A DNA stretch of 64,000 nucleotides from positions 2,658,422 to 2,722,421 of the forward strand of contig NZ_CP147243.1 of assembly GCF_037198285.1 (NCBI RefSeq), written 5' to 3'. A model generated the notes under the pieces. That model was not told where the DNA came from, did not search any database, and saw only the letters and a program-made list of their open reading frames with translations. Every line of letters starts with the position of its first letter. The stretch's first letter is position 1. Made by a program: the position numbers and the translations under genes. This stretch comes from Haladaptatus sp. DJG-WS-42 (lineage in GTDB: Archaea > Halobacteriota > Halobacteria > Halobacteriales > Halococcaceae). This document shows, in pieces, positions 1-64,000 of this stretch.

Positions 1-426
1 CGCGAAGAAGAAAAGCCGACGATGCGCACCTTCCCCGCAGAGGGGTCAGGACTCGTCATCAAGACGGCAATTCCCGTCTACAGCCTCTGTGAGCACCATT
101 TACTTCCGTTCTACGGGACGGCCCACGTCGCGTATCGTCCCGGCGACGAGGTGGTTGGCCTCTCGAAACTCACGCGCTACGTGCGCTGGCAGTCGCGCAA
201 ACTCTCGATGCAAGAGCGTTTGACCCGCGAGATTGCAGACGGCCTCGCCGAGGAACTCGACGCCGAAGCAGTACTGGTCGAGATTTCAGCAAGCCACATG
301 TGCGAGGCCATGCGCGGCGTCGAAACCGAAACCGAGACGCGCACGAACGTCGTCGTTGGCGAGCCAACCGACCAAGAGCGCACCCAGTTCCAGAACGCCA
401 TCGACCGGGCAGAGGGCGGGCGATGA
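1..426 (+). CDS. folE: GTP cyclohydrolase I, 3' part of gene (5' end outside window)
   Basis: This enzyme converts GTP to 7,8-dihydroneopterin triphosphate, the first step toward 7-deazaguanine nucleosides. The frame is open from base 1, so the gene begins upstream; about 141 codons of a family of about 190-220 residues are present. The zinc-binding and active-site signatures are visible: SLCEHH (first Cys and His ligands) and HMCEAMRG (second Cys ligand). Its stop codon overlaps the ATG of queC (ATGA), so the two genes are translationally coupled. That context favours archaeosine (preQ0) synthesis over folate synthesis as the main role; this is inference from the neighbour. Confidence 0.93.
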   Translation, partial: REEEKPTMRTFPAEGSGLVIKTAIPVYSLCEHHLLPFYGTAHVAYRPGDEVVGLSKLTRYVRWQSRKLSMQERLTREIADGLAEELDAEAVLVEISASHMCEAMRGVETETETRTNVVVGEPTDQERTQFQNAIDRAEGGR

Positions 427-1115
427 GCCAGCCAAAAGCGGTCGTCCTCGTCTCCGGTGGGATGGACAGCGCCACCGCGGCCGCGGAAGCGAAGGCGCGG
501 GGCTACGACCTCTACTTCCTGCACACCTCCTACGGCCAGCGTACCGAAGGAAAGGAGTACGAGTGCGCCCGCAAACTCGCTGCGGATTTCGACGCGGCCG
601 ACTTCCTCCATATCGAGACGAGCCACCTCGCCCAGATTGGCGCGTCCGCGCTCACCGACGACGGTATCGACGTAGCCGACGCCGATTTAGACAGCGAAGA
701 GATTCCAGACACGTACGTGCCGTTTCGGAACGCAAACCTGCTCTCGATGGCCGTCTCCTACGCCGAAGCGAATGAGTGTGACGCCGTGTTCATCGGCGCA
801 CACAGCGAGGACTTCGCAGGGTATCCCGACTGTCGCCCCGAGTTCTTCGAGGCGTTTCAGACCGTCGCCGACGTGGGAACCAAACCGGATACCCAGATCT
901 CGCTCGAAGCACCGTTCGTCGAGTGGACGAAAACGGAGATTGCCGCCCACGGCGTCTCCCTCGATGTGCCGTTCGAGCACACGTGGAGCTGTTATAAGGA
1001 GAGTGCACCCGCCTGCGGTGTCTGTGATTCCTGTGCCATTCGGCTCAGAGCGTTCGAGGACGTCTCTGTCCGCGACCCAATTGAGTACGCAAAACGGCCA
1101 TCGTATCGAACCTAA
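423..1115 (+). CDS. queC: 7-cyano-7-deazaguanine (preQ0) synthase QueC
   Basis: QueC makes preQ0 from 7-carboxy-7-deazaguanine, ATP and ammonia; in archaea preQ0 is inserted into tRNA by ArcTGT to give archaeosine. The protein has 230 residues, normal for the family. The PP-loop SGGMDS lies at residues 11-16 and the C-terminal zinc site is Cys190, Cys198, Cys201 and Cys204. The ATG at 423 overlaps the folE stop, which selects this start over an in-frame ATG further upstream inside folE. QueD and QueE would be expected upstream of the window. Confidence 0.96.
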   Translation: MSQPKAVVLVSGGMDSATAAAEAKARGYDLYFLHTSYGQRTEGKEYECARKLAADFDAADFLHIETSHLAQIGASALTDDGIDVADADLDSEEIPDTYVPFRNANLLSMAVSYAEANECDAVFIGAHSEDFAGYPDCRPEFFEAFQTVADVGTKPDTQISLEAPFVEWTKTEIAAHGVSLDVPFEHTWSCYKESAPACGVCDSCAIRLRAFEDVSVRDPIEYAKRPSYRT

Positions 1116-1242
1116 GGCACGAAATTGCGCGATGGAATGAGGTATTGAGGTGGAAAGAAGGGTCTAGAGGCACTGACGAGCGGTCTCTCCACGAGCGTTC
1201 GTCAACCCTGCGAATGGACAGCCATGTGGTCTATACGGGTAC

Positions 1243-1392
1243 TCAGGCCTGTTGACCACGGATTCGTGCAGCTTCTGCAATTCCAGCATTTGCTGAACAG
1301 TGTGGACATGCGAGTATCCGACCACGTGAGTCAGCGAATACCTGGGCGAATCGTTTCGAGACGTGTGCATCGCAGTTGGTACAGGTTGGCAT
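1243..1392 (-). CDS. 49-residue zinc finger protein
   Basis: This short gene was found by translating the minus strand between queC and the Bat-like regulator. The product begins MPTCTNCDAHVSKRF and contains two CxxC knuckles (Cys4/Cys7 and Cys29/Cys32) separated by a basic and hydrophobic stretch, enough for one treble-clef or zinc-ribbon fold. Very small zinc fingers with the pattern CxxC-VSxxFxxVFxD-CxxC are common in haloarchaea (DUF7563-like, by recollection). The ATG and stop give exactly 50 codons. Function is unknown; nucleic-acid or protein binding is the usual guess. It is co-oriented with the regulator at 1462-3468, which lies upstream with a 69-base gap. Confidence 0.72.
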   Translation of the reverse strand: MPTCTNCDAHVSKRFAQVFADSRGRILACPHCSANAGIAEAARIRGQQA

Positions 1393-1461
1393 TGGTCTAC
1401 GTGGGGGATTGCAACGTGTGCCTCACCCACACCTAAACAAATGCCGGATGTGGACTAATTC

Positions 1462-3468
1462 TCACTCCCTTACTAGTGGGGGCTCTGTGGGTCGCTCGAA
1501 CAGCTCGGCGCACAGTTTTCGCTCTGCAGCGCGCAGGTGCTCGTGGAACGTCGAACGCGAAACGCCCATCGCCGTGGCGAGGTCGTCGCCGTTGACCGGC
1601 CGCGGCCAGTCGAAAAAGCCCGCGACGTACGCCCGCTGGAGCGTCGAAAGCTGGCGTTCGGTGAGCCGCTCTTTGAGCGACCCGACAAACTCCTGTTTCG
1701 TCGTCGGTCTGCGGTGGTGTTCGTGGTAGCTCACGAGTTCGGTGCCGGGATACTCCTGTTTCACCAACTCCACGAGTTGGCGGACGTTCGCCTCCTGTGG
1801 CAGCTCGATTTTCATTCGCCCACCCCCGTCGTAGGCGGTGATTTCCTGCGTTTTCGCCCCGTAGTTGGCGAGGTCAGTCACAATTGAATCGCCCGCGAGC
1901 GTGAGTTCGAACAGACTCTCGTCGTCCTCTGAGGCGACGAGTTGTACCGCCGCAATCTCTCGACACTCAGCGGCGGCCTCGGCGACCGCCTCCGGTTCTG
2001 CACCGCGAGCGGTGAAAAAGAGCACGAGCGAGTCGTCGGGCTGGTACATTGCCTGTTTGAAGTCGAGTTCGGCTCCGGTTTTCGCCGCAATCTCGACGAA
2101 AAACAGCGCCCGACTCTCGAACTCTAGCTCGATTTCCACGATGTTGTCCGCGGTGATGATTTTCTTGCTTTCGAGTGAGTTGATGCCGCTTGCGACGGCC
2201 CGACCCACGGATTCGAGGATGACGCGCTCTCGATTGTTGAACACGTCGTCGCGGTCTGTACACACCGTGAGCACGCCGTAGGTCACGTCATCGTAGACCA
2301 GTGGGATGGCCGCGACTTCGGTGACGCGCTTTGGGTAGCCGCGGCCAAAGCCTCGAACGCCCACGCGAGCGGTCTGCATGGTTCCGGTTTTGACGGCGCG
2401 GACGACCGGATTGCTCGCCGCGTCGGGGTCGTTTAGATCGACGCCGATGTCACCGACGGAGACGAGTGCCTCGCCCGACCACTGCGTCGGGACGACTTCG
2501 TCGGTTCCCACATCGACCTCGCCCACCCACGCATACACGTAGGGGTCTGCGCTCGCCAGTTGCTTACAGACGGTTTCCTCTATCTCCTCGCGGTTCACCG
2601 ACCGGACGAGTGTCTGGGTCACGTCTTGGACGAGCCCCTGCACGCGGTCGAGCAGGTCTGCTAAGTGCTCGCGCTCTCTCGCAAGCGCGAGTTCGGCCTC
2701 TTTGCGGGCTGTCACGTCGTTTTGGAAACCCACAAAGTAGCGAACCTCGCCATCTGCGTCTCGAATCGGCGCGATGTTCACGCGATTCCAGAACAGCTCG
2801 CCGTTTTTGCGGTAGTTTTTCACCTCGACGACGACTTCCTCTTCTGCGGCGATGGCCTCGCGCATGGCCGTCACGGCTGCTTGGTCTGAGTCCTCTCCCT
2901 GTAAGAATCGGCAGTTACGCCCGAGGATTTCCGCCTCGGTGTACCCCGTCATCTCCACGAACGAGTCGTTTACGTAACTCAGTGGATTGTCCGGCTGGGT
3001 CGCATCCGAGATGGCGATGCCGACCGGCGCTTCGTTCATTGCCCGTTCTTTGAGGCTGAGTTCGTCCGTCGGCGTCTCGAAGCGCGTTCGGTAAGCCCGC
3101 ACTGCCGCGAGCACGTCCGTTGCCAGCTCGGTCGTGTCCGTTTCCGCCGCGAGTCGATACTTCGTGACGCCAATCGCGGTGACGTGGCTCGCAAGCGCCT
3201 CGCTCGCCCCGTGCGAATAGACGATGAGCGGGAGGTGCTGGTCGAATTCGTTTACGGTCTGGACGACCGTCTCCGTGTCGCCAGCTGCCAACGGTGCGTC
3301 TGTAATCACACAATCAATCGCAGGAGAGAGTGCCGCTGAAACGTCGTTTTCCGTGGTCACGACGCGCACCGCTCCCACGTCCCGTTCGAGGGCTGTCGCA
3401 ACCGCGTCCGCAGTTTCCTCGCGTCCGATGTAGAGCACGCAAAGCCGCGAACTGTCCTGAGTACCCAT
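1462..3468 (-). CDS. Bat-like regulator: receiver-like, LOV/PAS, GAF and HTH_10 domains
   Basis: Product of 668 residues from the ATG at 3468; a start nine codons upstream is also possible. Order: degenerate receiver-like domain (about 8-125), LOV-type PAS (about 140-255), GAF (about 275-435), Bat-associated region, and C-terminal HTH_10 with FFDWPRP (about 610-660). This is the architecture of the bacterio-opsin activator Bat. The PAS domain carries the full LOV signature GRNCRFLQG with the photo-adduct Cys186, plus the flavin-contacting Asn residues in NGELFWN and the Gln in FVGFQND. It could therefore sense blue light directly. No opsin or carotenoid gene is adjacent, so its targets are unknown. 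Confidence 0.9.
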   Translation of the reverse strand: MGTQDSSRLCVLYIGREETADAVATALERDVGAVRVVTTENDVSAALSPAIDCVITDAPLAAGDTETVVQTVNEFDQHLPLIVYSHGASEALASHVTAIGVTKYRLAAETDTTELATDVLAAVRAYRTRFETPTDELSLKERAMNEAPVGIAISDATQPDNPLSYVNDSFVEMTGYTEAEILGRNCRFLQGEDSDQAAVTAMREAIAAEEEVVVEVKNYRKNGELFWNRVNIAPIRDADGEVRYFVGFQNDVTARKEAELALAREREHLADLLDRVQGLVQDVTQTLVRSVNREEIEETVCKQLASADPYVYAWVGEVDVGTDEVVPTQWSGEALVSVGDIGVDLNDPDAASNPVVRAVKTGTMQTARVGVRGFGRGYPKRVTEVAAIPLVYDDVTYGVLTVCTDRDDVFNNRERVILESVGRAVASGINSLESKKIITADNIVEIELEFESRALFFVEIAAKTGAELDFKQAMYQPDDSLVLFFTARGAEPEAVAEAAAECREIAAVQLVASEDDESLFELTLAGDSIVTDLANYGAKTQEITAYDGGGRMKIELPQEANVRQLVELVKQEYPGTELVSYHEHHRRPTTKQEFVGSLKERLTERQLSTLQRAYVAGFFDWPRPVNGDDLATAMGVSRSTFHEHLRAAERKLCAELFERPTEPPLVRE

Positions 3469-3510
3469 AGCAGTGACTCGGTTCCGGCCGTGCAAATAGG
3501 TATGGCACGG

Positions 3511-3612
3511 TCAGACGAACTTGAGATAGAGCAGGCCTAAAAACAGCCAATAGCCGACGATAGCGGCAAGAATGAGCAGAATAACCCCGACATCTTCCAC
3601 CATGCGGTGCAT
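3511..3612 (-). CDS. 33-residue single-span membrane protein
   Basis: Small gene found by reading the minus strand just upstream of the Bat-like regulator. The product is MHRMVEDVGVILLILAAIVG followed by YWLFLGLLYLKFV, one strongly hydrophobic helix with a short charged N-terminus. A second ATG (codon 4) is an alternative start. The 42-base gap to the regulator start suggests possible co-transcription. The mix of aromatic and aliphatic residues and a clean stop support a real micro-protein, but no family is recognised and function is unknown. Confidence 0.55.
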   Translation of the reverse strand: MHRMVEDVGVILLILAAIVGYWLFLGLLYLKFV

Positions 3613-3845
3613 ATCTCAGATGTACTCAACTTACCACATTAGTTACGAACCACTTTCACGAGACCCAATACTCATCAATGCGGTTACACACAGATTACAC
3701 CCGAGGCAGTGATGGCCTAGCCGACGTCCACCATTGGCGCACACGCTCGCTTGCGATGTCGGTGTCCACCGCCAACGTCTTGTGCACGCTGTGGCTCCGT
3801 TAATTTCCCATTTCCGTGGAGCATCGACCGCCGTCTGCGGCTTTT

Positions 3846-4457
3846 TCACTCACTTGCTTCGACTACCTGCTCGTAGGCGAACAGCGGTGCGGCGAACACT
3901 GCCTGGAACTGTGCGGTTGCCTGCTCGGGGTTTTCTGCGAGCAACCTGATACGCTCTGCCTGCCGCCCCGCCAATTCGCGGCGAAGGTCTGGGAGTGTCG
4001 TCTCCCCGCCGGAAATCCGGTCGCTGTCGCCGAGGACGAGCAGAAGGTCGTCGACGCCGTCTAACTCCTCGGTCAGGTGGGCGAACGTCGCGCCCGTCCC
4101 CGCCTCGTTTGGCGCGTAGGCGAACAGCAAGCGGGCGTTGTGAATAATCTCCGAGGCCTCCTCGTGGAGGTTCGTCTCGGTTCCCACCTTTCGTAGGTCA
4201 AGCTCGACGCCAACGACGTAGACTGCGGGCCCATCGGGAAGTTCGCCCGCCGCCTCATGGAGGGCGTCGAGCACCGGGCCGAACACGATTTCGAAGCGGT
4301 CGTCGTCCATCCGCAAGAGATCTGCGCCAATCGCGTCCGCCCGGTCTTGATTCGGCGTGAGCAACGCGGCCACCTGTGGCGACACTGTTGCCTCGGCCGT
4401 CGGGTCGTCCTCCGCGAACGTCACGCCCGTATTCGAAAGCAGGGAGTCCTCGGACAT
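3846..4457 (-). CDS. Haloarchaeal protein of unknown function (possibly DUF5821)
   Basis: Product of 203 residues, acidic and soluble with no membrane segment. The ATG at 4457 (MSEDSLL) is preferred over an upstream ATG because the intervening residues are basic and unlike the rest. Central beta-alpha stretches such as AVYVVGVELDL and DLLLVLGDSDR give it the look of a Rossmann-like or RecA-like fold, but no Walker motif is present. I recall a similar haloarchaeal family, DUF5821, without being able to check it. It is divergent from the RadA-like/PolB2 cassette and shares the 200-base intergenic region with it, so common regulation is possible. Confidence 0.75.
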   Translation of the reverse strand: MSEDSLLSNTGVTFAEDDPTAEATVSPQVAALLTPNQDRADAIGADLLRMDDDRFEIVFGPVLDALHEAAGELPDGPAVYVVGVELDLRKVGTETNLHEEASEIIHNARLLFAYAPNEAGTGATFAHLTEELDGVDDLLLVLGDSDRISGGETTLPDLRRELAGRQAERIRLLAENPEQATAQFQAVFAAPLFAYEQVVEASE

Positions 4458-4660
4458 GGTACAGCGTTCACTGTCGAGCGGTAAAATCATACACCTTCGC
4501 TGAAACTTCACTTCCGGCACGCGACTTTCCGTGCTAGCGATCTAAAACCCACAGACTGCGGGCCACCGTTTGCCACAACCGTCTCCACTTTCACTTTCAC
4601 CGTGGTTGGATGGGTCGCCATTATCCCACTCTTCGCCGACTGTTCAGCTAGGAAACACGC

Positions 4661-5332
4661 ATGACTGCTGGCTCTCACTCCTCGGCGCTGCCCTCGCTCG
4701 GGGACGGCGTGACACAGTTACACCGTCCCGCGGGGCGTTCGCTCGCGCTCCCACAACTCGTCGTTAACGACCTGCTCACCGGCGACGGCGAGACGTTTTG
4801 GGTCGATACCCGCGAGACGGCGACGACTTACGCGCTCTCCGACCTCGCCCCGAGCGAACGCACCCTTCGCGGCGTCCACATCGCGCGGGCCTTTACCGCC
4901 TACCAGCACCACACGCTCGTCTGCAAACTCGTCGCGCAGGCCACGCCCGAAACGAACCTGCTCGTCGTCCCCGAAATCGACGCACTGTACGCCGACGATG
5001 ACGTGCCCGAGTACGAGGGCGAAGACTTGCTCACGGCGTCGTTGACCATCCTGCGCGAACTCGCCACGTCGCTCGGCGTTCGCGTGCTCGTCACGTCGGC
5101 AGGAACCCACCTCTCACAGCTCGTCGCAGCCCATGCAGACACGGAAATCACGTGTACAGAAACCGCTCTCGGCTTCCACTACGAAGCGCCCGACTTCGAG
5201 ACGCTCGTCTACTGGGGCGACGGCTTTTGGCAAACGACGATTCCGTACTGGGTTGAACTATTTGGCACAGTCGACGAGTTCGACCCCGTCATCGCCGCCG
5301 CCGACAACGGCTGGTTCGACGCGGAGGCCTGA
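4661..5332 (+). CDS. RadA/RecA-fold protein with degraded P-loop, first gene of PolB2 cassette
   Basis: Product of 223 residues resembling the ATPase core of RadA/KaiC proteins. The segment RPAGRSLALPQLVVN (22-36) aligns with the Walker A region of RadA, but the first glycine is missing and Arg26 replaces the P-loop lysine. The hydrophobic strand LLVVPEIDAL (100-109) matches the Walker B position, and GVHIARAF (71-78) resembles the RadA segment before it. ATP hydrolysis is therefore doubtful. It lies 3 bases upstream of the next gene and then PolB2. A RecA-fold accessory subunit beside an atypical polymerase recalls bacterial ImuA; that parallel is inference. Confidence 0.75.
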   Translation: MTAGSHSSALPSLGDGVTQLHRPAGRSLALPQLVVNDLLTGDGETFWVDTRETATTYALSDLAPSERTLRGVHIARAFTAYQHHTLVCKLVAQATPETNLLVVPEIDALYADDDVPEYEGEDLLTASLTILRELATSLGVRVLVTSAGTHLSQLVAAHADTEITCTETALGFHYEAPDFETLVYWGDGFWQTTIPYWVELFGTVDEFDPVIAAADNGWFDAEA

Positions 5333-5335
5333 GCC

Positions 5336-5620
5336 ATGGGCCGGACGAACCCAACCTATCGACAGTTTCTCCGGCGCTACGAAACGCGCATGGCTCCCTT
5401 CCGCCGGGCGCTCAGAGCCGACGCACAGCCGCATTTCGACCGTCTGCTCGCTCGCGCCGATGAGTACGCTGACGCCGCGGGCTACCTGAACGCCCCCGAC
5501 CCGGAGCGCGCCATTCTCTTCTCGATGTTGCTCTCACAAGAACGCGAACTCACCACGCTACGCCGTGAACTCGACGCGCTGCGCGACCACCACGCAACCC
5601 ACTCAGATCACGAGCGATGA
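5336..5620 (+). CDS. 94-residue conserved protein of the PolB2 cassette
   Basis: Starts MGRTNPTYRQFLRRYETRM and is rich in Arg and Glu throughout, with a predicted helical C-terminus (LSQERELTTLRRELDALRD) that could form a coiled coil. The family is known to me only as a haloarchaeal protein of unknown function (DUF8156-like, from memory). It is 3 bases after the RadA-like gene and overlaps the PolB2 start by ATGA, so the three genes form one tightly coupled operon. A bridging role between the RecA-fold protein and the polymerase is a plausible but untested inference. Confidence 0.8.
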   Translation: MGRTNPTYRQFLRRYETRMAPFRRALRADAQPHFDRLLARADEYADAAGYLNAPDPERAILFSMLLSQERELTTLRRELDALRDHHATHSDHER

Positions 5621-7728
5621 CGTTCACCATTGACTTCCTCGGAGACGAGGTGGTCGAGTGGCGAAAAACTCCTGACGCTGTTGCGGCAACGCGAGTCACC
5701 GAGTACCACCCGCGCATCTACGTGGCTGGCCCGACAGACGCCCGCGACTGGTTGGAAGCGCGTCTCCGCACAGACCCGAAAGTTGCGCATCTCTGCACCA
5801 AGCAGTGGCGACTTGACTTGCGCTCGGCCACCCCCGACTCGGTTCTCCGCGTCGATATCGAACGAATCGACGACGTCCAGCCGCTCGCCTGTGAACTCAG
5901 ACACACCCACGAACGAGGGCGGTTCGCACCGGGGACGTTCCGGCTGTTCAACGTCGATTTCGCCCCGCAGTTTCGCTACTGTCTTGAGGAGGACGTTGAC
6001 CCGACGCCCGCCCATCCGCTTTCGACGTTCTCGATTCGGCTCTCCGAAAAGGCGCTCGCAGACGGCGACCTCTCGCACATCATCATCGACGGCGAAGACG
6101 TGAAAGGGGCTGAATCGGCGGTTTTACAGGCGCTCAGCCACCGTCTCGACCGCGCCGACCCGGACGTACTCGTCGTGAGCAACGGTGACGTGATTCCCCT
6201 CCTTGGACGGAAAGCCGAGGAACACGACGTGTCACTCTCGCTCGGCCGATTGCCGGGGTGGTCGCAGCTCGCGGGCGAAAACACCTATCAGAGCTACGGG
6301 CAGGTCGGTTTCTCTGCGGCCAGATACACCGTCCCCGGCCGGGTCGTCCTCGACACGTCGAACAGTTTTCTCTGGTCGAAATCGAGCCTCGACGGCTTGC
6401 TCGACCTCGTCCACCGGTCGTGGCGACCCTTACAGGAAACTGGCTGGGGAAGCATCGGAACCATCCTCACGTCCATCCAGATTCGAGAGGCGCTTTCCCG
6501 GGGCGTCCTCATCCCGTGGAACAAGTGGGACCCAGAGCAGTTCAAAGACGTGCGCACCCTCCATGCCGCAGACCGTGGCGGCTTCATCTTCGAACCTCGA
6601 GTTGGCCTCCACGAAAACGTCTACGAGGTGGACTTCGCCTCCCTGTACCCGACCATCATCTGTCGGCACAACATCAGCCCGGAGACGGTCTGCTGTCCGT
6701 GCGACCGCGAACACGCTGTCGTCCCCGAACTCGGCTACGAACTCTGTGACCGCCCGGGCTTTCTCCCCGAGGTACTCCAACCGATTCTCGACGACAGAGC
6801 GGAATTCAAAGCCCGTCTCGCGCAGAACCCATCCGAGGACGAACGCGCCTCGCTCGAAGCGCGCTCCAGCGCGCTCAAGTGGATTCTCGTCACGTGTTTT
6901 GGTTATCAGGGCTACCGAAACGCCAAATTCGGACGCATCGAGTGTCACGAAGCCCTCAACGCCTACGCCCGCGACATCCTCCTCCGGTCGAAAGTCCACC
7001 TCGAACGCGCGGGTTGGAACATCGTCCACGGCATCGTCGATAGCCTCTGGGTCACTGCCCGCGACCCCGCACCGACGCCAATCGAGGAGGTGGCGCAGAC
7101 GGTTTCAGACGATATCGGCATTCGTCTCGAATTCGAGAACCACTACGACTGGGTCTGTTTCGTGCCGAGACGCGGCGCTCCGGGCGGGGCACTCACCAAA
7201 TACTTCGGGAAGATTGCGGACGAAGACGCGTTCAAAATTCGGGGTATCGAAGCCCGCCAGCGGAGCACGCCCGCGTTCGTCCGCGAGGTGCAGTCAGACT
7301 TGCTCGACACCCTCGACAGCCACCGCGACGCGGCGGCCGTCTGCGACCGCCTCCGCCAGCATCTCCGCGTGCTTCGTCAGGGTGACGTAGACCCAAAATC
7401 GCTCGTCATCAGAAAGCGCGTCTCGAAGCCACTCGCGGGCTACAGCCAACGTACCCACACCGTCTCCGCGCTTCAGCGATACGCCAACCACGGCATGGCG
7501 CGAAATCCCGGCCAAGACGTGCGCTACGTCGTGGTGAACGACGGCGCGCGCTCAGCAGAACGCGTCCGCCTGCATTTTGAAGAGTGCGACAGCTACGACG
7601 CCGACTACTACGAAACGCTCCTCATTCGCGCCACAGAGAGCGTCGTCTCACCGCTCGGCTGGAATCGAGAACGAATCAGGCGCTACCTACGGGGTGATCG
7701 ACAACTCGGCCTTTCAGCGTTCGACTAA
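5617..7728 (+). CDS. polB2: Family B DNA polymerase, PolB2 type, with altered motif C
   Basis: Product of 703 residues, shorter than replicative archaeal PolB. Motif A is intact (VDFASLYPTII, Asp339). Motif B is recognisable from Lys421 but has TCFGY in place of NSxYG. Motif C reads HGIVDSLWV: the usual DTD is IVD, keeping only Asp475. The exonuclease II region has NGDVIPLL (189-196), which lacks the second acidic residue of NGDNFD. Archaeal PolB2 proteins were described as inactivated, though a Sulfolobus member was later reported to have lesion-related activity. Translational coupling to the two upstream genes suggests one complex, perhaps acting in damage tolerance. Confidence 0.92.
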   Translation: MTFTIDFLGDEVVEWRKTPDAVAATRVTEYHPRIYVAGPTDARDWLEARLRTDPKVAHLCTKQWRLDLRSATPDSVLRVDIERIDDVQPLACELRHTHERGRFAPGTFRLFNVDFAPQFRYCLEEDVDPTPAHPLSTFSIRLSEKALADGDLSHIIIDGEDVKGAESAVLQALSHRLDRADPDVLVVSNGDVIPLLGRKAEEHDVSLSLGRLPGWSQLAGENTYQSYGQVGFSAARYTVPGRVVLDTSNSFLWSKSSLDGLLDLVHRSWRPLQETGWGSIGTILTSIQIREALSRGVLIPWNKWDPEQFKDVRTLHAADRGGFIFEPRVGLHENVYEVDFASLYPTIICRHNISPETVCCPCDREHAVVPELGYELCDRPGFLPEVLQPILDDRAEFKARLAQNPSEDERASLEARSSALKWILVTCFGYQGYRNAKFGRIECHEALNAYARDILLRSKVHLERAGWNIVHGIVDSLWVTARDPAPTPIEEVAQTVSDDIGIRLEFENHYDWVCFVPRRGAPGGALTKYFGKIADEDAFKIRGIEARQRSTPAFVREVQSDLLDTLDSHRDAAAVCDRLRQHLRVLRQGDVDPKSLVIRKRVSKPLAGYSQRTHTVSALQRYANHGMARNPGQDVRYVVVNDGARSAERVRLHFEECDSYDADYYETLLIRATESVVSPLGWNRERIRRYLRGDRQLGLSAFD

Positions 7729-7746
7729 CTCTCCTTCTTTGCCGTG

Positions 7747-8058
7747 TTAGCGCGTCTCGCCGGGATACTCCACGTCTTCGCCCGCCCCATCGAGCGCCAT
7801 GTGGAGCGTGTCGTTGGTTTCGACCGCATCGAGGCCGTCTACGGCGGTGATCGCTTTCACGTCCTCGTGGTCTGCGACGATTTTGAGGCCGCCCGTCGAG
7901 AGGCGCTTTTTCACCTCGCCGCCTTCGGATTCGACGGCGGCGGCGACGCGTTCGAGATCGCCATCCGTGTGCGCGTCCGGAAGTCTGAGGATGAGCGTGA
8001 TGGTCTCACCAGCATGTGGCTCCTCGATGATGGCTCGGACGGGCCGTGAGAGGTACAT
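7747..8058 (-). CDS. 103-residue haloarchaeal protein of unknown function
   Basis: Compact acidic protein with alternating strands and helices (TITLILRLPDA, ERVAAAVESEGGEVKKRL, GLKIVADHEDVKAI), consistent with a ferredoxin-like alpha-beta sandwich such as ACT or protease-propeptide folds. It has no cysteines, signal peptide or membrane span. It converges with PolB2, leaving an 18-base gap. No family could be named with certainty and no function is assigned. Confidence 0.75.
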   Translation of the reverse strand: MYLSRPVRAIIEEPHAGETITLILRLPDAHTDGDLERVAAAVESEGGEVKKRLSTGGLKIVADHEDVKAITAVDGLDAVETNDTLHMALDGAGEDVEYPGETR

Positions 8059-8100
8059 GGCTGGTGGTACGCACTCGGACGTAATCAGTTCCCCTTTCTC

Positions 8101-8631
8101 TCACGGCGCGTAGGTTCCGGTTAGCAGCGCCTCTGCAAGGACGTGGCTCTCTATCGCCGCTTGCAGGTCAGCTTTCGTGGCTCCCGCTTCGAGCGAGAGC
8201 GTCGCGTCGAGTGCGTACGCGAAAAACCGGTAGGTGTGTTCTTTGTCGGGCGGACTCGGCCCGCCGTAACCCGACTCGCCAAAGCTGTTCTGTCCAACCG
8301 TCGCCCCCTGCTGATTCCAGCCTTCCGGAATCTCGGTCATCGCCGGGTCTATGTTCCAGACTACCCAGTGGTCCCACACCTTCCCCGCAGGCTCCATCGC
8401 GTCCGGGTCATCCATGACGAGCGCGAGCGATTGGGTCCCCTCGGGTACGCCTGCAATCGAGAGCGGCGGGTTCACGTTTTCTGCTCTGTAGCCGTATTTT
8501 CGTGGAATCGGTTCACCGTCTGCGAACGCCGAACTCGTCAGTGCAAACGTGGTCATCTTAGTTCCCTCACTCTGTGGCGACGAGTCGTTTTGTTGCGTAC
8601 AACCAGCCAGTGTTACCAGTAATACCGCCAT
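8101..8631 (-). CDS. YbhB/YbcL (PEBP, Raf kinase inhibitor-like) lipoprotein
   Basis: The mature part (from MTTFALTSSAFADGEPIP) is a standard YbhB/YbcL domain with LALVMDDPDA, WDHWVVWNI and YGGPSPPDKEHTYRF, the conserved anion-binding pocket segments. The protein is extended at the N-terminus by a hydrophobic leader ending in LAGC, so it is probably a lipid-anchored surface protein. The start at 8631 gives a short leader; GTG codons further upstream, preceding an Arg-Arg pair, could give a fuller Tat signal. Ligand and role are unknown. It is divergent from the CapA-like gene. Confidence 0.87.
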   Translation of the reverse strand: MAVLLVTLAGCTQQNDSSPQSEGTKMTTFALTSSAFADGEPIPRKYGYRAENVNPPLSIAGVPEGTQSLALVMDDPDAMEPAGKVWDHWVVWNIDPAMTEIPEGWNQQGATVGQNSFGESGYGGPSPPDKEHTYRFFAYALDATLSLEAGATKADLQAAIESHVLAEALLTGTYAP

Positions 8632-8750
8632 GTAATACCGGCGTGAAATCGCGGTACGCACTGCAACTCGCCCTCGTAGATATTCGCTTGCCGCGAGCAA
8701 AAGCGTGTGCGTGTGAGAAGGTTTTCTCGCCGCCGGGCGTATCTAGGAGA

Positions 8751-9743
8751 ATGGCATCGACTCGTCGGCTTGGGCTTTTGGGCGACGTGATGCTCGGACG
8801 CCTCGTAGACGAACGCCAGCGCTGGCGCTCCCCACCTGCCGTCTGGGGCAACCTCTTCTCGCAGCTCACCGACCTGGACGGACTCGTCTGCAATCTCGAA
8901 TGCTGTCTTTCTGCGAACGGGATGCCGTGGTCGAAAACCTACAGACCCTTCCATTTCCGGGCAGACCCGACGTGGGCGATTCCCGCACTCACCGCCGCCG
9001 AAGTGTCTGCGGTGAGTCTTGCGAACAACCACATCCTCGACTTCGGCCCCGTCGCCCTCGGCGACACAATTGACCACCTCGACCGCGCTCGCATCGCCCA
9101 CGCGGGGGCGGGGCGCAACCTCGACACGGCGCTTGACCCGGCGGTGTTCACCATGCGTGGCGTCCGCGTCGCTATGGTGGCGCTCACCGACAACACCCCT
9201 GAGTACGCCGCAGACCACGACAAGTACGGGACGGCGTGGGTGGACGTAGACCACCGCCATGGGCCAACCCGTGAACGAGTCCGTGGCATTCTCTCACGTG
9301 CGCGCGAGCGAAACCCCGCGCTCGTCATCGCCGCGCTCCACTGGGGGCCGAACATGACGACACAGCCGCCCGCTAACTTCGTCGAGTTCGCCCACTGGCT
9401 TGTCGATGAAGGCGTTGACATAGTCTACGGCCACTCCGCCCACCTGTTCCATGGCGTCGAGGTGTACGACGGTGGGCTAATCCTCTACGACACGGGCGAT
9501 TTCGTGGACGACTACGCGGTGGACAGCCACCTCCACAACGACCACAGCTTCCTCTTCGAGGTGACGCTCACCCCTGATGGACTCGAAGAGTTACGACTCG
9601 TCCCGACCGAAATCTACGACTTTGCGGCCCACCGCGCCCGCCCCGAAGCTGCGATGTGGTGTCGTGAGACGATGCGAAACCGGTCGGAACCGTTCGGCAC
9701 CGAGTTCGAACGCGACGGAGAGGCGTTGGTGTGCAGCCTTTAG
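8751..9743 (+). CDS. CapA family protein (calcineurin-like phosphoesterase fold)
   Basis: Product of 330 residues. N-terminal GLLGDVMLGR, middle SLANNHILDFG and later ALHWGPN and YGHSAHLFHGVEVY are the conserved metal-site segments of the CapA (PGA_cap) family related to poly-gamma-glutamate capsule proteins. No signal peptide or membrane anchor is seen from the ATG at 8751, which follows a TAGGAGA sequence resembling a ribosome binding site. Longer frames upstream overlap the lipoprotein gene and were not used. No other capsule genes are nearby, so capsule synthesis should not be assumed; a cytoplasmic phosphoesterase is equally possible. Confidence 0.88.
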   Translation: MASTRRLGLLGDVMLGRLVDERQRWRSPPAVWGNLFSQLTDLDGLVCNLECCLSANGMPWSKTYRPFHFRADPTWAIPALTAAEVSAVSLANNHILDFGPVALGDTIDHLDRARIAHAGAGRNLDTALDPAVFTMRGVRVAMVALTDNTPEYAADHDKYGTAWVDVDHRHGPTRERVRGILSRARERNPALVIAALHWGPNMTTQPPANFVEFAHWLVDEGVDIVYGHSAHLFHGVEVYDGGLILYDTGDFVDDYAVDSHLHNDHSFLFEVTLTPDGLEELRLVPTEIYDFAAHRARPEAAMWCRETMRNRSEPFGTEFERDGEALVCSL

Positions 9744-10123
9744 GAAACGGTGACGAGGACGCTCCGCGTACGCGGCCCATCCAACTCCACGAGAAACACC
9801 GACTGCCACGTCCCAAGCTGTAGCTCCCCATCCACGACCGGAATCGAGAGACTGCTGTCGAGCAGCGCGGCCCGGAGATGCGAATCTGCATTGTTGTCGA
9901 TTTCATCGTGCCCATAGCCATTGCCCGTCGGAACCACTGATTCGAGCATTCGGACGAGGTCACCTTTGAGCCGCGATTCGTTCTCTTGGACGAGCAAGCC
10001 AGCAGAGGTGTGCTGTAGAAACACGGTACACACGCCGCTCGCGTCGGGCGGAATTTCACCGGAAATTCGGTCGGTGAGGTCAACGAGTTCGACGCGTGCT
10101 GTGGTTTCGACGCTAACGGGCAT
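9740..10123 (-). CDS. YjbQ family protein (UPF0047)
   Basis: Product of 127 residues with the family signatures VCTVFLQHTSAGLLVQEN, GYGHDEIDNNADSHLRA and LQLGTWQSVFLVELDGPR. The conserved His, Asp and Glu residues in these segments line the putative metal or ligand site. Members from other organisms have weak thiamin phosphate synthase activity; the physiological role is open. It overlaps the 3' end of the CapA-like gene by 4 bases in a convergent arrangement. Confidence 0.93.
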   Translation of the reverse strand: MPVSVETTARVELVDLTDRISGEIPPDASGVCTVFLQHTSAGLLVQENESRLKGDLVRMLESVVPTGNGYGHDEIDNNADSHLRAALLDSSLSIPVVDGELQLGTWQSVFLVELDGPRTRSVLVTVS

Positions 10124-10180
10124 ACTGTCCTAGTGGTGCGGGCGACGGGAAAACGTGTGTTCTCCTACCAACCAACGGGG

Positions 10181-10224
10181 TGAGTTACTCAATCTTTAAT
10201 ATCGAACTGGCCTTGAGTTAATAC
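10181..10224 (+). promoter_or_regulatory. Promoter and candidate operator of nikR
   Basis: A TATA-like CTTTAATAT lies about 25-30 bases before the ATG, consistent with a leaderless transcript. It is bracketed by related sequences: the dyad TGAGTTACTCA at 10181-10191 and TTGAGTTA at 10213-10220, so ACTCAA and TTGAGT form an inverted pair around the TATA element. This is a good candidate for NikR autoregulation; binding is not demonstrated. Confidence 0.45.
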
Positions 10225-10653
10225 ATGACCGTTGTCAGCGTCTCCATGCCGGACGAACTGTTAGAACGAATCGACGCCTTCTCAGAAGAACACGGCTATA
10301 CGGGCCGCAGCGAGGTTATCCGCGAGGCCAGCCGTAATCTATTGGGAGAGTTCGAGGACAAACGCTTAGAAGACCGCGAGCTGATGGGCGTCGTCACGGT
10401 GTTGTTCAAGTTCCAGACGACGAGCGTCGAAGAGAAGATGATGCGCCTGCGCCACGAACACGAAGAACTCGTCGCTTCGAACTTCCACAGTCACGTCGGC
10501 GACCATTACTGCATGGAACTGTTCATCCTCGAAGGCTCACTCGAAACGATTTCGACGTTCGTCGGGAAGATTCGCGCCACCAAGGACATTCTCACCGTCG
10601 ATTATTCGGTGATTCCAGTCGATGAGTTCGGCGCGTTTGCGAATCTCGAATAA
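10225..10653 (+). CDS. nikR: NikR-type nickel-responsive ribbon-helix-helix regulator
   Basis: Product of 142 residues with an N-terminal ribbon-helix-helix DNA-binding domain (residues 1-45) and a C-terminal ACT-like metal-sensing domain. All four nickel ligands of E. coli NikR (His76, His87, His89, Cys95) are matched by His77, His88, His90 and Cys96, with identical spacing. NikR represses transport or urease genes when nickel is bound. Here it converges on an ABC metal importer of the ZnuABC class rather than a nikABCDE operon, leaving one base between stops. Either it controls distant nickel genes or it has been recruited to this importer; the sequence cannot decide. Confidence 0.93.
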
Positions 10654-10654
10654 G

Positions 10655-11593
10655 CTACGCGTGCTGTCGTGACGCACCAAGTTTTCCGACGACCACCGCG
10701 CCTGCGTACACCGCGATTGCGACGAGCACGATGACCCCGCCCGTGGCGAGGTCGTAGACATAAGAGAGGGTGATGCCGACGATCACTGCGAACTCGGCTG
10801 CGAGAATTGAATACCAGACCGACTGCTTGAAGCTGCGGGCGACCTGTGCGGCGGCCGCGACCGGCACGACGAGCATCGCGGCGACGAGGATGACGCCCAT
10901 GAGCTGCATCGCCGCGACGACGACGACCGCGGTGAGCACGACGAGCAGGCGATTGTAGCCACGCACGTTCAGACTGGCTACCCTCGCGGCCGTTTCGTCG
11001 AACGTGATGAACAGCAGTTGGCGGTAGGTGAGCGCGATGACGGCGCAAACGACCACACTCAACACCACGAGAATGCCCGTGCTCTCACGCGTGACCGTCG
11101 AGAGACTGCCAAAGAGGTACTGATTGATGCTCACCGCGATGCCGCCGGTTGCGGTGATGATGACCGTCCCGAGGGCGAATCCGCCTGCTAAGACGATCGC
11201 CATGGACACGTCGCCGTAGGCGTCCGTGTACTCGGAGATGACTTGGATGAGCAACGCTGCAATTACTGCGACGACAAGCGCGGTCAGGTATGGCGAGACG
11301 GCGATGGCGAGCGCCGAACTGAGAAAGAGGCCGATGGCGACGCCAGAAAACGCGGTGTGCGCGAGGGTTTCACCGATGAGCGAAAGTTGGCGATGGACGA
11401 GAAACGACCCGATGAGCGGGGCGACGACGCCGATTGCGACACCCGCGATGAACGCCCGCTGCATGAACGGCAGACAGAGCATTTCGATGCCGAACGGGGC
11501 TGTGAGCGCACACATCCCCTCGCCAACGCCGTCGAGCGCCCAGTTGAGCAGGTCGGTCGCAGCCGAGAGCACGACGAGAGTGCGAAGCATCAC
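10655..11593 (-). CDS. znuB: Metal (Zn/Mn-type) ABC transporter permease
   Basis: Integral membrane protein of 312 residues with about eight or nine hydrophobic spans, family ABC-3. The segment GSFLVHRQLSLIGETLAHTA is the conserved region preceding the coupling loop in ZnuB/MntB proteins. The first codon is GTG at 11593 (overlapping the ATPase stop) with an ATG immediately after it at 11590. It is third and last in the operon znuA-znuC-znuB. Substrate (zinc, manganese or another divalent metal) cannot be read from the permease. Confidence 0.92.
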   Translation of the reverse strand: MMLRTLVVLSAATDLLNWALDGVGEGMCALTAPFGIEMLCLPFMQRAFIAGVAIGVVAPLIGSFLVHRQLSLIGETLAHTAFSGVAIGLFLSSALAIAVSPYLTALVVAVIAALLIQVISEYTDAYGDVSMAIVLAGGFALGTVIITATGGIAVSINQYLFGSLSTVTRESTGILVVLSVVVCAVIALTYRQLLFITFDETAARVASLNVRGYNRLLVVLTAVVVVAAMQLMGVILVAAMLVVPVAAAAQVARSFKQSVWYSILAAEFAVIVGITLSYVYDLATGGVIVLVAIAVYAGAVVVGKLGASRQHA

Positions 11594-12375
11594 GTCCCAT
11601 CACCTTCGTCTTCGTCGGCTGGGTCAGCAGGATGCGCGTGGTCGTGGTGAAGCACGCGCTGGTTCGCGCCGTACGCTTCTGCGAGTGCGTCGCTCTCGGT
11701 GAAGCCCGTCGATTCGCCGTGAAAGAACAGCCGCCGGTTGATACACGCAATCTTCGTCGCGTGGTCGGTGACGACGCCGATGTCGTGGTCGATGAGGATG
11801 ATCGTCATCCCCTCGCCGTTGAGGCGTTTGAGCAGGTCGTAGAACGCTTCGCGCGATTCTGCATCCACGCCAACTGCTGGCTCGTCGAGTGCGAGCAAGT
11901 CGGCTTCCGCTGCGAGCGCACGGGCGATGAACACGCGCTGGCGTTGGCCGCCAGAAAGGTGGTTGAGCTGTCGCTCGGCGAGATGGGCGATGTTCACCGT
12001 TTCCAGTGCATTGGCTACAATTTCGCGGTCGCGCGCACCAAACTGGCCAAAGCCGACGTGTGGGTAGCGTCCCATCGTGACCACTTCACGGACAGTGATT
12101 GGCATCCCCTTTGCCGAACTGGTCACGTCCTGTGCCACGTAGCCGATGCGCTCGCCCTGACCGAACGCCGTCGCTGGTTCACCGAACAACGTGACGCGCC
12201 CTGAATCGGGAGCAAGCAACCCCAACATGAGCTTGAGGAGCGTGCTCTTGCCAGAGCCGTTCGGCCCGACGAGGCCGAGGAACTCTCCGGCCTCGACCGT
12301 GAGGGACACGTCTTCGACGACGGGGAGCGACCCGTAGCCAAACGAGACGTTTTCGACTTCGATGACCGCCGTCAT
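11590..12375 (-). CDS. znuC: Metal ABC transporter ATP-binding protein
   Basis: Product of 261 residues with all ABC motifs: Walker A GPNGSGKST, signature LSGGQRQR, Walker B LLALDEP and the switch histidine in IDHDIGVVTD. The C-terminus is rich in His, Asp and Glu (HHDHAHPADPADEDEGDG), a possible metal-binding tail. The ATG at 12375 overlaps the stop of the binding-protein gene, fixing the start. It energises uptake by the adjacent permease. Confidence 0.93.
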   Translation of the reverse strand: MTAVIEVENVSFGYGSLPVVEDVSLTVEAGEFLGLVGPNGSGKSTLLKLMLGLLAPDSGRVTLFGEPATAFGQGERIGYVAQDVTSSAKGMPITVREVVTMGRYPHVGFGQFGARDREIVANALETVNIAHLAERQLNHLSGGQRQRVFIARALAAEADLLALDEPAVGVDAESREAFYDLLKRLNGEGMTIILIDHDIGVVTDHATKIACINRRLFFHGESTGFTESDALAEAYGANQRVLHHDHAHPADPADEDEGDGT

Positions 12376-13382
12376 GCGCCGAGTGCCTCCCGGAGGGTTG
12401 GGAGGTTCACCTCCCGCATGATGTCGATGTATCCCCAGTCGTTTTCCATCCATTCCTCTGAAGCCGTCGGAATCGACGTGATGGGCAGTAGGTCCGTGGC
12501 ATCCGTTTCCTCGACCAGTTGCCGGGCGGCTCGGTCTGATTCGAACACCGGCGCGAGGACGTGCTCGATGCCGTGTTCTTCGATGACTGCTTGGGCCTCG
12601 CGCACGTCCTGTGGCGTTGGCTCCGTGTCGGGCGAGAGCGACGACAGCGCGTGGACCTCGAAGCCATAGCGGTCGGCGAGATACTGGAAGGCGTCGTGGC
12701 CGGCGACGAGGACGGTGTCTCGCGTGCGCGACGACAGCGTCTCTTCGATTTCGCTATCCAGTTCTGCGAGTGCGTCTGCGTAAGACGTTGCTCCGTCCCG
12801 GTAGCGTTCTGCCTGCGCTGAATCTGCAATCGTAAGCCCTGCTGCGATGGTATCGACGGCTTGTGCGGCGCGCTGGGGGTCGAGCCAGAAATGCGGGTCG
12901 ATGCTCGCGTGGTCGTGGTCACCGTCTTCTGTGTCGTGGTTGTCTTCGTCTCCGTGGCCGTCTTCTTCTGCGTCGTGGTCGCCTTTCTCATCGTCGTGAC
13001 CACCCGCTTCGAGCAGCGAGATGCCGTGTCGCGCTTCGATGACGACGAGTTCGGGGGCGTCGCGTTCGAGATTCTGGACGACGTTGTCCGCCCACAGTTG
13101 AAACCCCTCGCCCATATAGACGAACGCCGCCGCGTCGAGGATTGCTTGTTGGATACTCGGTCCAGGTTCCCAGCCGTGGCCGTGTTGGCCAACAGGGACG
13201 AGAGTATCAATTTGAGTGGCGTCATCGGCGACTTTGCTGGCGAAATCGCCGAGCACGAAAAACGACGCCGTTGCGAGTTTGTCTCTATCTGTGCTTTCTG
13301 CTCCCGTCAAGCAGCCAGCGCACACGCCTGCCGCAAGTGTGCCTCCAAGCTGGAGTGCCGCTCGGCGCGAAAACCCATCCAT
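12372..13382 (-). CDS. znuA: Metal ABC transporter substrate-binding lipoprotein (ZnuA-like)
   Basis: Product of 336 residues, family A-1 periplasmic binding proteins. It has a twin-arginine leader (SRRAALQLGG) ending in a lipobox AGC, so it is exported folded and lipid-anchored. A low-complexity loop rich in His, Asp and Glu at residues about 127-161 is typical of zinc-specific ZnuA rather than manganese binders. Conserved metal-site segments include GQHGHGWEP, DPHFWLDP and GHDAFQYLADRYG. It opens the operon, and a TATA-like TTATTAATC on the minus strand near 13408-13416 lies about 27 bases before the ATG, so the mRNA is probably leaderless. Confidence 0.93.
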   Translation of the reverse strand: MDGFSRRAALQLGGTLAAGVCAGCLTGAESTDRDKLATASFFVLGDFASKVADDATQIDTLVPVGQHGHGWEPGPSIQQAILDAAAFVYMGEGFQLWADNVVQNLERDAPELVVIEARHGISLLEAGGHDDEKGDHDAEEDGHGDEDNHDTEDGDHDHASIDPHFWLDPQRAAQAVDTIAAGLTIADSAQAERYRDGATSYADALAELDSEIEETLSSRTRDTVLVAGHDAFQYLADRYGFEVHALSSLSPDTEPTPQDVREAQAVIEEHGIEHVLAPVFESDRAARQLVEETDATDLLPITSIPTASEEWMENDWGYIDIMREVNLPTLREALGA

Positions 13383-13692
13383 TCTGTTATTAGAATTGGG
13401 TCGAAGATTAATAACTTATGCTATTTCGTCCGGCTTAGATGCTAGCGCTGACGATCTGCGAAGTGTATGTGTTGTGAACCGCTCGCTAGTGCTAACTGGT
13501 GCCATATTTCGCCCGACTCCCCACAGCAGAAACTGCTGAAAAACGCATAAAATCTACCAAAAATGGCTATATTTTTGTAACATTTGGTAATTTTAGCAAT
13601 AATATCTGGTATTTGTAATACTTATTCACCAATAGATATGTTCAGTTAGTGGCCATTGAACTTATCCGAGGGGACTCGTAAGCGCCTTTGAG
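13383..13692. promoter_or_regulatory. AT-rich divergent intergenic region with nested dyads
   Basis: No gene is seen in these 310 bases. The left end holds the znuA promoter on the minus strand. At 13524-13538, CAGCAG-AAA-CTGCTG forms a perfect 6-bp hairpin followed by A residues. At 13555-13589 there is a nested inverted repeat: TACCAAA and TTTGGTA outside, AAAAAT and ATTTTT inside. The stretch 13540-13640 is far more AT-rich than the flanking genes and probably contains the promoter and operators of the large PAS regulator at 13693. Confidence 0.5.
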
Positions 13693-16590
13693 ATGACTCG
13701 TGCTTCCAGCGGGGACGACCTCCACACCCCGTTGACTGACGACTGCGATGAGGCGGTGCACGCCTTTGAAACAGTTGTCGAAGTGACGGATGTTGGTTCC
13801 ATCACGCTCGACGGTGTCGGGACCATCACAACCGCAAACGAGCGGTTCTGTGAGTTAGTCGGCCATGAAGAGCAAGCGATCGTCGGGGCTGCATTCACGC
13901 AGTTCCTCGGCGACGCAGCGGTATCGTTCCAGTCGATATACAACCAGCTCAACGCCGGTGACCCTTCGACCGAACACGTCTCGACTACCTTGTCAAACGC
14001 AACCGGCGGGGCTGTTGAGTGCGACCTCCACCTTCAATCGCTGTCGGGTGACCCCATGTCCGAGACGGTGTTGGTCATCGTCGATCCAACACCCGATTCG
14101 ACCGATGACCCGGCTGAGCCGCCTGCAAGCCGAGCGCAGATTGAAGACCTCGAACGCTACAAGACCATTCTTGAGACCATCCACGACGGCGTCTACGTCG
14201 CAAACGAGGACTACGAGTTCGAGATGGTAAACGACGGCTACGCCTCGATGGTTGGCTACGACCGCGATGACCTCATCGGCGAACACATTTCGACTGTCGT
14301 TGATGAGGACATCGTCGAAACGGGCGAGGAGCTCCGGCGGGAACTGCACACTGGCGACCGCGAGACGGGCACCGTTGAAATCAACTTACAATGCAAAGGC
14401 GGTGAGAAAATCACCGTAGAGACGCGCTTTGCCCGGCTCCCAACCGACGACGGCTCGTTCAAGGGAACGGTCGGCGTTGTCAGAAACTTCGAAGACCGCA
14501 CTACACACGTCCAAACCCTCGAACGCCGGGTGCGCCAACAGCGCGCCATCGCAGATTTCGGCCAGAAAGCGCTTCGAACCCGTGATACAGCGGAGTTGCT
14601 ACAAGCGGCGACAAACGTCGTCTCCGATGGGCTCGGCGTCGAGTTTACCAAAGTCCTTGACCTCAACGCAGACGCGAGCGAACTGCAGCTCAGAGCCGGG
14701 ATTGGCTGGGACGACGGTCTCGTCGGGGAGGCAACCGTTAAAACTAACACCGCTTCACAGGCCGGATATACACTTCTCTCAGAAGAACCCGTCGTCGTCG
14801 AAGATTTCGCAACGGAGACGCGATTTACGGCGCCGCCGCTCCTCGAAGACCACGACGTAGAGAGCGGCATCAGCGTCATCATCGGTGACTACGAGAACCC
14901 GTGGGGCGTGTTCGGTGCACACAGCACCACCCCCCGCGAGTTCACCGAACAGGACGTCTCGTTCGTCCGGAGTATCGCAAACGTCCTCGCCACGGCTATC
15001 TCGCGGGCTGCTCGCGAACGAGAGCGAGAGCGCTATGAAACCATCGTCGAAACCATCTGGGACGGCGTCTACGCGCTCGATGGCGACGACAACTTCGTGA
15101 TGGTCAACGACGCCTTTTGCGAGATGACGGGCTACAGCCGCGAGGAACTCCTCGGGAGTAGCGCAACGCTCGTCCACAACGAAACGATTCAGGAGACCGC
15201 TCGAGGGATGGCCGCAGAGATGCGCGGCGGCGACCGAGAGGCGGCCACCATCGAACTCGACCTCCAGAAGAAAGACGGCACCACGATTCCAGCCGAGTCA
15301 CGCTTTGGCCCGTATCCCTACGCCAACGATTCAGACGGGAGAGCGGGCGTAGTCAGGGACATCACCGACCGACGCGAGTGGGAGCGCCAAGTCGAGATGC
15401 TGAACGACTTAAACGAGGTCGTTCGCGAAATCACTCACGCGCTCGTCGAATCGAACGCCCGCACGGACATCGAGAAACTCGTGTGTGAGCGCTTTGGAAC
15501 CGCGGACCTCTACGACTTCGCGTGGCTCGGGTCGGTTGCAGACGATGGGACGACCGTCGAAACGGTGGCGGAAACGGGCGTCTCCGACTATCTCGCGGCG
15601 GTTCCCATCACGACAGCCGACAGCGAAACGCGCGACCACCCACTCAATCGGGCACTGCGTACCCGAGAGACGGTGTTTGCAACCGATGTCCTCGCTGACG
15701 ACGACTACGCGCCGTGGCACGACGACGCCCGCGAGCGGGGCTATCGGTCGGTGGCTGCCATTCCGCTCACCTATCAGAACATCTCCTACGGTGTGTTGAC
15801 CATCTACTCGGCGCGAGCCGATGCGTTTGGCGAACACGAACAACGCATTCTCTCGCAGGTTGGCGACGTGATTGGCCACGCCATCAACGCCATCGAACGC
15901 AAGGAAGCGCTGATGGCAGACCGCATCACGGAAGTCACCTTCCGAACGAACGACCTCCCGGACGCGCTCTACGCGCTCCATGGAGAGATGGGTGAGGTGA
16001 CCATAGACCGTGTCGTCCCGCTCAACGATGGGACGGTGTTGAAGTACCACTCGGTACGCGAAATGTCGCCGGACGCGTACAGAGACGCGCTCGAAAACGT
16101 GCCGTGGGTCACTGACGTCCGAGAAATAAACACCTCGCCCGACGTGACGCGCTTTGAGGTGGTGACCGAAGAGCCAACGGCGAGTTCGACGCTTGCGACC
16201 TACGGTGGTCGTCTCCACTCGATTACACTCACCCACGACAGCGTCGAAATCGAAGCTGAGCTACCGGCGTCCGTTGACCTGCGACAGGTGAGCGAGGCGC
16301 TTTACGAGCGCTACCCCGGCCTCGAACTCGTGTCGAGAAACACCATCGACCGGAAAGTTGCGATGCCAGAAGAACTCGCAGAGAGTCTGATTGGCCAACT
16401 CACCGAACGCCAACGCACCGCGCTCAAATCTGCGTACTACTCGGGCTTTTTCGACTGGCCACGCGAGAGCGCCGGAACGGACGTTGCTGCCTCGCTCGAC
16501 GTGTCACCGGCAACGTTCCACGAACACCTCCGCAGAGCCCAGCGAAAAATCTTCACGACCCTCTTCGAAGTCAGTCCAACCGCGGACTAA
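13693..16590 (+). CDS. Large multi-PAS/GAF regulator with C-terminal HTH_10 (Bat family)
   Basis: Product of 965 residues, soluble. Approximate order: PAS (20-125), PAS (150-275), GAF (280-440), PAS (445-565), GAF (575-740), Bat-associated domain (745-870) and HTH_10 (about 895-955, with QLTERQRTALKSAYYSGFFD). The second and third PAS domains are near duplicates (TILETIHDGVYV versus TIVETIWDGVYA), suggesting internal duplication. No LOV cysteine signature, histidine-kinase core or receiver domain is seen, so this is a one-component sensor-regulator binding small ligands or redox cofactors. Targets are unknown. Confidence 0.9.
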   Translation: MTRASSGDDLHTPLTDDCDEAVHAFETVVEVTDVGSITLDGVGTITTANERFCELVGHEEQAIVGAAFTQFLGDAAVSFQSIYNQLNAGDPSTEHVSTTLSNATGGAVECDLHLQSLSGDPMSETVLVIVDPTPDSTDDPAEPPASRAQIEDLERYKTILETIHDGVYVANEDYEFEMVNDGYASMVGYDRDDLIGEHISTVVDEDIVETGEELRRELHTGDRETGTVEINLQCKGGEKITVETRFARLPTDDGSFKGTVGVVRNFEDRTTHVQTLERRVRQQRAIADFGQKALRTRDTAELLQAATNVVSDGLGVEFTKVLDLNADASELQLRAGIGWDDGLVGEATVKTNTASQAGYTLLSEEPVVVEDFATETRFTAPPLLEDHDVESGISVIIGDYENPWGVFGAHSTTPREFTEQDVSFVRSIANVLATAISRAARERERERYETIVETIWDGVYALDGDDNFVMVNDAFCEMTGYSREELLGSSATLVHNETIQETARGMAAEMRGGDREAATIELDLQKKDGTTIPAESRFGPYPYANDSDGRAGVVRDITDRREWERQVEMLNDLNEVVREITHALVESNARTDIEKLVCERFGTADLYDFAWLGSVADDGTTVETVAETGVSDYLAAVPITTADSETRDHPLNRALRTRETVFATDVLADDDYAPWHDDARERGYRSVAAIPLTYQNISYGVLTIYSARADAFGEHEQRILSQVGDVIGHAINAIERKEALMADRITEVTFRTNDLPDALYALHGEMGEVTIDRVVPLNDGTVLKYHSVREMSPDAYRDALENVPWVTDVREINTSPDVTRFEVVTEEPTASSTLATYGGRLHSITLTHDSVEIEAELPASVDLRQVSEALYERYPGLELVSRNTIDRKVAMPEELAESLIGQLTERQRTALKSAYYSGFFDWPRESAGTDVAASLDVSPATFHEHLRRAQRKIFTTLFEVSPTAD

Positions 16591-16595
16591 CGCGG

Positions 16596-17090
16596 TCAGT
16601 CAGACTGGACTCTGTTCTCTTCTTCGCTCAACTTTCCCGGTGACTGGGCCGTCACCGGCTCGTCGAAGCCGTTTGGTGCGAGTTCCGGTTCGCAGATGAT
16701 TTTCTCGCGGCCCAATCGAAATCGGTTGAGCGACTTCTTGGTTTCCATGTCTTGCAAGAGCCGACTCACGGTTGCATCAGACCAGCCAACGAGGCTTGCG
16801 AGCTCTTTCTGACGCATCCGCCCGTCGTTTTCGGTGACCAATTCAAGGACCATCTCTTCTGGCGTCATCCCGGTTTTCACGACAAAATCCGCCTTCGAGT
16901 GTTCATAGGTGTAATCGATGAACTCCTGTGTAACGGACTGGTATGCCCTGGATTCCTCCCCTGCTGTCCCATCCAACTCACTCGCCGCTATACTTCCGCC
17001 GGTGTCGTCTGCGCCAATCCGGAACACTCCACGCAGACGTGCCAGTATCGCCTGCACTGGAGTAAAACCAGATTGTTCCTTCTTATCCAT
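16596..17090 (-). CDS. Winged-helix regulator (DUF7343-like), soluble
   Basis: Product of 164 residues from the ATG at 17090. The C-terminal half carries a winged helix with GRMRQKELASLVGWSDATVS and the wing LNRFRLGREKIICEP. The same domain ends the membrane protein at 32527-33666 (GRMRQVNIVDETGWSKSKVS), so the two are paralogues in their DNA-binding part. This member has no hydrophobic anchor; its N-terminal half shows no recognised domain. It converges with the large PAS regulator, leaving 5 bases between stops. Confidence 0.82.
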   Translation of the reverse strand: MDKKEQSGFTPVQAILARLRGVFRIGADDTGGSIAASELDGTAGEESRAYQSVTQEFIDYTYEHSKADFVVKTGMTPEEMVLELVTENDGRMRQKELASLVGWSDATVSRLLQDMETKKSLNRFRLGREKIICEPELAPNGFDEPVTAQSPGKLSEEENRVQSD

Positions 17091-17414
17091 CTCAACTCGT
17101 GGTATTACATCGACCAAACAGATACTCCCTGCCCCTAAACAATTGGGGCGTTGCTGTGGCTCTGGGTGGTACAATGTGGCACAGCCTGTCGATTAGTGCC
17201 CTCCTGCACCCTGACTTTGCGCGTCCCACCGGGTCACGCCGCCAAAAGCGTGTCAGATACTGGATTTGATGGGCGTGTTGGGTTTTGAGTGGCGCGCGGT
17301 CGGAACCAACCGGCGACAATCACCAAGTACACACTAGTACACCGAAGCCGCGCATACCAGCGCTCCCAAACTAGTTGGGCTTGTCCGAAAAATCCCTGAT
17401 GGCGTGGCTGTCTC
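17091..17414. other. Intergenic region without a recognisable gene
   Basis: About 324 bases between the winged-helix gene and the phosphotransferase relic. Open frames here lack haloarchaeal coding character. The first part must hold the promoter of the winged-helix gene on the minus strand. CCAAACTAGTTGGG at 17366-17379 is a short dyad that could act in termination; no transposon end was identified. Confidence 0.4.
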
Positions 17415-18354
17415 TCATTCGGTGAGATTCGCTGTAAGCGCGGCGCGGTGAAACGTAACGGCGTCCACACCGGTTCGCTCTGGAAAGCCGGGGCGCGTAA
17501 CGTACCCGCTCGAATCGACCGCCGAGTGGACGATTGCCGCGAGTCGGTATGCCGCCGTCATGGTGGGGTACGGCCGCACGCGTTCGTACCCCTGCTTGAA
17601 GGCTTCTCAAAGAGGCTCGCCAGATTCGACGTACCAGCCACAGACGAGGTGCTCCGCCTTCGCAACCGACAGCCCCGGCGCGGCGGCGAGTGAGTCGCCC
17701 CAGTCGAGGACGGCGGTGAGCGTCCCATCTCGAACCAGCGCGTTCCCCGGGCGAAAATCCCACGGGTAGAGACACGACTCGGGGCGGTTGGGTATCACTG
17801 CATGCACAAACACGTCTCGCAGGCGCTCACGGAAATCATCGAACGCAGCAGGGAGGGTATCGACACCGGCAATCGAATACACACGGAACCACGCCGCCCA
17901 GCTGTCGATTCCGTTGACCCGAAGGGCGCCTGTCTCACTGCTCTCGTTCACAACCACCGTTCCAAATGCGTCGAACGAACACAGTTCGTGGACTTCTGCG
18001 AGGTACTGTCCGAACGTCGCGGCGAGGGTTCGCTGGCGGTTCGTCTCGAAGCTCGCAAACCGCTCGTGGAGGTCGACTCCGTCAGCGTGTTCGACCACGA
18101 CGTATACGCGCGTTTCAAGCGTGCCCTGTGCCAGTTGCCGAGGCACTGGAATCGACGTTCCAGAACGAATCTGCTTTGCGAGCACCGACTCGGTGACGAG
18201 CGCGCCTGTGTCGTCTGTGCTGTACGACCACCGACAGCCCGTCTGCGAGCGAGACGACTGCCGTCTCCTTTTGAGTCCCACGCTTCGCGGGGGTTACTGA
18301 CGCGACGTCACGGTCGGGAAACTCTCGGGCGATGATGTTCCGGACGGCATCCAT
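17415..18354 (-). pseudogene. Broken phosphotransferase (APH/choline kinase family)
   Basis: The reading begins at ATG 18354 (MDAVRNIIAREFPDRDVASV), shifts frame near 18225 in the segment after SLADGLSVVV, then continues through AKQIRSG, a hinge (VYVVVEHADGVDL), CLYPWDFRPGNALV (catalytic loop, with W-D-F in place of H-G-D) and AVLDWGDSLAA (metal-binding Asp) to an in-frame TGA at 17607-17609. Past that stop the same frame stays coding-like (EAFKQGYERVRPYPTMTAAY) to a final stop at 17415. One frameshift plus one nonsense codon indicate an inactivated gene or two sequencing errors. Substrate is unknown. Confidence 0.75.
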
Positions 18355-18396
18355 TATTGGCAGTATCGGCCGTGAGTGGATAGGTACACCGCCGAC

Positions 18397-19080
18397 TCAG
18401 TGGTCAGCGTCAGCAAGAATCGCGCCGAGTGATCCGAGGTGCGAAAGGATGTAGTCGGGGTCGTACCCCTTCGTATCGGGGTTCTCTGCACGTGGGTACC
18501 ATGCAGCGAGTAAGCCTGCTTGCTGTGCCCCAACCACGTCGTATTCGAGCGAATCACCGACGTGGAGCGCCGCATCGGGAGCCACATCAAGGGCGGCGAG
18601 TGCCCGGTCGAACGGGTCGCGGTGGGGTTTGCGCCGTGGCATATCGCCTGCGTACACGATAACGTCGAACGCGTCTGTGAGGCCGAGCGCCTCGACTTTC
18701 ACCGCCTGTCGCCGCGACGGACCGTTGGTCACGAGGCCGACCTGTCCGTGAGCGCGTGCGTCGCCGAGTGCCTCTGTTGCACCGGGGTGAAACGAGACGG
18801 CGGTCAAATCGACCGTCTCGACGAAGCCGCGAGCGAGGGCAGTTGCGTCGATTTCCGCTCGCCCGTATTTCGCGGCCACCGCCGCGAATCCGCCTGCGAG
18901 ATACCCGACCTCGTCGTTCGGGTCGGGCGGGCCGGGCAGCGCCTGCCAGAGGTCGGTTGGTTCGCCAAAGGGTGCGACACCAGCGACCTCGAATGCACTC
19001 GCGTAGATGGTGGCTACGTCCTGGTCGTTTCGACAGAGCGTGCCGTCTAAGTCGAACAGCGTCACCGAAATCGTGTGCAC
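18397..19080 (-). CDS. HAD superfamily hydrolase (phosphoglycolate phosphatase-like)
   Basis: Product of about 227 residues starting at GTG 19080; a GTG five codons later is an alternative. Motif I is FDLDGTLC (nucleophile Asp), motif II VTNGPS, motif III Lys in RRKPHRDPF, motif IV HVGDSLEYDVVGA. A helical cap lies between motifs I and II (subfamily I). Substrate cannot be inferred. A much longer upstream extension in this frame overlaps the MATE gene and was rejected. Confidence 0.88.
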   Translation of the reverse strand: MHTISVTLFDLDGTLCRNDQDVATIYASAFEVAGVAPFGEPTDLWQALPGPPDPNDEVGYLAGGFAAVAAKYGRAEIDATALARGFVETVDLTAVSFHPGATEALGDARAHGQVGLVTNGPSRRQAVKVEALGLTDAFDVIVYAGDMPRRKPHRDPFDRALAALDVAPDAALHVGDSLEYDVVGAQQAGLLAAWYPRAENPDTKGYDPDYILSHLGSLGAILADADH

Positions 19081-19168
19081 ACCGCTCGTAGGTGTGGCGG
19101 CGAGAAAAAGACGGTGTCGCTCTCCGGGTTCGGAACCCATTTTGGCGCGCCTGCTGAAATGTCTCGTA

Positions 19169-20611
19169 GTGGTCCGCGTTCCGAATCCGCTGAGTTTCTT
19201 CCTTCTCAGTATCGGCCTCGCACTCGCCCGTTTCGGTTTCATTGCCGAGGAGCGAGCGCGCCACACCGCAGACCTCGCGTGGCCGCGCATTGTCACCGGC
19301 CTCGCGCGGATGTCGAAGAACGCCGCAGACGTTGCGATGGTCGGCGTCGCGCTCGGTTCGACCGCCATCACGGGCGTCGGTTTCGCCGGTCCCTTCTGGG
19401 GGATGGTGTTCAGCATCGGTGGCGGCCTCGCCGCGGGGACCATCGCCCTCGTCTCCCAGCGGTTCGGCGCGGAACGCTTCGACCAGCTCGGGCAGGCCAT
19501 CCGCTCCAGCGTTGCGCTCGTCGTCATCGTGACGATGCCCGTCGCGGCCCTCTACTTCCTGTTCCCGGTCGAACTCATCTCGTTGCTTTCGTCTGACGCG
19601 CAGGTGGTCGCCTACGGGGCAGACTACCTCAGAATCGTCGCCTTCGGCGTCCCCTTCGGCGCGCTGAATCTCATCGGGAGTCGCGCCCTCATCGGCGCGG
19701 ACGACGCGTGGACGCCGATGGTCCTCCGGGCGACCGGCGCGGTGTTGAACATCCTCATCAACGCCGTGCTCATCTTCGGCCTCGGCATGGGCGTCGTCGG
19801 CGCGGCCATCGGGACTGTCGTCTCGAACGTCGTCGTGACGGCGGCGTTCGTCGTCGGCCTCTCGCGAGGGTCGCTCCCCGGCGTCGGGGCGCTCCCAGTC
19901 ACCGTGTCGCCAACGGGTCGCTTTCTCGACGGCGAAACGATGCGTGACGTGGTGACCATCGGTGTTCCAGTCGTGGGTCGTAATTCCGTCTGGACCGTCG
20001 CTCGGTTCCCAGCGCTCGCAATCGTCGGCATGTTCGGCCCACCGGTCGCCGCCGCGTACATCATCGCCCGGCGGATCTGGGGGCTCATCAACACCCCCGG
20101 CTGGGGGTTCGGCCTCGCCGCGAGCAGTCTCGTAGGCCAGGAACTCGGCAAGAACAACGAGCAGAACGCCGAGTCCTACGGCCGGGAAATCGTCCGGTTC
20201 TCGGTGGCGACCTACGTCGTCGCCGCGATTGTCGTCGTCATCTTCGCCCGCCCCATCGTCTCGCTGTTCGTCGGGAGCTCGAGCGATCCGACGATTCCGG
20301 TCGCCGTCGATATGGTGTACGTCTCCGCCATCGCGGTGATATTCCAGGGGGTCACGAGCACCGTCTCCGGGGCGCTCGACTCGACTGGCGACACGCGCTG
20401 GCCGTTTTACGCCTTCGTCATCGGGATGTTCGGCGTCGCCATCCCGTTCATGTATCTCGGCGCGACGACCGCACTCGGCATTTGGGGAATCTACCTCGCC
20501 TTCTTCGGCGAGACGCTCGTGCCGGCGTTCATCACCTACTACCGATTCACGACCGGGAAGTGGAAAGCCATCAGTCGGTCCTATCGTCCGGATGCGGTGG
20601 CGGACGACTGA
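19169..20611 (+). CDS. MATE family multidrug/cation exporter
   Basis: Product of 480 residues with twelve hydrophobic segments and two repeats typical of MATE transporters (DLAWPRIVTGLARMSKNAAD at the first helix; VTIGVPVVGRNSVWTVAR at the seventh). It exports cationic compounds in exchange for H+ or Na+. I chose the GTG at 19169 (reading VVRVPNPLS) because related haloarchaeal proteins begin with a short R-V-P-N-P segment. An ATG at 19160 lies in a different frame. The gene is divergent from the HAD hydrolase. Confidence 0.92.
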   Translation: MVRVPNPLSFFLLSIGLALARFGFIAEERARHTADLAWPRIVTGLARMSKNAADVAMVGVALGSTAITGVGFAGPFWGMVFSIGGGLAAGTIALVSQRFGAERFDQLGQAIRSSVALVVIVTMPVAALYFLFPVELISLLSSDAQVVAYGADYLRIVAFGVPFGALNLIGSRALIGADDAWTPMVLRATGAVLNILINAVLIFGLGMGVVGAAIGTVVSNVVVTAAFVVGLSRGSLPGVGALPVTVSPTGRFLDGETMRDVVTIGVPVVGRNSVWTVARFPALAIVGMFGPPVAAAYIIARRIWGLINTPGWGFGLAASSLVGQELGKNNEQNAESYGREIVRFSVATYVVAAIVVVIFARPIVSLFVGSSSDPTIPVAVDMVYVSAIAVIFQGVTSTVSGALDSTGDTRWPFYAFVIGMFGVAIPFMYLGATTALGIWGIYLAFFGETLVPAFITYYRFTTGKWKAISRSYRPDAVADD

Positions 20612-20616
20612 AAAAC

Positions 20617-21084
20617 TCACTCGTCGGGGAACGGTTCGCCGGGAGCGATGCCTGTTAGATCGATGATTTTTGCCATCCACGCGAGTTTGAACGCCATCAC
20701 CAGCGCGGTTGCGAGAACGGCATGACCCGGACGGCGTCGGAGCGTTGCCCACCCCAAATACGCCGTCGCTGGCACGTTTACAAGGTTGAGGACGTTCGGC
20801 CACGAAAGCCCGACCGTGCCATTGCCTTGGGCCAGCCACTCGCGCTCTGCGAGCACCCCACGCGTCATCCACGCATCGGTCGTTTTCGGCGCGGGAAACG
20901 CGGCCGGGTTGACGACGAGCCAGACGGCGAGCGCCGCCACGAGTCGCCAGTTTCGCTGATAGAGCGCGTACACGAACACGGGGGTCGTCGCCGCCCGCGT
21001 CCACCCACTCCACGGGTTCGCGTGGCGCTTCCACACCCATTCCGGGAGAACGGTTTGCTCGGTGCCTGTTGGGTCACTTTCCAT
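20617..21084 (-). CDS. DUF6653-type membrane protein
   Basis: Product of 155 residues with an N-terminal KRHANPWSGWTR segment, two central spans (TTPVFVYALYQRNWRLVAAL and WLVVNPAAFPAP) and two C-terminal spans. The pattern WxRHxNPxSGWxR followed by DAWMTRGVLAEREW matches a haloarchaeal and bacterial membrane family I recall as DUF6653, function unknown. It converges with the MATE gene, 5 bases apart. Confidence 0.82.
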   Translation of the reverse strand: MESDPTGTEQTVLPEWVWKRHANPWSGWTRAATTPVFVYALYQRNWRLVAALAVWLVVNPAAFPAPKTTDAWMTRGVLAEREWLAQGNGTVGLSWPNVLNLVNVPATAYLGWATLRRRPGHAVLATALVMAFKLAWMAKIIDLTGIAPGEPFPDE

Positions 21085-21333
21085 GACGAGCCATTGGGTC
21101 GCCCCACTCCTAACTCTTTTATCACTCTATGGCTGTCTTCGAGTATTGTATCCTGATTCCGACGACGAACACGTACGACGAAAACGAAGAAATTCGTGTT
21201 GACGCCGCTCGGACGATGGAGGTGGCGGATGATGAAGACGTGGCAATCGGGCCACACGTCGTGGAACGGGCGGCTCGCGAACCCATCAGCCACTGCGGTA
21301 CGTTCATCCATCCAGGCACGAAAGTACCCGGTC

Positions 21334-24204
21334 ATGGTGGCTCCGTCTCATCGACTTCGTTCTACACACCTGTTGCTCGTCGGCGAAACCGAATGGGTGT
21401 CCGCGTTCACATCGTTGCTGGACAGCCAAACTGACGCCACCGTTTCGTCGGTTCCTGATGCGGCATCAGCCCTCGACGCCGTCAGCGACGGCGCTGTCGA
21501 TTGTCTTCTCTGTGAACAGCTTCTCGAAGCCGAATCGGGGCTGGACCTCCTTCACGAACTTCGCGAACGAACCACGACGCTCCCTGTATTCCTCTGTACC
21601 AGCGAGGGGAGCGAGACACTCGCGAGCGAGGCGATTTCCGCCGGTGTCACCGAGTACATCCCCGTGGATGGCGACATCGCAGACCGCTTTGACGACCTCG
21701 TGGCGCGAATCGACCACCACATTCGAACTGCTCGGCGGTCGATAACCCAGCGCGACAGAGCACGCCAGTTTGACGCAATTTTCCACGACGAGCGGACGGC
21801 GACGTGGGTTCTCGACACCGACGGGACGGTCGTCCGCGCGAACGAGATGGCCCGAGACGCGACCGAGGATTCGGTCGCTACCATGGTCGACCAGCCGTTC
21901 TGGTCGCTCTCGTGGTGGGCAGCGGACGCTACCACGCGGGCCGACGTCGAGCATATCGTCGAGACGGCGCGCGGCGGTTCGTTTGCGAATGCGGTGATTA
22001 TGCGTTCGACACCCCGAGACGGGAGCGCTGTTGTTGACCTCTCCGCGCGGCCGGTGTTCTCTGGGCGGGGCGAACTCGCGTCCATCGTGGTCGAAGGCGT
22101 CGATATCAGCGAACGTGTGAACCTCGAACGAGACCTTCGACGGTCGGAGGAACTCCATCGAGTCACGCTTAACAATATGACAGACACGGTTCTCATGACC
22201 GATGACAACGGCGAGTACACCTACGTCTGTCCGAACGCCCACTTCATCTTCGGATACACCGACGCGGAGATTCGCGAGTTGGGAACCATCGACGACCTGC
22301 TCGGAGCGAGCCTCTTCGATCGCGACGAACTCGCGGAGGCGGGCGTGTTGAAGAACATCGAATGTACCGCCACGGATAAACAGGGTCGAGAGCACACCCT
22401 GCTGGTCAACGTCCGCGAAGTCTCGATTCAAGACGGGACGATGCTGTACAGTTGTCGTGATATCACGAAGCGCAAGCAGCGAGAGGAGGCGCTCGCGACC
22501 TTACAGGAGCTGGCGCGTGACTTCCTGTACGCGGAGACTCACCACGAAATCGCCCACCACGTCGTTGCGGACGCAGCGGGCGTCCTCGACATGGACGCGA
22601 GCGCCGTCTACCTGTTCGACGCGGACGAAAACGAACTCGCTCCGACCGCCTTCTCAGACTCTCTCGAACGACTTCACGGCACGCTCACCAGCGTCGGGGC
22701 GGACGGGTCGGGACTCGTGAGCTATAGTTTTCTCGAAGCCGAGTCGCTCTTTTTCGACGACGTCCACGAATCGGCCCTCCTCGACCACCCGGCGACCGAC
22801 CTTCGGAGTACGGCCTACATCCCGCTTGGCGACCACGGCGTGTTTTTCTGTGGATCCCCCACCGTGGGTCGGTTCGACGCGGTGACACGGGAACTCGCAG
22901 ACCTGCTCGCGGCGACCGCAGAGGCGGCTCTCGACCGAGTTTCTCGCGAGAGCAGGTTGCGCGAACAGGACCGCGAACTCCAGCGACGCAACAGCCAACT
23001 CACCGCACTCAACCGCATCAACGAAATCATCCGCGAAATCGACCAGGCACTCGTGCAGGCAGAGACTCGCACAGAAATCGACCACGCGGTTTGCGACCGC
23101 CTCACCGCAGACGACCGTTTCTCGTTCGCCTGGATTGGCGTCGCCGACTCGATTTCTAATACCCTCGAGCCGCGGGCCTGGGCGGGCGAAGAGCAGGGAT
23201 ATCTCGACAGCATCCCGTTCTCGATGAAAGACGCAGACGGTGACCCGGCGGGCCGAACCGCCGCCACCAGAGCGGTCACGATGGTCGGAAACGTCGCCGC
23301 CAGACTCAGAGACGAACCGTGGCGAAAGGAGGCGCTCTCTCGGGAGTACCTCTCGGTGATTAGCGTCCCGCTCGCGTACGACGAGTTCACGTACGGTGTC
23401 CTGACTGTCTACGCGAATTCCCAGGATGCCTTCGACGAGACATCACAGGCGGTGCTCGCGGAACTCGGTGAAACGATCGCGTCTGCGACGAGTGCCATTG
23501 AGCGAAAGAACGCCCTCCTCACCACCTCGGTCACGCGCCTCGAATTTGACGTCGCAGACCCGGCATTCGTCCTCTCGCGGTTGGCCCGGGACGTCGGGTG
23601 TTCGATTACGTTCCAAGGTGGGGTTCAGCAGACAGACGCGGGAACGTACGTGTTCATCACGGTCGAGGGGGCCGACGTCGAGGCCGTAGAAGCGACAGCG
23701 AACCGATTGATTGCCATCGACGACGTCCAGCGGATAAGTGCAAGCGGACCTCAGGGTGTGCTTCGCCTTCGCCTCTCACAGCCGTTCCTCGCCCTCGAAC
23801 TGGCAGATCACGGGGCGGTGCTCCGGAGTGCGTCGTTCAGTCCCGAAACGGCGACGGTGGTCATCGACGTTCCAGACAGTGTTGACGTTCGGCACATCAC
23901 GCAACTCGTCGCCGATTCCTTTGCCGACATCGAGTTACGCTCGAAGAAGACGGTCGCCCGCGAGGATACTCAGAACCTGTACGCGAAGTTCCTCGGCCAA
24001 CTCACCGACCGGCAACTCGAGGTTATTCAAACAGCGTACTACAGCGGGTTTTTCGAATCGCCGCGTGCGCGCACCGGCGAAGAGATAGCCGAAACCCTCG
24101 GTATCTCCCCACCCGCGTTCTACAAACACGCCCGAGTCGTCCAGCGCAAACTCTTTACGACCCTGTTCGAGGACATCGGGGTTCCCACCGCGCCATCGAC
24201 CTGA
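21334..24204 (+). CDS. Receiver-like/PAS/GAF regulator with C-terminal HTH_10 (Bat family)
   Basis: Product of 956 residues from ATG 21334. It begins with a degenerate receiver-like domain (about 8-125: LLLVGETEWVSAF, DCLLCEQLLEAESGLDLL) in which the usual phospho-Asp position is replaced, followed by two PAS domains (about 140-265 and 270-390), two GAF domains (about 395-550 and 580-735), the Bat-associated region and HTH_10 (about 885-945, GQLTDRQLEVIQTAYYSGFF). No kinase core is present. Its order parallels the regulator at 1462-3468 but lacks the LOV signature. It is likely a direct sensor-regulator; the signal is unknown. Confidence 0.9.
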   Translation: MVAPSHRLRSTHLLLVGETEWVSAFTSLLDSQTDATVSSVPDAASALDAVSDGAVDCLLCEQLLEAESGLDLLHELRERTTTLPVFLCTSEGSETLASEAISAGVTEYIPVDGDIADRFDDLVARIDHHIRTARRSITQRDRARQFDAIFHDERTATWVLDTDGTVVRANEMARDATEDSVATMVDQPFWSLSWWAADATTRADVEHIVETARGGSFANAVIMRSTPRDGSAVVDLSARPVFSGRGELASIVVEGVDISERVNLERDLRRSEELHRVTLNNMTDTVLMTDDNGEYTYVCPNAHFIFGYTDAEIRELGTIDDLLGASLFDRDELAEAGVLKNIECTATDKQGREHTLLVNVREVSIQDGTMLYSCRDITKRKQREEALATLQELARDFLYAETHHEIAHHVVADAAGVLDMDASAVYLFDADENELAPTAFSDSLERLHGTLTSVGADGSGLVSYSFLEAESLFFDDVHESALLDHPATDLRSTAYIPLGDHGVFFCGSPTVGRFDAVTRELADLLAATAEAALDRVSRESRLREQDRELQRRNSQLTALNRINEIIREIDQALVQAETRTEIDHAVCDRLTADDRFSFAWIGVADSISNTLEPRAWAGEEQGYLDSIPFSMKDADGDPAGRTAATRAVTMVGNVAARLRDEPWRKEALSREYLSVISVPLAYDEFTYGVLTVYANSQDAFDETSQAVLAELGETIASATSAIERKNALLTTSVTRLEFDVADPAFVLSRLARDVGCSITFQGGVQQTDAGTYVFITVEGADVEAVEATANRLIAIDDVQRISASGPQGVLRLRLSQPFLALELADHGAVLRSASFSPETATVVIDVPDSVDVRHITQLVADSFADIELRSKKTVAREDTQNLYAKFLGQLTDRQLEVIQTAYYSGFFESPRARTGEEIAETLGISPPAFYKHARVVQRKLFTTLFEDIGVPTAPST

Positions 24205-24303
24205 GCGTGCCGGATGGTTTAATAACGAACCATACCGATTTGATGGCGTTTACTATTCAACTACTTCAGTCATTTTTGCGGACTGCGTATGCTCGCTCGT
24301 CGA

Positions 24304-24447
24304 ATGAGAGATATTCCCTACGACCCGACGGAAAAATCGGCCTACGAGTGTTTCGCGTGTGGAACCATCGAACGTGCAGCATCGAACCCCGGCCCGTGTT
24401 CGGACTGCGGAAACGAGATGCGAAGTCGGAACACCCCAATCGAGTAA
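24304..24447 (+). CDS. Rubrerythrin-like zinc/rubredoxin domain small protein
   Basis: Short gene of 47 residues, MRDIPYDPTEKSAYECFACG and onward, with two CxxC pairs (ECFACG and CSDCG) as in the rubredoxin-like part of rubrerythrin. Small haloarchaeal proteins of this kind are annotated as rubrerythrin-like domain proteins. An in-frame ATG five codons upstream (24289) is an alternative start. It ends 3 bases before the glutamate dehydrogenase ATG, so the two are probably co-transcribed. It may bind zinc or iron. Confidence 0.78.
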   Translation: MRDIPYDPTEKSAYECFACGTIERAASNPGPCSDCGNEMRSRNTPIE

Positions 24448-24450
24448 CTG

Positions 24451-25737
24451 ATGGCGACCCACTCATCCACCGCGCAGGCTGACCGCGAATCGGTCGAATA
24501 TGAATCGGCTCTCCAGACCGCCCGCCGACAGCTCGCCCGTGCAGCGAGTCTCCTCGATATCGATTCGAACATCGTCGAGCGATTGAAGTACCCCGCGAAA
24601 ATCCACGAGGTGACCGTCCCGATAGAGCGCGACGACGGCACCGTCGAGGTGTTCACGGGATACAGAGCCCAACACGACAGCGTCAGAGGGCCGTACAAGG
24701 GCGGGCTCAGATACCACCCGAGCGTTACCCGCGACGAGTGTATTGGCCTGTCGATGTGGATGACGTGGAAGTGCGCCGTGATGGATATCCCATTCGGTGG
24801 TGCGAAAGGCGGCATCGTCGTCAACCCAAAGGACCTGAGCCCCGGCGAACGAGAGCGCCTGACCCGTCGGTTCACCCAGGAGATGCGGGATGCGATAGGC
24901 CCCAATCGCGACATTCCTGCGCCGGACATGGGCACCGACGCCCAGACGATGGCGTGGATTATGGACGCCTATTCGATGCAAGAAGGCGAGACCACGCCCG
25001 GCGTCGTCACCGGCAAGCCACCGGTCATCGGCGGCTCGTACGGCCGCGAAGAAGCACCTGGCCGCTCCGTCGCCATCATCACCCGTCTCGCGTGTGACTA
25101 CTACGACATGCCACTTTCTGATACGTCGGTTGCCGTCCAAGGGTTCGGGTCGGTCGGCGCGAACGCCGCCCGCCTGCTCGATTCGTGGGGCGCGAACGTC
25201 GTCGCCGTGAGCGACGTAAACGGCGCAATCTACGACCCGGACGGCCTCGACGTCGCGGAAATCCCCTCTCACGACGAAGAACCAGAGGCCGTCACGCGCG
25301 ACGTGGAAGGCCTGCTCTCGAACGATGAATTGCTCGAACTCGACGTGGATGTGCTCATTCCTGCCGCCGTTGGCAACGTCATCACCGAAACCAACGCGAA
25401 CGCCATCCAGGCCGACATCATCGTCGAGGGTGCAAACGGCCCGACGACGTCGGGCGGCGACGCGATTCTCGACGAGCGAGAAATTCCCGTCATCCCCGAC
25501 ATTCTCGCGAATGCGGGCGGCGTCACCGTCTCCTACTTCGAGTGGCTCCAGGACATCAACCGCCGTGCGTGGTCACTCGAACGGGTCAACGAGGAACTCG
25601 CCTCGGAGATGGAGACCGCGTGGGACGACGTTCGCTCCGAAGTCGATTCACGCGGCGTGACCTGGCGCGACGCGGCCTACATCGTCGCCCTCTCTCGCAT
25701 CGCCAAAGCACACGAGTCGCGCGGCCTCTGGCCGTAA
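24451..25737 (+). CDS. gdh: Glutamate dehydrogenase
   Basis: Interconverts glutamate and 2-oxoglutarate plus ammonia with NAD(P). The 428-residue protein has the glutamate-binding region [20 protein letters not shown], the catalytic lysine in [21 protein letters not shown], and the nucleotide-binding loop [12 protein letters not shown]. Length and motifs are those of complete hexameric GDH. Cofactor preference cannot be called with confidence. It follows the rubrerythrin-like gene directly. Confidence 0.96.
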
Positions 25738-25972
25738 CCCTGTCCTTTTCGAATCTATCCAGTATTCGTTGGCGAAGCACTGACGCCAGAATCAGGCTTT
25801 CGTAGCTCCGAGAGCCACCAGCGTCCAGAGCGTAAGAAGACGGGAGAACGCAGAGTTCTGTGCGTGTTTTCTGTGGAGAGGCTCCTGGACTATTCGACGC
25901 GTTTGGCCTCCGAAAAGCCGCGTTCACGCGTCGCTCGGGAATCTCTATTAGCGTAACTCACGAATCTGTGGT

Positions 25973-26788
25973 ATGGACTCTGCAATAGCCGACATCGAGT
26001 TTCTTGCTCGGTCAACACATCGCGTCGGCGTGCTCGAAGCGTTGGAGACGAGTCCGCGCGACCGCGCCGACCTCAAAGCCGTGACGGGCGCTTCGTCACC
26101 GACCATGGGGCGTATCCTTTCGGACTTCGAACACAGACGGTGGATTGTCCGTGCGGGACGCACCTACGAACTGACGCCGTTGGGTGAGTTCGTCGCAGAC
26201 CGCTTTCTGAACCTTTGTGAGGCGATGGAGACCGAGCACAAACTCCGTGACGTCTGGCAGTGGCTTCCCCGCGAGATGGAAGGCTTTAGCGTCGAGCTCT
26301 TCGCCGACGCGGTGGTCTCCGTCCCCGGGCCCGGCTATCCATACGAACCCGTTGAACGACTCACACACCTGATACAGGAAACGACCCGCATGCGCGGATT
26401 CGACACAATCGTCCAGAAGTCGATCAACAACGAGGCGGTCTGTGATGCCGTCCTCGACGGCATGGAACTCGAATACGTGTTCTCACCGACCGCGCTCGAA
26501 GGGACGTATGCGTGGAATCCAGAACGGGTGCGGGCGGTCGCAACCAGCGAAAACTGCACGGTGTTCGTCCACGACAACCTTCCCGATGGCGACCGCTGTG
26601 GCATCGGCATCGTCGACGACCGTGTGGGCATCTGCTGTCATGATCGCACTACGGGTGCACTGGTAGCCATTATCGACACCGACTCGCCTGCGGCCAGAGA
26701 GTGGGCCATCTCCGTTTACGAAGGTGTCCGAGCAGACGCGAGCCCCGTCGAAGCGACCGCGTTCGAAACCTTCATCGAAGCGAACTAG
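25973..26788 (+). CDS. FilR1-type HTH transcriptional regulator (DUF1724)
   Basis: Product of 271 residues with an N-terminal winged helix (about 5-75: ARSTHRVGVLEALETSPRDR, TMGRILSDFEHRRWI) and the FilR1/DUF1724 ligand domain (about 120-265). The family is common in haloarchaea and methanogens (FilR1 of Methanothrix). It sits upstream of the flavin oxidase gene with a 113-base gap and the same orientation, so local control of that gene is possible but unproven. The 235 bases before it show no other gene. Confidence 0.87.
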   Translation: MDSAIADIEFLARSTHRVGVLEALETSPRDRADLKAVTGASSPTMGRILSDFEHRRWIVRAGRTYELTPLGEFVADRFLNLCEAMETEHKLRDVWQWLPREMEGFSVELFADAVVSVPGPGYPYEPVERLTHLIQETTRMRGFDTIVQKSINNEAVCDAVLDGMELEYVFSPTALEGTYAWNPERVRAVATSENCTVFVHDNLPDGDRCGIGIVDDRVGICCHDRTTGALVAIIDTDSPAAREWAISVYEGVRADASPVEATAFETFIEAN

Positions 26789-26901
26789 GCTGGGCAAGCA
26801 GAGCCGTTGCTGGCGGCGTTCGTGACCGACCGCTTTCACGCGATGAAATATTTCACGAGGTAGTTAGATGTCGTCTCCAAGCGTATTTGCTGTGAGCTAC
26901 C

Positions 26902-28347
26902 ATGACACAAACGACGCTCGTGACACGAGACGGTTCGACGACGACGCTATCAGCAGAGACGGTCGAAGCCTTCCGCCAACAGCTCCGCGGCCCGCTGTTC
27001 ACACCCGAAGAAGCCGGATTCGAGGACGCCACCCGTATCTGGAACGGCATGGTCGAGAAAACCCCCGCGCTCGTCGTCCAACCAACGGGCACCGCAGACG
27101 TGGTTGCTGCCGTAAACTTCGCCCGCGAGAACGACATCCTCGTCTCGGTGAAGGGCGGCGGCCACAACATCGGTGGGACGGCACTCGCAGATGGTGGCCT
27201 GACTATCGATATGTCACAACTGTGCGGCGTCATCGTCGACGCCGACCGACGACAGGTCACGGCACAGGCTGGCTGCAAACTCGGCGATGTCGACAGAGAG
27301 ACGCAACTCTACAGCCTCGCCACGCCGCTCGGATTCATCTCCGAGACCGGTATCGCTGGCTTGACGCTCGGCGGTGGGTTTGGCTATCTAACCCGCCGTT
27401 TCGGATGGGCCGTCGACAACCTGCTCGAAGTCGAAATCGTCACCGCAGACGGGGAGGTCCGCCGCGCCAACAGCGAGACGAACGACGACCTCTTCTGGGC
27501 CCTTCGCGGTGCTGGCCACAACTTCGGCATCGTCACCTCGTTCACCTATCGCCTCCACGAGGTCGGCCCGACCGTCTACGGCGGCCTCATCGCGTGGCCC
27601 GCAGCGCGTGCGGAAGAAGTTCTTGCTACCTATCGAGAGCTAACCGCCACTGCACCGCCAGAACTGACCGTCTTTCAGGTGCTCATGCGCGCCCCGCCAG
27701 CGCCCTTCGTTCCCAAAGAGGCACACGGTGAGCGTATCTGTGCATTCGCCGTTTGCTATACCGGCGACCTCGACAAAGTCGACGACGCACTCGCCCCGAT
27801 TCGAGCACTGGGCGACCCCGTCGTAGACCTGCTTCAGCCACAACCGTACGCCCAACTCCAATCCTCGCTGGACGACACCGAGCCAAAGGGCCAGCACTAC
27901 TACTGGAAAACGGAGTTCGCCGCCGAACTGACCGCGGCGTTCCAAGCGACGCTCGCAGAACTGGCCGCGGAGTGTCCGATTCCAGGCGGCCAACTGGTTC
28001 TCGCCCACATCGGTGGGGCCATCAACGACCGAGCCGACGACGATGGCGCAATCGGCAACCGGGACGTCCGATTCGTCTACGGCGCAGCCGGAATGTGGGA
28101 ACCAGACAACCCCAACGCAGACGAGTTCCGCCAGTGGGTCAAAGATGCTGGAACCCGGCTCCAGCCGTTCTCGACCGGTGGGAACTACATCAATTTCCAA
28201 ACCGCAGAAGATGGCGAAGAACGCGTACGGGCAACCTACGGCGCGAACTACGACCGACTCGTCGAGCTCAAGCAAACGTACGACCCGGACAACGTGTTCC
28301 GGGTGAACCGGAACATTCGGCCACAGGCGAGAGCCGAGCGACCCTGA
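26902..28347 (+). CDS. FAD-linked oxidase, berberine bridge enzyme (BBE) type
   Basis: Product of 481 residues: PCMH-type FAD domain (about 45-215) and C-terminal BBE domain (GGNYINF and DRLVELKQTYDPDNVFRVN). The FAD-anchoring His is present in VKGGGHNIGG. The second covalent cysteine of bicovalent BBE enzymes is absent: that segment reads TGIAGLTLGGGFGY. It should therefore carry singly attached FAD and oxidise an alcohol, sugar or similar substrate using oxygen or another acceptor. No signal peptide is seen, so it is probably cytoplasmic. Confidence 0.92.
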   Translation: MTQTTLVTRDGSTTTLSAETVEAFRQQLRGPLFTPEEAGFEDATRIWNGMVEKTPALVVQPTGTADVVAAVNFARENDILVSVKGGGHNIGGTALADGGLTIDMSQLCGVIVDADRRQVTAQAGCKLGDVDRETQLYSLATPLGFISETGIAGLTLGGGFGYLTRRFGWAVDNLLEVEIVTADGEVRRANSETNDDLFWALRGAGHNFGIVTSFTYRLHEVGPTVYGGLIAWPAARAEEVLATYRELTATAPPELTVFQVLMRAPPAPFVPKEAHGERICAFAVCYTGDLDKVDDALAPIRALGDPVVDLLQPQPYAQLQSSLDDTEPKGQHYYWKTEFAAELTAAFQATLAELAAECPIPGGQLVLAHIGGAINDRADDDGAIGNRDVRFVYGAAGMWEPDNPNADEFRQWVKDAGTRLQPFSTGGNYINFQTAEDGEERVRATYGANYDRLVELKQTYDPDNVFRVNRNIRPQARAERP

Positions 28348-28416
28348 GGGGTAACCAATCGGGGTACTGAGCTCCAACTCAGCCAACTGCCCTCACTGTC
28401 AAAACCACAGTCATAA

Positions 28417-28692
28417 TCGACACGGAACGTGGCTGCACTATACCGAGCGTCGAAGCTGAGATGGGCGCGTGGCCCGGGTCAGAAGGTTCAGTACGCCGTG
28501 GTCGATGATTCACTGCGAGACATAGATCGGGTTGCACTCGCAAGCAGATACCTGAGTAAGTACGACGTCCCGTTCTACTGCGACCTCGTACTCCGGGCAA
28601 CAGAGAGTGTGATTTCCTCGTTTGGGTGGCGTCAGTCGCGGATTTCGTCGTATCTGTTTGGGCGGGTTAATGCGTCGCTCAGTTCGTATTGA
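28417..28692 (+). pseudogene. 3' relic of a PolB2-type DNA polymerase gene
   Basis: From about 28417 to the stop at 28692 the translation aligns with the C-terminus of the PolB2 protein at 5617-7728. The relic has GQKVQYAVVDD against GQDVRYVVVND, and LVLRATESVISSFGW against LLIRATESVVSPLGW. The alignment runs back to a TAA at 28414-28416, and no polymerase motifs A-C exist upstream because the BBE gene ends at 28347. About 90 of some 700 codons survive. The GTG at 28429 could start a small protein, but decay of a second PolB2 copy is the simpler reading. Confidence 0.72.
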
Positions 28693-28964
28693 CACGTGTG
28701 TTTCCAACAGCTGTGTGCCTTCTACATTAGAAACCGCGGGGGTTGGGGGGGAAGACGTAGTCTCTGGAACAAACCTTCAAAATTACGCTCTCAGCTACTA
28801 CGTCAAGTTCAGAGAGTACATGTACCAATATAACATTTTTTGCCGGTAATCATTCCATTCACTCGTTATATGTCGGTTCAGGTGGGACACAACCTCCCGT
28901 TTCAGATTCCTTCTGACGCCATTTGTTTGCATTGAGACGACATGTGAGCGGTACCGTGAGCCAC
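28693..28964. other. Low-GC intergenic stretch, no gene recognised
   Basis: This 272-base stretch is visibly AT-richer than its neighbours. It contains a G-rich run (GGGGGTTGGGGGGG around 28738-28751) and a T-rich patch near 28838. No reading frame has coding character and no RNA gene was recognised. It probably represents decayed DNA downstream of the PolB2 relic. Confidence 0.4.
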
Positions 28965-29417
28965 TCAGAACAGTTCTTTGAGAACGTCAATCGGGCTGGG
29001 ACTCGTGTCGTCGGAGACAGCCCCGGAGCTATTTTCATCGGTAGTCGTGGCAGTGCTGGTTTCTGTGGCTGCGCCAGTTTGCGTTTCAACTTCGACGTCT
29101 CTTGTCTGTGCTTGCTCCGTGAGGTGGCCGGTGGCCTGGTCGTACGCAGCCTGATTCATCGTTCGAGTTGTAAACGCCAGGTCGATCTCCTGGCTTTTGT
29201 ACTGGTAGGTGCCGTGGTGTTCGACGCCCATAACGCCAGATTGATTGACTGCAATTCGATGGGTTCCTCGAAAGTGAGGCGTTTCGACTCGAACGATTTC
29301 GGAACTGATTTCGACACGCGTATTGGATTCGTTTCTGAGGACTGCTTTCGCGAGCGTGCGGGCTTGCTCATGGTTTCCCTGCTGATATAGCTCCTGAAGC
29401 CGCTCGTCAAAAGTCAT
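28965..29417 (-). CDS. Hypothetical acidic protein, 150 residues
   Basis: From ATG 29417 (MTFDERLQELYQQGNHEQAR) the protein has a helical N-terminus, a central beta-rich part (HFRGTHRIAVNQSGVMGVEH, GTYQYKSQEIDLAF) and a low-complexity Thr/Glu/Ser tail. An ATG 14 codons upstream is an alternative start. No domain, signal peptide or membrane span is recognised. Lower GC content than most neighbours places it in the accessory stretch 28.4-32.3 kb. Function is unknown. Confidence 0.6.
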   Translation of the reverse strand: MTFDERLQELYQQGNHEQARTLAKAVLRNESNTRVEISSEIVRVETPHFRGTHRIAVNQSGVMGVEHHGTYQYKSQEIDLAFTTRTMNQAAYDQATGHLTEQAQTRDVEVETQTGAATETSTATTTDENSSGAVSDDTSPSPIDVLKELF

Positions 29418-29713
29418 TAGTTCCTGAATGTCAGATGAGAATAAATACGCTTCGTACATGTTTATGCTATGATAGCTACTGTCTAAGTCGACGTTGGCTG
29501 AATTGCATTCGAGGTAGTACGTCGTTGATAAAACGCATTACTGCGTCCGAGTTGTGCATGTGAGCGAGCGCTGTGCTGAGTGCGATGCCGTGTGTCAAAT
29601 TATTACACTCAGAACTCAGTTACACGCGTTGGAATTGACTGTTCCAGGTTCCGATTTCAACTGTATAACCGATTTATTCCGGTTCGTGTTGAATTCGCTG
29701 CCTGTTCAACAGT

Positions 29714-29914
29714 TCACCAGACAATATCCTCGAAGAGTTCGTGCCCATGGAACTGGATTTCGGTGACGATGTTTCCCGAACGAAGCTGATTGCCTTTCGT
29801 GGCGACCCGCTCGCTATCGTTGCCGACGTAGATTATGTTTGAGTGCTGAATATAGAGCGTGTATGCCGTAAAGAGCCTCGAGGAACCGATTGATGAACCC
29901 ACGACGCACTTCAC
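29714..29914 (-). CDS. Hypothetical 66-residue protein, perhaps a severed C-terminal domain
   Basis: The frame runs from a GTG at 29914 to a TGA at 29714 and has good coding character (FTAYTLYIQHSNIIYVGNDS, GNIVTEIQFHGHELF). It is in the same frame as the small membrane protein at 29939-30115 and follows its TAG stop with no further break: the codons between read ERIDPPVT. It may therefore be the C-terminal half of one 133-residue protein split by a nonsense codon, rather than an independent gene. Function is unknown. Confidence 0.4.
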   Translation of the reverse strand: MKCVVGSSIGSSRLFTAYTLYIQHSNIIYVGNDSERVATKGNQLRSGNIVTEIQFHGHELFEDIVW

Positions 29915-29938
29915 GGTTACAGGCGGGTCGATACGCTC

Positions 29939-30115
29939 CTATCTAGTCTGCCAACCGATGAACTTCTCGAACCCATACGTGAATCCGAGAAAGACAATGG
30001 CAAACACGAACCAACGGAATATATCGAATGTGCCCGTAAAAGCGAGGACATTGAAAATATACGATAACGACGCGCCAACAAACGCGGCTGCGTAGAGATT
30101 GCGTCGGATGTCCAT
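29939..30115 (-). CDS. 58-residue membrane protein with two predicted spans
   Basis: Reads MDIRRNLYAAAFVGASLSYI, then a loop with FTGTFDIF, then RWFVFAIVFLGFTYGFEKF, ending QTR before TAG at 29939. Two hydrophobic helices with a cytoplasmic Arg-Arg start are evident. The same frame continues as coding-like sequence after the TAG (see 29714-29914). No family is recognised. It may be the membrane-anchoring N-terminus of a broken gene. Confidence 0.5.
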   Translation of the reverse strand: MDIRRNLYAAAFVGASLSYIFNVLAFTGTFDIFRWFVFAIVFLGFTYGFEKFIGWQTR

Positions 30116-30275
30116 GAAGAATCCTCTAACTAGAGCCAGTTAATCGTTCTTCCGAAGAGTGCCCCTTTGCGTCTACCCGACGAACCACATCTCACGATTT
30201 CGTTCCGTGGTGGATATACACCTGCAGTACCGCTTGGATGGACATCAGAGGCGACTCCTTCCTCACAGAAGTCAG

Positions 30276-31694
30276 TTACGCTGCGTCGACGCCACTCGGT
30301 CCCCGGGGGAGGTATTCGCCGATTCCCTTCTCCGTGAGAATCTCGTCGTCTTCGACGACCACTTTGCCGCTCGTGATGACGTGGCTCGGCGATCCACGAA
30401 GAGTCCGGTCGTACGCCGAACACCAGTCGTTACCCAGGCCCTCGAGCCACTCGGAGTCGACGTGAACCTCCTTGTCGAGGTCGACGATCAGCATGTCCGC
30501 GTCCGCACCCTCGACGAGTGCGCCCTTCCGGGGGTACAGTCCGAAGCGCTTCGCCGTGTTCGTCGAACACGTCTCGACGAGTCGCTCCATGCTGATGCGG
30601 TTCTTGTTGACGCCTTCGTGGAGCATCAGAGGCAGGAACGTCTGCAAGCCCTGGTCGCCCGGCGGGCCCTCCCAGAAGCTGCCGTTCCTTTCGCCCTTGA
30701 ACTCTCTCGGATATGGACAGTGGTCGGTTCCGACGTGCTGGAGTGCGCCTGTTCGGAGACCTGCCCACAGCGCCTCCTGGTCCTCCTTGTACCGGATTGG
30801 TGGGGAGATTTTCCCCCACAGCCCGACGTCCTCGTCCTCACAGTGGTTCGCGAGGAAGGAGGGGAGCGTCTCTCCGTAGAGTTGGACCCCGCGGTTCTGG
30901 TACTTCTCGAGGACGGGGATCGTCTCTTTGGCGCTGTTGTGAACGACGTACGCAGTGGCGTCGGTCTCTTCGCACAGCATGCCAATCTGCTCAACCTGCA
31001 TCGCCTGCGCGATGCCCGGGGAGCTGTCGGCCCACGCCCGCAGGCTGTCACGCCCCTCCTCGTCTCGGACCTGGGGGATCGTCTTCTGGAGCAGGTCGTC
31101 GTTCTCCGCGTGGAACATCACGACTGCACCGCCCATGTCCGACGTCTTCCGGAAGACTTCGTACACTCGACCGGCGTCGGAGTGGCCGATTCCCAGCTCC
31201 GGCGCAGACTTCTTGTACATGTTGAAGAAGAGCTTGAACGAGCGAATTCCCGCGTCGTCCGCGAGTTGTTCGATCTCCTCGACATGGTGGTCCTGGTGGA
31301 TGATCGCGTGGAAGCCGAAGTCGATGTACGACTGCTCCTCGCCGGTGTTGACGAAGAAGTCCATGTCCGACATGTACGGCTCCTCCTGAAGGAGGAAGGT
31401 AAAGAACGAGGTCACGCCGCCCTTGAGGCAGGCGCGGGTCTCGGTCTCCATGTCTAGCTCGAATTGGGTATGGTAGTCGTTCTCGTAACCCGCCGAGAGA
31501 CCCATGTGGTTGTGCGGGCAGATGATCCCCGGAATCAGGTGGTTCTGCTCCGCGTCAATCTCCTCGTCGGCCTCCGGGAGCGTTTCCTTGGATCCCACCG
31601 CGGTGATCTTGCCGTCTTCGACCGCTACGCCTCCGCTTATCGTTCCGGCCGGCGTGACGACACGGCTGTTAACAATCCTCAAATCTGCTGGCAT
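30276..31694 (-). CDS. Cyclic amidohydrolase (dihydropyrimidinase/allantoinase/dihydroorotase group)
   Basis: Product of 472 residues with the binuclear metal site of the group: HNH in GIICPHNHMG, the carbamylated-lysine position in SFKLFFN, His in MFHAEND, His in AYVVHNSAKE and the catalytic Asp in GTDHCPY. It should hydrolyse a cyclic amide such as a hydantoin, dihydropyrimidine or allantoin. No partner genes are adjacent, so the substrate is open; housekeeping dihydroorotase is less likely given the divergent active-site text. Codons ending in G or C (AAG, GAG, ATC) are used almost exclusively, unlike nearby genes, which suggests acquisition from another haloarchaeon. Confidence 0.87.
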   Translation of the reverse strand: MPADLRIVNSRVVTPAGTISGGVAVEDGKITAVGSKETLPEADEEIDAEQNHLIPGIICPHNHMGLSAGYENDYHTQFELDMETETRACLKGGVTSFFTFLLQEEPYMSDMDFFVNTGEEQSYIDFGFHAIIHQDHHVEEIEQLADDAGIRSFKLFFNMYKKSAPELGIGHSDAGRVYEVFRKTSDMGGAVVMFHAENDDLLQKTIPQVRDEEGRDSLRAWADSSPGIAQAMQVEQIGMLCEETDATAYVVHNSAKETIPVLEKYQNRGVQLYGETLPSFLANHCEDEDVGLWGKISPPIRYKEDQEALWAGLRTGALQHVGTDHCPYPREFKGERNGSFWEGPPGDQGLQTFLPLMLHEGVNKNRISMERLVETCSTNTAKRFGLYPRKGALVEGADADMLIVDLDKEVHVDSEWLEGLGNDWCSAYDRTLRGSPSHVITSGKVVVEDDEILTEKGIGEYLPRGPSGVDAA

Positions 31695-31908
31695 GTGACT
31701 GTCCTATCTTCGGCCCAGAGCATAAGTATCATGATTATTTCACCGATGGGGCACGTGGTGGCAATGGTGGACTTGATACACCGTGATGCAGGTAGTGACT
31801 GAACGCCGAGACTCCTGAGTTCTTTTACCTGTTACGAAATGACCGACTTGCGCACGCTATTCAGCACAGCTACTGAAACCTCTTACCGAGCAAAAATTCC
31901 AGTCCTGC

Positions 31909-32145
31909 CTACTGTGGGCTCTCTGAGCGACCGTCGAATAGTGAGGTGAACCGTGTCAGCAGTGCAAGCGCGATGGCAATGCCGAGCATCGGATATTCGA
32001 CACTGATGACCATCCACTTCAACGCCTCAGTACTGTTCATGAGACCGATTAGGATGGTTGCGTAATCGTCGGGATTTGTGTAGATGAAGATGGCCCAGAG
32101 GTTCTCCAGAGAATCGAGAAGTCGAGAGACAACTGTCAGCCCCAT
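31909..32145 (-). CDS. Small hypothetical membrane protein downstream of tRNA-Glu
   Basis: From ATG 32145 the product has 78 residues with hydrophobic stretches around NLWAIFIYTNP and EYPMLGIAIALALLTRF. The same frame extends upstream to a TTG at 32238 (109 residues), and the added part (VITKLRGELVQIPKVG) looks coding, so the true start is uncertain. It begins almost at the 3' end of the tRNA gene. No family is recognised. Confidence 0.5.
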   Translation of the reverse strand: MGLTVVSRLLDSLENLWAIFIYTNPDDYATILIGLMNSTEALKWMVISVEYPMLGIAIALALLTRFTSLFDGRSESPQ

Positions 32146-32265
32146 CCCTACCTTCGGTATCTGGACTAACTCACCCCTCAATTTTGTGATGACACTAACT
32201 CTGTGGTTGACCTGCTCGCGACAACTGCGAAACCGCAATCGCTCGGCAGTTTGAGTTTGAGAAAA

Positions 32266-32340
32266 TGCTCCGTCAGGGATTCGAACCCTGGTCCTTGCCG
32301 TGAGAGGGCAAGATGATTGGCCGGACTACACCAACGGAGC
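32266..32340 (-). tRNA. tRNA-Glu (anticodon CTC)
   Basis: The minus strand folds as a cloverleaf. The acceptor stem pairs GCTCCGT with ACGGAGC, with discriminator A. The anticodon stem TTGCC/GGCAA encloses loop CTCTCAC, giving anticodon CTC. The T arm contains GGTTCGAATCC. Length is 75 bases, without intron or encoded CCA. A run of T follows the 3' end, as for a transcription terminator. Confidence 0.93.
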
Positions 32341-32490
32341 GCTCGTTACACTCGCGCTCCGAGCATCGACGAACTCCGTTCGTCTCAGCAACGGAGCACA
32401 CGTACGCTCAACCACCGCATACGACCGCCCGTATGACGACGGAGCGTGCTTCGGAACGCATCCAACCGTAGACTGGGGAGTATTTTAACA
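32341..32490 (-). promoter_or_regulatory. tRNA-Glu promoter and leader with hairpin and acceptor-like repeats
   Basis: A TATA-like TGTTAAAATA (minus strand, 32481-32490) predicts initiation near 32455, giving a leader of about 115 bases. The leader holds a perfect 7-bp hairpin (GACGAAC-GGA-GTTCGTC on the minus strand) at 32368-32384. The plus-strand string CAACGGAGC at 32332-32340 (tRNA 5' end) recurs at 32389-32397, and ACGGAGC again at 32439-32445. These may be processing signals or degraded duplications of the tRNA end. Confidence 0.45.
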
Positions 32491-32526
32491 GTTCCGTTTC
32501 GGGGTGCGGGGCGGCGATACGGCGTG

Positions 32527-33666
32527 TCACTTGTCGTCAAGTGACGACTGGGTTGCCTCGGGTTCGTGCCCCGAGAGACTGACGATGTTTTCCCGGCCCA
32601 TCCGGAGTTTGCTGATGGTTCCATCGTCTTCCATATCCGAGAGGAGCATGCTGACTTTGGACTTCGACCACCCGGTTTCATCGACGATGTTGACTTGGCG
32701 CATCCGCCCACCACGCTCTTCGAGCAGGCTCACAACGCGGTCTTCGTCCGTGAGGAGCTCTTCATCGGAGACACCGTTCGGCCCTCCCGTGGGAGCCGCC
32801 GAGGCAGCTGTTCCGCGAGCCTCCCCTGCCGCTGCGCCCGAGTCGTCGTCATCGTCGCCCAGATTCAGCAATGGAAGCGCACCAGAGCGGTAGGCGAACG
32901 CGCCGGCGGCCATCACGAGGAGGAACACGACGGCGGCGATTGGAACGATTGGAAGCCCGCCGCTCTCGGCTGGCCCGCCGGCGTCTGTCGTTGCAGACCC
33001 ACCAGCCCCGGACTGCCCGAGGACGATGCGTGGCTGTTGGTCTGCGAACTGCCGCTCGCCAAACCAGGTCACTGATTCGCTTGCCGAGAGATCCTCACCG
33101 GATACCGCGTCTGGTTGCGGGGTCGCTTCGGTAAACTGGAGTGGGCCGTCGTGTTTGATGGTGAGTGACTGATTCGGGCCAATATAGATGCCGCCTTCGA
33201 ATACATCACCGACGACGAGTTGGCCGCTTTCTGCGGTTGCGAAGTTAGACCACGTGAACTGCATCTCGACGATGCCCTGATTGCCGAGTTCGTTCACCTC
33301 GGCTCGTTTCGAAAACCCGCTCACGCTCATTGACCGACCCGTGGCCTGCTCACCGGAGGTGGCGAGCGCGCTTGACTGGTTTTGGAACTGTCTGTACAGG
33401 TCGGTCTCGTTTTGATTGAACTCCGCCGCGTACTCCTCGAACTGCTGGCGGTCTTCGTCGGTCTCCAGCGTTAGCTTATAGGCGAACGTCCATCTCGCAG
33501 AGCCGTTTTCGAACACTTCGACGGTAAACTCTGTGCGGTCGAACTCTTGGGCGGCGGCGACCGCATCTGTCGAACCGCCGGGGCTGTCGGGCGTGGCGAC
33601 AGCCAGAGGGGCAGTCGCTACGACTACGAAGAGGAGTGCAAGACACGCCGCAGACAGCCGTTTCAT
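32527..33666 (-). CDS. Secreted-anchored winged-helix regulator (DUF7345 plus DUF7343 type)
   Basis: Product of 379 residues: signal peptide (MKRLSAACLALLFVVVATAP), extracellular beta-rich domain (about 40-225), Gly/Ser/Thr spacer, one membrane span (about 240-262: IVPIAAVVFLLVMAAGAFAY), acidic linker and a cytoplasmic C-terminal winged helix (about 310-365, GRMRQVNIVDETGWSKSKVS). It can couple an extracellular signal to DNA binding in one polypeptide. The DNA-binding part matches that of 16596-17090. Signal and targets are unknown. A clear TATA box lies just upstream. Confidence 0.87.
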   Translation of the reverse strand: MKRLSAACLALLFVVVATAPLAVATPDSPGGSTDAVAAAQEFDRTEFTVEVFENGSARWTFAYKLTLETDEDRQQFEEYAAEFNQNETDLYRQFQNQSSALATSGEQATGRSMSVSGFSKRAEVNELGNQGIVEMQFTWSNFATAESGQLVVGDVFEGGIYIGPNQSLTIKHDGPLQFTEATPQPDAVSGEDLSASESVTWFGERQFADQQPRIVLGQSGAGGSATTDAGGPAESGGLPIVPIAAVVFLLVMAAGAFAYRSGALPLLNLGDDDDDSGAAAGEARGTAASAAPTGGPNGVSDEELLTDEDRVVSLLEERGGRMRQVNIVDETGWSKSKVSMLLSDMEDDGTISKLRMGRENIVSLSGHEPEATQSSLDDK

Positions 33667-33690
33667 CTAATCTAATCCTTACTTGGTCGC

Positions 33691-33698
33691 TATAAAAG
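33691..33698 (-). promoter_or_regulatory. TATA box of the membrane winged-helix regulator
   Basis: CTTTTATA on the minus strand, about 25-30 bases before the ATG at 33666, the standard position for a leaderless haloarchaeal transcript. The rest of the intergenic region (to 33888) shows no gene. Confidence 0.55.
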
Positions 33699-33888
33699 TG
33701 CTGTGACTCTTCATATAGCAGAATGTCCGCATTTCATGTGACGCACTCGTTTGCCCGAAAGAGCCACAATAGGTGCTGACGACGCGGGTTAACGGCTGGG
33801 TAGTGTTCGTGTTCGTCCCGCTTGTTTGAGTTACCACCAATCAGTGATTGCGCCCTTGTCGAATTGGTAAGGACGGGTTCAAGCGCTG

Positions 33889-34050
33889 CTATTTCGATTT
33901 TTCGTAGCCATCGCGCGCGGCCTGTTCTGCCTCCTCGCGACTCAGTACTGGGTCGTTGTCTGTTTCCGATTGGATGAGGAAATAGAGCACGAGCGGGCCA
34001 GCGACCGCGAAGAAGAGGAACACCAAGAGGATGAACGCTTCAGCAGCCAT
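33889..34050 (-). CDS. 53-residue single-span membrane protein
   Basis: From ATG 34050 it reads MAAEAFILLVFLFFAVAGPL then VLYFLIQSETDNDPVLSREE and a charged tail. One membrane helix and an acidic cytoplasmic C-terminus are evident. An ATG seven codons upstream is an alternative start. No function can be assigned. It is divergent from the zinc-ribbon gene. Confidence 0.65.
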   Translation of the reverse strand: MAAEAFILLVFLFFAVAGPLVLYFLIQSETDNDPVLSREEAEQAARDGYEKSK

Positions 34051-34133
34051 ACAGTATTGGTTCTCACTCATTCCCCTAATTGTTTCTCACTCACCCGGAG
34101 ATTTTTAGGAGTTGCTTGTGAACTGTCGGCTGT

Positions 34134-34346
34134 ATGAGTCCTCCAACAGACGACGACAGTGGCTGTCTCAAATGCGGTCACGACGAAGTCTCGACCGACA
34201 AAATCGCCACCTCTGGGACGGGACTATCGAAAATGTTCGACATCCAGAATCGGACGTTCCAGACGATTACGTGTACGAACTGTGGCTACACGGAAATCTA
34301 TCGTGGACAGTCGAAAGGCAATATGCTCGACCTGTTCCTCGGCTAG
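34134..34346 (+). CDS. Zinc-ribbon protein, 70 residues
   Basis: Two CxxC knuckles (CLKCGH near residue 11 and CTNCGYTE near residue 47) form a zinc ribbon of the predicted nucleic-acid-binding type. Between them lies a Ser/Thr-rich and hydrophobic segment (TGLSKMFDIQNRTFQTIT), and the C-terminus GNMLDLFLG is conserved in related archaeal proteins. It abuts thyX tail to tail with no gap. Function is unknown. Confidence 0.85.
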   Translation: MSPPTDDDSGCLKCGHDEVSTDKIATSGTGLSKMFDIQNRTFQTITCTNCGYTEIYRGQSKGNMLDLFLG

Positions 34347-35090
34347 CTACGGTGCGAGACGGTTCTTCCGTCCCTTCATCTTCTCGTTGTAGTATTCGAA
34401 GGTAATCGGACACCACTCTGTGGCGAGGTCTAACACCTTGTTCGTGAGCTCGCGGATTTCCCACTGGCTGTCTGCGGCGGCGCGCATGTCCGCGACGTGC
34501 ATGAGCATCCGAACGTTCATCGACATCACGAGGTTGACTTCGGTACCGATGGGGAGGACGAAGCGTGCGTCTTCGGGTGGCATCCCGAGGTCGAGAAGCT
34601 CCTGATACGTCTCGACGGAGTTCGTGACCGAGTCGCGGAACAGCTGTTCGCGCTTTTCCATCATCTCATCGCTCACGTCGCCCGTTTTCTGGTTGCGGCC
34701 GACCCAGTTTTTGTCAGTCGCAGACGGTGGCCAGACGACCATCTCGCCTGCGGCAACATCGTCGATGTCCACGTCGTCGAACGCGACGTAGCGCATCGAT
34801 TGCACGTCGAATGAGACGTGTCGGTGGCGCGTGAGTTGTGCCATACACGACCGGCTAATTCCTTCGACGGCGAACGTCGCTTGGACGTGTTCGAACGGGC
34901 CGAAGTGACCGTGATTCAGGAGGTGGCTGATGAGGGTGCGCTGTTTGTCTTCGAGGCTGTCGCCTTTGACCGTGGCCATGATGTCCTCAAAGGCGGTGTC
35001 TCCGACGAAATCGGCCATGTAGTCGTTTCGCGCCGCCTTACAGATGAGTTCCTCAGGGTCGTCCGTGGATTCGAGAAGCCGAACTTGCAT
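34347..35090 (-). CDS. thyX: Flavin-dependent thymidylate synthase ThyX
   Basis: Methylates dUMP to dTMP using methylenetetrahydrofolate and reduced FAD. The signature RHRHVSFDVQSMRY fits RHRxxSxxxxSxR exactly. The 247-residue length from ATG 35090 (MQVRLLESTDDPEEL) is normal; an extended start 20 codons upstream would run into the promoter region. It provides the essential dTMP route if no ThyA is encoded elsewhere. Confidence 0.96.
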   Translation of the reverse strand: MQVRLLESTDDPEELICKAARNDYMADFVGDTAFEDIMATVKGDSLEDKQRTLISHLLNHGHFGPFEHVQATFAVEGISRSCMAQLTRHRHVSFDVQSMRYVAFDDVDIDDVAAGEMVVWPPSATDKNWVGRNQKTGDVSDEMMEKREQLFRDSVTNSVETYQELLDLGMPPEDARFVLPIGTEVNLVMSMNVRMLMHVADMRAAADSQWEIRELTNKVLDLATEWCPITFEYYNEKMKGRKNRLAP

Positions 35091-35184
35091 ACCTGAAAGC
35101 GCGCGGGAAGTACAATAAACGTTGATAACCCCCTCCACTACCCCGGCCATGCCGTATTAACAACCTCGCCCCCAATCAGGGGGT

Positions 35185-35529
35185 ATGGGATACCGAAAAT
35201 CGACCCCCAACGACGTTGACTCGCTGATTCCCGAAGAATGGGGCGGCATGTGGATGTTCCGCAACTCGCTCGAAAGCGAGGTCGTTGGCCTCTCGGTGAT
35301 GGAACTCGAACCGGGCGGGAAAAACAAGCCACACGACCACGAATCGGACGGCGAAGAGGAAGTTTATTGCGTCGTAGACGGTGAGGTGACGATTACCGTT
35401 GGCGTGGAAGCAGTCACGCTCGGTGAAAACGAGGCGCTTCGCGTTGATCCGGGAGAACACCGCCAAATCGAAAATACCGGCGACGAACGCGCCCGACTCG
35501 TCATCGCAGGCGCGGGTCGACCTGCGTAG
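35185..35529 (+). CDS. Single-domain cupin protein
   Basis: Product of 114 residues with cupin motif 1 (GGKNKPHDHESDGEEEVYCV, metal-binding His and Glu) and motif 2 (DPGEHRQIENTG). Such proteins bind a metal and act as isomerases, dioxygenases or sugar binders; no specific role can be read. It is followed by an MBL hydrolase 39 bases downstream in the same orientation. Confidence 0.9.
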   Translation: MGYRKSTPNDVDSLIPEEWGGMWMFRNSLESEVVGLSVMELEPGGKNKPHDHESDGEEEVYCVVDGEVTITVGVEAVTLGENEALRVDPGEHRQIENTGDERARLVIAGAGRPA

Positions 35530-35568
35530 AGCGACACACCCAAACCCTCCCCACCCAATGAATTTGGC

Positions 35569-36150
35569 ATGATATCAAATCTCGCACAGGGCGTCCAAGC
35601 CTTCACGAGTAACGTCTTTCTCGTGACCGGCGAGCGCACCGTCATCGTTGACCCCGGTAGTGGCTTCGACGTGGTCGAAAAAATCGAAGCCCGGACTGAC
35701 TCCCTCGACGCCATCGTACTCACGCACACGCACCCTGACCACGTTGGCAACGTCACCGCCGTGAAAAACGCATTCGACGTGGACGTGTGGGGATACGACC
35801 CGGATTCACCGTTTGTAGACCACGCCATCGAAGACGAAGCGTCGGTGAAAATCGGGGACGACACCTACACTGCGCTTCACACGCCCGGCCACAAAAACGA
35901 CCATCTCTGCTTCTACTCGAAGGGTGCGCGCACCCTCTTTGCGGGCGACCTCGTGTTCCAAAACGGGAGTTTCGGTCGCACCGACCTGCCAGAAGGCGAC
36001 CGCGAGGTGCTCATAAAGAGCATCAACCGCCTCATCGCAACCGTTGCCCCCGATTTAGCAGTGATGCACGTCGGCCACGGCCCGAGCATCACGAGCAACC
36101 CCTACGACGACATCGAACTCAGCGCCCGCATGGCGCGGATGACGGGCTAA
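35569..36150 (+). CDS. MBL-fold metallo-hydrolase (glyoxalase II-like)
   Basis: Product of 193 residues. Metal-site motifs are THTHPDHVGN, the His in HTPGHKNDHLCFY, Asp in FAGDLVF and the final His in MHVGHGPS. The family includes hydroxyacylglutathione hydrolases and other thioesterases; haloarchaea lack glutathione, so the substrate is probably another thiol ester or is unknown. It converges with the ATPase gene, one base apart. Confidence 0.92.
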   Translation: MISNLAQGVQAFTSNVFLVTGERTVIVDPGSGFDVVEKIEARTDSLDAIVLTHTHPDHVGNVTAVKNAFDVDVWGYDPDSPFVDHAIEDEASVKIGDDTYTALHTPGHKNDHLCFYSKGARTLFAGDLVFQNGSFGRTDLPEGDREVLIKSINRLIATVAPDLAVMHVGHGPSITSNPYDDIELSARMARMTG

Positions 36151-36151
36151 G

Positions 36152-36949
36152 CTAGTCGAGCGCGAGCCCACAGAGCGCCTCGTAGGCGACTTCGTAGGCA
36201 TCACAGACCGCATCAGGGTCGGTTCGCGTTTCTGAGTCCAGTGCGGGAAGCCCCACGCTCGCTCGCGGCTCGATGAGGTCTACGACCGCGTCCACAACTT
36301 CTTCTAGCTGACCCTCACGCGGACTGTTTCCCGCAACGGCGCAGGCTTTCGTGTAGCGACTGCCTTCGTAGATGCGCGCTCGCGCAGGTTCCACGACGGC
36401 CACCGCGTCCGGTTCAAACTCACGGAGTGGGCGGGCGATGTCGGCGTAGGACTCAACCACGACGCGGTCTTCATTTTCAACCTGCGCTGCGCAGGCTTCG
36501 AGGGCGGGCAGGTGGTGGTCCCCCATTACCTCGTTCAGTTCTTCGACGGTCGAAATTTCGATGGCGTCGGTGAGTTGTGCTCTCACCTCGGGCGGCATTT
36601 CGGCGGTCGCGTTGACGACCATCGCGTCACCGGCGCGATCACAGACGAACTCGCGGTCGTGGCGGCCGAGCAGTCCCGCGCCGCCGCCGGGAGCGGGTCG
36701 CCAGAGGCGGTGAACTGGATTGATGTCCTCCGGTGTGACGTCTGCCACACTCGCTTCGGCCAATCGTCGGGCATCCTTGCCGTAGAGCCGCCCTTCACTA
36801 ACCGCTTTGAGATAATCGTCGTGGTCGAACCAGTGGTCGTTGCCCGCACGTGGCTTGAAGCCCACCCCGTCGATGTACCGGAGCAGGCCGACTGAGAAGG
36901 TGGTCTTGCCAGCATCGACTTGGTCGCTTCCGGCAACGAGCAGCTTCAT
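36152..36949 (-). CDS. P-loop ATPase/GTPase of unknown role
   Basis: Product of 265 residues with an N-terminal P-loop, GSDQVDAGKTTFSVGLL. Later segments VVVESYADIARPL and AVAVVEPARARIY occupy the positions of Walker B and a base-binding strand in SIMIBI-type NTPases (MobB/CobQ-like). I recall it as an uncharacterised archaeal ATPase family. It overlaps the DUF5827 gene by ATGA, so the pair is co-translated and probably functionally linked. Confidence 0.82.
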   Translation of the reverse strand: MKLLVAGSDQVDAGKTTFSVGLLRYIDGVGFKPRAGNDHWFDHDDYLKAVSEGRLYGKDARRLAEASVADVTPEDINPVHRLWRPAPGGGAGLLGRHDREFVCDRAGDAMVVNATAEMPPEVRAQLTDAIEISTVEELNEVMGDHHLPALEACAAQVENEDRVVVESYADIARPLREFEPDAVAVVEPARARIYEGSRYTKACAVAGNSPREGQLEEVVDAVVDLIEPRASVGLPALDSETRTDPDAVCDAYEVAYEALCGLALD

Positions 36950-37209
36950 CGAAGGCCGTAGAAGCCGGGGTCGTCGTCAGCCATTGGGTCTGCGAACGAG
37001 AGGTCGTCTGCGTTCACCATGACCCACGGAATCGCCCACGAGAGAAGCACGTCTTCGGTGTCGTAATCTAAGTCTGCCTCGGCGTCTAACCCCTGCAGCA
37101 GCCGAGCAATCTCGAAGACGGTGTACATCTTGTCCTCGTCGAGCACCTCGTCTGGTGAGCGGAAATCAAGCGGTCGAATCGTGTCGAATGCGTCTTTGTC
37201 GCGTGGCAT
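36946..37209 (-). CDS. DUF5827 family protein
   Basis: Product of 87 residues from ATG 37209 (MPRDKDAFDTIRPLDFRSPD). The block MYTVFEIARLLQGLD and the segment EDVLLSWAIPWVMVNADDL match a haloarchaeal family I recall as DUF5827. Its stop overlaps the start of the downstream ATPase. A longer frame extends upstream into the large dehydrogenase gene and was rejected because it is basic and shadow-like. Function is unknown. Confidence 0.82.
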   Translation of the reverse strand: MPRDKDAFDTIRPLDFRSPDEVLDEDKMYTVFEIARLLQGLDAEADLDYDTEDVLLSWAIPWVMVNADDLSFADPMADDDPGFYGLR

Positions 37210-37249
37210 ACCCGGCGCTTGGCACGCGACTGAATAAAACGTCCCGCTC

Positions 37250-40195
37250 CTAGTCTGCGAGTGCCCCGGCGAGTTTCTCGATTGGGTGTGGCGGGCGCGT
37301 CTCGCCCTCGCGCTCGCCGAGTTGCGTGCGACACGACGCGCCGGGTGCGACCACCTGCGCCGCCTCGCTTGCATCCACCTTCTCGAACAGCAAGCGGCCG
37401 ATTGCCTTCGAGAGTTCGTAGTGCTCTGCTTCGTAGCCAAAGCTCCCAGCCATGCCACAACACCCCGAGTCGAGCGGGTCGACCTCGAAGCCCGCCCGGC
37501 GAAGGACGCCCACTGCGTGGTGGTCGCGTTTGAGTGCCTTCTGGTTGCAGTGGCCGTGATACGAGAGCGATTCGCCAGGTTCGCTGAAGGTCATCTCTTC
37601 ATCCACGCGGAACCGGTCGACGAACTCACAGACGCCGTAGGTCGCCCGCGACACCGCGGTACAGGCCTCGTCGTCGGGGAACAAGTCCAGATACTCGTCT
37701 TGGAACATGACGGCGTCAGAAGGTTCTGCGAACACGACCGACCAGCCATCGGTCACTTGCGGCGCGAGCGCACGGACGTTCGTTTGCGCCTGCGCTTTCG
37801 CCTTGTCAAGAAAGCCCTTCGAGTAGGCCGCGCGCCCGGTTGCCGTCGTTTCAGTCGGCAGTTTCACGTGACAGCCACCGGCTTCGAGGACGCGCACGGC
37901 GGCTTTGCCAATCTCCGGCGAGGCGTAGTTCATGTACGTATCCGGGAACAGGAGCACGCGGTGGGTGGCGTCCTTTTCCGGAACCTTCGGTCCGCGACTC
38001 GCGTACCAGTCGCGGAACGATTCGCGCTCGAAGTGGGGCAGGTCGCGGTCCTTTGCGATGCCGAGGGTTTTCTCCATCACTGTCCGTGCGCCCGGCAACT
38101 CGGTCGCCCAGTTAGAAAGCGGCGCGAGCGCGCTCCCGAGTTTCGAGAAGCGGTCGATGTCGGCGAACAGCCGTTCGCGCGGCGAGGTTCCCTTTTCTTG
38201 GTGCGTTTGGTGTTTCACCTCGGCTTTCAGCTTCGCCATGTCCACGCCGGTCGGGCAGTCGCGCATACAGCCCTTACAGCCGACACAGAGGTCGAGGACT
38301 TCCTCATGGAACTTCTCGGAATGAATTTCTTCTTCTGGTAAATCGCCGCTGATGGCCGCCCGAAGCAGGTTTGCCCGACCGCGCGTCGTCTGAATCTCCT
38401 CTTTCGAGGCCCGCCACGTCGGACACATCGTGGCCGTCTCCGTCTGGCGACAAGTGCCACAGCCGTTACAGAGTTCGACAAGGTGCGAAAACCCGCCTTC
38501 GTCGGAGAAGTCTTGGGCTGTCTGTGGCTCAATCGAACTGTACGACGCGCCGTAGCGCAGGTTGTAGCGCATGTCCGTCACCTCGTCGCGGAAGACGACC
38601 TTCCCGGGATTCATGCGCCAGTCGGGGTCGAACGCCGTCTTTAGGGCTTGGAACGCGTCCCACAACTGCGGGCCGTACATCTTCGGATTGAACTCGGTGC
38701 GCGCGAGGCCGTCGCCGTGTTCTCCTGAAAACGAGCCGTTTCGCGCGAGCACGAGGTCGGTCACGGCCTCGGCTATCGAATGCATCGTCTCGATGCCGTC
38801 TTCCTCCTTGAGCGAGAGAATCGGCCGGATGTGGAGTGTGCCACTGCCTGCGTGGGCGAAGTAGGCCGCAGACGTTCCGTGGTCTGCGAGCACCTGCTCG
38901 AACTCAGCGACGTACTCCGCAAGCTCTTCGGGTGGCACCGTCGCGTCCTCGATAAACGGATAGGGTTTGGCGTCACCTTGCAGGCTCATCAACAGCGGAA
39001 TCGCCGCCTTCCGAAGCTTCCAGATGTCGGTTTGTGCTTCGCTTGTGTAGGCTTCGAGCGCGTCGAACGCGGTGCCGTTCTCAAGAAACCGCTCGTTGGT
39101 CGCCCCAATCGCCGCCTCGAAGTCGTCGTGACACTCCGAATCGAACTCCAGCATGAGCGCCGCCTGCGCGCGCGCTGGAATCGCGTCGGCGTACTGGGCG
39201 TACTCCTCTGACTCGCGGGCGAGACGAAACACCTCCGCGTCCATGAGTTCCACCGCGCCCGCGTCGTATTCGAGCGCGACGGGAACCGCGCGCATCGCGT
39301 CACCGAGCGAGTCGAAGCTGTAGAGGACAAGCGCCGTCTCCTCGGGTTTCGTGACGAGCGAGAGCGTCGCTTCGACCACGACGCCAAGCGTGCCTTCGGA
39401 GCCAACGAGCAGTTTCGAGAGGTTGATGACCTGTTCGCCTGCTTCCTCGCGAATGACTTTGTGCAGGTTGTAGCCGCTGACCGAGCGCTTGAGCGTCGGG
39501 TAGCGCGCCTCGATTTCGTCTTCGTTTTCATCGACGAGCGCGCGAACGGTCTCGTAGATCCGCGCTTCGAGCGTGTCCTGTTCGACAATTGCGTCCCACT
39601 CGGGGCTGTCGACGACGATGTCACGGGTGTGGATGAGCGACCCGTCTGCGAGGACGACCTTGCACGCCTCGGTGTAGGCGTCGGTGATGCCGTAGCGAAC
39701 CGAGTGTGCGCCCGTCGAATTGTTTCCGATGCTGCCGCCAACTGTCGCGCGATTCGAAGATGCGGGGTCGGGCGCGAACTTGAGTCCCCACTGTGAGAGC
39801 TGGGTGTCGAGGTGGTCTTGGACGACGCCGGGTTGGACGGTCGTCAGCTTTGCCTCGGGGTCTACGTCGAGAATCCCGTCCATGTGCCGAGAGAGGTCAA
39901 GGACAACACAGCCGGGCCCGACGGCCTGCCCGGCGAGTGAGGAACCGGTTCCCCGCGGGAGGATGGGCGTGTCGTGGGCTGTGGCAATGCGCACGGCAGC
40001 CTGCACGTCGGCGGTGTCTTTGGGAAACACCACTCCTGCCGGGCGGGCTTTGTAGATGCTTCCATCCGTCGCGTAGAGCACCTGTGAGTACTCGTCAAAG
40101 CGCACTGCACCCCGGACAGATTCTGTGAGTGCGTCGGCCAGTGCGTCGTGGCCGGCGGGGGACGACGCCGAACCCTCAGTATTTTTTGTGGCCAT
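37250..40195 (-). CDS. FAD and 4Fe-4S D-2-hydroxyacid dehydrogenase (D-lactate/glycolate oxidase type)
   Basis: A 981-residue fusion. The N-terminal part is a GlcD-like flavoprotein: PCMH FAD domain with PRGTGSSLAGQ near residue 80 and DPASSNRATVGGSIGNNSTG, then an FAD-oxidase C domain. The C-terminal part is GlpC-like with two cysteine clusters (CNGCGTCRQTETATMCP near 575 and CVGCKGCMRDCP near 637) and CCG-type segments (HGHCNQKAL, DSGCCGMAGSFGYE). It oxidises a D-2-hydroxyacid, most likely D-lactate or glycolate, and passes electrons toward the quinone pool. The exact substrate is not readable. Confidence 0.92.
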   Translation of the reverse strand: MATKNTEGSASSPAGHDALADALTESVRGAVRFDEYSQVLYATDGSIYKARPAGVVFPKDTADVQAAVRIATAHDTPILPRGTGSSLAGQAVGPGCVVLDLSRHMDGILDVDPEAKLTTVQPGVVQDHLDTQLSQWGLKFAPDPASSNRATVGGSIGNNSTGAHSVRYGITDAYTEACKVVLADGSLIHTRDIVVDSPEWDAIVEQDTLEARIYETVRALVDENEDEIEARYPTLKRSVSGYNLHKVIREEAGEQVINLSKLLVGSEGTLGVVVEATLSLVTKPEETALVLYSFDSLGDAMRAVPVALEYDAGAVELMDAEVFRLARESEEYAQYADAIPARAQAALMLEFDSECHDDFEAAIGATNERFLENGTAFDALEAYTSEAQTDIWKLRKAAIPLLMSLQGDAKPYPFIEDATVPPEELAEYVAEFEQVLADHGTSAAYFAHAGSGTLHIRPILSLKEEDGIETMHSIAEAVTDLVLARNGSFSGEHGDGLARTEFNPKMYGPQLWDAFQALKTAFDPDWRMNPGKVVFRDEVTDMRYNLRYGASYSSIEPQTAQDFSDEGGFSHLVELCNGCGTCRQTETATMCPTWRASKEEIQTTRGRANLLRAAISGDLPEEEIHSEKFHEEVLDLCVGCKGCMRDCPTGVDMAKLKAEVKHQTHQEKGTSPRERLFADIDRFSKLGSALAPLSNWATELPGARTVMEKTLGIAKDRDLPHFERESFRDWYASRGPKVPEKDATHRVLLFPDTYMNYASPEIGKAAVRVLEAGGCHVKLPTETTATGRAAYSKGFLDKAKAQAQTNVRALAPQVTDGWSVVFAEPSDAVMFQDEYLDLFPDDEACTAVSRATYGVCEFVDRFRVDEEMTFSEPGESLSYHGHCNQKALKRDHHAVGVLRRAGFEVDPLDSGCCGMAGSFGYEAEHYELSKAIGRLLFEKVDASEAAQVVAPGASCRTQLGEREGETRPPHPIEKLAGALAD

Positions 40196-40301
40196 TAGGG
40201 TGGCCTACAGACGAGACTGAGATAAATGCTGGCGTCACACGCAGTTTTGCGAGTGCTGTCGCTCACGGTGTGGGCGGCGATAAAATGGTGAAGGTGTAGA
40301 C

Positions 40302-40901
40302 TTACTCGAACAGCTCGACAGCCTGCTCGTAGCGGGCCGATGGCTCTTCCCAGTCGACGACGTTGAAGAACGCTTCGACGAAGTCGCCACGGGCTGGGCC
40401 GTAGTCGTAGTAGTACGAGTGTTCCCAGACGTCGAGGGCGAGGATTGCGTGGCTGCCCCAGAGTGCGCCTTGGTCGTGCTTGTCAACGACGACGTTGCGA
40501 AGCTGGTTACTGAACGAGTCGTAGACGAGGAGTGCCCAGCCACCGGCGGCGGATGCGGCGGCTTCGAACTCGCCCTTCCACGCTTCGTAGGAACCGAAGT
40601 CCTGCTCGATGCGGTCTGCGAGGTCGCCTTCCGGCGCGTCGCCGCCTTCTGGGGACATGTTCTGCCAGAAGAGGTCGTGCAGGATGTGGCCACAGCCGTT
40701 GTGGGTCACAGAGCGCAGTGCGCCGCCCGAGGAACCGAAGTCGCCGGACTCACGGTTTCCTTCGAGGGTCTCCTCTGCGGAGTTCCACCCGTTTACATAG
40801 CCTTGGTGGTGGGTGTCGTGGTGCCACGTGAGCACCTGTTCTGAGATGTGCGGCTCGAGTGCGTCGTAGTCGTACGGAAGCGGTGAAAGTTCGTAGCTCA
40901 T
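40302..40901 (-). CDS. sod: Superoxide dismutase, Mn/Fe family
   Basis: Product of 199 residues from ATG 40901. Metal ligands are the His in LTWHHDTHHQGYVNGWN, the His in GHILHDLFWQN, and Asp and His in DVWEHSYYYDYG. Haloarchaeal enzymes of this type are usually manganese-dependent. The start five codons upstream (MEDYL) is less likely, as the family begins MSYELSPLPY. A GGTGGAGG purine block lies just before the ATG. Confidence 0.96.
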   Translation of the reverse strand: MSYELSPLPYDYDALEPHISEQVLTWHHDTHHQGYVNGWNSAEETLEGNRESGDFGSSGGALRSVTHNGCGHILHDLFWQNMSPEGGDAPEGDLADRIEQDFGSYEAWKGEFEAAASAAGGWALLVYDSFSNQLRNVVVDKHDQGALWGSHAILALDVWEHSYYYDYGPARGDFVEAFFNVVDWEEPSARYEQAVELFE

Positions 40902-40998
40902 GAGATAGTCCTCCACCTAATCCATGCGGCGGAATCCTGTTAAACCTTAAGGAGGCGATTGCTAGCAACCCACACTGTTCGGCTGCTTGCTAGCGGTC

Positions 40999-41607
40999 TC
41001 AAGACCCATACACTGCGTCGCGTCGCTCGTACTCGAGTTCGGTTGCTACCCGCGTGGCGACCTCCGCGCCTGCCTCGCGTTCGACCAAATGAAGCGCGAG
41101 GTCGAGGCCTGAAGTGACGCCTCCAGCGGTGAGCATATCGCCATCGTCTACGACGCGCGCATCCACGACCTTAGCGGCCGTCTCACGCAGGTCAGAGAGC
41201 GCAGAGGCGTGGGTCACTGCAGGCCGCCCGTCGGTGAGTCCGGCGCGCGCGAGCAACATCCCGCCGGTACACACAGCGGCGACGGTCGCACCCGCGTCGT
41301 GGACGGCGACGAGCGCGTCGGGAACCGCTCCCTTCTCTGCTTCCGCCCACGCGCCTTGCTCACTGCGAGTGTTCCAGCCCCCGCCGGGGACGACCACGAT
41401 GTCGGCTGGTTCGCTGCGGTCGAGAACGGCGTCGATACCGACTCTGAGACCGTGGCTCGCGGTCACCGTCTCGCGAGCAGTCAGCGTCACCAACCGCACG
41501 TCGAACGGCGCACCGAACGCGGTGGCGGTCTTGAACACCTCGTAGGGACCAATGGCGTCGAGTTCGTCGAACCCGTCGTAGCACAGAATGTCGATTCGTG
41601 TTGTCAT
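40999..41607 (-). CDS. DJ-1/PfpI family protein
   Basis: Product of 202 residues with the nucleophile-elbow motif AAVCTGGMLLARAG, an acidic residue in YDGFDELDAIG and the strand VVVPGGGW. These features place it among the cyclohexyl-isocyanide hydratase/ThiJ-like members of DJ-1/PfpI. The specific substrate is unknown; a stress or protease-like role should not be assumed. Confidence 0.9.
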   Translation of the reverse strand: MTTRIDILCYDGFDELDAIGPYEVFKTATAFGAPFDVRLVTLTARETVTASHGLRVGIDAVLDRSEPADIVVVPGGGWNTRSEQGAWAEAEKGAVPDALVAVHDAGATVAAVCTGGMLLARAGLTDGRPAVTHASALSDLRETAAKVVDARVVDDGDMLTAGGVTSGLDLALHLVEREAGAEVATRVATELEYERRDAVYGS

Positions 41608-41649
41608 GAGTTGACATCGGGGGGACGGCGCAAAGCCATTCCGGGGCTG

Positions 41650-43335
41650 TCAGTTTTGCTGTGACAGTGGAATCTGAATCGTCACGACGGTTCCATGCGG
41701 GTCGTTTTCTGAAAATGAGAGGTCACCAGCGAGCACTTTGACCGCCCAATTGACGAGCCAGAGGCCGAGGCCGCGGCTGTGCATGAGGCTGGTTTCTTGG
41801 CCCGCGTTCAACACTTCAATCTCGTTTTCGGGGATGCCGGGGCCGTTGTCCGCAATCGAAATCGTGAGCCAGTCGTCTTCGACGCTGGCCGCGATCGTTG
41901 CTGTGGGCTGTTCGTCTGTGTTGTGCTCTGCGGCGTTTTCAAGCAGATTTTCGATGGTTGGTTCGATAACCCACCCACAGGTCACCGTGTCTGCTGGCAC
42001 CGACTCGACGGTTACGTCGAGTGCGGGGAACCGACGTTCGACCAGCGCAACTTTGTCTTCGATGACCTCCGCAACCGAAATCTGCGTCAGGTCATCGTGA
42101 GTGGTGTCGATTATCTCTTGGACGGCACGCGCTTTGTTCCCCATATCGACGAGGTGCAGCGATTTTTGTTTGAGCCGACCGGTGAGTTCTGCGTCCGCTC
42201 CTGCTTCTTCGAGGCGGTCTGCAAACCCGTAGACGACGTTCATCTCGTTTCTGAGATTGTGACGTAAGACGCGATTTAGCACGTCGAGGCGCTGTTGGTA
42301 GCGGAACCGCTCGGTCACGTCACGGAACACGAGCACCTGCCCGATGGTGCGCTCGTGGTGGTCGCGGAGATTCGAGCGACTCACCTCGTAATGGCGTACG
42401 TCGTTTTTCGAACCGAGCGTGATGAGTTCTGCTTCGTCGTCTGCGGTGTTCGAGAGCGTCTGGTATTCAGAGAAGACAGACTGGATGGGGCTCCCGAGAA
42501 GCGAGAGCGCGGGTTCGCCGACGATGGCCGCACCACTCCAGTTTATGTCCACGATGGTTCCTATCGAATCGATGACGATGACGCCGTCTGCCATCTCGTC
42601 TAAGACGAACGTGCGCGCGAGTTGACCCGGCGCTGGACTCGCCTTGAACAGTTTGTACTGCGAAATCGCACCGAAACTGGCGACACCGGAGACGGTGAAC
42701 GCAACCGGTGTGGGGTCGATGGCGACCCACGGAAGCAGGTCGCCAACGTAGATGAGGTTGCCAATCCACGGGGCGAGCGCGGCGAGCAGGATGGCAACCG
42801 CCTGCTTGCGGTGAATAATTGGCGAGTTGCTGAGCAGGTTGATGAACAGCAGGTCGCCCACCAGCGCGAGAATGTAGGTGTACCCAATTATGACCCAGAA
42901 CCACGGGCCGAAACGTTGGGTGAGAATGAACATCTCACCGACTTGTTCGATGCCCACCGAGTGACGGATGAGGTGGTGCCAGCTGTTCGTCCAGACGAGT
43001 ACGAGCGTAATGAGGGGGATGACCGTGAGCAGCGCGATATTTTTGGGTCGAACGTAGTCGTCGTTGCCGGTGTATTCGAGCGCGAACACGACCCACGCGA
43101 CGGCGAGCGTCACCGACCCAAACCACTGGAAACGAGCCCAGAGCAGTTTGGCTGCAAGCGTCGTCGCGTTAAGCTCGAGCATGTAGAACAGCGACCACCA
43201 CACCGCGGCCGCCATCAAAATGGCGAGTGCCGTCGCTCCCGGCTCTGGACGCTGTCGCCACGCTAAGATGGCAACTACGCCGCCGATTACTGTGGCGGTA
43301 AGCATTATCACGAGTAAATCGAGTGGGAGTGACAC
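41650..43335 (-). CDS. Membrane sensor histidine kinase (7TM N-terminal, PAS, HATPase)
   Basis: Product of 561 residues starting with GTG. Seven hydrophobic helices occupy residues 1-225 (HisKA_7TM type), followed by PAS (about 240-340), a dimerisation helix with the phospho-accepting His near residue 359 in VLRHNLRNEMNVV, and an ATPase domain (N box ENLLENAAEHN, G1 ADNGPGIPENE, G2 RGLGLWLVNW). It belongs to the haloarchaeal orphan kinase group; no response regulator gene is adjacent. Its signal may be membrane or extracellular. Confidence 0.92.
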   Translation of the reverse strand: MSLPLDLLVIMLTATVIGGVVAILAWRQRPEPGATALAILMAAAVWWSLFYMLELNATTLAAKLLWARFQWFGSVTLAVAWVVFALEYTGNDDYVRPKNIALLTVIPLITLVLVWTNSWHHLIRHSVGIEQVGEMFILTQRFGPWFWVIIGYTYILALVGDLLFINLLSNSPIIHRKQAVAILLAALAPWIGNLIYVGDLLPWVAIDPTPVAFTVSGVASFGAISQYKLFKASPAPGQLARTFVLDEMADGVIVIDSIGTIVDINWSGAAIVGEPALSLLGSPIQSVFSEYQTLSNTADDEAELITLGSKNDVRHYEVSRSNLRDHHERTIGQVLVFRDVTERFRYQQRLDVLNRVLRHNLRNEMNVVYGFADRLEEAGADAELTGRLKQKSLHLVDMGNKARAVQEIIDTTHDDLTQISVAEVIEDKVALVERRFPALDVTVESVPADTVTCGWVIEPTIENLLENAAEHNTDEQPTATIAASVEDDWLTISIADNGPGIPENEIEVLNAGQETSLMHSRGLGLWLVNWAVKVLAGDLSFSENDPHGTVVTIQIPLSQQN

Positions 43336-43408
43336 GGTGCTTGATTCAACTCTTCGTGCTGATACGTAATTACATTATGTGCGTGAAAATAGCGGAAGTA
43401 TACGTCTT

Positions 43409-44350
43409 TTAGAAGAAGAAAACCACGACAGAGAGTGACAGCGCCATGACGAAATACTCAAAATCGCGCACCATTTCTAACTGAGCAAAGTTCACGTCTG
43501 CACCAAGCGACGTGGTGATGCAAGCCGAATACGCAATTGCGGGGACGAGTGCGAAGCCGTGAACCGGGGAAAACACGCCAAGCACGCTCGCACCGACGAT
43601 GAGACAGAGTGAGAGGGCGTCGAGTCCGTAGAGTACCATCTGCGTGCGTTTGACGCCAACGAGCACTGGCAGCGTCGTGATGCCTTCGCGGCGGTCGCCT
43701 TCCACGTCTCTAACGTTCAACACTTCTCCGGCGATGAACGTGCGGATGAAGAAAAAGCCGAACACGAGCAGGCTTGCGCTCGTCGTGGCTCGCCCGGCGA
43801 ACGCGAGCGGGAGGAACGCAACGGGAACAGCCCATGAAACGGCCACGAACGACGTGTTCACCAACAGAATTTCTTTGAGCCGGTCTGCCTCGAAAAATGG
43901 TAACACCGGTTCGCTGTACAGAATCGCGCTCACGCCCGGAAAGAGCGTGAGTAAAAATGCTTCAATCCCGCCAAACAGCGAGACGATGAGTGCGAGTACG
44001 TACGCCCCAGCTGACAACGCGATGAACAGCCGTTTTTTCGGTTTGATGAACGCGACTCGGTCAGGATTGTTGACTGCATCCTCATTCAAATCTGTCAGTT
44101 TGTTGTGTGAATAGACGGTGAATGAGACGAGGAACGCAATAATGACAGCGGGGTTTAACGAGAGTGAAAGCAGCGTCGCAACCACGTAAATTTTTGTCGC
44201 CCCAACGAGCCCGAGAAAGAGGGTGCCGTGAACCACGACATTGTAGAGTTGTGTTTTGGTTTCACCGTATGATTCTGGTGCCTTGATTGCGGTGCCAACG
44301 TTGTGCAGTTGCGCGCCAACTTTGGTCGCTGTCTCGTTTCGAATGGACAT
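43409..44350 (-). CDS. UbiA family prenyltransferase
   Basis: Membrane protein of 313 residues with about eight or nine spans. The two Asp-rich motifs that bind Mg-prenyl diphosphate are visible: NKLTDLNEDAVNNPDR (first) and DVEGDRREGITTLP (second). The first is shifted from the classic NDxxDxxxD, so the aromatic or isoprenoid acceptor cannot be named. It is 81 bases downstream of the photolyase gene in the same orientation, with an AT-rich promoter of its own (44351-44430). Confidence 0.9.
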   Translation of the reverse strand: MSIRNETATKVGAQLHNVGTAIKAPESYGETKTQLYNVVVHGTLFLGLVGATKIYVVATLLSLSLNPAVIIAFLVSFTVYSHNKLTDLNEDAVNNPDRVAFIKPKKRLFIALSAGAYVLALIVSLFGGIEAFLLTLFPGVSAILYSEPVLPFFEADRLKEILLVNTSFVAVSWAVPVAFLPLAFAGRATTSASLLVFGFFFIRTFIAGEVLNVRDVEGDRREGITTLPVLVGVKRTQMVLYGLDALSLCLIVGASVLGVFSPVHGFALVPAIAYSACITTSLGADVNFAQLEMVRDFEYFVMALSLSVVVFFF

Positions 44351-44431
44351 ACCATTTTATACCAATCGGCTGGTTTATTTGTATCTTTGTATACATAAAA
44401 TGTTTGAAATAAAAAATGTATTCTACACTGA

Positions 44432-45829
44432 CTATTCTCCGCGTGCGTTCTCGAACATCGAGAGCGCCTGCTCACGGCGCACACTGTGGTCCACAATCGG
44501 GTGTGGGTAGTCAGGGGCGACTTTTTCCCGGAGTTGGTCGGGAAGTTCGTGCCACCCATGGATGGTGTCCGGGTCCACGTCACGCAGTTCCGGGATGTAG
44601 CGTTTGATGTACGTCGCCTCGGCGTCGTAGCGTTCGCCTTGGGTCATCGGATTGAAGATGCGAAAGTACGGTTGGGCATCCGTGCCCGTTGACGCCGCCC
44701 ACTGCCAGCCGCCGGTATCGTTCGCGGTGTCGTGGTCTACGAGTTGGTCACGGAACCAGTCGTACCCCTCGCGCCAGTCTATGAGCAGGTCTTTGGTCAG
44801 AAACGAGGCGACGATCATCCGCACGCGATTGTGCATGTAGCCCTCCGCACGAAGTTGGCGCATTCCCGCATCCACGATTGGGTAGCCGGTCTCACCGGTT
44901 TTCCACGCAACGAGTTCGTCGGCGTCGTTTCGCCATTCGATGGCGTTCTCGTAGGTCTTGTAGTTCGCCCACGTCACGTTTGGGTTGTACCAGAGGACGT
45001 GCGCGTAGAACTCGCGCCACGCGAGTTGGGACTGAAATTCGTAAACCGACTCGGCCGTCTCGTCACTTTCTGCCTGCTCCTTCGCCCGCTCGGTCGCCGC
45101 GTACACCTCCCTGATGCCAATGGTGCCCCACTTCAGGTGTTCTGAGAGTCTGGATGTATTCGACTCCGCCGGGTAGTCACGCCTGTCTTCGTACCGGAAG
45201 ATACCGTCGTCACAAAACTCGGCCAGTCGCTCGCGCGCTGCGTCCGTTCCCGCAGGAGTGATGTTGGCGGTCGGCTCCTCGAAGCCGAGTGCGGAAAGCG
45301 ACGGCAGCTCCTCGCCTTCGAAGTCGGCGATACTGCCCGACACAGGTGACTTTACGGGCGCGTCCTTCTCGCGGTCGTGCCACTTGCGCCCGAAGTAGGT
45401 GTACACGGAGTACGGGTCGCCGTCGTTCGTGAGGATGCTCCCCGGTTCGTGGCAGATGGCGTCGTGGAGCGACTCGCGGGGAACCTCAGCCTCGGCGAGT
45501 GCCATACGCACCGCTGCGTCGCGCTCGCGGGCGAGGCCGGAATAGTCGGTGTTCCACCACACCTTCTCGACACCGTGTTCTGTAGCGAGTTCGGGCAGTA
45601 TCTCGGTTGGGTCCCCGTAGGCGAGGTACAGGTCACCGCCCAATTCGCGGTAGTCGGCGCGCAGTTCTGAGAGCGCGTCGAGCATGAAGGAAACGCGATT
45701 TGCGGCGGCGTGTTGGAGAATATTCGGGTCGAAGATGAACACGGGAAGCACGCGACCGACTTCAGACGCGGCGGCGAGGGCGCGGTTGTCGGCAGTTCTG
45801 AGGTCACGACGATGCCAGCACACCTGCAT
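44432..45829 (-). CDS. phr: Deoxyribodipyrimidine photolyase
   Basis: Repairs UV-induced cyclobutane pyrimidine dimers using FADH and light. The 465-residue protein from ATG 45829 (MQVCWHRRDLRTADNRAL) has the N-terminal antenna domain and the C-terminal FAD/DNA-binding domain with QLAWREFYAHVLW, MRQLRAEGYMHNRVRM and GGWQWAASTGTDAQPYFRIF. Length and the last motif are those of class I CPD photolyases. An extended start nine codons upstream is less likely. The gene is divergent from the SDR at 45906. Confidence 0.95.
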   Translation of the reverse strand: MQVCWHRRDLRTADNRALAAASEVGRVLPVFIFDPNILQHAAANRVSFMLDALSELRADYRELGGDLYLAYGDPTEILPELATEHGVEKVWWNTDYSGLARERDAAVRMALAEAEVPRESLHDAICHEPGSILTNDGDPYSVYTYFGRKWHDREKDAPVKSPVSGSIADFEGEELPSLSALGFEEPTANITPAGTDAARERLAEFCDDGIFRYEDRRDYPAESNTSRLSEHLKWGTIGIREVYAATERAKEQAESDETAESVYEFQSQLAWREFYAHVLWYNPNVTWANYKTYENAIEWRNDADELVAWKTGETGYPIVDAGMRQLRAEGYMHNRVRMIVASFLTKDLLIDWREGYDWFRDQLVDHDTANDTGGWQWAASTGTDAQPYFRIFNPMTQGERYDAEATYIKRYIPELRDVDPDTIHGWHELPDQLREKVAPDYPHPIVDHSVRREQALSMFENARGE

Positions 45830-45905
45830 ACCGCTTCCCACGGACTCCGCGGCCAAAGTATACCGCGTTCGGGGCAGTTAAGGGGGGCGACAGACAGAAC
45901 CACCC

Positions 45906-46682
45906 ATGGACGCTGTTATGGAGCAATTCGATTTGACCGGGCGCGTCGCCGTCGTAACGGGTGGGAGCCGCGGAATTGGCCGCGCAATCGCTATCGGCCT
46001 CGCTGACGCGGGCGCGGCCGTCGTCCCCGCCGCACGCACCGAAGATGACGTTGCCGAGGTCGCCCAAGAAATCAGAGACCGCGGCGGCGAGGCGCTCGCC
46101 GCGACGGTTGACGTGACCGACGAAGCCGACATCCGCGCGCTGATGGAGACGGCCGCAGACGAGTTCGGCGGCATCGACTGCGTCGTGAACAACGCCGGTG
46201 TAAATCCCGGGAGCGCCCTCGGCGAACCGGAGCAAGTGGACGTAGACGGTCTCGACTTCGTCATCGACGTGAACCTCCGCGGGGCATTCCTCTGTACGAA
46301 AGCCGCAGCCGAGTACCTCCACGAGAGCGACGGCGGGTCGGTCATCAACGTCGCAAGCGTCGGCGGCCTCGTTGGCCTCCCGCGCCAACACCCCTACGTC
46401 GCCTCCAAACACGGGCTCGTGGGCATCACGAAGAGCATGGCTTTAGACTGGGCCCCAACGGTGCGGGTGAACGCCATCGCACCCGGCTACGTCGATACCG
46501 ACCTCACCGAAGGCGTCACCGGCAACGACAAACTCGCCCAATCAATCCGCGACCGGACGCCGCTCGACCGCTTTGCCGACCCAGAAGAGCTGGCTGGCCC
46601 CGCCGTGTTCCTCGCCAGTCGCGCCGCCTCCTATGTGACCGGCGAGTGTCTCGCCGTCGATGGCGGGTGGACGGCCCGGTAA
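45906..46682 (+). CDS. SDR oxidoreductase (3-oxoacyl-ACP/CoA reductase-like)
   Basis: Classical SDR of 258 residues: TGGSRGIG cofactor motif, NNAG, catalytic Ser in NVASVGG and YVASK (Tyr and Lys), with the C-terminal GECLAVDGGW. An ATG four codons later (MEQFDLTGR) is an equally good start. It is followed 45 bases later by the enoyl-CoA hydratase gene, which points to a role in acyl-CoA metabolism, but SDR substrates cannot be read from sequence. Confidence 0.93.
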   Translation: MDAVMEQFDLTGRVAVVTGGSRGIGRAIAIGLADAGAAVVPAARTEDDVAEVAQEIRDRGGEALAATVDVTDEADIRALMETAADEFGGIDCVVNNAGVNPGSALGEPEQVDVDGLDFVIDVNLRGAFLCTKAAAEYLHESDGGSVINVASVGGLVGLPRQHPYVASKHGLVGITKSMALDWAPTVRVNAIAPGYVDTDLTEGVTGNDKLAQSIRDRTPLDRFADPEELAGPAVFLASRAASYVTGECLAVDGGWTAR

Positions 46683-46727
46683 GTCGGCGGTAGAATCAAG
46701 TGCGCAACCCGTCTCGGTGTGGGTAGT

Positions 46728-47522
46728 ATGCCCGCGGATGCCGTCTTGCTCGACATCGAAGAGGGAATTGCGACCATCACGCTGAACCGCCCCGACGTGC
46801 GAAACGCCCTCACCCACGAGGTTTCTGGTGGGATTCTTGACGCCCTCTCTGAAATCGAAGCCAGCGACGCACGCTGTGTCATCATCGAAGGCGAAGGTGG
46901 TGCGTTCTCCGCCGGCGGTGATATCAACGCGATGATGAAAGGACTCGAAGGAGAATACTCGCTCCCCGAGCGCGAGCAACTCATCGTCCAGCGCACCTCG
47001 CGCGCCGTCGTGCGTGTGGCTGAGTTTCATCTCCCAACCATCGCCAAAATCGACGGCGTGGCGTTCGGCGCGGGCGCGAACCTCGCCATCGCCTGTGACA
47101 TCTTACTCGCTACCGAGGACTCGAAGATTAGCTTCGGCTTCCGGCAGGTCGGCCTCACCGTCGACTCTGGAACCTCGTATTTCCTGCCGCGCATCGTCGG
47201 CGAAAACACGGCCAAAGAACTCGTGTTCACCGGCGAACTCGTCGATGCCGACCGCGCAGCGTCACTCGGGTTGTTCAATCACGTCTACCGCGAAGCCGAA
47301 TTTGAGACGAAAGTCGAGGAGTTCGTCGAGAAGATTGCGACCGGGCCGAGTGTCGCCCTCCGTGCTTCGAAACGGCTCATCCGGCAGGGAATGGAACAGT
47401 CGCTCGACCAAGCCATCACGAACGAAGCCACGGCGCAGGTGATGTGTTTCGCCACCGACGACCACGTCGAAGGAGCAACCGCGTTTATGGAAAAGCGCGC
47501 GCCTGAGTTCGAAGGCGAGTAA
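46728..47522 (+). CDS. Enoyl-CoA hydratase/isomerase (PaaG-like)
   Basis: Crotonase-fold protein of 264 residues from ATG 46728. The CoA and oxyanion segments are GGAFSAGGDIN and IDGVAFGAGANLAIACD. The catalytic segment reads FGFRQVGLTVDSGTSYFLPR: the first crotonase Glu is not conserved while an Asp occupies the position used by the isomerase PaaG. It is therefore more likely a delta-isomerase or PaaG-type enzyme than a standard hydratase. It lies between the SDR and acyl-CoA dehydrogenase genes. Confidence 0.9.
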   Translation: MPADAVLLDIEEGIATITLNRPDVRNALTHEVSGGILDALSEIEASDARCVIIEGEGGAFSAGGDINAMMKGLEGEYSLPEREQLIVQRTSRAVVRVAEFHLPTIAKIDGVAFGAGANLAIACDILLATEDSKISFGFRQVGLTVDSGTSYFLPRIVGENTAKELVFTGELVDADRAASLGLFNHVYREAEFETKVEEFVEKIATGPSVALRASKRLIRQGMEQSLDQAITNEATAQVMCFATDDHVEGATAFMEKRAPEFEGE

Positions 47523-47619
47523 CGCCGCGCCGTCCTCGACTTCGGTGCGTGGAGGGTTGGACACGAAAAAATTCTGCCGTCGAACGAAGCTATTTGCATC
47601 GTGCTATCATGGTTCGACC

Positions 47620-48759
47620 ATGTCCTTCCAGCTCACGCCAGAGCAAGAGGCGATTCGACAGGCGGTACGCGAATTTGGCGACGCCGAAATCCGTCCGGTC
47701 GCCCGCGAATACGACGAGTCACGCGAGTACCCGGAAGCGATCCGTAAGAAGGCTGCCGAATACGACTTCGTCGCGCCGAACATCCCCGAGAAATACGGCG
47801 GTGCAGGCCTCGACTTGCTCTCCGTTGCCGTCATCACTGAAGAACTCTGGCGGGCGGACGCCGGAATTGGCAGCGCTATTTCGAGCGCCGGGTTTGGGAC
47901 GGCCATGCTCATCAAATACGGCGACGAGTGGATGAAAGCAGAATGGCTCCCAAAAATCGCCGCCGGAGAATCGGTTTCTGCAAGCGCCATCTCAGAGCCA
48001 GCCCACGGGTCGAACGTCGCCGGAATGGAGACGCAGGCCGAACGGGATGGTGACGAGTGGGTCATAAACGGCACCAAGATGTGGATTACGAACGGCAACG
48101 TCGCGGACGTGGCCATCGTGATGGCGAAAACCGACCCCGACGCGGGCCACCGCGGCATCACGGCCTTTCTCGTCCCGACGGACACGCCCGGTTTCACGGC
48201 GCACAAAATCGACAACAAACTCGGTATCCACGCCTCAGACCTCGCCGAACTCACCTTCGAAAACCTCCGCATTCCGGAAGCAAACGTGCTCGGTGAAGTG
48301 AACAAAGGTTTCTACCAACTCATGAACTTCTTCGCCCACGGCCGAATTAGCGTCGCCTCGCAGGCGCTTGGCGTCGCACAGGCCGCGGTTGACGAGGCCA
48401 TTTCGTATGCCGGAGAACGCGAGCAGTTCGACCAGCCAATCGCCGAATTCCAAGCGATTCGCCACAAAATTGCGGACATGGCGACGAACGTCGAAGCTGC
48501 GCGGTCGCTCAACTACCGCGCAGCCACGGCCGTTGAAGCCGACGACGACGAGCTCGCCGCAAAGTTCGCATCGATGGCAAAACTGTTCGCAAGCGAGCAC
48601 GCGGTTCGCGTCGCAGACGAGGGCTTGCAGGTCCACGGCGGGGCGGGCTTCGTCACCGACCACCCCGCAGAGCGCTTCTACCGTGATGCGCGGATTACGA
48701 AAATCTACGAGGGTACGTCAGAAATCCAGAAAAACATCATCGCAGACCGACTGCTCTAA
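47620..48759 (+). CDS. Acyl-CoA dehydrogenase
   Basis: Introduces the 2,3-double bond in acyl-CoA with FAD. The 379-residue protein from ATG 47620 has SAISEPAHGSN and WITNG (FAD and substrate loops), QVHGGAGFV and the catalytic Glu in IYEGTSEIQ. All are features of short- or medium-chain dehydrogenases. It follows the PaaG-like gene and converges with 3-hydroxyacyl-CoA dehydrogenase, completing most steps of beta-oxidation in one locus. Confidence 0.94.
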   Translation: MSFQLTPEQEAIRQAVREFGDAEIRPVAREYDESREYPEAIRKKAAEYDFVAPNIPEKYGGAGLDLLSVAVITEELWRADAGIGSAISSAGFGTAMLIKYGDEWMKAEWLPKIAAGESVSASAISEPAHGSNVAGMETQAERDGDEWVINGTKMWITNGNVADVAIVMAKTDPDAGHRGITAFLVPTDTPGFTAHKIDNKLGIHASDLAELTFENLRIPEANVLGEVNKGFYQLMNFFAHGRISVASQALGVAQAAVDEAISYAGEREQFDQPIAEFQAIRHKIADMATNVEAARSLNYRAATAVEADDDELAAKFASMAKLFASEHAVRVADEGLQVHGGAGFVTDHPAERFYRDARITKIYEGTSEIQKNIIADRLL

Positions 48760-48775
48760 AGCGTTCGCGCACGCC

Positions 48776-49951
48776 TCAGTCGTAGGTGTAGAAGCCTTCG
48801 CCTGTGGCTTTTCCGGTTTTCCCCTCTTCAACGAGCGAGACGAGATACGAGCTTGGCACAAAGCGGTCTGCGTCCGTGCGTTCGTCGTAGTCACGAAGGG
48901 TATCGAGCACCACGTCAAGCCCAATCTCGTCTGCCCGCGCACATGGCCCCTCGGGGAAGCCCGCACCGAGTTTCATCCCCGTATCTATCTCACTCGGGAT
49001 GGAGACGGCTTGGTCTACGAGTTTCGCCGCCTCGTTTATCATCCGCGCTTCGATGCGAAGGGTATCGACTTCGCCGGATACGTCGTCTTCGGTGTAGTCA
49101 GCGCCTCCGTCGTCGTAGTCGTACCAGCCTTTGCCCGATTTTCGCCCGTACTCCTCTGCGTCCACACGCGCTTGCATGGCCGGAGCGATTGGCTTATCCG
49201 CTTCTTCTCGCACGCTATGGGAAATGTCGATGCCAGTCATGTCTGCGAGTTCGAACGGCCCCATCGGGTAGCCCCGCTCGTACACCATCGTCGCGTCGAT
49301 GTCGCGGACGGTTCCCGCGTCTTCTGAGACCATCCATGCAGGTTCATCGAGAAACGGCCCGAGCACGGAGTTCACGACGAAGCCGTTCACATCCTTGCGG
49401 ACGTAAATTGGCGTCTTGTCGATGGATTCGACAAAGTTGGCCGCCTTCGTGGCAATCGCTTCGCTCGTCTCCTCGCCGTAGATGACCTCCACGAGCGGCA
49501 TCTTTACCGGTGGGTTAAAAAAGTGCAAGCCAACCACGCGCGCCGGGTTTTCGACCACCTTCGCAATCTGCGTAATCGACAGCGACGAGGTGTTTGTCGC
49601 TAGAATCGCATCGGCTGGTGCGTATTCGGAGAGTTCTGAGAAAATGCTCTGTTTTATCGAAAGTCGTTCTGGCGCGGCTTCGATGACGAGGTCTGCGTCC
49701 GCGATGGCCTTTTCTAAGTCAACCGCGAGGTCGATGCGGTCGAGGATGGCTGACGCTGATTCGTCGAGTTGTCCTTTCGCTTCCAGCTTTTCGAGACTCC
49801 ACTGTATCTGGCCGTGTCCCTTCTCTACGTACTCGCGTTCGATGTCGCGGAGCGTCACGTCGTAGCCCGCGATGGCAGTCACCTCCGCGATGCCGTGACC
49901 CATGTTCCCCGCGCCGAGCACCGTCACGCGCTGTATCCCCTCTACTACCAT
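48776..49951 (-). CDS. 3-hydroxyacyl-CoA dehydrogenase
   Basis: Oxidises 3-hydroxyacyl-CoA with NAD. Residues 1-190 form the Rossmann domain (VLGAGNMGHGIAEV, TNTSSLSI, GLHFFNPPVKMPLVE with the catalytic His), followed by two copies of the C-terminal dimerisation domain (NGFVVNSVLGPFLDE and RMINEAAKLVDQAV). The 391-residue length reflects that double C-terminal part, usual in archaea, and no crotonase domain is fused. Confidence 0.94.
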   Translation of the reverse strand: MVVEGIQRVTVLGAGNMGHGIAEVTAIAGYDVTLRDIEREYVEKGHGQIQWSLEKLEAKGQLDESASAILDRIDLAVDLEKAIADADLVIEAAPERLSIKQSIFSELSEYAPADAILATNTSSLSITQIAKVVENPARVVGLHFFNPPVKMPLVEVIYGEETSEAIATKAANFVESIDKTPIYVRKDVNGFVVNSVLGPFLDEPAWMVSEDAGTVRDIDATMVYERGYPMGPFELADMTGIDISHSVREEADKPIAPAMQARVDAEEYGRKSGKGWYDYDDGGADYTEDDVSGEVDTLRIEARMINEAAKLVDQAVSIPSEIDTGMKLGAGFPEGPCARADEIGLDVVLDTLRDYDERTDADRFVPSSYLVSLVEEGKTGKATGEGFYTYD

Positions 49952-50025
49952 GTGTTAACCGCTGTCAGCAACCGAGTTAATTCCACCGCCGATAGTGGTC
50001 GATTTTCACCGGAAAAGCGGTGTGT

Positions 50026-51096
50026 TCAGAGCGACTCTTTACCGTCGATGATGCGTTTGGCGCGGTCTGTGAGCTGTTGGACCTGCGTCTCCATCTGCGG
50101 GTAGAGGTCGTCGTCGCTGTTGCCTTCGAGATATCGCCGGTAGAACATTTCACCGAGACCGATGAGTTTGAACACCGCGAGCGTCCGGTAGAAGCGCTCG
50201 TGGACGAACTCTCGGCCAGTCTGTTCTTCGTAGCGGTCAACGAGGGCTTGGCGGCTTGGGTAGCCCTCGCGCTCCATGAATCGCGCCATCAAGTCAGGCA
50301 CTGCGGGCGGTTCATCACCGTCGTCGCGCCAGTAGGCGAGCATCCAGCCGAGGTCACAGAGTGGGTCCCCGAGCGTCGAAAGTTCCCAGTCGAACACGCC
50401 GACGATTTCGGGAGGCGTCCCCGGCCCGAACATCACGTTGTCGAGTTTGTAGTCGCCGTGGACGAGCGTGTGGTCGTGGCTTTCTGGCGTGTTTTCGACG
50501 AGCCAGTCGTACACTTCTTCGACGCCGGAAACGGTACGGTCTTTTTCCGTGACTTCGCTCGCCCAGTCGAACTGCTTTTTCCAGCGGCTAACCTGCCGCT
50601 CGGTGTAGCCCTCTGGATAGCCAAACTCACCGAGACCGACGGCTTCGTAGTCCGTCTCGTGAATCTCCGCGAGCGCATCGACGAGCTGTTCGCCGACCTG
50701 TTCGCGCGGCTCGGGGTGGGCAAAGCGCTCTGGTTCGTCTCGGCGGAGCACGTCGCCCGCTTCTTTTTCCATCACGTAGAAGTCACACCCGAGCACGGAG
50801 TGGTCGTCCGTGCCGAGGATGGTGCGCGGCACGCGGACAGGCGTGTCCTGCAGGGCGTTCATCACCTTGTACTCGCGGAGCACGTCGTGGGCGGACTCTG
50901 CAGTCTCACCCGGTGGTGGGCGGCGAATAACGAGTTCGAGGTCGCCCCACGTCACGAACAGCGTCTCGTTTGAGTGGCCCTCTTTGTGGTGGCGAACGTC
51001 GTACTCTGTGACCGCGCCTAACTCGGCTTCGAGGAACTCGGCGAGTTTCTCCTCGTCTACGATGCGCGAGAAGTACTCCTCTGAATGATCGCTCAC
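50026..51096 (-). CDS. Phosphotransferase family protein (ACAD10/11 N-domain-like)
   Basis: Product of 356 residues from GTG 51096. It has the APH-type kinase fold: LVIRRPPPGE near the N-lobe, catalytic LVHGDYKLDNVMF and metal-binding GVFDWELSTLGDP. Proteins with LVHGDYRLDN and FDWELSTLGDPL are the kinase domains found fused to or beside acyl-CoA dehydrogenases (ACAD10/11), thought to phosphorylate 4-hydroxyacyl-CoA. Its place next to beta-oxidation genes supports that role here; the assignment is inference. Confidence 0.88.
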   Translation of the reverse strand: MSDHSEEYFSRIVDEEKLAEFLEAELGAVTEYDVRHHKEGHSNETLFVTWGDLELVIRRPPPGETAESAHDVLREYKVMNALQDTPVRVPRTILGTDDHSVLGCDFYVMEKEAGDVLRRDEPERFAHPEPREQVGEQLVDALAEIHETDYEAVGLGEFGYPEGYTERQVSRWKKQFDWASEVTEKDRTVSGVEEVYDWLVENTPESHDHTLVHGDYKLDNVMFGPGTPPEIVGVFDWELSTLGDPLCDLGWMLAYWRDDGDEPPAVPDLMARFMEREGYPSRQALVDRYEEQTGREFVHERFYRTLAVFKLIGLGEMFYRRYLEGNSDDDLYPQMETQVQQLTDRAKRIIDGKESL

Positions 51097-51231
51097 AGTG
51101 CCCACCTCAGATAGATGTTCCCTAACATGGTCGCGGCTACAACGTCCGGCTACGAAAACCTGCGGGTATCGGCGGCTGTTGGTGAGCAAAATTCGGGACA
51201 CGTCTTTTGTCTCTCACTCCAATGTGGCCCT

Positions 51232-51984
51232 ATGGACGAGGCACTCTCGCAGGCGGCCACCGCAATCCAGGAGGCAGACGCTGTTGTCGCGCTCACGGGC
51301 GCAGGCGTTAGCACTGCCTCTGGCATCCCCGACTTTCGCAGCGAAGACGGTCTCTGGCAGAAACACGACCCACAGAGCTTTCACTTCAGCCGGTTTCACG
51401 CAGACCCCGAAGGATTTTGGCGCGACCGCCTTTCGATGTTCGAAGACATCTACGCCGGGGGCGATATCGCGCCCAACGACGCTCACGTCGCGCTCGCGGC
51501 CCTCGAAGCTGCGGGCCACCTCGACACGCTCATCACCCAGAACATCGACGGCCTGCACCGCGAGGCAGGCTCTGAAGACCTCATCGAACTCCACGGTACG
51601 GGCGCAGCAGTCGCCTGCATGGACTGCGGCGAGCGCGCCGACGCAGCCCCGACGTGGGAGGAAGTCAAAGCCGGAAACGTCCCGCCGCGCTGTGCGTTGT
51701 GTGACGGTATCGTAAAGCCTGCCGTCGTGCTGTTCGGCGAATCCATGCCCGAGGTGGCGATGTCGCGTGCGCACTCGCTCGCCACATCCTGTGACGTGTT
51801 TCTCGTCGCGGGGTCATCGCTCTCGGTTGAACCGGCCGCTTCACTCCCACGCATCGCGGCGAGAAACGGCGCGACGACCATCTACGTGAACTTAGCCGAC
51901 ACCGGCTTCGACGCTGACTACACCTTCGACGCTGACGTGACCGACGTGCTCCCGCGACTCGTCTCCGCGGTCCGCAAGCCCTAG
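51232..51984 (+). CDS. Sir2 family NAD-dependent protein deacylase
   Basis: Product of 250 residues from ATG 51232. NAD-binding GAGVSTASGIPDFRS, TQNIDGLH, catalytic His in ELHGTG and the four-cysteine zinc site (CMDCGE and CALCDG), then GSSLSVEPAA. It removes acyl groups from lysines using NAD. Lying amid acyl-CoA genes, it may counter acylation by reactive acyl-CoA; that is inference. The longer upstream frame overlaps the promoter region and was not used. Confidence 0.94.
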   Translation: MDEALSQAATAIQEADAVVALTGAGVSTASGIPDFRSEDGLWQKHDPQSFHFSRFHADPEGFWRDRLSMFEDIYAGGDIAPNDAHVALAALEAAGHLDTLITQNIDGLHREAGSEDLIELHGTGAAVACMDCGERADAAPTWEEVKAGNVPPRCALCDGIVKPAVVLFGESMPEVAMSRAHSLATSCDVFLVAGSSLSVEPAASLPRIAARNGATTIYVNLADTGFDADYTFDADVTDVLPRLVSAVRKP

Positions 51985-52018
51985 TGTTTTGGTAACGCGC
52001 ACCGTGGGCTCTGACACT

Positions 52019-52417
52019 ATGGACTACGGCGTTGCCCACACCAAAGACGTGCCCGTGACCGACCTCTCTGAAATCGAGGAACTCCCACCAGACCTCAATA
52101 TCCGCTCGCTCGACGATGCGCTTGGCTTAGAAAAGATGAACGCGAAGCTCTGGTACCTCGAACCCGGCGAGCAGATTGGCTATCACGCCCATTCAGAACA
52201 GGAGGAGTTCTACTACGTCATCGAAGGTACGTTCTCGCTGAAACTGGGGCGTTCTGGAGAAGAAGAAATCCACGAAGTCGGCCCGGGGACGTTCTTTGCG
52301 GCTGGCCCAGAAATCGGCCACGGCTATCGCAACGTCGGCGACGAACAGGGGGTTGTGCTGGCGATTGGAACGCCACCGGTACACGACCCCGGCTTAGACC
52401 CACACGCGCTCGATTAG
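52019..52417 (+). CDS. Cupin domain protein
   Basis: Product of 132 residues from ATG 52019. Cupin motif 1 is GYHAHSEQEEFYYVIEG (His-x-His and Glu ligands) and motif 2 is PGTFFAAGPEIGHGYRNVG. It follows the sirtuin gene by 34 bases and overlaps the glutaredoxin-like gene tail to tail by 4 bases. Function is unknown. Confidence 0.9.
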   Translation: MDYGVAHTKDVPVTDLSEIEELPPDLNIRSLDDALGLEKMNAKLWYLEPGEQIGYHAHSEQEEFYYVIEGTFSLKLGRSGEEEIHEVGPGTFFAAGPEIGHGYRNVGDEQGVVLAIGTPPVHDPGLDPHALD

Positions 52418-52653
52418 GCGTAGGAGGCTTCGAGATACTCGTTTATTTTCGCAGACTCGGCCATCGTCACGCCGTACTCTTCATCAACCAGCACGGGGAC
52501 GCCCCGCTGGCCGGAGACGCGTTTGACTTCGTTTCGCTTCGAGTGGAGGGCTTCGACCCAGACGCTCTCGAACTCGACATTGAGTTCTTCGAGTTTGTCC
52601 ACGACGAGTTCACACCACGGACAGCCTTCGAGTCGGTAGAGAGTGAGGCTCAT
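52414..52653 (-). CDS. Glutaredoxin/GST N-terminal-like thioredoxin-fold protein
   Basis: Product of 79 residues from ATG 52653 (MSLTLYRLEGCPWCELVVDK). The CPWC active-site motif, the cis-proline segment GVPVLVDEEYG and a final helix match glutaredoxins. Haloarchaea use gamma-glutamylcysteine rather than glutathione, so that thiol is the likely partner. It is divergent from the peroxiredoxin-like gene, 77 bases apart. Confidence 0.9.
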   Translation of the reverse strand: MSLTLYRLEGCPWCELVVDKLEELNVEFESVWVEALHSKRNEVKRVSGQRGVPVLVDEEYGVTMAESAKINEYLEASYA

Positions 52654-52730
52654 AGCACGCAGAAGCACCCACAGAAAGAAAAGTGTGTTCGGCCCGGAGG
52701 ATTTTGATGGGTTCACCCATTGTAACGAAT

Positions 52731-53207
52731 ATGCCACCAGCCACAGGCGAGCGAGCACCCAACTTCACGGCCCTGTACTGTGACGGCGAAACCTTCCGCG
52801 AAGCCAGCCTCGATGCCGTCCTTGGCGAACGCGGCGGCGTCCTCGTCTTTTCCGGATTTACCGGAAGCGCCATCACTCACAATTGGTGGACGCGCTATGC
52901 GAAGGCTGGCTGGGACGAGTTCGATGGGATGACCGTCACCGGCGTCACGCGCGACGGGCCGTATGCACAAAATGCCTTCCTGCGCGCCCTCGACAGCCCG
53001 TTTTCGCTGTTCGCAGACGTAGACGCCCGCGCTATCTCCGCGTTCGACCTCCTCTGCGAACGCGAAGGGATGGCTGGCGTCTCGACGGCGCGCAGAGCCG
53101 TGTTCGTCCTCAATGCGAACCGTGTCGTCCAGTATCGCTGGCTTGCTGAGGACTGGATTTCACCGGTGCCACGCAAGGAGATTGAAGCCGCAATCGCCGG
53201 GTGTTGA
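52731..53207 (+). CDS. Peroxiredoxin-like protein lacking the peroxidatic cysteine
   Basis: Product of 158 residues from ATG 52731 with the AhpC/TSA fold: GERAPNFTALYCDGETF, VLVFSGFTGSAITHNWW, GVTRDGPYAQNAFLRAL, SLFADVDARAISAF and AVFVLNANRVVQYRW. Where peroxiredoxins have TGxCT with the peroxidatic Cys, this protein reads TGSAI, so peroxidase chemistry is unlikely. A binding or regulatory redoxin role is possible. Remaining cysteines (in LYCDG, LLCER and the last residue) are not at catalytic positions. Confidence 0.83.
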   Translation: MPPATGERAPNFTALYCDGETFREASLDAVLGERGGVLVFSGFTGSAITHNWWTRYAKAGWDEFDGMTVTGVTRDGPYAQNAFLRALDSPFSLFADVDARAISAFDLLCEREGMAGVSTARRAVFVLNANRVVQYRWLAEDWISPVPRKEIEAAIAGC

Positions 53208-53259
53208 GCGTTGACTGAGTCCGGCGGTTTATCTTTGTAGACCACGAATATTCTGTCAT

Positions 53260-53691
53260 ATGCGTCCGTCTATCCACGTCGTCGAGTCCGACGCGGAGTA
53301 TGAAGCTGCTCTCTCCGTTCGATTCCGGGTTTTCGTAGAGGAGCAAAACGTTCCAGAAGACTTGGAAGTTGATGAGTACGAAGCCGACTGCGTCCACTTC
53401 GTCGCGTACATCGATGATGAGGCCGTTGGAGCCGCGCGGCTTCGCCCGCTCGACGACGAACGGGCGAAAGTAGAGCGCGTGGCCGTCCTCGAACCGTATC
53501 GCGGTAACGGGCTTGGCTTCGAACTCATGGCTTGTGTCGAGTCAGAGGCCCACGCACGCGGCTACAACCATCTCATCCTCAACTCACAAGTGCACGCAAA
53601 GCCGTTCTACGAGCGCCTTGGGTACCTCCAGCAAGGAGACGAGTTCGAAGAAGCAGGCATCCCCCACGTCAAAATGGACAAACTGTTTTAG
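53260..53691 (+). CDS. GNAT family N-acetyltransferase
   Basis: Product of 143 residues with the acetyl-CoA-binding segment VERVAVLEPYRGNGLGFELM (motif A, R-x-x-G-x-G/A) and the C-terminal YNHLILNSQVHAKPFYERLG. It belongs to the ElaA/YitI-like group whose substrates are mostly unknown. A TATA-like TTTATCTTT precedes the ATG. It overlaps the 3' end of the second acyl-CoA dehydrogenase gene. Confidence 0.92.
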   Translation: MRPSIHVVESDAEYEAALSVRFRVFVEEQNVPEDLEVDEYEADCVHFVAYIDDEAVGAARLRPLDDERAKVERVAVLEPYRGNGLGFELMACVESEAHARGYNHLILNSQVHAKPFYERLGYLQQGDEFEEAGIPHVKMDKLF

Positions 53692-54905
53692 AGGCCGAGT
53701 TGCTTCGCAATCGTGTTTAGCTGAATTTCGTCTGTTCCTTCCACGATACGAAGGATTCGCGCAAGGTGGAGGTGATCCATGAACGGGTTTTCCTCTGCGA
53801 CGCCGTTGCCACCGTGAACCTGCACCGCGTCGTCTGCGAGTTGCCAGTAGGCGTCCGTCGCAAGCCATTTGAACGCAGACGACGCCTGTATCGCGTCTTC
53901 GTCGCGTGCCATCAGCCACGCACAACGAAGCCCCGCAGCCGCTGCAGCATCGAGCCGTGCCTTCCCGCGAGCGATTTTCGCAGAAATTTGCTGGAACTCG
54001 CCAATGGGCTGGCCGAACGCTTCGCGGTCGTTCGCGTAGGAAACACACTCGTCTACGAGGTGACTGGCGTAGCCCACGGCTTCGGCACCGAGCTCAAGGC
54101 GGCCGAGCGAGAGGAAGTCCATCGCGGTGTAGAACGCCTCATCGACCGCCCCAAGCACGCGCGAATCAGGGACGCGAACCTCGTCAAAGATGAGTTCTGC
54201 CTGCATACCTTCCATGCCGACGGCGTTGTTCATCGAGCCAAGTTCGTACTCGTCCGCTTCGACGATAAAGCACGTAATGCCGCCGTAGCGTCCCGCTGTT
54301 TCTTGAGGCGTCGTCCGCGCGAACACCTGCACGAAGTCGGCGTAGGGTGCGTTCGTAATCCACTGCTTTCGGCCGGTTATCACCCACTCTTCGCCTTGCT
54401 TTCGCGCCGTCGTCTGCATATTTGGAGAGTCTGAGCCAGCCCCGGGTTCGGTCTGTGCGAACGCCGTCGATTGCTCGCCGCGGACGACTGGTTTCAGGTA
54501 GGTCTCGGTTTGCGTTGCATCCGCCTGCAGTAAGAGTGGCTTTGGCCCCTCTGGCCCGGCGAGAATATGACGGGTGAGACCGGTTCCTTTGGCGGCAACA
54601 TGTTTTTTCGCGCGATACCACGTCACCGTCGAGACGCCTTCGCCACCCACGCGTTCGGGCAAATTCATCGCGTAGAAACCTGCGTCTGCGCTCTTCTTGC
54701 GGATGGTCTCGACCGCATCGAGCACTTCGGGAACGAGCCGTCCGTCCGTTTCGTGTTGCAATCGCGGATTGGCGTACACCTCACCCAACTCGGCTTCGAG
54801 TGGTCTGACTTCGCGTTCGATGAATTGGTCGAGGCTCTGGCGGATGAGTCGGGTTTCTTCGTCCACTTCGAAAGAAACCCCGCCGTGGTTGTTTTCTGCG
54901 GGCAT
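53688..54905 (-). CDS. Acyl-CoA dehydrogenase (second copy)
   Basis: Product of 405 residues with FAQTEPGAGSD, WITNAPYADF, QVHGGNGVAEENPF and the catalytic Glu in RIVEGTDEIQLN. It has diverged from the dehydrogenase at 47620, so a different chain length or branched substrate is likely. It is divergent from the CoA transferase gene, with an 83-base shared promoter region containing AGTTAACGTT. Confidence 0.93.
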   Translation of the reverse strand: MPAENNHGGVSFEVDEETRLIRQSLDQFIEREVRPLEAELGEVYANPRLQHETDGRLVPEVLDAVETIRKKSADAGFYAMNLPERVGGEGVSTVTWYRAKKHVAAKGTGLTRHILAGPEGPKPLLLQADATQTETYLKPVVRGEQSTAFAQTEPGAGSDSPNMQTTARKQGEEWVITGRKQWITNAPYADFVQVFARTTPQETAGRYGGITCFIVEADEYELGSMNNAVGMEGMQAELIFDEVRVPDSRVLGAVDEAFYTAMDFLSLGRLELGAEAVGYASHLVDECVSYANDREAFGQPIGEFQQISAKIARGKARLDAAAAAGLRCAWLMARDEDAIQASSAFKWLATDAYWQLADDAVQVHGGNGVAEENPFMDHLHLARILRIVEGTDEIQLNTIAKQLGL

Positions 54906-54988
54906 GACGCTACCAACACAGGTTGAGGAGTTAACGTTCAGGGGCGTCCCGGCACGACCATTAAGTAACCTCCACGTGAGGTGCGAGC

Positions 54989-56146
54989 ATGGATCTCTCT
55001 GGTGTTCGCATCCTCGATTTAACTCGACTCCTGCCCGGTCCCTACGCCACCCAACTCCTCTCTGACCTCGGCGCAGATGTCATCAAAGTTGAGGACACCG
55101 GCGCGGGCGACTACGCGCGAGCAATGGCGCCACTCACCGACGAGGGCATCGGCGCGGTGTTCGACGGCGTGAATCGCGGCAAACGAAGCGTCGCCATCGA
55201 CCTGAAAGCAGCCGCTGGACAGGAAGCGTTCTACAAACTCGTCGAAAGTGCAGACGTAGTGTTTGAAAGCTTTCGCCCGGGCGTCACAGAACGGTTGGGA
55301 ATCGACTACGACACGCTCACTGAGCGCAACCCGAAACTCGTCTACTGCTCGTTGTCTGGGTTCGGACAGACCGGCCCGCTTGCAGACGCCGTTGGCCACG
55401 ACTTGAATTATATCGGCCTCGCAGGGATGCTCGATATGACCCGCGAAGACGAGACGTCGAAGCCCCAAATTCCGGGCTACCCGACAGCGGACATGGCTGG
55501 CGGCCTCTTTTGTGCGTTCTCCATCGTAAGCGGCCTTCTCTCACGCGAACTCGGTAACGGTGGAAGCTACGTTGACGTGTCGATGACCGATGTCGTCCTC
55601 TCGTTTTCTCACGCCCTCGCCGCCCCCGCCTTCGACGGTGAGACGCCGCGGCCGGGCGAAACGATGCTCACCGGCGAGTACCCGTGGTACGACGTGTACG
55701 CCGCGAAAGACGGCTACGTAACGCTCGCCGCGCTCGAACCGAAGTTCTGGGAAGCCTTCTGTGAGGCAGTCGGTAGAACCGACCTCATCGCTGCCCACAT
55801 GACCGAGGACCCGGCAGAGCGCGAGGCCCTCCGCGAGGAGCTCTCGAACCTCTTTGCCGGGAAAACGCGTGACGAGTGGGTCGACCTCCTCAGCGCTGTG
55901 GACGCCGCCTTCGGCGGGGTGTACACGCTCACCGAAGCCCTCAACCACCCACAAATCGCATCTCGCATCGTCAAACGACCCGAAGACGGCCGCCCGCGCA
56001 TCGGCTTCCCGGCCGTCACCGACCGAACCCCTGAGACGGACGAATCGCTTCCCGCACAGGGCGAACACACCGAAGCGGTGCTGCGAGACGTGGGTCTCTC
56101 GCCGTTCAACATCGACACACTGCGCCGCGACGGCGTTATCGACTGA
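54989..56146 (+). CDS. CaiB/BaiF family CoA transferase
   Basis: Product of 385 residues of class III CoA transferases (including alpha-methylacyl-CoA racemase): GVRILDLTRLLPGPYATQLL, NRGKRSVAIDLK, the catalytic Asp in GYPTADMAGG and MLTGEYPWYDVYAAKDGYVT. It either transfers CoA between acids or epimerises 2-methylacyl-CoA; the sequence does not separate these. It is followed 42 bases later by an LLM oxidoreductase gene in the same orientation. Confidence 0.93.
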   Translation: MDLSGVRILDLTRLLPGPYATQLLSDLGADVIKVEDTGAGDYARAMAPLTDEGIGAVFDGVNRGKRSVAIDLKAAAGQEAFYKLVESADVVFESFRPGVTERLGIDYDTLTERNPKLVYCSLSGFGQTGPLADAVGHDLNYIGLAGMLDMTREDETSKPQIPGYPTADMAGGLFCAFSIVSGLLSRELGNGGSYVDVSMTDVVLSFSHALAAPAFDGETPRPGETMLTGEYPWYDVYAAKDGYVTLAALEPKFWEAFCEAVGRTDLIAAHMTEDPAEREALREELSNLFAGKTRDEWVDLLSAVDAAFGGVYTLTEALNHPQIASRIVKRPEDGRPRIGFPAVTDRTPETDESLPAQGEHTEAVLRDVGLSPFNIDTLRRDGVID

Positions 56147-56188
56147 CCGGCCACCAAGAGTTATTTGCCCGGCGCGAGGAGTGCAACC

Positions 56189-57172
56189 ATGCGACTTGGC
56201 CTGTTACTGCCGCACATTGGTACCGTCAATCCGACAGAGCTTGCAGTTCGCGCAGAGGACTTGGGTTATGGCTCCGTCTGGCTCGGGGAACTCTGGGGAT
56301 CTGACTCGACGATTCAGCTCACTGCTATCGCCGGAGAGACCGACGATATCGAGATTGGCACGGCGATTCTCAACGTTTTCTCGCGCTCGCCTGCCGTCCT
56401 CGCCATGACCGCCGCCACGTTAGACCGCGTCTCAGATGGCCGGTTCACCCTCGGCCTCGGGACGAGCACGCCAAAGGCAATCGAAGACCTCCATGGCATG
56501 CCCTTCGACCGCCCTGTGCGCCGCTCGCACGAAACCATCGAACTCGTCAAACAGTTCCTCGGCGGCGGCGACGAGCGCGTGAACTACGACGGTGAACTAT
56601 TCGAGACAAAGGACTTCCCGCCGCTTGACGCCGACGTTGAGGTGTACCACGCCGCGCTCGGCCCCGCAAACCGCCGCGTGGTTGCGCGCCTCGCAGACGG
56701 GTGGATTCCACACAACATTCCGTTCCCGCACGTAGAAGCGGCGTTCGAGTACGTCGCAGAACACGCAGAGAAGGCGGGCCGCGACCCGGACGACATCACC
56801 GTCGCGCCCTACATTCCGTCTGCCGTGAGCGACGACGAGGCGGAAGCCCACGACGCGATTCGGGGACACATCGCGTACTACGTCGGCAGTGGGAAGGGCT
56901 ACCAACGCGCCGTCGCCCAGTTGTTCCCCGAGGAAGCAGACGCCGTCGCAGACGCGTGGCGCAGCGGTGACCGCAAAGGTGCGGCGGCCGAAGTCACAGA
57001 CGAGATGGTGGCAGCCCTCGGCGTCTCTGGGACGCCCGAACAGGCACGCGACCGACTCCGCGATGTGATAGCGAATCCGGCCATCGACCGGCCGCTCATC
57101 ACCATTCCGAATCAGACAGCTGAACAGTTAGCCGAACAGACGATTGAGGCGCTATCGCCGTCGAATCTCTGA
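56189..57172 (+). CDS. LLM class F420/flavin-dependent oxidoreductase
   Basis: Product of 327 residues from ATG 56189 (MRLGLLLPHIGTVNPTEL). The luciferase-like TIM barrel is recognisable from LGYGSVWLGELWG, IEIGTAILNVFSRSPAVLAM and FTLGLGTSTPKAIEDLHG. Such enzymes in haloarchaea mostly use coenzyme F420 (methylenetetrahydromethanopterin reductase-like group). It resembles the enzyme at 61070-62086 in outline. The substrate is unknown. Confidence 0.92.
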   Translation: MRLGLLLPHIGTVNPTELAVRAEDLGYGSVWLGELWGSDSTIQLTAIAGETDDIEIGTAILNVFSRSPAVLAMTAATLDRVSDGRFTLGLGTSTPKAIEDLHGMPFDRPVRRSHETIELVKQFLGGGDERVNYDGELFETKDFPPLDADVEVYHAALGPANRRVVARLADGWIPHNIPFPHVEAAFEYVAEHAEKAGRDPDDITVAPYIPSAVSDDEAEAHDAIRGHIAYYVGSGKGYQRAVAQLFPEEADAVADAWRSGDRKGAAAEVTDEMVAALGVSGTPEQARDRLRDVIANPAIDRPLITIPNQTAEQLAEQTIEALSPSNL

Positions 57173-57258
57173 ATTAGTGATAGTACTGTTTTCTGATTAA
57201 TCACTCCTTAGACCCCGATTTACGGGGTGCATAGGAAAGGGGATAGCCTGATTTTGCC

Positions 57259-57933
57259 ATGATGATGACGAAGAAAACCCGCCGCCGCTTCCTCCAAGTG
57301 ACAGGCAGTGCAATCGCAGTCGGCCTCGCCGGCTGTTCTGGCAACAGTGGTGAAGGCGAGACCACTGAGAACGACACGACCACGGAAGGCGACATGACGA
57401 CCACCGAGGACAACATGACGACCACCGAAAACGCCACCACCACCGAGGCTGCGATGGAAGGCCCCGGCGGAGAGGACGGAGAGCACTGGCACGGTGCGAT
57501 GTACCTCGAAGTCGACGGCGAGCGCATGAACCTCTCGACCGAGACGTTCGTGGACGACGAAAACCTCGAACCGTTCCACTTCCACACCGAGAAGAACAAC
57601 AACAACAAGTGGCACCTCTCAGAGGAAGCCGTCACGCTCGGTGAAGGCCTCAATCAGGTGCCGAACATCAGCTACCAGAAGATGGGCGAGAACTCGTCGC
57701 TCACCGTGGACGGCGAAACCTATGACTCGAGCGACTTTAACACGAACATCGCCATCCAGCAGCGCGACGTGACCATCGACCCAACCCAGTATCAGGTCAA
57801 AGACGGCGACATCTTCTGGGTCATGATTTCGACCGACGGCAGCGAACCAACGCCGAACCTTGAAGGTGGCGTCGAAGAAGACGACTCGACCGACAACTCA
57901 ACGGAAACCACGACGACGGAGATGAACAGCTAA
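57259..57933 (+). CDS. Tat-exported lipoprotein with Thr/Glu-rich repeats
   Basis: Product of 224 residues. A twin-arginine leader (RRRFLQVTGS) ends in the lipobox LAGC, so it is exported folded and lipid-anchored. Residues about 35-68 are a low-complexity linker of imperfect TTTE repeats with Asn-x-Thr sites that may be glycosylated. The mature domain has HWHGAMYLEVDGERM, HFHTEKNNNNKWHL and SSLTVDGETY, rich in His, suggesting metal binding. The C-terminus returns to Thr/Glu repeats. No family is named. Confidence 0.85.
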   Translation: MMMTKKTRRRFLQVTGSAIAVGLAGCSGNSGEGETTENDTTTEGDMTTTEDNMTTTENATTTEAAMEGPGGEDGEHWHGAMYLEVDGERMNLSTETFVDDENLEPFHFHTEKNNNNKWHLSEEAVTLGEGLNQVPNISYQKMGENSSLTVDGETYDSSDFNTNIAIQQRDVTIDPTQYQVKDGDIFWVMISTDGSEPTPNLEGGVEEDDSTDNSTETTTTEMNS

Positions 57934-58009
57934 CCTCTCCGCCCTACGCAATCCCTTCGCCCTCCGGGATTTTCACGCACCTCACCATACATCGGCCATG
58001 AGCCGCGGC

Positions 58010-58429
58010 TCAGAACGAAAACAGGTCGATGCCGCCGGTCACGCCAATGACCTGTCCCGTGATGTAACTCGCTTGCTCGCTCGACAAGTAGGCAATCAGG
58101 TTCGACACGTCGCGTTCGCGGCCGAGTTTCTGCATCGGCGTTGCTTTGCGAATGCGCTCGAACATCGGATTCGTCGCTGCTAATTCTTCGGATGAGAGGT
58201 CTGCGAGCGCATCCATCACGATGTTCGGCGTGATGATGTTGCAGGTGACGGCGTGAGCAGTCCCACCCGCCGCTCGAATCTCGTTTGCAACCGTCTCTGC
58301 GGCTTCAGCCGCTACATCAAGAACGACGACGGTTGCGCCTTCTGCGGCGAGCACGCGACAATCTTCGCTTCCGATACGACCTGCGCCTCCGGTGACGAGG
58401 GCGGTTTTCCCAGACAGTCCGAAATCCAT
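58010..58429 (-). pseudogene. SDR gene with internal deletion of the catalytic core
   Basis: Starts normally (MDFGLSGKTALVTGGAGRIG) through the Rossmann segment to AVTCNI, then jumps to ITPNIVMDALADLSSEELAA and the normal C-terminal YLSSEQASYITGQVIGVTGG. The residues expected between, including NNAG, the catalytic Ser and YxxxK, are missing. The product would be 139 residues against about 250. The reading frame is kept across the junction, so a protein could be made, but it should be inactive as an SDR. Confidence 0.78.
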
Positions 58430-58472
58430 ATCCGGCGATTCACCGGGGTGTGTGTTAATCGTTTGGCAGGAC

Positions 58473-59156
58473 TCAGGCACGCAGGCCGACGATGCGGAGG
58501 ATTTCGCGCAGGTCGTCGATGACGTAATCAACCGCCGGGCCGTCTGTTGCACCGTAGGCAATGGTCGTGAGCCCCGCCTCGCGGCCGCCGACCATGTCGT
58601 GGCTGTAGCGGTCGCCAATCATCACGCTGCTGTCGGGTGAGACGCCCGCGCGCTCTAAGGCCGTCTGGAACATCGCTTGGTCTGGCTTTTTCTTGCCGAC
58701 TTCTTCGGAGGTTGTGACGTGGTCGAAGTGGCTGAGCACATCGAGCGTATCGAGAATCTGGCGGCCTTCGCGGTCGTCTACGTCGCTGATGACGCCAAGA
58801 TAGAGGCCTGCGTCATCGAGTACTTCGAGGGTTTCTTTTGCGCCGTCGTGGGGTCGAATCGTGCCGTAGGTCGCCGCTTCGAAGAGTGACTTCCACTCGG
58901 CTTCTGGAACCGTCCGGCCAAGGAGTTCGTCTACGGCGTACTGATACCCGGCTGCGGCAGGTCGATAGTTCGTCCCCTCCGTCCCACTGAAGTAGTCGCC
59001 AAGCGCGCTTCGCCACGTCGCTTTCGCGCCCTCATGGTCGGTAAGGTCGTGTGCGTCTGCGAGCAGGCGAATGAACTCGTCGTGGCCCTCTCTGACCGAC
59101 GAGAGGTCGAGCAGGACGCCACCGATATCGAAAAATACTGCGTCAAAGTCACTCAT
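58473..59156 (-). CDS. HAD family hydrolase
   Basis: Product of 227 residues from ATG 59156. Motif I FFDIGGVLLDL, motif II GVISDVDD, motif III Lys in KKKPDQAMF and motif IV MIGDRYSHDMVGG are all present, with a helical cap after motif I. The glycine-rich motif I (DIGGV) is typical of the dehalogenase/YjjG-like branch. The substrate is unknown. It lies 43 bases upstream of the deleted SDR in the same orientation. Confidence 0.9.
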   Translation of the reverse strand: MSDFDAVFFDIGGVLLDLSSVREGHDEFIRLLADAHDLTDHEGAKATWRSALGDYFSGTEGTNYRPAAAGYQYAVDELLGRTVPEAEWKSLFEAATYGTIRPHDGAKETLEVLDDAGLYLGVISDVDDREGRQILDTLDVLSHFDHVTTSEEVGKKKPDQAMFQTALERAGVSPDSSVMIGDRYSHDMVGGREAGLTTIAYGATDGPAVDYVIDDLREILRIVGLRA

Positions 59157-59206
59157 TGGTCGCACATAAGAAAACCGGGTACAAGAGGGTGTGGCTCTCG
59201 GCAGGG

Positions 59207-60166
59207 TCAGGGTGCGAGGCGAAACCGCCTGACACCGTCCACAATGGTTGACGTGACAACCCCCTGTTGCTCTAACCACAGCACCATGCCGTAGGATTCG
59301 GGTAACAAGGAACTGCGCTCGCGGTCAGTTCGGGCTCGCTCCGTGGCGACAGCGGCTCCGGTCTCGATGCCGGAATCGAGCAGCGTTGTGACCCACTCAC
59401 AAAGGTTGTCGAGGCTTGCACGCGACTGGGCTATCGACTCGTGAAACGACTCGTGTACCGGCCCGTGGCCAGGGTACACGCGGTCTATGTCGAGCGTTCC
59501 AAGGCGGTCTATCCCTTCGTAGAACGTTGGAATCGTCTCCCCAACGCCGTTGTCGAGACCGACGTGGAGGCCAACCGAACGGAACGGTTCGATGGCCATA
59601 TCACCGGAAAAGAGGGTGCGCGTCTCATCGAAGTCGGCCGCATAGCACAGGTGGTCTGCCTGATGGCCACCTGCGTGCACCGCGGTGTAGTCGAACCCAC
59701 CAATCGAAACCGTTTCACCCGGTTCAACCCACCGAGAAACGTCGGCAGGCGGAAGGAGCCGACGATTTCTCGTGAGCGAGCGAACCGACATCTCGACGGC
59801 GGCTGCAACGTCTTCGACGCCCGCTGCTTGTGCGTTCGTTTCGACGACAGCAGCGAGGTCGGCTTCGTCTCGGGCGAACCGCTGTTCGACGCTCGCGGGT
59901 GCGTAGAGGCGCGGTGACCCAGCATCGAGTACCGTCTCGACCTGTCCGATGTGGTCTACGTGTGGGTGGGTGATGACGAGGTGGTCGATGTCGGCGGGTG
60001 CGAAGCCAACCGCGCCGAGTCCGTCGCGCAGTATTTCGCGGGCGTCCTCACCGGGCGTTCCGGCATCGAACAACACCGTCTCCGGGCCATCGACCAGATA
60101 GGCCGCGACGTGGCCCGGCTCCCAGTCAACCGGAAATTCGATGCGGTGGACGGCGGGGACAGTCAT
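59207..60166 (-). CDS. MBL-fold metallo-hydrolase
   Basis: Product of 319 residues: LVITHPHVDHIGQ (first metal motif), AVHAGGHQADHLCY, LFSGDM and YPGHGPVHES complete the binuclear site, and the C-terminal helical domain (GMVLWLEQQGVVTS) resembles the winged part of LACTB2-like hydrolases. It is divergent from the SDR/LLM operon and may share its regulation. The substrate is unknown. Confidence 0.91.
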   Translation of the reverse strand: MTVPAVHRIEFPVDWEPGHVAAYLVDGPETVLFDAGTPGEDAREILRDGLGAVGFAPADIDHLVITHPHVDHIGQVETVLDAGSPRLYAPASVEQRFARDEADLAAVVETNAQAAGVEDVAAAVEMSVRSLTRNRRLLPPADVSRWVEPGETVSIGGFDYTAVHAGGHQADHLCYAADFDETRTLFSGDMAIEPFRSVGLHVGLDNGVGETIPTFYEGIDRLGTLDIDRVYPGHGPVHESFHESIAQSRASLDNLCEWVTTLLDSGIETGAAVATERARTDRERSSLLPESYGMVLWLEQQGVVTSTIVDGVRRFRLAP

Positions 60167-60250
60167 TGACCCGGTTGTCGCCCGTCGCGCCGAAAAGGGT
60201 TCGGCTTTCGGTGGCTTCTGCCGAACCCAAGTTTATTGCACCAGAACCGC

Positions 60251-60270
60251 AACCAGTAAACTGGTTTACT
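60251..60270. promoter_or_regulatory. Overlapping double palindrome, candidate operator
   Basis: The 20 bases AACCAGTAAACTGGTTTACT contain two perfect 7-bp dyads that overlap: AACCAGT-AA-ACTGGTT (60251-60266) and AGTAAAC-TG-GTTTACT (60255-60270). They lie 33-52 bases before the SDR ATG and just after a TTTATT element, an ideal place for a repressor to block initiation. TetR-type dimers commonly bind such sites; the regulator is unknown. Confidence 0.55.
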
Positions 60271-60302
60271 ATGGTACGCGACCACAAAACGAGGCTAGCC
60301 CG

Positions 60303-61073
60303 ATGACGGGCCAGTTCAGCGTTTCCGGCCAGACGGCGCTCATCACGGGCGCCTCAAGCGGTATCGGGAAGGTAATCGCAGAGCAGTTCGCCGCAGACGG
60401 CGCGAACGTCGTCATCTGCTCGCGCGAACGCGACAACGTTCAACCCGTCGCAGACGGCATCACCGACGCGGGCGGCGAGGCGCTCGCCGTCGAGTGTGAC
60501 GTGACCGACCGCGAAGCCGTAAACGCCGTCGTCGCGGCAACCGTCGAGACGTTCGGTGGCGTGAACACGCTCGTGAACAACGCAGGAGCCTCGTTCATGG
60601 CCAACTTCGAGGACATTTCTGAAAACGGCTGGAAGACGATTGTGGACATCAATCTTCATGGAACCTACCACTGCTCGCAAGCTGCAGGCGCGGTCATGCG
60701 CGAGCGCGGCGGTGGCTCGATTGTCAACATCGCCAGCGTCGCCGGGACGCTCGGGTCGCCTTACATGAGCCACTACGGTGCGGCGAAAGCGGCGGTCATC
60801 AACCTCACCAAGTCGCTTTCCTTCGAGTGGGCAGACGACGACGTGCGCGTAAACGGCATCGCCCCCGGCTTCGTCGCCACGCCCGGCGTCGAAAGTCAGA
60901 TGGGCGTCACCGGCGAGAACATCGACCGAACCGAGGTCAAACGCCGGATTGGCGTGAGCGAAGAGATTGCGGACATCGCTCAGTTCCTCGCAAGCCCAGC
61001 CTCGTCGTACATCGTCGGCGAAACGCTTACCGCACAAGGTGTCCCGCAGATTCTAGAGAGTCCAGAGATATGA
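60303..61073 (+). CDS. SDR oxidoreductase
   Basis: Complete classical SDR of 256 residues from ATG 60303: TGASSGIG, NNAG, catalytic Ser in NIASVAG and YGAAK, followed by VNGIAPGFVATPG. Its stop overlaps the start of the F420-type oxidoreductase (ATGA), so the two act in one pathway. The double palindrome upstream implies control by a dedicated repressor. The substrate is not known. Confidence 0.93.
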   Translation: MTGQFSVSGQTALITGASSGIGKVIAEQFAADGANVVICSRERDNVQPVADGITDAGGEALAVECDVTDREAVNAVVAATVETFGGVNTLVNNAGASFMANFEDISENGWKTIVDINLHGTYHCSQAAGAVMRERGGGSIVNIASVAGTLGSPYMSHYGAAKAAVINLTKSLSFEWADDDVRVNGIAPGFVATPGVESQMGVTGENIDRTEVKRRIGVSEEIADIAQFLASPASSYIVGETLTAQGVPQILESPEI

Positions 61074-62086
61074 GTGACGTTGCCTACGACGTGTTCCTCC
61101 CGGTCGCCGCACAGCCGAGCGTGAAGTCGCTCGTCGCCCAAACAAAACGCGCAGAAGACCTCGGTTACGAGTGGGCGTGGCTCCCCGAGACGTGGGGCAG
61201 AGACGCCGTCACGACGCTCGCCACGATTGCTCATGAGACCGTCGAAATCGGCATCGGAACGAGCATCATGCCCGTCTACTCGCGTTCGCCCGCTCTGATT
61301 GGCCAGACTGCCGCGACGCTGCAAGAGGTCTCAGACGGCCGCTTCCGCCTCGGCCTCGGCCCGAGTGGGCCAATCGTCATCGAAGGCTGGCACGGCCAGT
61401 CGTTCGACCGCCCGCTTCGCTACACGCGCGAGACCATCGACATCGTCAAACTCGTTCTCTCGGGCGAAACGGTGGACTACGACGGTGACATCTTCAATCT
61501 CGGCGGATTCAGACTGCGCTGTGACCCGCCCGAAGTCCCGCCGGGCATCGACGCTGCAGGCATGGGACCGAAATCTGTCGAACTCGCCGGTCGCTTCGCG
61601 GACGGGTGGCACGCGCTGATGTTCACCGAACAGGGGCTCAAAGACCGCCTCGAAGACCTCAGACGCGGCGCGAAACTCGCGGGCAGGGACCCGGACGACA
61701 TCCGCGTGAACGTCGGTCTCGGATGTTGTGTCCTCGACGACGCAGAACACGCCCGCGACCTCGCCCGCCAGCACCTCGCGTTCTACATCGGCGGGATGGG
61801 CACGTTCTATCGCGATTCACTCGCCCGACAGGGCTGGGAAGATGTGGCGATGACCGTCTCTGAAGAGTGGTCCAATCGCAACCGCGAGGCTGCACTCGAA
61901 GCCATTCCAGACGAATTGCTTGACCAGATGTCGGCTGCGGGGACGAAAGAGCAGGCAAAAGAGAGCATCGAACGCTTCGCGAGCATCGACGGCGTGGACG
62001 CGATTAGCGTCTCGTTCCCACGCGGGGCAGAGCAAGAAGAGATCAATGCGACGCTCGACGCGCTCGCGCCCGATTCTACTGCGTAA
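61070..62086 (+). CDS. LLM class F420-dependent oxidoreductase (TIGR04024-like)
   Basis: Product of 338 residues from ATG 61070 (MSDVAYDVFLPVAAQPSVKS). Barrel segments AEDLGYEWAWLPETWGRD, VEIGIGTSIMPVYSRSPALI and FRLGLGPSGPIVIEGWHG match haloarchaeal F420-dependent enzymes of the luciferase-like group. It is translationally coupled to the SDR. Its 3' end overlaps msrA by 11 bases in a convergent arrangement. Confidence 0.92.
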   Translation: MSDVAYDVFLPVAAQPSVKSLVAQTKRAEDLGYEWAWLPETWGRDAVTTLATIAHETVEIGIGTSIMPVYSRSPALIGQTAATLQEVSDGRFRLGLGPSGPIVIEGWHGQSFDRPLRYTRETIDIVKLVLSGETVDYDGDIFNLGGFRLRCDPPEVPPGIDAAGMGPKSVELAGRFADGWHALMFTEQGLKDRLEDLRRGAKLAGRDPDDIRVNVGLGCCVLDDAEHARDLARQHLAFYIGGMGTFYRDSLARQGWEDVAMTVSEEWSNRNREAALEAIPDELLDQMSAAGTKEQAKESIERFASIDGVDAISVSFPRGAEQEEINATLDALAPDSTA

Positions 62087-62618
62087 CCAGTTCGCCAAAC
62101 TGCTTTCGCACCTTATCGAGTTTCGGCGGAATCGTCACCGCACAGTAGCCCTGATTCGGGTTTTTCTCGTAGAAGTCCTGGTGGTACTCCTCTGCGTCGT
62201 AGTAGGTTCCAAGCGGTTCTACCTCGGTGACGATTGGGTCGTCGTAGGTCCCAGCGGCTTCGAGTTCGTCGATGACTGCTTGGGCGCGCTCGCGCTGTTC
62301 CTCGTCGTGATAGAAGATGGCCGAGCGATACTGCGTGCCAACGTCGTTGCCCTGCCGATTGAGCGTGGTCGGATCGTGAACGGTGAAAAACACTCGCAGG
62401 AGGTCGATGTAGGTGAGGTCATCGGTGTCGTAGGTGACCTGAATCGCCTCCGCGTGGCCGGTCGTTCCCGAGCAGATTTGCTCGTAGGTCGGATTTTCTG
62501 TCTCGCCGCCGGTGTACCCGGAGGTCACGTCGGTCACGCCGCGCAGTTCTTTGAACGCCGCTTCAACACACCAGAAACAGCCACCAGCGAACGTCGCTGT
62601 GGCCAGTGAGTCGGACAT
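62076..62618 (-). CDS. msrA: Peptide methionine sulfoxide reductase MsrA
   Basis: Reduces S-methionine sulfoxide in proteins. The 180-residue protein has the catalytic motif GCFWC, GYTGGETENPTYEQ, GHAEAIQVTYD and EYHQDFYEKNPNQGYC (resolving region). All positions typical of functional MsrA are present. No msrB is adjacent. The short overlap with the LLM gene is tail to tail. Confidence 0.96.
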   Translation of the reverse strand: MSDSLATATFAGGCFWCVEAAFKELRGVTDVTSGYTGGETENPTYEQICSGTTGHAEAIQVTYDTDDLTYIDLLRVFFTVHDPTTLNRQGNDVGTQYRSAIFYHDEEQRERAQAVIDELEAAGTYDDPIVTEVEPLGTYYDAEEYHQDFYEKNPNQGYCAVTIPPKLDKVRKQFGELVTQ

Positions 62619-62703
62619 GGCTGTCCATTGGCGCTCCTGACGTAAGAACGCAAGGCCTCAAGGTGAGAGCGTTTAAGGTCGCGCCCTCGGAATCTGCGTG
62701 CAA

Positions 62704-64000
62704 ATGAGTGACACGACCACGGGAGCCGATCTCTTCGTTGAGGCGCTCTCCCAATACGGCGTCACGCACCTGTTTGGCAACCCCGGAACAACCGAACTCC
62801 CCATCATGGAGGCGCTCGCGGGCAGCGACCTCGAGTACGTCCTCGGCATCCACGAGGACGTGGCGGTGGGGATGGCTGCGGGCTACGCGAGCACACGGCG
62901 GTATCATTCTCACCACGACGACTCCGTCAATCCGCTCGGCGTCGTGAACCTCCACGTCACGCCCGGCCTCGCCCACGGCCTTGGCAACCTCTACGACGCG
63001 AAGATGACCGGTGCGCCGCTGCTCGTCACCGCGGGCAACCACGAGCGCGACTTCCGCCACGAGGAGCCGATTCTGACTGGCGACCTCACCACGCTGGCAG
63101 ACCAGTTCTGTAAGTGGTCTGCGGAAGTCCTCTCTGTCGAAGCCCTCCCGACGATGCTCCGCCGAGCGGTTCGCGTCGCGCTCACGCCGCCGACCGGTCC
63201 CGTGTTCCTCGCACTTCCGGCCGACGTGATGCAGGCAGCGACGGAGAAGGAACCCGAACGACTCGGGCCGATTCCGAACGCGGGCGGTGGCGACCCTGCC
63301 CAAATTGAGCGCGCCGCAGAGTTGCTCACCGAGGCTGACAGTCCGGTACTCGTCCTCGGCGACCACGTGGCGCGGGCAGGCGAGCAGGCCGTCGAAGCGG
63401 CCGTCAGCCTCGCCGAAGCGTCTGGTGCCCGCGTTCACGGCGAGATGCTCGGTTGTGAGGTAAGCTATCCGACCGACCACGACCAGTGGGTGTCGTTCCT
63501 CCCGCCGCGCGAAGACTTGGGGACAATGCTGATGCAGACCGATACGCTCGTCTTCGTGGGCTGTTCGACCAACACGACGCTCATGCACCACGACGAACCG
63601 CTCGTGGACGCCGAGACGACGTGTATTCATATCAGTCAGGATGCGTGGCAGGTTGGGAAAAATCAGAGCGCAGACGCGGCCGTTGTGGGCGACCCCGGCC
63701 TCGTGATGGACGCCATTGCAGACCAGCTCGCAGACACCCTCTCCGAAGACGTACGCAAGGCTCGCACAGAGCAGGTTTCGACGCTCAAGCAGTCGCTCGC
63801 GAGTACCATGGAACAGCTGGGCAATGACCCAAAGGCCGAGGGCGAAACCCGGTCGTCGAAAGCCGAGTTGGTCGATACCATCCGCGCAGTCGCGCCGGAC
63901 GCCTACTTCGTTGACGAAGGCGTCACCTCGAAGTACGCCTTCCTCACGCGCGTCCCGCTCGAAGCAGAACAGTTCATCTCGAACAAAGGCGGCGGCCTCG
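62704..64000 (+). CDS. Thiamine diphosphate-dependent enzyme (acetolactate synthase/benzoylformate decarboxylase-like), 5' part
   Basis: The frame starts at ATG 62704 (MSDTTTGADLFVEALSQYGV) and remains open to the window end, about 432 codons. The N-terminal PYR domain has LFGNPGTTELPIMEAL and the catalytic Glu in GIHEDVAVGMAAGYA; the central domain follows (SPVLVLGDHVARAG, DTLVFVGCSTNTT), and the ThDP-binding C-terminal domain begins near the edge (YFVDEGVTSKYAF). It resembles decarboxylases more than true acetolactate synthase. An unusual YHSHHDDSVN segment lies after GYASTRR. The substrate cannot be decided from this part. Confidence 0.9.
   Translation, partial: MSDTTTGADLFVEALSQYGVTHLFGNPGTTELPIMEALAGSDLEYVLGIHEDVAVGMAAGYASTRRYHSHHDDSVNPLGVVNLHVTPGLAHGLGNLYDAKMTGAPLLVTAGNHERDFRHEEPILTGDLTTLADQFCKWSAEVLSVEALPTMLRRAVRVALTPPTGPVFLALPADVMQAATEKEPERLGPIPNAGGGDPAQIERAAELLTEADSPVLVLGDHVARAGEQAVEAAVSLAEASGARVHGEMLGCEVSYPTDHDQWVSFLPPREDLGTMLMQTDTLVFVGCSTNTTLMHHDEPLVDAETTCIHISQDAWQVGKNQSADAAVVGDPGLVMDAIADQLADTLSEDVRKARTEQVSTLKQSLASTMEQLGNDPKAEGETRSSKAELVDTIRAVAPDAYFVDEGVTSKYAFLTRVPLEAEQFISNKGGGL

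Follow-up and report, generated by a model that had tools for sequence, protein, structure and literature searches.

A PolB2 operon of Haladaptatus sp. DJG-WS-42 with the UV box of radA in its promoter

The window analysed here is a 64,000-nt stretch of DNA from Haladaptatus sp. DJG-WS-42 (contig NZ_CP147243.1, positions 2,658,422 to 2,722,421), in which three neighbouring genes on the forward strand encode a RadA-fold protein (iRadA), a small protein of the PPB2 type and a family-B DNA polymerase (PolB2). The genes, the promoter elements upstream of them and the motifs of the polymerase are as follows.

4589..4600, + strand: UV box TTTCACTTTCAC, a direct repeat; exact match, 20 nt upstream of TTATCC
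4621..4626, + strand: putative TATA-like element TTATCC, 34 nt before the iRadA start codon
4661-5332, + strand: iRadA, 223 aa; RadA-fold protein with an inactivated ATPase site (R26, Walker B Asp lost)
5336-5620, + strand: PPB2-like small protein (arCOG07300-type), 94 aa; N-terminal MGRT arm
5617-7728, + strand: PolB2, 703 aa; family-B DNA polymerase with altered motif C
6571..6582, + strand: DRGG motif, PolB2 residues 319-322; invariant in 58/58 haloarchaeal relatives
6631..6633, + strand: Asp339 in motif A of PolB2; present in all 58 haloarchaeal relatives
7033..7041, + strand: motif C I473-V474-D475 of PolB2; D475 in 58/58 and I473 in 57/58 relatives

An earlier note on this DNA had described the three genes as coupled by a 3-base gap and an ATGA overlap, and the reading frames bore this out, with 3 nt (5333-5335) between iRadA and PPB2 and a 4-nt overlap (5617-5620) between PPB2 and PolB2. 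The order iRadA-PPB2-PolB2 was seen in nearly all loci of relatives that have all three genes, so the arrangement is not due to chance. In a plasmid-type group of loci, PPB2 and PolB2 are separated by other sequence. The window also holds a remnant of a second PolB2 C-terminus (28420-28689, + strand; 43% identity to residues 613-702), which has an in-frame stop just upstream and is read as a decayed copy.

The first protein had been proposed to have a RecA/RadA fold. In the Pfam search, iRadA matched Rad51 below the cutoff (E 0.0012). A profile made from a 43-sequence haloarchaeal alignment retrieved RadA and RAD51 chains from the PDB (best E 7.8e-12), and the AlphaFold2 model (pLDDT 90.3) retrieved RadA, DMC1 and RAD51 in Foldseek (E 1.5e-10, TM about 0.6), confirming the proposed fold. 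The hhalign probability for the iRadA and RadA pair was just 22% (E 0.0009), so the identification of iRadA rests on the PDB searches. As the earlier note had claimed, the P-loop lysine is replaced by Arg26: in the profile-to-sequence alignment with RadA of the same genome, G25-R26-S27 of iRadA lay over G-K-S, R26 being aligned to the Walker A lysine. The Walker B sequence is LLCVDS in that RadA and LLVVPE in iRadA, with a proline at the Asp position. With 223 aa against the 344 aa of RadA, iRadA is a RadA homologue without the N-terminal helical domain and with an inactivated ATPase, as expected for a PolB2 operon. The C-terminal tails of haloarchaeal iRadA proteins, examined by eye, were variable, and a clear clamp-binding QxxLxxFF was not found in them.

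The small protein begins with MGRT, which is the PPB2 N-terminus of PolB2 operons, and M/V/L-G-R-T stands at the N-terminus of nearly all of its 61 haloarchaeal relatives. It fits the definition of PPB2 given in PMC11791011. Its 94 aa matched no Pfam family, and none of the polymerases among them.

PolB2 was identified by DNA_pol_B in Pfam (2.6e-28) and by NF004418 in NCBIfam (930 bits, cutoff 692), and its AlphaFold2 model (pLDDT 86.9) retrieved archaeal family-B polymerases in Foldseek, including 9N polymerase at E 1.7e-39. Its motif C reads HGIVDSLW. In the alignment with Pyrococcus PolB, whose corresponding residues are YIDTD, Ile takes the place of the first Asp of DxD and the second, D475, is retained, which together with NF004418 places the protein in the PolB2 group of family-B polymerases. 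This motif had been called eroded, which is right for the first Asp (Ile in 57/58 relatives); the second is intact in all 58. D339 and D475, which we take to be the two metal-binding aspartates of family B, are thus both kept, so a missing first Asp in DxD is no proof that PolB2 is inactive. In the alignment of the 58 relatives the DRGG motif is preceded by LHxA, and we take it to be the D(K/R) motif to which PPB2 binding is attributed (PMC11791011).

The claim that one polymerase subunit is catalytically dead did not survive, given these two presumed ligands and a Sulfolobus relative of PolB2 that has the same Asp loss and is an active polymerase, required for targeted mutagenesis (PMC11791011). 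The same paper reports that Sulfolobus Dpo2 is damage-induced. When the family was first described, PolB2 was proposed to be an inactive structural scaffold or a handoff factor for PolB3/PolD, in this case with iRadA and PPB2. Such a role would suit both the Ile at the first motif C position and the active-site changes noted in PMC4104785; set against the conserved D339 and D475 and the active Sulfolobus relative, it appears unlikely. An active PolB2 is the reading that we follow below, in which polymerase activity, a role in mutagenesis and the modelled complex would carry over from published work on relatives.

The distribution of the genes was examined in 292 haloarchaeal genomes. With differing search cutoffs (1e-60 for PolB2, 1e-8 for iRadA), PolB2 was found in 186 genomes and iRadA in 177; both were present in 172, PolB2 only in 14, iRadA only in 5 and neither in 101 (Fisher p about 1e-55, not corrected for kinship). 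A scan of genome contigs with one single protein gave 3 loci only. The co-conservation for which the earlier note had asked was thus found, with the gene order repeated in relatives. In a genome of the same genus (G124; L007/L072), the PolB2 counterpart on contig C1 lacks residues 483-568 with a change of frame, and the UV box of the operon is down to a single TTTCAC half, so the system can be lost. Contig C2 of that genome carries a second PolB2, accompanied by an Orc gene.

Upstream of iRadA, ACTTTCACTTTCAC is found at 4587-4600, and the end of the UV box lies 60 nt from the iRadA start codon. The motif TTTCACTTTCA was reported from Halobacterium, in the promoters of radA1 and of further UV-B-induced genes (Boubriak 2008, PMC2556686), in a paper from which polB2 is absent. 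The iRadA promoter carries this motif in the position it has in radA1, upstream of TATA and some 50-70 nt from the start codon, and the radA promoter of the window's genome (L082) has the same UV box. Among haloarchaeal radA promoters, the box was present at two mismatches or fewer in 55/57 and as exact TTTCACTTTCAC in 42. In the PolB2-operon promoters it occurred at no more than two mismatches in 11/62 (0.6 in shuffles) and at no more than one in 10/62 (0.04 in shuffles), and the independent cases are fewer because the 62 include two pairs that are near-duplicate or of one genus. Of 263 control upstream regions, 2 matched with at most one mismatch, and both were iRadA loci caught among the controls.

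The genome of the window has 8 TTTCACTTTCA sites against 3 for the reversed control, so the count is weak evidence, and the argument rests on position and on recurrence in relatives. Read by eye, most of the 8 sites are followed by an AT-rich element and by a start codon. Five of them precede radA, the iRadA operon, a glyoxalase gene, a DUF5790 gene and a small gene that lies ahead of a Prok-E2 gene (Pfam assignments); the other three are less clear. The small gene is an 86-aa ORF (L169, G000:C1:758498), and the Prok-E2 family gene behind it is a ubiquitin-like pathway component. That the PolB2-operon promoter shares the UV box of radA, the main DNA-repair gene, is the new element here; no earlier report of a radA-shared promoter box on the PolB2 operon was found in the open-licence PubMed Central literature searched.

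The intergenic region is common to iRadA and a divergent ORF (3846-4520, - strand; 224 aa, no Pfam family). Its start lies about 66 nt upstream of the UV box, which might therefore serve the divergent gene or stand before the operon by coincidence. Both are very unlikely. The box is oriented to iRadA, a TATA-like element lies 16-20 nt 3' of it in those relatives, with other upstream genes, where a TTA-type element was found, and the chance of a match at one mismatch or fewer is about 0.0006 per promoter. We treat the box as an element of the iRadA promoter.

Only a minority of haloarchaeal PolB2 operons carry the UV box. The majority of the others have a GGAA-N4/5-CGGAA box instead, and an Orc1/Cdc6-like gene (Cdc6_lid, Cdc6_C) lies upstream of many of these operons. 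The GGAA-N-CGGAA expression matched 37/62 PolB2-operon promoters against 1.5 expected, a descriptive figure since the expression was composed after viewing iRadA promoters; the promoters of the Orc1/Cdc6-like gene itself, which were not used for it, provide an independent check, and 19/26 of them carried the box. PolB2 genes that have moved away from iRadA had a GGAA-type box of their own in 7/9 loci whose upstream sequence was examined, which is again descriptive and gives no rate, since these loci were chosen partly through earlier GGAA matches. In the 263 controls, from which these genes had not been removed, 33 GGAA matches were found, mostly at iRadA, Orc1/Cdc6-like and PolB2 genes, with several in spurious frames.

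Across 12 genomes the exact GGAA pattern occurred 31 times against 2 for the reversed control; 13 occurrences were at orc/iRadA promoters and 18 elsewhere, many of them in coding sequence. The mark of a promoter is the full signature, in which the GGAA box is combined with ACCC/CACGCC and TTTAT/CTTAT. Two loci away from orc/iRadA genes, L199 (G064) and L193 (G142), have GGAA-type boxes with promoter-like sequence downstream and may be further targets. More distant Orc1/Cdc6-like genes (L165, L166), located upstream of the L011 and L016 operons, have own promoters with a one-mismatch UV box.

Halobacterium polB2 was described in 2007 as linked to an Orc5-clade gene, both being dispensable, with orc4 as the orc gene concerned, and the function of the link was then "currently unknown" (PMC1906834). 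We assume that the polB2-linked Orc family here is the Orc5 clade. In the window, a GGAA-type box was not found in the iRadA promoter, and an Orc of the polB2-linked clade was not found in the genome at E 1e-40; regulation by Orc is therefore not proposed for this operon.

An upstream Orc gene was present in 0/11 operons with the UV box and in 28/44 others (Fisher 1e-4). On the PolB2 tree the switch trait changes at least 6 times, counting L062 (3 mismatches) as a UV box too, and since supported branches hold no more than 2 independent pairs, the link between the UV box and the lack of an upstream Orc gene is suggestive only; as an established link it was dropped once kinship was considered. 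A wider proposal, whose chances we regard as even, is that haloarchaea keep the PolB2 mutasome as a damage regulon of its own, in which two switches can replace each other: an autoregulated Orc1/Cdc6-like factor in most lineages, or the radA UV box. The former switch may be modelled on Sulfolobus Orc1-2, which binds its own box: an Orc1/Cdc6-like protein, probably the product of the Orc5-clade gene linked to polB2, would act as an autoregulated transcription factor and bind GGAA-N4/5-CGGAA before its own gene, iRadA-PPB2 and relocated polB2 genes. Lineages without an Orc gene beside the operon, such as that of the window, would have rewired it to the radA UV box. Read in this way, the shared boxes predict a damage regulon and its candidate regulator.

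For the window itself, we consider it quite likely that a PolB2 translesion complex is encoded here and is switched on by UV together with radA via the shared TTTCACTTTCAC box. PolB2 would work as a non-proofreading extender polymerase, and iRadA, as a RadA-fold subunit without catalytic activity, would dock on PolB2 as RadA does on RadA in a filament. A PPB2 trimer would hold its MGRT arm wedged between PolB2, iRadA and the primer-template. UV damage would turn on the operon alongside radA through the box just upstream of the TATA element; both UV induction and translesion function are what we infer for Haladaptatus sp. DJG-WS-42. Published work on relatives gives good support to a mutasome role, an idea that is not new.

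A radA-type UV box on a PolB2 promoter makes the UV-response role directly testable in haloarchaea, for which the open-licence PubMed Central literature searched names no damage regulator. The box common to orc, the iRadA operon and relocated polB2, or elsewhere to radA, offers defined promoters in genetically tractable haloarchaea. If the proposal is true, Orc-controlled damage responses would reach from Sulfolobus to euryarchaea.

The PolB2 operon was reportedly described by Rogozin in 2008. Makarova 2014 (PMC4104785) described the three-gene association and noted active-site changes, and Timinskas 2025 (PMC11791011) introduced the names PPB2 and iRadA and presented a model of a PolB2-iRadA-PPB2(3) complex, the PolB2 mutasome, with Pol V as the comparison. 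A function of this kind for the cassette was thus already in print, and the hypothesis of the earlier note was a rediscovery. The locus shares with the PolB2 mutasome / Dpo2 operon (arCOG07763/04294/08101, arCOG07300) its gene content and order as well as the inactive ATPase, MGRT arm, presumed D(K/R) motif and IxD motif C; it differs as a haloarchaeal branch with a radA-shared promoter box.

The earlier note had compared the cassette with ImuA-ImuB-DnaE2, and this parallel held for iRadA and ImuA only. Both systems place an inactive RecA-fold partner (ImuA1/A2) within a damage-tolerance complex; iRadA and ImuA1/A2 both have the RecA fold without Walker motifs, and the polymerase subunit binds ImuA or iRadA by imitating the RecA/RadA oligomerisation motif (PMC12926913, PMC11791011), the latter paper leaving ImuA and ImuB unmentioned. 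A strict equivalent, with iRadA as ImuA, PPB2/PolB2 as the dead adaptor and synthesis by PolB3, PolD or a Y-family enzyme, would build on these likenesses and is highly improbable. The bacterial set has two polymerase-fold subunits of its own, one of them dead. In the operon, no dead Y-family subunit (ImuB) and no C-family DnaE2 ORF were found; PPB2 has no polymerase family match, and the sole polymerase is family B and keeps its presumed metal ligands. Strict equivalence was rejected, as the operon has neither a dead polymerase adaptor nor a second polymerase gene.

In composition the translesion complex proposed here is closer to Pol V (UmuC-UmuD'2-RecA), which likewise has a RecA/RadA-fold subunit gripped via a mimic of the oligomerisation motif and a small oligomeric subunit whose N-terminal arm lies close to the active site (PMC11791011). 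Pol V uses a Y-family polymerase, active RecA and a UmuD' dimer, whereas the PolB2 set has a B-family polymerase, a dedicated inactive paralogue and PPB2 modelled as a trimer. As to regulation, the promoter agrees with the haloarchaeal radA1 UV-B motif TTTCACTTTCA (PMC2556686) both in sequence and in placing upstream of the TATA element. The Sulfolobus Orc1-2/DDRE (ANTTTC) regulon differs in that the GGAA-type candidate box is unlike ANTTTC and the window's genome is without that Orc clade (E 1e-40); it is alike in that many haloarchaea have a polB2-linked Orc1/Cdc6-like gene and a common promoter box, and ACTTTC inside the UV box fits ANTTTC.
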